A stretch of DNA of 20,173 nucleotides from a virus. Location of the stretch: positions 5,772 to 25,944 of the IMG/VR virus record IMGVR_UViG_3300030110_000662. One strand, 5' to 3'. Below, piece by piece: positions 1-20,173 of this stretch (within the stretch, counting starts at the first letter, position 1; each line of letters begins with the position of its first letter). The notes beneath the pieces are model-generated. The model saw only the letters and a list, made by a program, of their open reading frames with translations, was not told where the DNA came from and made no database searches. The translations under genes were made by a program, and so were the position numbers.

Positions 1-585
1 AAGAAACGTAAGCACACCCCCAAGTCTATCATCTGGACAAAGGATCAGGTGGAACTCTTTCTAGAGACTGCATTTTCTAAGTTCAAGTATAGAAACATAG
101 GCTTGCTTGCAATGATGTGCTATGAGTGGGGTCAAAGACCGACAGATATCATGCACTTGAAGTGGGATAACCTTGACTTTAAAACTAAGTCAGCCACCAT
201 CAAGCAATCCAAGAGAGGGGCAACAGTTCAGCTACCGATTGATGATGAGATGGAGAACTACTTACAACAACAGTATAACGATTGGAAATTCAAAGACCAG
301 AAATATGTGATTCCTCACCAGAACCCTTCTGATGGGTGCTACAGAGCACTTTCTCCAATGCAAGTGTCTACCCTTACGAATGAGGTAAAGGCTCTGTGTG
401 GTCTTCCTATGGAGTTACAGATAGGTTTCCTTAGAAAGACTGCCATTGTTGAGATGATTAACAAGGGTGCAGACCAGTTGGCAATCATGTCTGTAACAGG
501 ACACCAGAACGTACAAAGTCTGAACCCATACAACAAACATAACTACGATACTGCCAAGGCTGCATTGGATATGAGGAGAGGGTGA
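1..585 (+). CDS. int: Tyrosine recombinase (phage integrase), 3' part only
   Basis: This is the C-terminal catalytic part of a tyrosine recombinase, which would cut and rejoin phage and host attachment sites. The frame is open to the left edge, so the N-terminal arm- and core-binding part lies outside the window. A GTG at 49 is internal and is not a credible start. Counting that GTG as residue 1, the box I arginine is R30 (GQRPTD), the beta-hairpin lysine is K55 (QSKRG), the box II arginine is R129 (GFLRKTA), then H152 (TGHQ) and the nucleophile Y161 (PYNKH). The histidine that usually starts box II (HxxR) is glycine here (G126), so activity is uncertain. The gene ends in TGA overlapping the ATG of the HNH gene. 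No attachment site, excisionase or repressor is visible nearby. The family call is firm; function in integration is an inference. Confidence 0.85.
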   Translation, partial: KKRKHTPKSIIWTKDQVELFLETAFSKFKYRNIGLLAMMCYEWGQRPTDIMHLKWDNLDFKTKSATIKQSKRGATVQLPIDDEMENYLQQQYNDWKFKDQKYVIPHQNPSDGCYRALSPMQVSTLTNEVKALCGLPMELQIGFLRKTAIVEMINKGADQLAIMSVTGHQNVQSLNPYNKHNYDTAKAALDMRRG

Positions 586-586
586 T
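575..586. repeat. 12-bp direct repeat, left copy flanking the HNH gene
   Basis: GGAGAGGGTGAT occurs here and again, identically, at 1126-1137, 551 bp further on. This copy contains the ribosome binding site of the HNH gene, the integrase stop codon and the first two bases of the HNH start codon. The pair brackets the HNH gene exactly, which suggests a target-site-like duplication or a gene inserted at a stop/start junction. Confidence 0.8.
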
Positions 587-1136
587 GATAGAAGAAGTGT
601 GGAAGTCAGTACCAAAATATAAGAACTTAAATGAGGAACAGAATGAATTGTTTACTAAGAACTATATGATTTCTAATCATGGTAGTGTTTGGTCAAACGT
701 CACCAACAAGATCAAGAGATGCCACCCAAATACTAACGGATATTATGTTCTTAATTGGGTAATACCAAAGCATTTAAGGACTACTCAAAAAGGCATCTGC
801 CCAAGGGTACATAGATTAGTGGCTACACAATTTATTGATAATCCAGAGAATAAACCAGAGATTAATCATAAGGATGGTGATAAATTAAATAACTTATTTA
901 CTAATCTTGAATGGTGTACAGGTAAAGAAAACATAGAACACTCTTGGTATGTGTTAGGAAATTTACCTAAATATGGTTGTGATAATCCTTACTCTGCATT
1001 AACTGAAGATAAAGTTAAGTTTATATTAGATAACTATGATCCAAGACACAAAGAGTTTGGGGCAAGAGCATTAGCAAGGAACTTTGGAGTACATCATAAA
1101 ACTATTTTAAAATATATAAATGATGGGAGAGGGTGA
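585..1136 (+). CDS. HNH homing endonuclease with NUMOD4-like N-terminus and C-terminal helix-turn-helix
   Basis: This is a free-standing HNH endonuclease of the I-HmuI type, which cuts DNA and usually promotes its own spread. Residues about 5-60 resemble NUMOD4 (W-K-S-V, then Y-M-I-S-N-H-G-S-V-W). The HNH core follows at residues 75-120: VHRLVA with H76, N94-H95 in INHKDGD, N103, then NLEW and EN. Residues about 130-183 look like a DNA-binding helix-turn-helix (ALARNFGVHHKTI). I prefer ATG 585 over GTG 582 because GGAG at 575-578 lies 6 bases upstream, against only 3 for the GTG; the integrase stop and this start share one base (TGATG). The gene looks more AT-rich than the replication genes after 1625 and is bracketed by an identical 12-bp repeat, both signs of a mobile cassette. 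The family is clear; mobility is inferred. Confidence 0.85.
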   Translation: MIEEVWKSVPKYKNLNEEQNELFTKNYMISNHGSVWSNVTNKIKRCHPNTNGYYVLNWVIPKHLRTTQKGICPRVHRLVATQFIDNPENKPEINHKDGDKLNNLFTNLEWCTGKENIEHSWYVLGNLPKYGCDNPYSALTEDKVKFILDNYDPRHKEFGARALARNFGVHHKTILKYINDGRG

Positions 1137-1137
1137 T
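1126..1137. repeat. 12-bp direct repeat, right copy flanking the HNH gene
   Basis: This is the second copy of GGAGAGGGTGAT, identical to 575-586. It covers the HNH stop codon and serves as the ribosome binding site of the next gene, whose ATG begins at 1138. Each copy therefore provides a stop codon for the gene before it and a Shine-Dalgarno sequence for the gene after it. Confidence 0.8.
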
Positions 1138-1632
1138 ATGAAAGAGATAGAAGTTACAGAAAATATGCTAATTAAAGCCAGAGATAAGGCAGTTGAAATG
1201 GGTAAACTATATAACTCCATACTAAGAGGTGGTGGTAACATTGCAGGATTTATAGGAGAACAAATTGCCCTTAATGTAATAGGTGGAGAATGGCAAAACA
1301 CTTATCAGTATGATATCTTGTGGAAGGGTGGTGTTAAAGTTGATGTAAAAACTAAACAGACAAGCGTAAAACCTTTACCACATTATGAATGTAGTATTGC
1401 CAAGACTAGTTCCAAACAAGATTGTGATTGGTATATTTTTACAAGAGTTAAAAAAGACTTTAGTGTTGGTTGGTTTTTAGGAGCTATATCTAAGAAAGAT
1501 TATTTTAAAGAAGCAAACTTTTTAAAAAAAGGAGAAATAGATCCATCAAATAACTTTACAGTCAGAGCCGATTGCTATAATATACCCATATCGGATCTAA
1601 GAGAAACCATACGAGGAGGAGACAATGACTGA
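1138..1632 (+). CDS. Putative PD-(D/E)XK nuclease-like protein, 164 aa
   Basis: The protein is probably a nuclease of the PD-(D/E)XK fold. A helix with GFIGEQIA (E41) is followed by YDILWKGG (D59) and KVDVKTK (D69, K71), the usual order of helix glutamate, first aspartate and D/E-x-K. The order resembles restriction-like endonucleases but I cannot place it in a named family, and it does not match T7 endonuclease I in length or motifs. ATG 1138 is chosen because GGGAGAGGG lies just upstream; the ATG at 1120 is inside the HNH gene and has no good binding site. It overlaps the primase-helicase start by 8 bases. The start of the replication block suits a role in DNA processing, which is inference. 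Its AT-rich composition resembles the HNH gene more than the genes after it. Confidence 0.55.
   Translation: MKEIEVTENMLIKARDKAVEMGKLYNSILRGGGNIAGFIGEQIALNVIGGEWQNTYQYDILWKGGVKVDVKTKQTSVKPLPHYECSIAKTSSKQDCDWYIFTRVKKDFSVGWFLGAISKKDYFKEANFLKKGEIDPSNNFTVRADCYNIPISDLRETIRGGDND
1555..1581 (+). promoter_or_regulatory. Candidate extended -10 promoter upstream of the primase-helicase
   Basis: TTTACA at 1555-1560 (5 of 6 matches to TTGACA) is followed after 15 bases by TATAAT at 1576-1581, preceded by TG at 1573-1574 in the TGnTATAAT arrangement. The spacer is short, but an extended -10 can tolerate that. It lies inside the end of the preceding gene, about 44 bases before the primase-helicase ATG at 1625. 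Plausible, not proven. Confidence 0.4.
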
Positions 1633-3226
1633 CAATCCACACCAACCCTGTCCATTTGAAGACTGTGGATCATCAGATGCATTCAACTGGAACGAGGATG
1701 GCTATGGGTTTTGTCATAGTTGTGGTGAGGGTTATCCCTCTAAGAATAGGTTGAGGACATTTGATTGGGTGAGTAGTACGTATCCATTAAAGAGAAAGGT
1801 AAATGTTATGGATGTAGAAATAAAGGGTATGACCTACGACAACATCAGGGGTATAGATCCTGAAGTCTGCAAGATGTATGGCATACAGGTACAGACAGAT
1901 GCTGAAGGTAATCCCATCAGGTATGCATACAAATACCCACACACAGTCAAGTACAGAGACTTCAACGATAAGTCTAAGACTTGGATCAAGGACAAGGGTG
2001 CAGGGATGAATCACCTGTTTGGTCCTGACTTCAATGCTAACAGTTCACAGAAACTGTATATTACAGAGGGTGAGTTTGATGCTGCCAGTTTGTATCAGAT
2101 CTTGGGGAAGAAGTGGTTTGTTAAGTCTCTTCCCTCTGCCTCTATTGGAAAGAAGTTTATTGAAAACAATCTGGAATACCTGAAGTCTTTCAAGCAGATC
2201 ATCTATGCAGGTGAGCTTGATGATGCAGGTAAGAGATCTGCTGAGAAATTCTACGAGGCTTTTCCAGAGAAGTTATACTATGTACCCATGACTAAACACA
2301 AGGATGCTAATGACTTTCTAATGGCAGGTGATGGAGATGACTTGAAGTGGGCTTCTATCAAACCACAAAGGTACACACCAGATAACTTCTTCTGCTCTGA
2401 TGCCCAAGTCTTACAAGCAATAAGGACTGAGAGTCCATACGACTACACACCGACAGGACACACAGGACTTGACGATAAGATCAGGGGTATAGTCAAGGGT
2501 GGTCTGACATTTATCAAAGCACCAAGAGGTACAGGAAAGACAGAACTTATACGATATGTTGAGACAGGACTGTTAAAGAACCCTGATATAAAGATAGCCA
2601 TGCTACATATGGAAGAGATGAAAGCGACAACATACAGAGCTATGGCAACCTATGAACTAGGTGTTAATGTGAGAACCAAAGAGGATCAGAAATACAATAA
2701 CATATCTGAGGAAGTGTTAGAAGAGTATGCACTCAAAGCCACCAAGAATGATAGAACGATTGTCTTTGAGATGAGGTCACATGATGACCCTATGAAACTC
2801 TTGGAGTACACCAGACTTGCTTGCTCTGTGTACGGTGCAGAGTATATCTTTGTGGATCATGTACAGAGACTTGCCTATCTTAGTCAGTCAGGAGTAGATG
2901 GTGCTACCTCTGTGCTTACCTCACTGGGAGCGCAAATGGCACAGCTATCCAAGGAGTTGAACATAGGTGTGGTATTTATATCACAGGTTAATGATGATGG
3001 TAGAACTAAGTATGCATCTTCTCTTGAAGAGGAAGCTATTATCTGTATAAAGATTGATAGAGACTTAGAGAATGAGGATGAGACAATACAGAACACCACT
3101 AACTTTATCGTAGATAAGAACAGACCCTTTGCTAAGTTAGGTTATGCAGGGAGTGTCTACTATGATCCAAAGACTACGATCATGCGAGAGAGTTACGGTG
3201 ATGAAGAGGATAAGATGGTAGCATGA
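1625..3226 (+). CDS. T7 gp4-like primase-helicase, 533 aa
   Basis: This bifunctional protein would synthesise primers and unwind DNA ahead of the polymerase. An N-terminal zinc ribbon is visible (C9, C14, C30, C33). A TOPRIM domain follows, with EGEFDA at 148-153 and ELDDAGK at about 197-203. The RecA-like helicase domain has Walker A APRGTGKT at 299-306, Walker B YIFVDHVQ at 407-414 with D411, and a later ISQ segment. The length is close to T7 gp4 (566 aa). ATG 1625 has a strong GAGGAGGA just upstream and overlaps the preceding gene by 8 bases. The stop overlaps the polymerase start as ATGA, so the two are probably translationally coupled. The motif order leaves little doubt about the family; the hexameric ring form is known for the family, not seen here. 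Confidence 0.95.
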   Translation: MTDNPHQPCPFEDCGSSDAFNWNEDGYGFCHSCGEGYPSKNRLRTFDWVSSTYPLKRKVNVMDVEIKGMTYDNIRGIDPEVCKMYGIQVQTDAEGNPIRYAYKYPHTVKYRDFNDKSKTWIKDKGAGMNHLFGPDFNANSSQKLYITEGEFDAASLYQILGKKWFVKSLPSASIGKKFIENNLEYLKSFKQIIYAGELDDAGKRSAEKFYEAFPEKLYYVPMTKHKDANDFLMAGDGDDLKWASIKPQRYTPDNFFCSDAQVLQAIRTESPYDYTPTGHTGLDDKIRGIVKGGLTFIKAPRGTGKTELIRYVETGLLKNPDIKIAMLHMEEMKATTYRAMATYELGVNVRTKEDQKYNNISEEVLEEYALKATKNDRTIVFEMRSHDDPMKLLEYTRLACSVYGAEYIFVDHVQRLAYLSQSGVDGATSVLTSLGAQMAQLSKELNIGVVFISQVNDDGRTKYASSLEEEAIICIKIDRDLENEDETIQNTTNFIVDKNRPFAKLGYAGSVYYDPKTTIMRESYGDEEDKMVA

Positions 3227-5064
3227 TTATATTTGATGTAGAATCTGATGGCCTGATTGAGGATGCCACTAAGATACACTGTCTCTCTTATACAGATGGT
3301 GGGGAAATAAAAACTATATACGAGTATGACGAGATGAGGAAACTCTTACTTAATTCTAAGGCATTGCTAGGACATAATATTATTCGTTATGATATACCAC
3401 TCCTCAATAAATTATTGGGTATAAAAATAACTGCTAGGCTTTATGATACTCTGGCTATGTCGTGGGTGATGAATCCTACAAGAGGTAAGCATGGTTTAGA
3501 TAGCTTCTTCCCTGACTTTGGTATTAAGAAAGTAGAAGTTTTAGATTGGGTTAATCTTACCAGATCTGAGTACACTCATAGGTGTGAGGAAGATGTTAGG
3601 ATAACGCAAGCACTGTGGAATGATTTACTCAAGAGATTCCTAAAAGTATACGACTGTAAGAAAATGCTTGACAAATTCTTTCGTTACCTTGAGTTCAAGA
3701 TGGACTGTGCCAGAGAAGCAGAGCAACAGGGTTGGAAGTTAGACCTAGCTCTTGCTGAATCCCTTGTAGATCAATGGACTAAACTACAGGAAGATAAGGT
3801 GAAGGAACTTGTGGATGTTATGCCACTGAGGACTCTATACAAGACACAGACTAAACCAAAGGTATACAAGAAGAAGGATGGCTCTCTGTCTGCACATGGT
3901 CAGAGATGGCAGGAACTTGTAGAGGAACATGGTCTACCCTCCGACTACGATGGTGAAATTACTGTGGTCAAGGGTGTTGAAGATCCTAACCCTAACTCCA
4001 CTGATCAAGTAAAGGAATGGCTTACCTCTTTAGGTTGGCAACCGTGCACCTACAAGTATAACAAGGATAAGGAAACAGGAGAAGAGAAGAAGGTAAAACA
4101 AGTTAGAAAAAATGGTGAACTTACAGAGTCAGTAAAGCTTTTGATTGAGAAGAACCCTGCTGTAGGTGTTCTTGATGGACTGACTGTGCTACAACACAGG
4201 CTAGGCATAGTGAAAGGCTTTGTAGACTGTGAACAGGGTGGATATGTGAGGGCAGAGATAGATGGCTTGACGAATACTTTGAGGTTCAAGCACAAGAAGC
4301 CTCTTGTCAACCTACCATCTGTAGAAAAACAGTATGGCAAGGAGATTAGGAGTTGCTTAATTGCAACACCGGGGTATTTATTATGTGGTGCAGACATGAC
4401 TTCCCTTGAAGATACCACCAAGAGACACTATATGATGCCATATGATCCACAATATGTAAAGGAGATGTCAGTAGAAGGGTTTGATCCTCACCTTGACCTA
4501 GCTAAACATGCTAAGTTTGTAACACAGAGACAGATAGATCAACACAACAGGGGTGAGATCAACCTAAAGAACCTAAGAAAGAACTTCAAGGTAGTGAACT
4601 ACTCAGCAACATATGGAGTAGGTGCAGAGAAACTATCAAGAGAAACAGGAATGTCTATTGGTAAGTCAAGAAAACTTTTAGATGCCTATTGGGAAAGAAA
4701 CTGGTCAGTGAAGAAGTTTGCTGAAGAACAAAAGATTAGAAGGATTGGTGAAGATATGTGGATACAGAACCCTGTCAGTAAGTTCTGGCACAGCCTACGA
4801 TATGAGAAGGATGCGTTCTCCACGATCAACCAAAGCACAGGGTCTTACTGCTTTGATAAGTGGGTTGCTATTTACAGAGCTACAAGACCTAACATTGTGG
4901 GTCAGTTCCACGATGAAAGTATCAACGTCATAAGAGAAGAGGAGAAGGAACAACATACAAAAACATTAAAGTCAGCCGTTCATAAACTAAATGAACAGTT
5001 AAAATTAAACGTAGAGCTAGGGATTGATGTACAGTACGGAAATAATTATGCAGAAGTACATTAA
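3223..5064 (+). CDS. polA: Family A DNA polymerase with 3'-5' exonuclease, T7-like
   Basis: This is the replicative polymerase. The exonuclease domain has D5-x-E7 (FDVES), N52 and D57 (HNIIRYD), and D124 in HRCEEDV; the tyrosine usually four residues before that aspartate is R120, with H119 just before it. A T7-type linking segment follows (NPNSTDQ, LGWQP). Polymerase motif A is GADMTSLED (D391, E396), motif B is R452-x3-K456-x3-Y460-x3-YG, and motif C is H563-D564-E565. Tyr-460 matches T7 Tyr-526 and E. coli Phe-762, the residue controlling dideoxynucleotide selection; in phage surveys tyrosine or phenylalanine there goes mostly with virulent phages. At 613 residues it is shorter than T7 gp5 (704). 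The start is fixed by the ATGA overlap with the helicase. All polymerase catalytic residues are present, so it should be active. Confidence 0.96.
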   Translation: MIIFDVESDGLIEDATKIHCLSYTDGGEIKTIYEYDEMRKLLLNSKALLGHNIIRYDIPLLNKLLGIKITARLYDTLAMSWVMNPTRGKHGLDSFFPDFGIKKVEVLDWVNLTRSEYTHRCEEDVRITQALWNDLLKRFLKVYDCKKMLDKFFRYLEFKMDCAREAEQQGWKLDLALAESLVDQWTKLQEDKVKELVDVMPLRTLYKTQTKPKVYKKKDGSLSAHGQRWQELVEEHGLPSDYDGEITVVKGVEDPNPNSTDQVKEWLTSLGWQPCTYKYNKDKETGEEKKVKQVRKNGELTESVKLLIEKNPAVGVLDGLTVLQHRLGIVKGFVDCEQGGYVRAEIDGLTNTLRFKHKKPLVNLPSVEKQYGKEIRSCLIATPGYLLCGADMTSLEDTTKRHYMMPYDPQYVKEMSVEGFDPHLDLAKHAKFVTQRQIDQHNRGEINLKNLRKNFKVVNYSATYGVGAEKLSRETGMSIGKSRKLLDAYWERNWSVKKFAEEQKIRRIGEDMWIQNPVSKFWHSLRYEKDAFSTINQSTGSYCFDKWVAIYRATRPNIVGQFHDESINVIREEEKEQHTKTLKSAVHKLNEQLKLNVELGIDVQYGNNYAEVH

Positions 5065-5068
5065 TTGC

Positions 5069-5098
5069 TTGCATTGTAATAAGTAATTGTGTTATAAT
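5069..5098 (+). promoter_or_regulatory. Extended -10 sigma70-type promoter upstream of the single-strand binding gene
   Basis: The only clear gap between genes in the left block (5065-5126) holds TATAAT at 5093-5098, preceded by TG at 5090-5091 (TGTTATAAT), with a weak -35 TTGCAT at 5069-5074 and an 18-base spacer. Transcription would start near 5105, leaving a leader of about 20 bases that contains the Shine-Dalgarno AGGAG at 5116-5120. The form implies recognition by host RNA polymerase. Confidence 0.65.
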
Positions 5099-5126
5099 TT
5101 TTTATCAACAAATATAGGAGCATTAA

Positions 5127-5660
5127 ATGGCTACAAGAAAAGTAAAATTAGAAGGTATTGCAGAGTGGGCGAAAGTGTTTGAAGAGAATCGTGAGATGAC
5201 AGGCTACAAGCCTACACCTGAAGCAGTAGGTGCTTACGAGGACTGCAATGGTGCATGTAAGATTGACATTATAATGAATGATGTGAACTACAAGAAGCTA
5301 CAGGCATCCAAGTCTATGAAGAAGGGTACTGATGACGCATTGGATAGAGGTAGAAAAGTTACCTTTGTCCGTAAGTTTGAAACAGGTAGAGATTGGGATA
5401 GTGGTGTACCTATTGTACTTAAAGAAGATGATACACGTTGGGATTATGAAGTTGATGGACCTATTGGTAATGGATCTATTGTTGAAGTAACCCTAGCTGT
5501 GTATGATATAAAGAAGTACGGCAACACAGGTACAAGACTTGAAAGGGTTAAGGTTATTGATCACAAGCCTTATGATCCTGATGAAGAGGAACAGTTTGCC
5601 TCACCTCCACCTAAGAAGGAGAGTGCAAATGAAATTGCCAATGACGAGATTCCCTTTTAG
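5127..5660 (+). CDS. gp2.5-like single-stranded DNA-binding protein, 177 aa
   Basis: The protein would coat single-stranded DNA during replication and recombination and contact the polymerase and helicase through its tail. The evidence is its place directly after the T7-like polymerase, a length close to T7 gp2.5 (232 aa) but shorter, a beta-rich middle with alternating hydrophobic residues (VTFVRKF, IVEVTLAVYDIKKYG), and a C-terminal acidic tail: DPDEEEQ, a proline/lysine spacer, then NDEIPF ending in phenylalanine, as in gp2.5 and bacterial SSB. Shine-Dalgarno AGGAG at 5116-5120 lies 6 bases before ATG. It has its own probable promoter, which would allow strong expression. The last 32 bases, which encode the tail, also encode the start of the next gene in another frame. 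Confidence 0.85.
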   Translation: MATRKVKLEGIAEWAKVFEENREMTGYKPTPEAVGAYEDCNGACKIDIIMNDVNYKKLQASKSMKKGTDDALDRGRKVTFVRKFETGRDWDSGVPIVLKEDDTRWDYEVDGPIGNGSIVEVTLAVYDIKKYGNTGTRLERVKVIDHKPYDPDEEEQFASPPPKKESANEIANDEIPF

Positions 5661-5793
5661 GAAACCGAAAGTAAGAAACCTTGAGGCTAGAGAGTTACAC
5701 ACTCCAAAGTATAGTCTCAAGGTTATACCTGACAAAGCAAAGAAGATCTTTAGAAAAAGAAAACACAAAGGCTTAACTGATGAAAAAGATTGA
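5629..5793 (+). CDS. Small basic protein, 54 aa, unknown function
   Basis: I do not recognise this protein. It is rich in lysine and arginine (FPFRKPKVRN, KIFRKRKHKG), which suggests nucleic acid or protein-tail binding, an inference only. The ATG at 5629 has a strong AAGGAG at 5616-5621, 7 bases upstream. An in-frame ATG further upstream at 5539 is inside the single-strand binding gene and is unlikely. The gene overlaps that gene's 3' end by 32 bases in another frame and the nuclease gene after it by 14 bases, so it fills the space between two real genes and fits their coupled layout. Confidence 0.6.
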   Translation: MKLPMTRFPFRKPKVRNLEARELHTPKYSLKVIPDKAKKIFRKRKHKGLTDEKD

Positions 5794-6631
5794 ATCACTT
5801 GTTAAAGATATCTATAAGACGATAGAGGGTAAGGGTGGTTGGACTACGATGATAGGTGAATCCTTTGGTAAAGGTCTTGCTTTGACTGCCAACCAAAGGT
5901 TTTCTGAACCACAGAAACCTAGAGGGTACTTATCACTCTCCTCTGTCGGCACTCCCTGTGATCGTAAGCTTTGGTATAAGATCAACAAACCTAAAGTTGG
6001 TGAGCCACTTACACCTAACACCCTGCTAAAATTTTTCTACGGTGATATGATAGAAGAATTGGTTATAAGTTTAGCCAAGGCAAGTGGTCACAGAGTTGAG
6101 GGTATGCAGGACAGACTTGATGTTCATGGTGTTAAAGGACACAGGGATGCAGTTATAGATGGTATGACAGTGGATGTTAAGTCTTGCAGCAGTTATGCCT
6201 TTAAGAAATTTAAAGGAGGGAGACTTAGAGAAGATGATCCATTTGGGTATATATCACAGCTTAGTTCCTACGTCTATGCAGGAAAGGATGACCCACTTGT
6301 TACTAACAAAACACAGGGTGCTTTTCTGGCAGTTGACAAACAGAATGGACATGTTTGTTTGGATGTTTATGATTTCACTGAAGAGTTAAAAGAAAAAGAA
6401 AAAGAGATCAAGAACATTGTTAATATGGTGGAAGGTAAGTTACCTACAAAAAAGCTAAAGGCCGTTCCTCAGTCAAAAACAAGCGACAACAAAAAACTAG
6501 GAATGGTGTGTAGTTACTGCGAATATAAGCACAGTTGTTGGGAAGATCTTAGAACATTCATCTACTCCTATGGTCCTGAATATTTAGTTGAAGTCAACAC
6601 TGAACCAAAAGTACCAGAGGTATTCACATGA
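5780..6631 (+). CDS. Cas4/RecB-like PD-(D/E)XK exonuclease with probable Fe-S cluster
   Basis: This 283-residue protein is probably an exonuclease that stands in for T7 gp6, degrading DNA ends or recombination intermediates. The nuclease core shows H121-x-D123 (GHRDAVIDG), D132-V-K134 (TVDVKS) and Q160-x3-Y164 (QLSSYVYA), the arrangement of Cas4, AddB and RecB nuclease domains. One cysteine near the N-terminus (C60, VGTPCDRKLWY) and three at the C-terminus (C244-x2-C247-x5-C253) match the split four-cysteine iron-sulfur signature of Cas4 and AddB. ATG 5780 overlaps the preceding small gene by 14 bases; the stop overlaps the next start as ATGA. There is no CRISPR array or cas1/cas2 in the window, so this is a phage recombination-type nuclease, not CRISPR adaptation. 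The fold is well supported; direction and substrate are unknown. Confidence 0.85.
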   Translation: MKKIESLVKDIYKTIEGKGGWTTMIGESFGKGLALTANQRFSEPQKPRGYLSLSSVGTPCDRKLWYKINKPKVGEPLTPNTLLKFFYGDMIEELVISLAKASGHRVEGMQDRLDVHGVKGHRDAVIDGMTVDVKSCSSYAFKKFKGGRLREDDPFGYISQLSSYVYAGKDDPLVTNKTQGAFLAVDKQNGHVCLDVYDFTEELKEKEKEIKNIVNMVEGKLPTKKLKAVPQSKTSDNKKLGMVCSYCEYKHSCWEDLRTFIYSYGPEYLVEVNTEPKVPEVFT

Positions 6632-6987
6632 GTAGAACAGGTAAAGCAAAGGGTAGATTAGGTCAGCAAGAGGTGAGAGATAAACTGCTGCAGACCTTTG
6701 ATGAATTTGAAAAGGATGACATAAAGTCTGCCATCATGGGTGAAACAGGGGCAGACATACAGTTCTCTCCTCAAGCTAAGAAGAGATTACCTTTAGCTAT
6801 AGAAGTCAAGAGGCGTAAGGCAGAACTAAAAACTGTGTATAGCTACATTGAACAGGCAGTCAAGCATAACAGTGGAGAGCCTGTGGTATTCTATCGTTCA
6901 GATAAAAGACCTTGGGTTGTAATGATTGGCATGGAACACTATATGGATTTACTTAGGGATTGGAAGATCAATGACAAAAAACTTTAA
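6628..6987 (+). CDS. Small PD-(D/E)XK endonuclease, possibly a Holliday junction resolvase
   Basis: This 119-residue protein has the motif order of small VRR-NUC or resolvase-type nucleases: a helix with GRLGQQEVRD (E15), GADI (D43), IEVKRR (E59-x-K61) and a helix with a glutamine (Q76, YIEQAVKH), then beta strands EPVVFYRSD and WVVMIG. It would cut branched DNA, or DNA generally, during phage replication, in the place of T7 endonuclease I. The start overlaps the preceding nuclease stop (ATGA), and the end overlaps the next gene by 17 bases. Fold assignment is reasonable; resolvase activity is inference from size and position between an exonuclease and nucleotide genes. Confidence 0.7.
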   Translation: MSRTGKAKGRLGQQEVRDKLLQTFDEFEKDDIKSAIMGETGADIQFSPQAKKRLPLAIEVKRRKAELKTVYSYIEQAVKHNSGEPVVFYRSDKRPWVVMIGMEHYMDLLRDWKINDKKL

Positions 6988-7258
6988 GATATGGCACGTT
7001 ACCTCTGGACCTTTCTCAATGGAAAATTCACCAAACTTTTATGATGAAGGGTATGAAGAAGGTTTAGATAGTTTACCTACAAAAACAAACTATCTAGTAT
7101 TAGCTATGATAGAAGAGGATGGTAAACTTAAAGAAAAAGAGTTTTGGTTTCCTGAAGAATGGCAAGCTTATAAATTTAAACATCTTATTAACAGTGAGAT
7201 GGAAGCCTTAGAGGTAAATGAAAATGAAAATATGTGTGAAAATAATGTTGACTTTTAA
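6971..7258 (+). CDS. Unknown acidic protein, 95 aa
   Basis: I do not recognise this protein. It has alternating strands and loops (FKIWHVTSG, TNYLVLAMIEEDG, KEFWFPEEWQAYKFK) and an acidic C-terminus, and no membrane segment. The start at 6971 is preferred because GGAAG lies 4 bases before it and the overlap with the preceding gene is 17 bases; the GTG/ATG-type alternative at 6926 would extend deep into that gene. It belongs to the same run of overlapping genes. Codon use looks similar to neighbours. Confidence 0.65.
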   Translation: MTKNFKIWHVTSGPFSMENSPNFYDEGYEEGLDSLPTKTNYLVLAMIEEDGKLKEKEFWFPEEWQAYKFKHLINSEMEALEVNENENMCENNVDF

Positions 7259-7276
7259 GGGTATTGGAGTATAACT

Positions 7277-7450
7277 ATGAGCTTACGTTTTGAAGTTGTT
7301 CTTACAGTTGAGGTAGATGAGTCTGCCAATTTTTTAGAAGTCATTGAAGACAGTACACTAGAAGTTGTTAAAGAAAAAATATCTGATGCTCTGTATGATG
7401 TTGATGATTTAGAAGTAAATGATATAGATTTGATAAGGAGATTAGAGTGA
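7277..7450 (+). CDS. Unknown acidic small protein, 57 aa
   Basis: This short open frame starts at ATG 7277 with GGAG at 7266-7269, 7 bases upstream, and stops at TGA 7448-7450. The product starts MSLRFEVVLTVEV and is strongly acidic (DVDDLEVNDID near its end), with a likely beta-alpha arrangement. I do not recognise a family. It follows the previous gene after 18 bases, and its stop overlaps the GTG start of mazG as GTGA, which supports that it is translated. Confidence 0.6.
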   Translation: MSLRFEVVLTVEVDESANFLEVIEDSTLEVVKEKISDALYDVDDLEVNDIDLIRRLE

Positions 7451-7764
7451 ACTACGATATGGAATTGTACAGCAAGCAAGTTGAAAAACTTATTATTACT
7501 GAACCAAAGAACAGACTTATGGAAAATGTTTTAGGTTTAGGAGAGGAAGCAGGGGAAGTTCAGGGTAAGATTAAGAAACTTATTAGAGATAAAAGTTTTT
7601 CTAAGTCTGATATTATAAAAGAATTAGGTGACTGTCTCTTTTATGTCACAGCTATTGCTAATTATCTAGACTCTAACTTACAGGAAGTTGCTAATGCAAA
7701 CATGAAGAAACTTCACGACAGGAGAGACAGAAATAAAATACAAGGGTCAGGAGATAACAGATAA
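7447..7764 (+). CDS. mazG: MazG-like nucleotide pyrophosphohydrolase, 105 aa
   Basis: The protein would hydrolyse nucleoside triphosphates to monophosphate and pyrophosphate. The all-alpha NTP pyrophosphatase metal-binding pattern is complete: E33-E34-x2-E37 (GEEAGEVQG) and E59-x2-D62 (KELGDCLFY). The length suits a single-domain phage MazG. I choose the GTG start at 7447 because AGGAG at 7436-7440 lies 6 bases upstream; the ATG at 7459 would be 18 bases away. The stop overlaps the next start as TAATG. In marine phages MazG is often an auxiliary metabolic gene and has been linked to nucleotide pools and ppGpp; the substrate here cannot be read from sequence. Its neighbours (NrdJ and the gp1.7-like protein) fit nucleotide metabolism. 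Confidence 0.88.
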   Translation: MNYDMELYSKQVEKLIITEPKNRLMENVLGLGEEAGEVQGKIKKLIRDKSFSKSDIIKELGDCLFYVTAIANYLDSNLQEVANANMKKLHDRRDRNKIQGSGDNR

Positions 7765-8432
7765 TGCCAAACATATTTACACCAAATCAAGATGAACAAT
7801 TTATAACACCCTTCAGCCCTATCATAGGATACAAAAAACTATCGTCATCTTTTGTAGAGAAACTTAATAACTCTATGAATGATAAACTTGAAGATTGGTC
7901 TGATACTCTAGTCGGTAAAGTCAAGGCAGAATTAAAATTTAATGAGAGTTTAATGGACTCTTTCTTTACAGAAATGAAAGATTTTATAATGAAGTATCAG
8001 TTGAATGCAGAATTGTATACTTCTATGGGTACTAGAGGTTTAGATCCTAACTCTGACTATACTATACAGGCTACAAGTGGTTGGTTTGTCAGGCAGTTTG
8101 AAAACGAATACAACCCTGTTCATATTCATCCAGAAACTATGTTGTCTTGTGTTGGCTATCTTAAACTACCTAAAAATATAGAAAAAGAATGGGAAGAAGA
8201 TTACAAAGATCACCACCCTAGTCACGGACACATACAATTTATGCATGGAACTTCTGTCAGCTATTCAGCAACTAACTTCATGTTTAAACCACAAGTAGGA
8301 GACTTTATTATCTTTCCTGCACACATGTTTCATACTGTGTATCCCTTCAAGACAAAGGGAGAGAGAAGGTCTTTCAGTGTTAATTTTACAGTCCATCAAA
8401 CACCAAAGGAGGCAGTATCCGATGACAAGTAA
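7764..8432 (+). CDS. 2OG-Fe(II) oxygenase family protein (phage TIGR02466-like)
   Basis: This 222-residue protein resembles phage 2-oxoglutarate/iron-dependent oxygenases, which hydroxylate or oxidise a substrate while decarboxylating 2-oxoglutarate. Candidate iron ligands are H120/H122 in NPVHIHPE and H190 in IIFPAHMFHTVYPF; candidate 2OG-binding residues are R201-R202 before SFSVNF. The first ligand motif is HxH rather than the classical HxD, as I recall for this phage subfamily. Strands between them (LSCVGYLKLP, GHIQFMHG) fit the jelly-roll core. The start is fixed by the TAATG overlap with mazG, and the end overlaps nrdJ by 11 bases. The substrate is unknown; a protein, a free nucleotide or a DNA base are all possible. 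Family call good, role open. Confidence 0.8.
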   Translation: MPNIFTPNQDEQFITPFSPIIGYKKLSSSFVEKLNNSMNDKLEDWSDTLVGKVKAELKFNESLMDSFFTEMKDFIMKYQLNAELYTSMGTRGLDPNSDYTIQATSGWFVRQFENEYNPVHIHPETMLSCVGYLKLPKNIEKEWEEDYKDHHPSHGHIQFMHGTSVSYSATNFMFKPQVGDFIIFPAHMFHTVYPFKTKGERRSFSVNFTVHQTPKEAVSDDK

Positions 8433-10332
8433 TGCACTACCAACAGACTACCAACACTTTATTGCCACCTCACGCTATGCACGTTGGCTAGATGAAGAAG
8501 GAAGAAGAGAAACGTGGAGCGAAACAGTAAGCCGTTATGTAGACTACATGGCAGAGCGTACAGGTTTAGACACAGACACTACTGAAGAGATCTGGGATGC
8601 TATACATAACCTAGATGTTATGCCATCCATGAGAGCCTTGATGACTGCAGGTAAAGCATTAGACAGAGACAACACAGCAGGTTATAACTGTAGCTATCTC
8701 CCTGTAGATGACCCCAAGTCTTTTGATGAAGCCATGTACATCCTTCTCTGTGGCACAGGTGTAGGGTTCTCTGTTGAGAGACAGTACATTGACAGACTTC
8801 CTGAAGTGCCTGAGAAGCTCTTTGATAGCCACACTACTATTGTCGTTAGTGATAGCAAAGAGGGATGGGCAAAAGCATTCAGACAGTTGGTTGCTTTACT
8901 GTATGCAGGAGAGATACCTACTTACAACACCAGTAAGATTAGACCTGCAGGTGCTAGGTTAAAAATCTTTGGTGGTAGAGCATCAGGTCCTGCACCTCTC
9001 GTTGACCTATTCAAGTTTACGATCAACATGTTCAAGGGTGCAGTAGGTAGAAAGCTCACAAGCTATGAGTGCCACAGTATCATGTGTAAGATAGGCGAAA
9101 TCGTGGTAGTGGGCGGCGTAAGGCGTTCAGCAATGATCAGTTTGTCCAACTTGTCTGACATACGTATGCGTCACGCTAAGACAGGACAATGGTGGGAAAC
9201 TGCACCACACATGGCATTGTCTAATAACTCTGTAGCTTACACAGACAAGCCTGACTCTGAGACATTCCTAAGAGAGTGGACTTCACTGGTAGAATCTAAG
9301 TCAGGTGAGAGAGGTATCTTCAACAGGGTATCTGCACAGAAGCAAGCTGCTAAAAATGGTAGGAGAAATCCTGACCATGAGTTCGGTACTAACCCCTGCA
9401 GTGAGATCATACTTAGGCCACATCAGTTCTGTAATCTAACAGAGGTTGTGGTGAAGGAGAAGGATACTGATGAAGATTTAATCAGAAAGGTAAGACTTGC
9501 CACTATTTTAGGCACTGCACAGTCTACTCTTACTAAGTTCCCCTATCTCCGTAAGATCTGGCAACACAATACACAAGAAGAAAGACTTCTTGGTGTTAGT
9601 CTAACAGGTATCATGGACAACATGCTGACCAATGGACTGCTAGTCAACATGGACAAGAGACTTCCAAACCTTAAACAAGTTGCCATTGATACAAACAAAG
9701 AGTATGCAGAAAAGTTTAACATTGAACCAAGTACGGCCATCACCTGTGTTAAACCTAGTGGTACTGTATCACAGTTATGCGACAGTGCGAGTGGCATCCA
9801 TGCTAGGCACAGTCAGTACTACATCAGGACTGTACGTGGTGACAACAAAGATCCACTTACAAAGTTTATGATAGATCAGGGTGTACCTAGTGAGCCTTGT
9901 GTGATGAAGCCTGACACCACTACTGTCTTCAGCTTCCCTATGAAATCTCCTGAACGTTCTAGAATGAGAGACTCTATGTCAGCCTTGGAACAACTACGTG
10001 TGTGGTTGATCTATCAAGAGCATTGGTGTGAGCATAAGCCATCCATCACTGTCACTGTTAAAGAAGATGAATGGTTTGATGTAGGTGCATTTGTATTTAA
10101 GAACTTTGACAAGATGTCAGGTGTATCATTTTTACCACACTCTGATCACGTTTATCAACAAGCACCATATCAAGAGTGTACAGAAGAAGAATACAATGAT
10201 ATGATTTCAAAGACAACTAAGCGAATAGATTGGGCTAAACTAAAAGATTTTGAAAAGGGTGACACTACCTCTGGCTCTCAGACAATGGCATGTAGTGGAG
10301 ATTCCTGTGAGATCGTAGATATAGGAGCGTAG
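8422..10332 (+). CDS. nrdJ: Class II (adenosylcobalamin-dependent) ribonucleotide reductase, monomeric type
   Basis: The enzyme converts ribonucleotides to deoxyribonucleotides using adenosylcobalamin, so phage DNA synthesis would depend on host B12. It resembles monomeric RTPR. The active site has N324-P-C326-S-E328 (thiyl-radical cysteine and catalytic glutamate) and the redox pair C90 (GYNCSY) and C337 (QFCNL). VGGVRRSAMISL at 230-241 is typical of the family. A C-terminal pair C624-x4-C629 (ACSGDSC) would be the swinging thiol pair reduced by thioredoxin, spaced as in Lactobacillus RTPR. Length is 636 residues, shorter than Lactobacillus RTPR (739). ATG 8422 has AGGAGG at 8407-8412; an upstream in-frame ATG at 8377 is inside the oxygenase gene and is unlikely. 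The next gene starts one base after the stop. Confidence 0.95.
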   Translation: MTSNALPTDYQHFIATSRYARWLDEEGRRETWSETVSRYVDYMAERTGLDTDTTEEIWDAIHNLDVMPSMRALMTAGKALDRDNTAGYNCSYLPVDDPKSFDEAMYILLCGTGVGFSVERQYIDRLPEVPEKLFDSHTTIVVSDSKEGWAKAFRQLVALLYAGEIPTYNTSKIRPAGARLKIFGGRASGPAPLVDLFKFTINMFKGAVGRKLTSYECHSIMCKIGEIVVVGGVRRSAMISLSNLSDIRMRHAKTGQWWETAPHMALSNNSVAYTDKPDSETFLREWTSLVESKSGERGIFNRVSAQKQAAKNGRRNPDHEFGTNPCSEIILRPHQFCNLTEVVVKEKDTDEDLIRKVRLATILGTAQSTLTKFPYLRKIWQHNTQEERLLGVSLTGIMDNMLTNGLLVNMDKRLPNLKQVAIDTNKEYAEKFNIEPSTAITCVKPSGTVSQLCDSASGIHARHSQYYIRTVRGDNKDPLTKFMIDQGVPSEPCVMKPDTTTVFSFPMKSPERSRMRDSMSALEQLRVWLIYQEHWCEHKPSITVTVKEDEWFDVGAFVFKNFDKMSGVSFLPHSDHVYQQAPYQECTEEEYNDMISKTTKRIDWAKLKDFEKGDTTSGSQTMACSGDSCEIVDIGA

Positions 10333-10333
10333 T

Positions 10334-10705
10334 ATGACTGCAATATATGCTAAAGATGTTTGTTCTATGTGTGGCAACTATCTGGATGATAACTTGAAGT
10401 GTCCTGAATGTCCAGACTGTAAGCCACATCCAGTAGAGGATGCCTTTGAAATATCTGTAAGTGCAGAGGATGAAGATTATGATCCTGTCAACAAGCCACC
10501 TCACTACCTTGTATCAGGTGGAGTAGAATGCATTGACTACATGCGACAGATCTTAGGACTACAGGGTTTCATAGACTATTGTCATGGCAATGTGATAAAG
10601 TATCAGCATCGTTATAAATACAAGGGGAAACCTGTAGAGGATATGGAGAAAGCACAGTACTATCTCAACAAGATGATAGAGGCAATGAAAGAGAAACATA
10701 AATGA
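10334..10705 (+). CDS. DUF3310 protein with cysteine-rich N-terminus, T7 gp1.7 nucleotide-kinase-like
   Basis: The C-terminal part (residues about 50-120) matches the DUF3310 pattern: DPVNKPPHY, then a helix with ECIDYM, GFIDYCHGNVIKYQHRYK, and DMEKAQYYLNKM. T7 gp1.7, a nucleotide kinase, carries the same domain (KPSHY, GYCFGNILKYRLR). The N-terminus has C10-x2-C13 and C23-x2-C26-x2-C29, probably a zinc ribbon, and T7 gp1.7 is also cysteine-rich there. Kinase activity would complement nrdJ and mazG but is inferred from this similarity. Shine-Dalgarno AGGAG at 10323-10327 lies 6 bases before ATG, inside the end of nrdJ. The stop overlaps the next start as ATGA. Confidence 0.8.
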   Translation: MTAIYAKDVCSMCGNYLDDNLKCPECPDCKPHPVEDAFEISVSAEDEDYDPVNKPPHYLVSGGVECIDYMRQILGLQGFIDYCHGNVIKYQHRYKYKGKPVEDMEKAQYYLNKMIEAMKEKHK

Positions 10706-10908
10706 AGTGGAAAAATCTTGAACAAGAGGCGAGAAGCTTTAACAAATCTCGTTGGTCAAAGCCTACACAAAAAGCAAAACCCCTGACAACAAGACGATTC
10801 CTAGCAGGTCAAGCTATGAGTGGTCTTATTGCAAGGGGTCAAACGAATATGAAAGATGTGGCGAGGGAGGCATACTTGTGGGCAGACAGGATGTTGGAAG
10901 AGGATTAG
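10702..10908 (+). CDS. Small conserved phage protein, 68 aa, unknown function
   Basis: The C-terminal two-thirds (RRFLAGQAMSGLIARG, then DVAREAYLWADRMLEE) matches a pattern I know from many small phage proteins that contain an 'xxFAAxALxGLLA ... AxxAYxxADAML' helical pair; no function is known to me. The N-terminus is basic. It starts in an ATGA overlap with the DUF3310 gene and is the last gene of the left block. Its stop codon TAG (10906-10908) shares bases with the stop codon of the large structural gene on the other strand. Confidence 0.75.
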   Translation: MKWKNLEQEARSFNKSRWSKPTQKAKPLTTRRFLAGQAMSGLIARGQTNMKDVAREAYLWADRMLEED

Positions 10909-13900
10909 AGAGCAGGTATTGATAACATCTTTAGTTTATCATCTGTTTCTAAAAATGTTTTAATTACATGAAGTTCTGCTCTGTTCATGTCACCAAAATC
11001 CCCATCAAACTTTAAACTTTCTATCGCTTCGTCTATCTTTTTTGAAGTGTATTTTTGAGACAATTCGTATTGTAAATCTAAGGTATCTGTAGGTCCTGAA
11101 TATTGAAGATATAAAAATGTTTTAGCTAACTCTTTTGCATTAGGTAAAACTTCTTCCCTCCACCACAACCTTTGCCTATCAGTCTCTAACTTTCTAAAAT
11201 TTTTAGACCCAATTAACCTGTCTGACTCTGCTTCTATAATATTAAACAGAATACCATTGTATTCGTTAGCAGACTCTGGTGCAATAACCCTCACTCTTCT
11301 AGCTGCATTAATATTAAACTGATCATAACCCATCATGTTCATAACACGTTGAGTATTTGTCAGTCTTATATTTCTAAACCCTAAAGATTTTGCTGAAGTA
11401 ACATCTGCTTCTCCTGTGGCAGCTTGTTTTAAAGTTTTACCTACAGGTTCTCCAGTAAATAATGGTATGATGTTGTCTATATAACGAACAGAATCATTGT
11501 ACAATTTGTTGCCTTGATACCTATCTATAGGTCTTGCTTGTTCTCCTCTTACTATACCTGCTAAAGTATTAACAGGTTCTATGAAACGTGTTGTACCAGA
11601 TGCAACTTGTGATACTACTCCACCTGCAGATTTAGTAAACCCTTGCCAAGCTTCAGACATATCTCCTGATAACATACCATCAATCATCTCTGCTATATCA
11701 GTTTGAGTTCTTGTTAAATTTCTAAGGACACCACTTAAAGTAAAGTCTCTACCAATTTGAGCTAATACTTCAGGTGGTACTTCACCCTCTTCAATTCTAT
11801 ATGACATTATCCTAGCTTTGGCTCTGAAATAAGATATAGGATAATCGTACCTTTGAGTAATAACTTCACCACCCATAACATCTTCTTCATACAAACCTAA
11901 ACCTTGTTTTCTTTTTCTAGTTTCATCTTGAACTAAAAAGGAAGCGATTGTCCAAGCTGATGCAGCTTTAGCAATCAGTTGACTTGTAGGTTTATCTTTA
12001 TATAGGCCTGACATTTTACCTACTAAAGATAATCCTGTAGCTTGAAGACCAAAGTCAACAGTGTTATTAAAGAATCTTCCAAAAGGTATCATCAAACCTA
12101 CACCCGGAATATTTCTTGCGTCTTCCATTATACCTGCCATTTGACCTAAAGCACCCTTACCCTTATAAGATTTAGAAAAGATAGCTTCTAAAGTTCTATC
12201 TACTGCTCCTGCTTCTAATGACCTGTACTCTTTTGTTGCCATAAATTTATAAGCATCTTTATCACCGTAAAATTCTGACCAACCTTTACCTGTTGCCGCA
12301 CGTAAAGCTTTATCCATTTGAAAAATAAATTCTTGTGATTTGGTAAAAGAATCTTGCGCTCTTACAAGAGATACAGCTTGTATAGCATCAACAGCATCAT
12401 CTATTCTCAAACCTAAAAGTTTTTGAGATGGAGTGAGCTTACCACCTGTAATAGTTTTAGTTGTATTCTCAACTCCTCCGGGAAGTATTGTAGAAAGTCT
12501 TTGAAGTGCTTCACTGTTTCTTGATAATGCAGATTGAAAAGCATTATAAGTCATTTCAGGATCTAATAGAAGTCTAACCCTATTCATGTTTGATCTAAAT
12601 AAATCACTTGCTATCTTTGTTGCACTCTCACCTTCTTTTTGTTTACCTATTAGTTTTAACATAGTTCCTTTACCTGCATGAAGTACAGATAAGGATATAT
12701 CTGACACAAAATTTAAAGATGCGTTTGATCCCCAACCAATAACATTTAATGCACTTGTAGAGGGATTAGAAACAAGAAGTCTTATCACTCTACCCTGATT
12801 GTTAGTTATGACTTCATTAACTGCTTCCCCTGTAGGAAGTTTGTCGCCTAATCTACCTATCAAAGATTGAGTATCTACACCCCTTCTGTACTCTTTAGGT
12901 AATAAACCTAAACCAACTGCATCATTTATTAAGTTACCTACTGTTAAGTCTTCAATAGAAATACCATTTATTTTAGAACCTTGTGAGGCAGCATTAAGAA
13001 TACGAGCAGAATTATTTATTTTTCTTGCAAAAGTATTAGCAAATTCCTCTACTGTTAATTCCTTTGCCTGTTTTAATTTTGTTCCAGTAGCTTTTTCAAA
13101 AGATGTTATAAATTTCTTAATGTCCTCTGGTTTAGAATCTTTTATTATTTCTGCAATCCAATCACTGTACTTATCATCTTCAAATCTTTTTGACCAAGTT
13201 AAACCTCTCTCTGATGCAATCTGTGCAAAACCTTTTAGAAGTACCTCACCATCTTGTTGATGACCTAAAAGTAAGTCCACAAAAAATTCTGAGTCTAAAT
13301 CTTCTAGCTCTCTTCCACCTGCAACTTTTGTTTTCCACGTACTTGTTTTTTCAACAGTGGTTTTAGCATAGTCTTCCATAGATTTTGATAAAGCATCTAA
13401 AACATCATCTGCTTTTGGAGCTACTACTGCTGATGGCATGGCTGTATCAGAAGTTCCCTTTAATAAAACTCTTCCTATTTGCACTCCACCTATTATAGTA
13501 CTACCAAGAGCCACCATACCAAGAGAAAACTTATCCATGTTATCACGAACACCTGTTTGTATTAAGCCACTCTGATAAATATATTCCATACCTGTATTAA
13601 CTGCTGTATCAAAAGCTACTGCACCACCTATTTCTTTTATGTTTTGAGATGTTCTAAGTTTTTTTAAACCTTTACTATTTATTAGTTGATTTTTATAATC
13701 AGCTAGTTCTTTTGCACCTTTTTGTTGAGCAGATTTTAATTCTTTTTTAAGAACTTTTTCAACAGCTTCTTTAGCTAATTTTTTATCACCAGTTTTTCTT
13801 AATACTTTTTGTCCTTCTTTAAGTGCTAACTTTCTTGCACCTGCCAAAGCTACTCTTACGCCACCACCTGCTACTAACTTGCCAAAGATACCACCTACAA

Positions 13901-14366
13901 TATTAGCAGGATCTAAAATAGCAGTTCTAGTAAAGTCCATAATACCTTCTGCTTTTTCTGCAAAAGTGGTTTCTTTACTAAACAAACCTGCCATGTTCTC
14001 ATAAAGTTCATAGGCAGCACTAGCTTTAGCTAATCTTTCTGGACTTTCTTTTATATCATTAATGTAGTCAATTTCTGTAAGACCTCTTATAGTATTACCA
14101 CCAGATACACCTCTTCTATTATCAAGAAAATCATCTACTATTGTTCTTTTATCTTTATCTTCTACAGCCTGTATTCCATAACGATCAAGCATATAGTCCT
14201 CAATGATATTAAACATAGTATCATTCTCTACCATATCATCTTGAGTATAAGTGCCGACTTCAGGCATTTGATTTTCTACATTACTAGTATTATTTTCTAA
14301 TTCTTGTATAGAAAAACCAACTTTGTTAGGATCTGTATCTAACTCTTGTTCTGTAAAACCTATCAT
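10905..14366 (-). CDS. Large probable internal virion or DNA-ejection protein, 1153 aa
   Basis: I do not recognise a named family with certainty, but size, position at the end of the structural block and composition suggest an internal virion (ejection) or tail-associated protein. Visible parts are: an acidic N-terminus with two copies of a GF(S/T)xQEL motif (residues 2-9 and 17-24); a basic helical stretch (KLALKEGQKVLRK and following, about 180-240); a glycine-rich hydrophobic segment (GMVALGSTIIGG, about 285-305); and IPFGRFFNN near residue 760, followed by helices and a further hydrophobic stretch (AASAWTIASFLV). No lytic-transglycosylase or polymerase motif is evident. The start has AGGTAAG upstream and lies 7 bases after the preceding gene's stop. 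The stop overlaps the convergent gene by 4 bases. Confidence 0.6.
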   Translation of the reverse strand: MIGFTEQELDTDPNKVGFSIQELENNTSNVENQMPEVGTYTQDDMVENDTMFNIIEDYMLDRYGIQAVEDKDKRTIVDDFLDNRRGVSGGNTIRGLTEIDYINDIKESPERLAKASAAYELYENMAGLFSKETTFAEKAEGIMDFTRTAILDPANIVGGIFGKLVAGGGVRVALAGARKLALKEGQKVLRKTGDKKLAKEAVEKVLKKELKSAQQKGAKELADYKNQLINSKGLKKLRTSQNIKEIGGAVAFDTAVNTGMEYIYQSGLIQTGVRDNMDKFSLGMVALGSTIIGGVQIGRVLLKGTSDTAMPSAVVAPKADDVLDALSKSMEDYAKTTVEKTSTWKTKVAGGRELEDLDSEFFVDLLLGHQQDGEVLLKGFAQIASERGLTWSKRFEDDKYSDWIAEIIKDSKPEDIKKFITSFEKATGTKLKQAKELTVEEFANTFARKINNSARILNAASQGSKINGISIEDLTVGNLINDAVGLGLLPKEYRRGVDTQSLIGRLGDKLPTGEAVNEVITNNQGRVIRLLVSNPSTSALNVIGWGSNASLNFVSDISLSVLHAGKGTMLKLIGKQKEGESATKIASDLFRSNMNRVRLLLDPEMTYNAFQSALSRNSEALQRLSTILPGGVENTTKTITGGKLTPSQKLLGLRIDDAVDAIQAVSLVRAQDSFTKSQEFIFQMDKALRAATGKGWSEFYGDKDAYKFMATKEYRSLEAGAVDRTLEAIFSKSYKGKGALGQMAGIMEDARNIPGVGLMIPFGRFFNNTVDFGLQATGLSLVGKMSGLYKDKPTSQLIAKAASAWTIASFLVQDETRKRKQGLGLYEEDVMGGEVITQRYDYPISYFRAKARIMSYRIEEGEVPPEVLAQIGRDFTLSGVLRNLTRTQTDIAEMIDGMLSGDMSEAWQGFTKSAGGVVSQVASGTTRFIEPVNTLAGIVRGEQARPIDRYQGNKLYNDSVRYIDNIIPLFTGEPVGKTLKQAATGEADVTSAKSLGFRNIRLTNTQRVMNMMGYDQFNINAARRVRVIAPESANEYNGILFNIIEAESDRLIGSKNFRKLETDRQRLWWREEVLPNAKELAKTFLYLQYSGPTDTLDLQYELSQKYTSKKIDEAIESLKFDGDFGDMNRAELHVIKTFLETDDKLKMLSIPAL

Positions 14367-14373
14367 ATCTTAC

Positions 14374-15375
14374 CTATATATTTGGATAATAAATACCATT
14401 ACCACCATAATAAAAAAATATTTTTTGACCTATATATTCACTTAGTCTAGAGTCTTTTCTAGCCATTACATCATTAACCAAAACTTCTTTTCTTGTTCCC
14501 TGTGAATTTTTAAGTAAAGAATTAAAGCTTAATTTATTTTTTAAGTCTTTAAATTGAGGATCTACTAAAACTTGATCTACAAAAGGAACTGTTAGATAAT
14601 AATTAAACAAAATACTTCTAGCATTTTCTTTTACAGCAGGTTCTGAACTATTAATATTTTTGAGAGCTGCTTCTGTCTCTCTAGATTTTTCATTATTAGC
14701 ATCAGGATTATTGATTGTATAAATTCTAGCTTGTGAAACTATTAATTTTGTTATTTCATTTAATTGAGTAGAACTTAAATCAATAGATTCTTTAGGATCT
14801 ATTTTAGTTTCTAAAGGAGTTGTTATAAATATATTCCTACGAGAACCAAAGTCATTAGTATCTATATTCATTACTTTTGTATACAAGTCTATAAAATCAT
14901 CTTCATTTTTTAAATCTGCTAACTCAAGTTCTTTAAAAAGATTAAACTTTTCTTTCTTTGTTTGATTTGGATTATCAATTATACTGACGATAGTAGGAAG
15001 ATCACTTAATTTAAATATTCTATTCTTATCTGAAGCCTGACTTTTTAAAAATTTTACAAGGTCAACAACTGCATAAGGATCGTTTTGTACTTTAGTTATA
15101 AAGTTTTTTGTTGTGTCATCGTACTCATTATTTTCTACTGATTTAGCAACTAAATCATTTAAATACAAATTAGATTCAATCATTACATTATCTTCATAAC
15201 CTTTAGTAGGTTTTAAAGCAGACTTACGTTTATCATAAAAAGTATTAATTAAACTTAATCTTCTATTTAAAGCTAACTCATCTTTTTTAAGATCAAATTG
15301 TTCTTGGGCAAATTTGTTTTGATCCCTCTTATCAAGAGCATCAGCAAATCCTTTTATTGCGTATCCACTAACCAT
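14374..15375 (-). CDS. Unknown structural-block protein, 333 aa
   Basis: I do not recognise this protein. It is rich in lysine, asparagine, aspartate and isoleucine, with no signal peptide or membrane segment, and it looks mostly helical (QEQFDLKKDELALNRR near the N-terminus could form a short coiled coil). Its DNA is notably AT-rich. The start overlaps the preceding stop by one base (TAATG), so it is probably translated by coupling. Being between two virion-type genes suggests a virion or assembly role, which is inference only. Confidence 0.7.
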   Translation of the reverse strand: MVSGYAIKGFADALDKRDQNKFAQEQFDLKKDELALNRRLSLINTFYDKRKSALKPTKGYEDNVMIESNLYLNDLVAKSVENNEYDDTTKNFITKVQNDPYAVVDLVKFLKSQASDKNRIFKLSDLPTIVSIIDNPNQTKKEKFNLFKELELADLKNEDDFIDLYTKVMNIDTNDFGSRRNIFITTPLETKIDPKESIDLSSTQLNEITKLIVSQARIYTINNPDANNEKSRETEAALKNINSSEPAVKENARSILFNYYLTVPFVDQVLVDPQFKDLKNKLSFNSLLKNSQGTRKEVLVNDVMARKDSRLSEYIGQKIFFYYGGNGIYYPNI

Positions 15376-15902
15376 TACATTCTCCTCTGCATCAGACCTT
15401 GTTGAGGTTCAACAGGTTCTTCCATCGGTGCTTCCATATCTTGCTCTGCTTCAGGCATCTCTGTATCTTCTAACGACATAGGGTCAGGAGTATCTTCTCC
15501 TCTTAACTCTTTCATCATACGTTTAGCCCTTGATACATTTCTACTGTAGGTGATAGCTTGTTTAGCTTTTTTATTTTCAAACCCTTCTTCAAACTCTATC
15601 CCTGCACGTAAGGCTGCACCCTTAATAAACTCATGGAGAACAGGTGCAATGATTAAACTAATGTCAATAGAGTGTATACCTTCCATTACAGCACTTCTTG
15701 CAATACCTTCAACAAGCGTAACAAGATCTAAACCTTCTTCAAGAAAAAACAATACATCATCCATTGCTCCTTCTTTCATTAGGTTATCAAGATGTATCTC
15801 TAGAGCCTCTCTAGGATCTGTAACATCAGGTAATTTTTCATAAGGGGCAGACTTTGAAGGTGTTGTTAAAGACTGTCCCGGTATTGGTCTATCAAATTGC
15901 AT
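15375..15902 (-). CDS. Probable virion protein of a marine-phage type, 175 aa
   Basis: From memory, this sequence resembles a protein found in several marine phages near tail or structural genes: it begins MQFDRPIPGQSLTTPSKSAP, has helices with LFFLEEGLDLVTLVEGI, then AVMEGIHSIDISLIIAPVLHE and GIEFEEGFENKKAK, and ends in an acidic, proline-, glutamate- and methionine-rich tail closing with basic residues (GLMQRRM). No catalytic motif is visible. AAAGG lies upstream of the start, 12 bases after the lysozyme gene's stop. The assignment as a structural protein is recollection plus context, not proof. Confidence 0.65.
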   Translation of the reverse strand: MQFDRPIPGQSLTTPSKSAPYEKLPDVTDPREALEIHLDNLMKEGAMDDVLFFLEEGLDLVTLVEGIARSAVMEGIHSIDISLIIAPVLHEFIKGAALRAGIEFEEGFENKKAKQAITYSRNVSRAKRMMKELRGEDTPDPMSLEDTEMPEAEQDMEAPMEEPVEPQQGLMQRRM

Positions 15903-15914
15903 CTTATTTTACCT

Positions 15915-16802
15915 TTAGTTGTATGTGCTGTAATATTTTCTTGCGTTACTTCTTCTTTTACTTAGATTAGCAGTTTCTTTTTTAGGTCTTAAAAAGGAGT
16001 TAGTAAAAATATCTGCAGCTTGTTCAGGACTTTTAGCCTTATCTAATTTATTAAGTACGTTTCCCTCTCCTGTATTCCTAAACTCATAAAACATAAAGTC
16101 TCTAAAAGCTTCATAACTTCTAGGGTCTAATCCTTTATCTTGAGAGTGTGCCAAGAAAGCATCTTTTCTAGCACCAATCTTAACAAGACCTGCATAGTCT
16201 CTATCTCTTATAAACTCTTTTCTCTTAGCTTCATCTACTCCCCTCATGTTAGTATACTGAGCAGCTGAAACACCCGGACCTTTTATTTCCTTATAACGAG
16301 TAAAACCTAAAGACTCATAATCTAGGCTACCTATAATACCTGCAATAGCTTCATCCCCCAAACCAAACTCTGTAAGATCGCTTGCTAATTCACTCGCAAA
16401 TTTATTTGGATTTGTGTCAACATAGTCAGACCCTAAACCTTCTTTATATATTCCTACAGATTTTATTCTACCTTCAGCCATCTCCTCTGTCTCTGAAGAT
16501 TCTAAGTACTCCTCATTACCTCTGTATAACATATCAAAGTAATCTTGAACAGGACTTACAGGCTCATTAACTTCTTCTTCAACATTATATTTAGGAGATC
16601 CTAATCCTTTAACCATACCTGTTTTTCTAGCTTTTCTCTCTTCATTTTTCCTGAACATTTCTGCAGGAGAACCTTCTTCACCTACAAGGCCACCTGTAGA
16701 AAAACCTCTTAACTTTTTATAACCATCAATATACATTAAAACCTCCAAAGTCAGCATCACAACGATACAAGAAACAAAAACAATTAGTAATTTGCGTAAC
16801 AT
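15915..16802 (-). CDS. Tail-lysozyme domain protein (Phage_lysozyme2-like), 295 aa or 273 aa
   Basis: Residues about 133-275 match the phage tail lysozyme domain, which cuts peptidoglycan as DNA enters: a helical start (FASELASDLTEFGLGDEAIAGIIGSL), then DYESLGF with probable catalytic E163, GVSAAQYTN in place of the usual GLAQWT, KDAFLAHSQDKGLDP, and the closing AADIFTNSFLRP. The N-terminus is uncertain. The long form (ATG 16802) begins with a membrane-anchor-like segment (KLLIVFVSCIVVMLTL) but has only a weak binding site. An internal ATG at 16736 (residue 23) has GGAGG at 16742-16746, 5 bases away, and would give a soluble protein starting MYIDGYKK, followed by the linker GFSTGGLVG. Both forms may exist. 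Domain call good; start open. Confidence 0.8.
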   Translation of the reverse strand: MLRKLLIVFVSCIVVMLTLEVLMYIDGYKKLRGFSTGGLVGEEGSPAEMFRKNEERKARKTGMVKGLGSPKYNVEEEVNEPVSPVQDYFDMLYRGNEEYLESSETEEMAEGRIKSVGIYKEGLGSDYVDTNPNKFASELASDLTEFGLGDEAIAGIIGSLDYESLGFTRYKEIKGPGVSAAQYTNMRGVDEAKRKEFIRDRDYAGLVKIGARKDAFLAHSQDKGLDPRSYEAFRDFMFYEFRNTGEGNVLNKLDKAKSPEQAADIFTNSFLRPKKETANLSKRRSNARKYYSTYN

Positions 16803-16810
16803 TTATTTTT

Positions 16811-19800
16811 TTAAAGTCCTGCAAGTATACCACTAAAACCCCCTGTAAAACCACTACCAAACAAGAACCTTGAAAATAGTGATGCTTTTCCTTCAGCAGC
16901 AGCGGCTGCTTCATCTGCATCAAGTTTTATTCTAAGTTTTTCTAAATCTTTATCTCCAAGTAATAACTGCATTGCTCTGTCCATTGCATTTTCAGAAGAG
17001 GTCATGGAAAAACTCATCAAGTCTCTTTCTCTCTGCCAAATCTGGTCTATAGATTTATTAGTTAAACCATTTACATCTTTAGCATACTGAAAGTTACTTT
17101 GATTAGCTGCAGCTGTATTTATAGTAGTGGTATCTTGTCTCCACTTAGCATTAGCCTGTGCTATTTGTGCATACATTTGTGAATTAAAAATTTCTCTTTG
17201 ATTCTGTAACTCTGAGTTAAACTTCTGGATAGCATTAGTTTCACCTGCATTAAACTGGTTCATAGCATTAGTTTGTGCAGAATTAAACTGATTAATTTGC
17301 GACTTCATTGTATTGTTAAACTGATCTACTTGCATTTGACTTGAAGCATTAAATTGTTCAAAAGCATTAGCAGAAGCTGTATCACTTAAAATAGTGTTAG
17401 CTAATGTCTGTGCCTTAAAGATCTCTGTTTGCTGTTGATTACTAAGATTTGCCATGTCTATCTGCAGGAAGTTCTGTGCGTTCTGCACTTGTGCTTGTTG
17501 CATGTTACTAAGATTTTGTGTCTCTAATTGAGAGATCTGCGCAGCTTCAGCCATGACAAGAGCCTGTCTATTGTTTAGATTAGCAAGATCTACAGTCTGT
17601 GCCATACGTGCATTCTCTAGTGCAACCTGCTGTTGAGCATTAAAGTTCATGTTAGCAACCTCACTGACTTTAGCTGCATTCATCACTTTAGTTTGAAAGT
17701 TTTGATCAAACTCCATGTTTAAAAACTTGGCACGTTGCTCTGCTTTCATCATAGCCATCTGCTGTTTGTTAGAAGCATCAGCCATAGCTATTGGTAAAGC
17801 TGATTCCATTGCAGCCTGTATTGCTGCCTGTCCTGCTAAACTAGATGCACCTAGTCCTCTTGATGCCATACCTGCCAGTGCATTACGCATAGCTCCTGAA
17901 GCCCATGCAGGTGTCTCCCCCTCTTCAAAATCCTGCATCAGAGTAGTAAGCTCATCCTTAACTGTGGCTGCCTGTACTTCTCCTGTTCCAAATGCCTGAC
18001 CCACCTTAGTTTGATCTACAGTGCTACCTGAGATTGTTTCTCCTTCTTGGAGAGTCCGAGTTGGTGCGCCCTGAACTGTCTGAGCCTGACCTATTTGAGC
18101 TGCATCAACACTTCCTACTTGAGTGGATGTAGGATCTTGTGTGGCGGCCTGAATTGTTTGTGTAGGACCTGCTGATTGAGCTGCCTGTGTTTGATCAAGG
18201 GCAGTCTGAACACCCTCCTGTGCTGTTTGAGTAGTAGCTGTTGTTGTCTGAGCAGGAGTAGGTGTATCTGCTGTAGCGACCTGACTAACTTGTGCAGGGT
18301 CAGTAACAATAGGAGCAACCCCTGCAGCTTGACCTGTTGTTGCTGATAAAACTGTTCCTGAAGCATCAGGATTTATATTAGCCACAGGAGCAGCTGAAGT
18401 AGTACCTGCAGGATTTACTACAGCACCTGCTGTTAAATTAGCTTGCTCTTGAGCCATTTCTTCTTGTGTGTAAGTTTTACCACCTGCAGTCACTGTGGGT
18501 GCTTTAGTAACTGTACCACCTGTCTGCATCTGTTGAGCTTGTGTATAACCTTGAGGTATGGGAGTGGTAGGAGAAAAAGTGCCATCAGGACTAACTGTTC
18601 CTGTAACGTAAGTTGTCATACCTTGTTGATTTCTATAAAGTCTCTGTTGTATTGTAGGTGCTGTACCTGCTGCAGTTTTTTCTGCTAGTGTTTGAGGTTG
18701 AATAAGTTGAGCCTGATCCATAGCTCTCTGTGCAAACTGTTGTCCTTGATTTGCTACATTTTGTCCAAAAGTTTGAGCTTGTACATTTGTAACTCCTTCA
18801 GCAGAAGATACAGGTTGAAATTGTTGAGATAAATTTTGCATAGGTTGTTGATAACCAGTTGGTAATGTAACTTTACCATCAGGACTAAACACTTGTTGTG
18901 CTTTTTCAACCTCTTGTTGTGTTGGTTGTATAGGAATAGTTGTAGGGAGAGAAGAAGTAGGAGTAGGAGTAGGAGTAGTATCTGATGCAGTGTCAACTTT
19001 ATAAGTATAGTTTAAAATATCTTTTTGTCCATCAGCCTGTGTATATCCACTTTTAGCCCATGCATTTTGAGCAATACCAATACCTTCTTGATAGCCTTTC
19101 TGTAGATCTTCTTCAGTCAGACCTTTTTCTGCAGCAGTTGTATAAATAGTTTGATCTGCAGTAATACCCTGCTCTTTCATAACTTTTTCTGCAAAAAGTG
19201 TGTTAGCACTACTACTATTTATTTGTGGTGTACCATACTTTTCTTCATGGCTTTGAAAAGCATCAGCAATAGGATCTGTTGCAGTATTGTTTCCATAAAA
19301 CTCACTTGTATTACCACTGTTAGTATAACCATTATTACTTAGTACCTTATTTAAAGCATTAGAATCATAGTTAGGATTTTTAAGAATAGGTTTTCCAGTA
19401 CCACTATGTGTTCCTATTACTTCCCAATTACTTGTATCAATACCCCTGTTTGTAAAATAACTGTCAGGCATACCACTAGTACTAGGTATATTATAAACAG
19501 GATCTATTCCTACATCATTAAGAGCTTTGGTCATCTCTGCAGTAGATACACCAGTTTTATACGACAGGTATTGTAGGTCAGCTAACTTTTTAATAGCTTC
19601 TTCAGATGATCCTGTTGATCCACCATTAGAAAAACCTAGTCGTTCACTCTGAACTAACGCACCCTTGTTGGCAATCATTGCTCTTGCAGAATGACCAAGC
19701 TCCTCTGCCTTTCTGTATATAACTGCCCATTTATTAGGTAGAGGTGGATCTATATTAAAACGATCAGTTAATAACTTTGCAGCTTCTGTTGCTGTTAGCC

Positions 19801-19816
19801 TACTCTTTTTTGCCAT
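16811..19816 (-). CDS. Large structural protein with hendecad coiled-coil repeats, 1001 aa
   Basis: I see three regions. Residues 1-70 are helical and basic, followed by a mixed region to about 280. Residues about 280-655 are low-complexity, rich in threonine, alanine, glutamine and proline (TPTPTPTSS, many AQ/TQ steps) and probably disordered or extended. Residues about 655-900 are helical: GMASRGLGASSLAGQAAIQ, then an array with an 11-residue period to about 898. A short glycine- and phenylalanine-rich end closes the protein (SRFLFGSGFTGG). This fits a virion protein that forms long coiled coils, such as an internal, tail or fibre-like component; similar repeat proteins occur in marine phages as I recall. 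The exact role is unknown. The start follows the preceding stop by 4 bases with AAGGA upstream. Confidence 0.7.
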   Translation of the reverse strand: MAKKSRLTATEAAKLLTDRFNIDPPLPNKWAVIYRKAEELGHSARAMIANKGALVQSERLGFSNGGSTGSSEEAIKKLADLQYLSYKTGVSTAEMTKALNDVGIDPVYNIPSTSGMPDSYFTNRGIDTSNWEVIGTHSGTGKPILKNPNYDSNALNKVLSNNGYTNSGNTSEFYGNNTATDPIADAFQSHEEKYGTPQINSSSANTLFAEKVMKEQGITADQTIYTTAAEKGLTEEDLQKGYQEGIGIAQNAWAKSGYTQADGQKDILNYTYKVDTASDTTPTPTPTSSLPTTIPIQPTQQEVEKAQQVFSPDGKVTLPTGYQQPMQNLSQQFQPVSSAEGVTNVQAQTFGQNVANQGQQFAQRAMDQAQLIQPQTLAEKTAAGTAPTIQQRLYRNQQGMTTYVTGTVSPDGTFSPTTPIPQGYTQAQQMQTGGTVTKAPTVTAGGKTYTQEEMAQEQANLTAGAVVNPAGTTSAAPVANINPDASGTVLSATTGQAAGVAPIVTDPAQVSQVATADTPTPAQTTTATTQTAQEGVQTALDQTQAAQSAGPTQTIQAATQDPTSTQVGSVDAAQIGQAQTVQGAPTRTLQEGETISGSTVDQTKVGQAFGTGEVQAATVKDELTTLMQDFEEGETPAWASGAMRNALAGMASRGLGASSLAGQAAIQAAMESALPIAMADASNKQQMAMMKAEQRAKFLNMEFDQNFQTKVMNAAKVSEVANMNFNAQQQVALENARMAQTVDLANLNNRQALVMAEAAQISQLETQNLSNMQQAQVQNAQNFLQIDMANLSNQQQTEIFKAQTLANTILSDTASANAFEQFNASSQMQVDQFNNTMKSQINQFNSAQTNAMNQFNAGETNAIQKFNSELQNQREIFNSQMYAQIAQANAKWRQDTTTINTAAANQSNFQYAKDVNGLTNKSIDQIWQRERDLMSFSMTSSENAMDRAMQLLLGDKDLEKLRIKLDADEAAAAAEGKASLFSRFLFGSGFTGGFSGILAGL
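17123..17749 (-). repeat. About 19 tandem 11-residue (33-bp) repeats within the 1001-aa gene
   Basis: Residues about 690-898 can be cut into consecutive 11-residue units without gaps. The clearest are FNASSQMQVDQ, FNNTMKSQINQ, FNSAQTNAMNQ, FNAGETNAIQK, FNSELQNQREI and FNSQMYAQIAQ, with F at 822, 833, 844, 855, 866 and 877. Older, diverged units upstream include ENARMAQTVDL, ANLNNRQALVM and QNLSNMQQAQV. At DNA level the six FN units keep a 33-base period. Confidence 0.8.
18956..18979. repeat. Hexanucleotide tandem repeat encoding Thr-Pro pairs
   Basis: AGTAGG is repeated three times exactly, with a fourth copy ending in T. On the minus strand it encodes the TPTPTP stretch of the 1001-residue protein. 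Because the unit is six bases, slippage would change the length of this linker without a frameshift. Confidence 0.75.
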
Positions 19817-19820
19817 CTAT

Positions 19821-20051
19821 CTAATCCTTACTCAATACTTTATCTAGCTTATCTTCTAGTCTATGTAGGGCATCCATGACTTGACTAAGATCATCTCTCA
19901 TTTCTTTACGTGTAACATACTCTTCTCTCGTTTTGTTTAACAGTATGTCTATACGTTTAACTTCCTGTATGAGTCCTCTGAATGCCCATACAGCAGGAGC
20001 TATAACTAGAGTTAAGATGATGTTCCAAAACATCCACATACTGATTTCCAT
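19821..20051 (-). CDS. Small protein with one membrane segment and a coiled coil, 76 aa; holin- or spanin-like
   Basis: One membrane segment at residues about 7-25 (FWNIILTLVIAPAVWAF) is followed by a charged helix of about 50 residues with heptad-like spacing (KRIDILLNKTREEY, MRDDLSQVMDALHRLEDKLDKVL). This suits an anchored coiled coil facing the periplasm or cytoplasm, as in some phage holins, spanins or XhlA-like proteins. I cannot assign it to one of these. AGGAG at 20058-20062 lies 6 bases before the ATG. It follows another small membrane protein, so the pair may be a lysis module at the head of the structural block. Confidence 0.65.
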   Translation of the reverse strand: MEISMWMFWNIILTLVIAPAVWAFRGLIQEVKRIDILLNKTREEYVTRKEMRDDLSQVMDALHRLEDKLDKVLSKD

Positions 20052-20054
20052 TAA

Positions 20055-20173
20055 CTACTCCTGAATTGACTTTAAGTACCATACTAACCAACCAAATCCT
20101 ATTACTGTGCAGAGAAGAAAGAGTATGAATAACCCCTCAATAATTCTATCTTTTATTTCCTGTTGTCGGTACA
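20055..20173 (-). CDS. C-terminal end of a small membrane protein (partial), possible holin
   Basis: The minus-strand frame is open from the right edge and stops at TAG 20057-20055, giving 38 codons. It has a basic/acidic start (YRQQEIKDRIIEG), a hydrophobic membrane-type segment of about 20 residues (LFILFLLCTVIGFGWLVWYL), and a short tail LKSIQE. The other two minus frames contain stops within the first 30 bases. The start lies outside the window. Position three bases before the 76-residue membrane protein supports a two-gene membrane or lysis module; holin function is a guess. Confidence 0.6.
   Translation of the reverse strand, partial: YRQQEIKDRIIEGLFILFLLCTVIGFGWLVWYLKSIQE

Follow-up and report, generated by a model that had tools for sequence, protein, structure and literature searches.

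In the tape-measure proteins of siphophages, 11-aa repeats marked by aromatic residues occur in variable number, and duplications of blocks have been described (PMC3271669; PMC5099701). Hendecads are also found in the tube formed by protein H of phiX174 (4JPP), where they lie on an 11/3 helix and the lumen residues of the hendecad part are all N, Q or R (PMC7354561). The ejection operons of podophages follow the gp14-gp15-gp16 layout of T7 (PMC8954989), and dimensions are available for the podophage MQM1, which has a tail of 9.2 nm and a capsid of 70.6 nm (PMC10410586). Here we describe a hendecad array in a protein carried by very common short-tailed marine phages. The array changes its length in exact steps, which suggests a rod or tube, perhaps one that passes DNA through the cell envelope.

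The stretch of DNA analysed (the window, 20,173 nucleotides) is part of a 25.9-kb viral record, IMGVR_UViG_3300030110_000662 of IMG/VR, in which it covers positions 5,772 to 25,944. The source is a marine podophage of the HMO-2011 type. The plus strand of the window encodes helicase-primase, family-A DNA polymerase and ribonucleotide reductase, and the minus strand carries the structural genes. A gene for an HNH_3/NUMOD4 homing-type endonuclease (582-1136) lies directly behind an integrase-family gene (49-585). The array gene and its parts are the following:

16811..19816, minus strand: array protein gene, 1001 aa; a homologue is present in each of 27 phage records and in viral contigs numbering in the hundreds
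17942..19816, minus strand: N-terminal part, aa 1-625, T/Q/A/P-rich and of low complexity, highly variable in length among homologues
17783..17899, minus strand: N-anchor, aa 640-678, motif GLGASSMAGQAIIQAAMESALPIA, kept in all homologues
17090..17782, minus strand: hendecad array, aa 679-909, about 21 ungapped units without Pro
17354..17782, minus strand: NLSN-type units, aa 679-821, the side that bears extra units and 10-unit blocks in other phages
17156..17353, minus strand: FN block of six units, aa 822-887, the last block of the array, conserved in the family
16937..17155, minus strand: C-anchor, aa 888-960, NAKWRQ...IWQRERD
16814..16912, minus strand: Gly/hydrophobic C-terminal tail, aa 969-1001, seen in the sequence and also examined in the family

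A search with the 1001-aa protein matched no Pfam or PHROG family. Its homologues are labelled "hypothetical protein" in the records and once, in MW202701.1 (L053), "huntingtin", which is probably a misannotation driven by the Q-rich repeats. Among GTDB genomes, matches occur only on contigs of metagenome-assembled genomes, and these are taken to be phage contigs.

Positions 17123-17749 correspond to aa 690-898 of the minus-strand ORF, and these 209 residues form 19 hendecads without a gap, just as an earlier note on this DNA had described; the array as a whole is slightly longer and comprises about 21 units. FN, also seen by the earlier note, opens six consecutive units (aa 822, 833, 844, 855, 866 and 877). 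At a lag of 11 residues 47 identities are found versus 18.9 expected (z 7.0), a value reached in none of 5000 shuffles, while the array has a z of 6.9 at lag 22 and of -0.1 at lag 7. The periodicity is present separately in the FN part (z 6.7) and in the non-FN part (z 4.0). The unit profile of the family gives a single ungapped run in the window protein (aa 676-906, 151 bits, z 83), and every other protein tested with this profile yielded short runs only. At the DNA level TRF finds no tandem array in the repeat region, and the identity at lag 33 is 0.41 over the array (0.56 in the FN block). The units are therefore old at the DNA level. In all arrays a lag of two units is dominant (22 aa, about 33 angstrom), which is close to the pitch of B-DNA, possibly by coincidence.

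The length of the arrays was measured between the non-repetitive sequences GLGASS...ESALPIA before and NAxWRQ after the array, which are 223 aa apart in the window protein. In a first set, and subsequently in 111 distinct arrays, every distance deviates from 223 by an exact multiple of 11. With anchors and thresholds unchanged, a further 114 distinct arrays from newly fetched contigs brought no exception. In total we have 225 distinct arrays from HMO-2011-type and related podophages, with 14 to 99 units in 25 length classes and 0 exceptions, and not a single proline occurs in their 41,436 plus 29,443 (about 70,900) residues. At least about 49 length changes are required on a tree of the anchors, a count which is approximate as the tree is built from about 107 columns. 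Random in-frame indels, however, are not expected to be all multiples of 11. An assembly artefact was considered and rejected. Arrays of more than 31 units come from metagenome assemblies only; the isolates (14-29 units, among them MQM1 with 17) and an environmental complete genome of 31 units obey the rule, and long classes turn up repeatedly, in contigs independent of each other.

The earlier note had regarded the FN units as the youngest and proposed that the array grows at its C-terminal side by duplicating 33 bp. The family supports neither idea. F-type units occupy all six places preceding the W anchor throughout, 92% of all FN units belong to the final 11, and longer arrays have hardly more of them. 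As the conserved last block of the whole family, the FN units are therefore old. Additional units are found on the N-terminal side, and a one-unit difference in the alignment also lies at the N end. Long arrays grow on this side by blocks of about 110 aa (about 330 bp, 10 units), and the DNA identity between blocks reaches 80%. The AMES clade has a lag of 10 units and counts of 21, 31, 41, 51, 61 and 71, the IIQS clade lags of 5, 10 and 20 units and counts of 28/38, 39, 49, 59, 69, 79 and 99. A higher-order period of 10 hendecads, equal to 110 aa or 330 bp, can be seen in contigs L044, L047, L114 and L125, and the counts of the two clades cluster at 21+10k and 39+10k. In the IIQS clade (contigs L070-L153) no other length comes near 39 units in frequency (24 distinct arrays), and 39 units is retained between phages whose neighbour proteins are less than 30% identical. 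A difference of 10-11 units exists between relatives whose neighbour proteins are 92-95% identical, while other pairs with neighbour proteins of 25-30% identity share their unit number. The length thus tends to stay constant and to change in block-sized jumps.

The hydrophobicity of the window array peaks at a period of 2.75 residues, with nothing at 3.667 (power 0.005). In 3941 distinct units hydrophobic residues are found at positions 0/8 and 2/10, which on an 11/3 helix are two faces about 164-196 degrees apart, and the angular harmonics are 7.15 for two faces (k=2) versus 0.49 for one face (k=1). Position 1 is Asn in 65% and position 7 Gln in 48% of the units, and charged residues make up 16% at positions 3/7 versus about 40% at positions 5/9. 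The single-core 11/3 hydrophobic period of a canonical right-handed hendecad coiled coil is absent from the array; instead of the ordinary hendecad coiled coil supposed before, it has two faces. Judged from the residue pattern, this fits a helix packed on both sides, in a barrel or sheet, unlike the core of a simple dimer or trimer, and the pattern gives no subunit number. AF2 monomer models are all-helix, of low confidence (pLDDT 40-46, pTM 0.19) and silent on packing. If fully helical, the proline-free array would measure about 31 nm, which agrees with the rod of about 30 nm in the earlier note. With the AF2 model Foldseek matched nothing at an E of 0.001 or below, which is what a model of low confidence leads one to expect, and a profile search of the PDB with the array protein matched no solved structure.

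The array gene heads a conserved, co-oriented cassette in essentially all relatives with enough sequence. In these relatives it is usually followed by a protein of 225-590 aa and then by proteins of 160-240, 300-1040 and 800-1640 aa. With the array gene in first place, a hydrolase of the cell wall among its products and a very large protein at its end, the cassette is arranged like an ejection operon. The neighbours of the array gene in the window are:

19821..20051, minus strand: 76-aa protein with one hydrophobic segment, possibly holin-like, matching phrog_12220 (function not given), directly upstream of the array gene
15915..16802, minus strand: phage tail lysozyme (PF18013) with a strong N-terminal hydrophobic segment, as if membrane-anchored
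15375..15902, minus strand: 175-aa cassette protein (160-240 aa in relatives)
14374..15375, minus strand: 333-aa cassette protein (300-1040 aa in relatives), in a gp15-like position
10905..14366, minus strand: 1153-aa protein, the last and largest of the cassette, in a gp16-like position

The last cassette protein of relative L124 matches an endolysin PHROG. The C-terminus of the array protein differs in one 15-unit clade of the sample (CRP-3, CRP-738 and contigs), to which Peptidase_S74 is restricted (E 6.7e-6 and 1.7e-10). This domain is known from trimeric phage fibres. The domain or its signature ends the array protein in L057, L059, L251, L256, L257, L259, L260 and L265, and the chaperone of endosialidase (Peptidase_S74) is absent from the window protein.

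For the array protein we tentatively infer a location in the virion, ejection, an oligomeric tube and a side that faces the bore, i.e. an internal pilot (ejection) protein which may form an amide-lined, multi-helix DNA conduit like the H tube of phiX174. We prefer this reading and regard it as quite possible. The array would then be one continuous 11/3 alpha-helix, whose hydrophobic faces 0/8 and 2/10 would let each helix pack against neighbours on both sides, and several copies might form a closed alpha-helical barrel. Its bore would be lined by positions 3 and 7, the uncharged side with Gln/Ser/Ala, as in the amide-lined H tube, and its outer surface would consist of the Asn/charged positions 1, 5 and 9. 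Ejected together with the cassette lysozyme and the large downstream proteins, the array protein could be part of a DNA conduit through the envelope. This reading is based on the exact 11-residue quantum kept by 225 proline-free arrays through some 49 length changes, on the two-face harmonics together with the low-charge Gln positions 3/7 and the register fit to H (see below), on a cassette laid out as T7 gp14-15-16, and on the short tail of MQM1.

Several findings speak against the conduit. Straight arrays of 39-99 units would measure 64-162 nm, far beyond the envelope and more than a straight tube across it could measure; a fold-back in 10-unit modules is possible, and would need turns which the sequence does not display. 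Phages of one host strain, FZCC0040, differ in array length (CRP-3 has 15 units, CRP-207 20). S74, a domain of trimeric proteins, ends one 15-unit clade. Neither T7 gp14 nor P22 gp7 nor any solved structure shows sequence or profile homology, and the AF2 models are of low confidence. The earlier note had only inferred that this is a virion protein, and we found no proteomics in the literature that place the array protein in the virion.

The reading that ranks next after the ejected conduit is a homotrimeric rod such as a fibre, needle or stalk, which uses a C-terminal chaperone for folding in some members and varies in length by whole units. It is a serious rival, although we consider it rather unlikely. 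The Peptidase_S74 domain of the CRP-3/CRP-738 clade is the strongest evidence for it, fibres and stalks ordinarily vary in length, and tail-fibre genes lie upstream of the array gene in relatives. However, S74 occurs in one clade of the sample only, and the two opposite hydrophobic faces without a single-core component do not suit a trimer. A receptor-binding or beta-structured tip was not found in the array protein, and its gene heads a lysozyme/ejection-like cassette and not the fibre genes. Stacked helical hairpins, in which a block of about 10 units is one module and 39-99 units are not one rod, appear doubtful to us. Such a stack would avoid a straight 99-unit helix of about 162 nm and is consistent with the super-quantum of 10 units in two clades, with the lags of 5 and 10 units and with the Gly that recurs within AMES blocks. 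But one would expect loops of variable length in it, and neither Pro nor a phase break nor an indel other than 11n is found anywhere; moreover, the block size may merely reflect unequal crossing-over.

Quantised length in the style of siphophage tape-measure proteins (PMC3271669, PMC5099701) could also mean a ruler, with a rod determining how long some virion part becomes. We hold this to be improbable. The earlier note had suggested an internal or tail-tube rod and a comparison of repeat number with tail length. The number does vary in exact units, but in short-tailed MQM1, the one isolate compared, 17 units would be about 28 nm if straight versus a tail of 9.2 nm, so the array of MQM1 is not a tail tape; the tail tape measure was rejected on these dimensions, and they do not support a tail-tube rod. 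A ruler of the periplasm was rejected as well, because CRP-3 and CRP-207 differ on their common host and thus match no fixed host dimension. Close relatives (92% identical neighbour protein) can be 10 units apart, and no siphophage or myophage tail gene cluster surrounds the array gene; there is a podoviral cassette and a connector gene instead, and eight out of nine long-array contigs contain an HMO-2011-type tail/connector gene. Least probable in our opinion is a protein of the head interior that has DNA wrapped or organised along its repeat and forms no conduit. The 22-residue super-repeat happens to be near the B-DNA pitch, lags of 2, 4 and 6 units dominate most arrays and the faces are Q/N-rich, yet the composition of the array is not basic and no DNA-binding domain was found in the array protein.

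It is also conceivable, though we think it unlikely, that the DNA conduit or a rod is of digitally adjustable length and that the number of hendecads sets its reach or the genome drag. Its length would change in steps of one, mostly of ten, between 14 and 99 hendecads, and the longest arrays would extend well past the envelope into the cytoplasm. This would be a tape-measure-like length code in phages without a long tail to measure. The length of an unannotated protein is strictly quantised over a sevenfold range, and as isolates of 15, 20, 21 and 29 units already exist, those of 15 and 20 on one host strain and that of 29 being HTVC104P, a function of this length is directly testable. If the array does not form a tube, it represents a length code in short-tailed phages, and we know of no current model that explains one.

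The array protein is predicted to be helical like gp72 and gp73 of phage DEV, which form a DNA-wide channel after ejection (PMC10925440). The gene set of DEV differs and includes a virion RNA polymerase, and no hendecad array is mentioned in the available part of that report. Adjacent genes of increasing size together with a cell-wall hydrolase are shared with T7 gp14-gp15-gp16 and P22 gp7-gp20-gp16 (PMC8954989), and the first protein resembles P22 gp7 in being Ala/Gln-rich and helical with a Gly-rich hydrophobic end. While the known gp14 and gp7 proteins have about 200 aa and a nearly constant length, the array protein is long and length-variable. Homology to T7 gp14 was rejected (hhalign probability 0.5%), and the high unit-profile score of the T7 gp14 helix was dropped, since most gp14 relatives are without it. 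For P22 gp7 a GLGS-like motif and a Gly-rich tail can be recognised by eye, but hhalign gives 0.07% and there is no 11-period.

The tape-measure proteins (Belcaid 2011, PMC3271669; TP901-1, PMC5099701) have in common with the array protein 11-aa repeats that follow each other without gaps and have an aromatic residue in a constant place, as well as a variable repeat number and a length that shifts by whole units and blocks. In contrast to them, the array is found in short-tailed phages and in a lysozyme/ejection-like cassette, has 14-99 units, is Q/N-rich and exceeds the tail length. With protein H of phiX174 (PMC7354561) it shares the hendecads on an 11/3 helix and the richness in Gln and Asn. 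H, however, belongs to an ssDNA phage and has three hendecads followed by heptads (121 aa), whereas the arrays described here consist of 14-99 hendecads without heptads. Compared with the family profile, the three published H hendecads score +10.5 in a single register and below zero in each of the ten others (p 0.0004 versus residue shuffles and 0.04 versus a column permutation that keeps the 11-periodicity of H). In the fitting register the all-Gln columns of H land on array positions 7 and 3. Because all hendecad lumen residues of H are N, Q or R, it can be deduced from the text of PMC7354561 that these columns face the lumen. The array profile does not retrieve H, though H stands in the PDB library searched, and the likeness is therefore suggestive and is not homology. 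If the amide-lined tube proves true, dsDNA phages would have arrived independently at the solution of phiX174, which would then be known in two cases.
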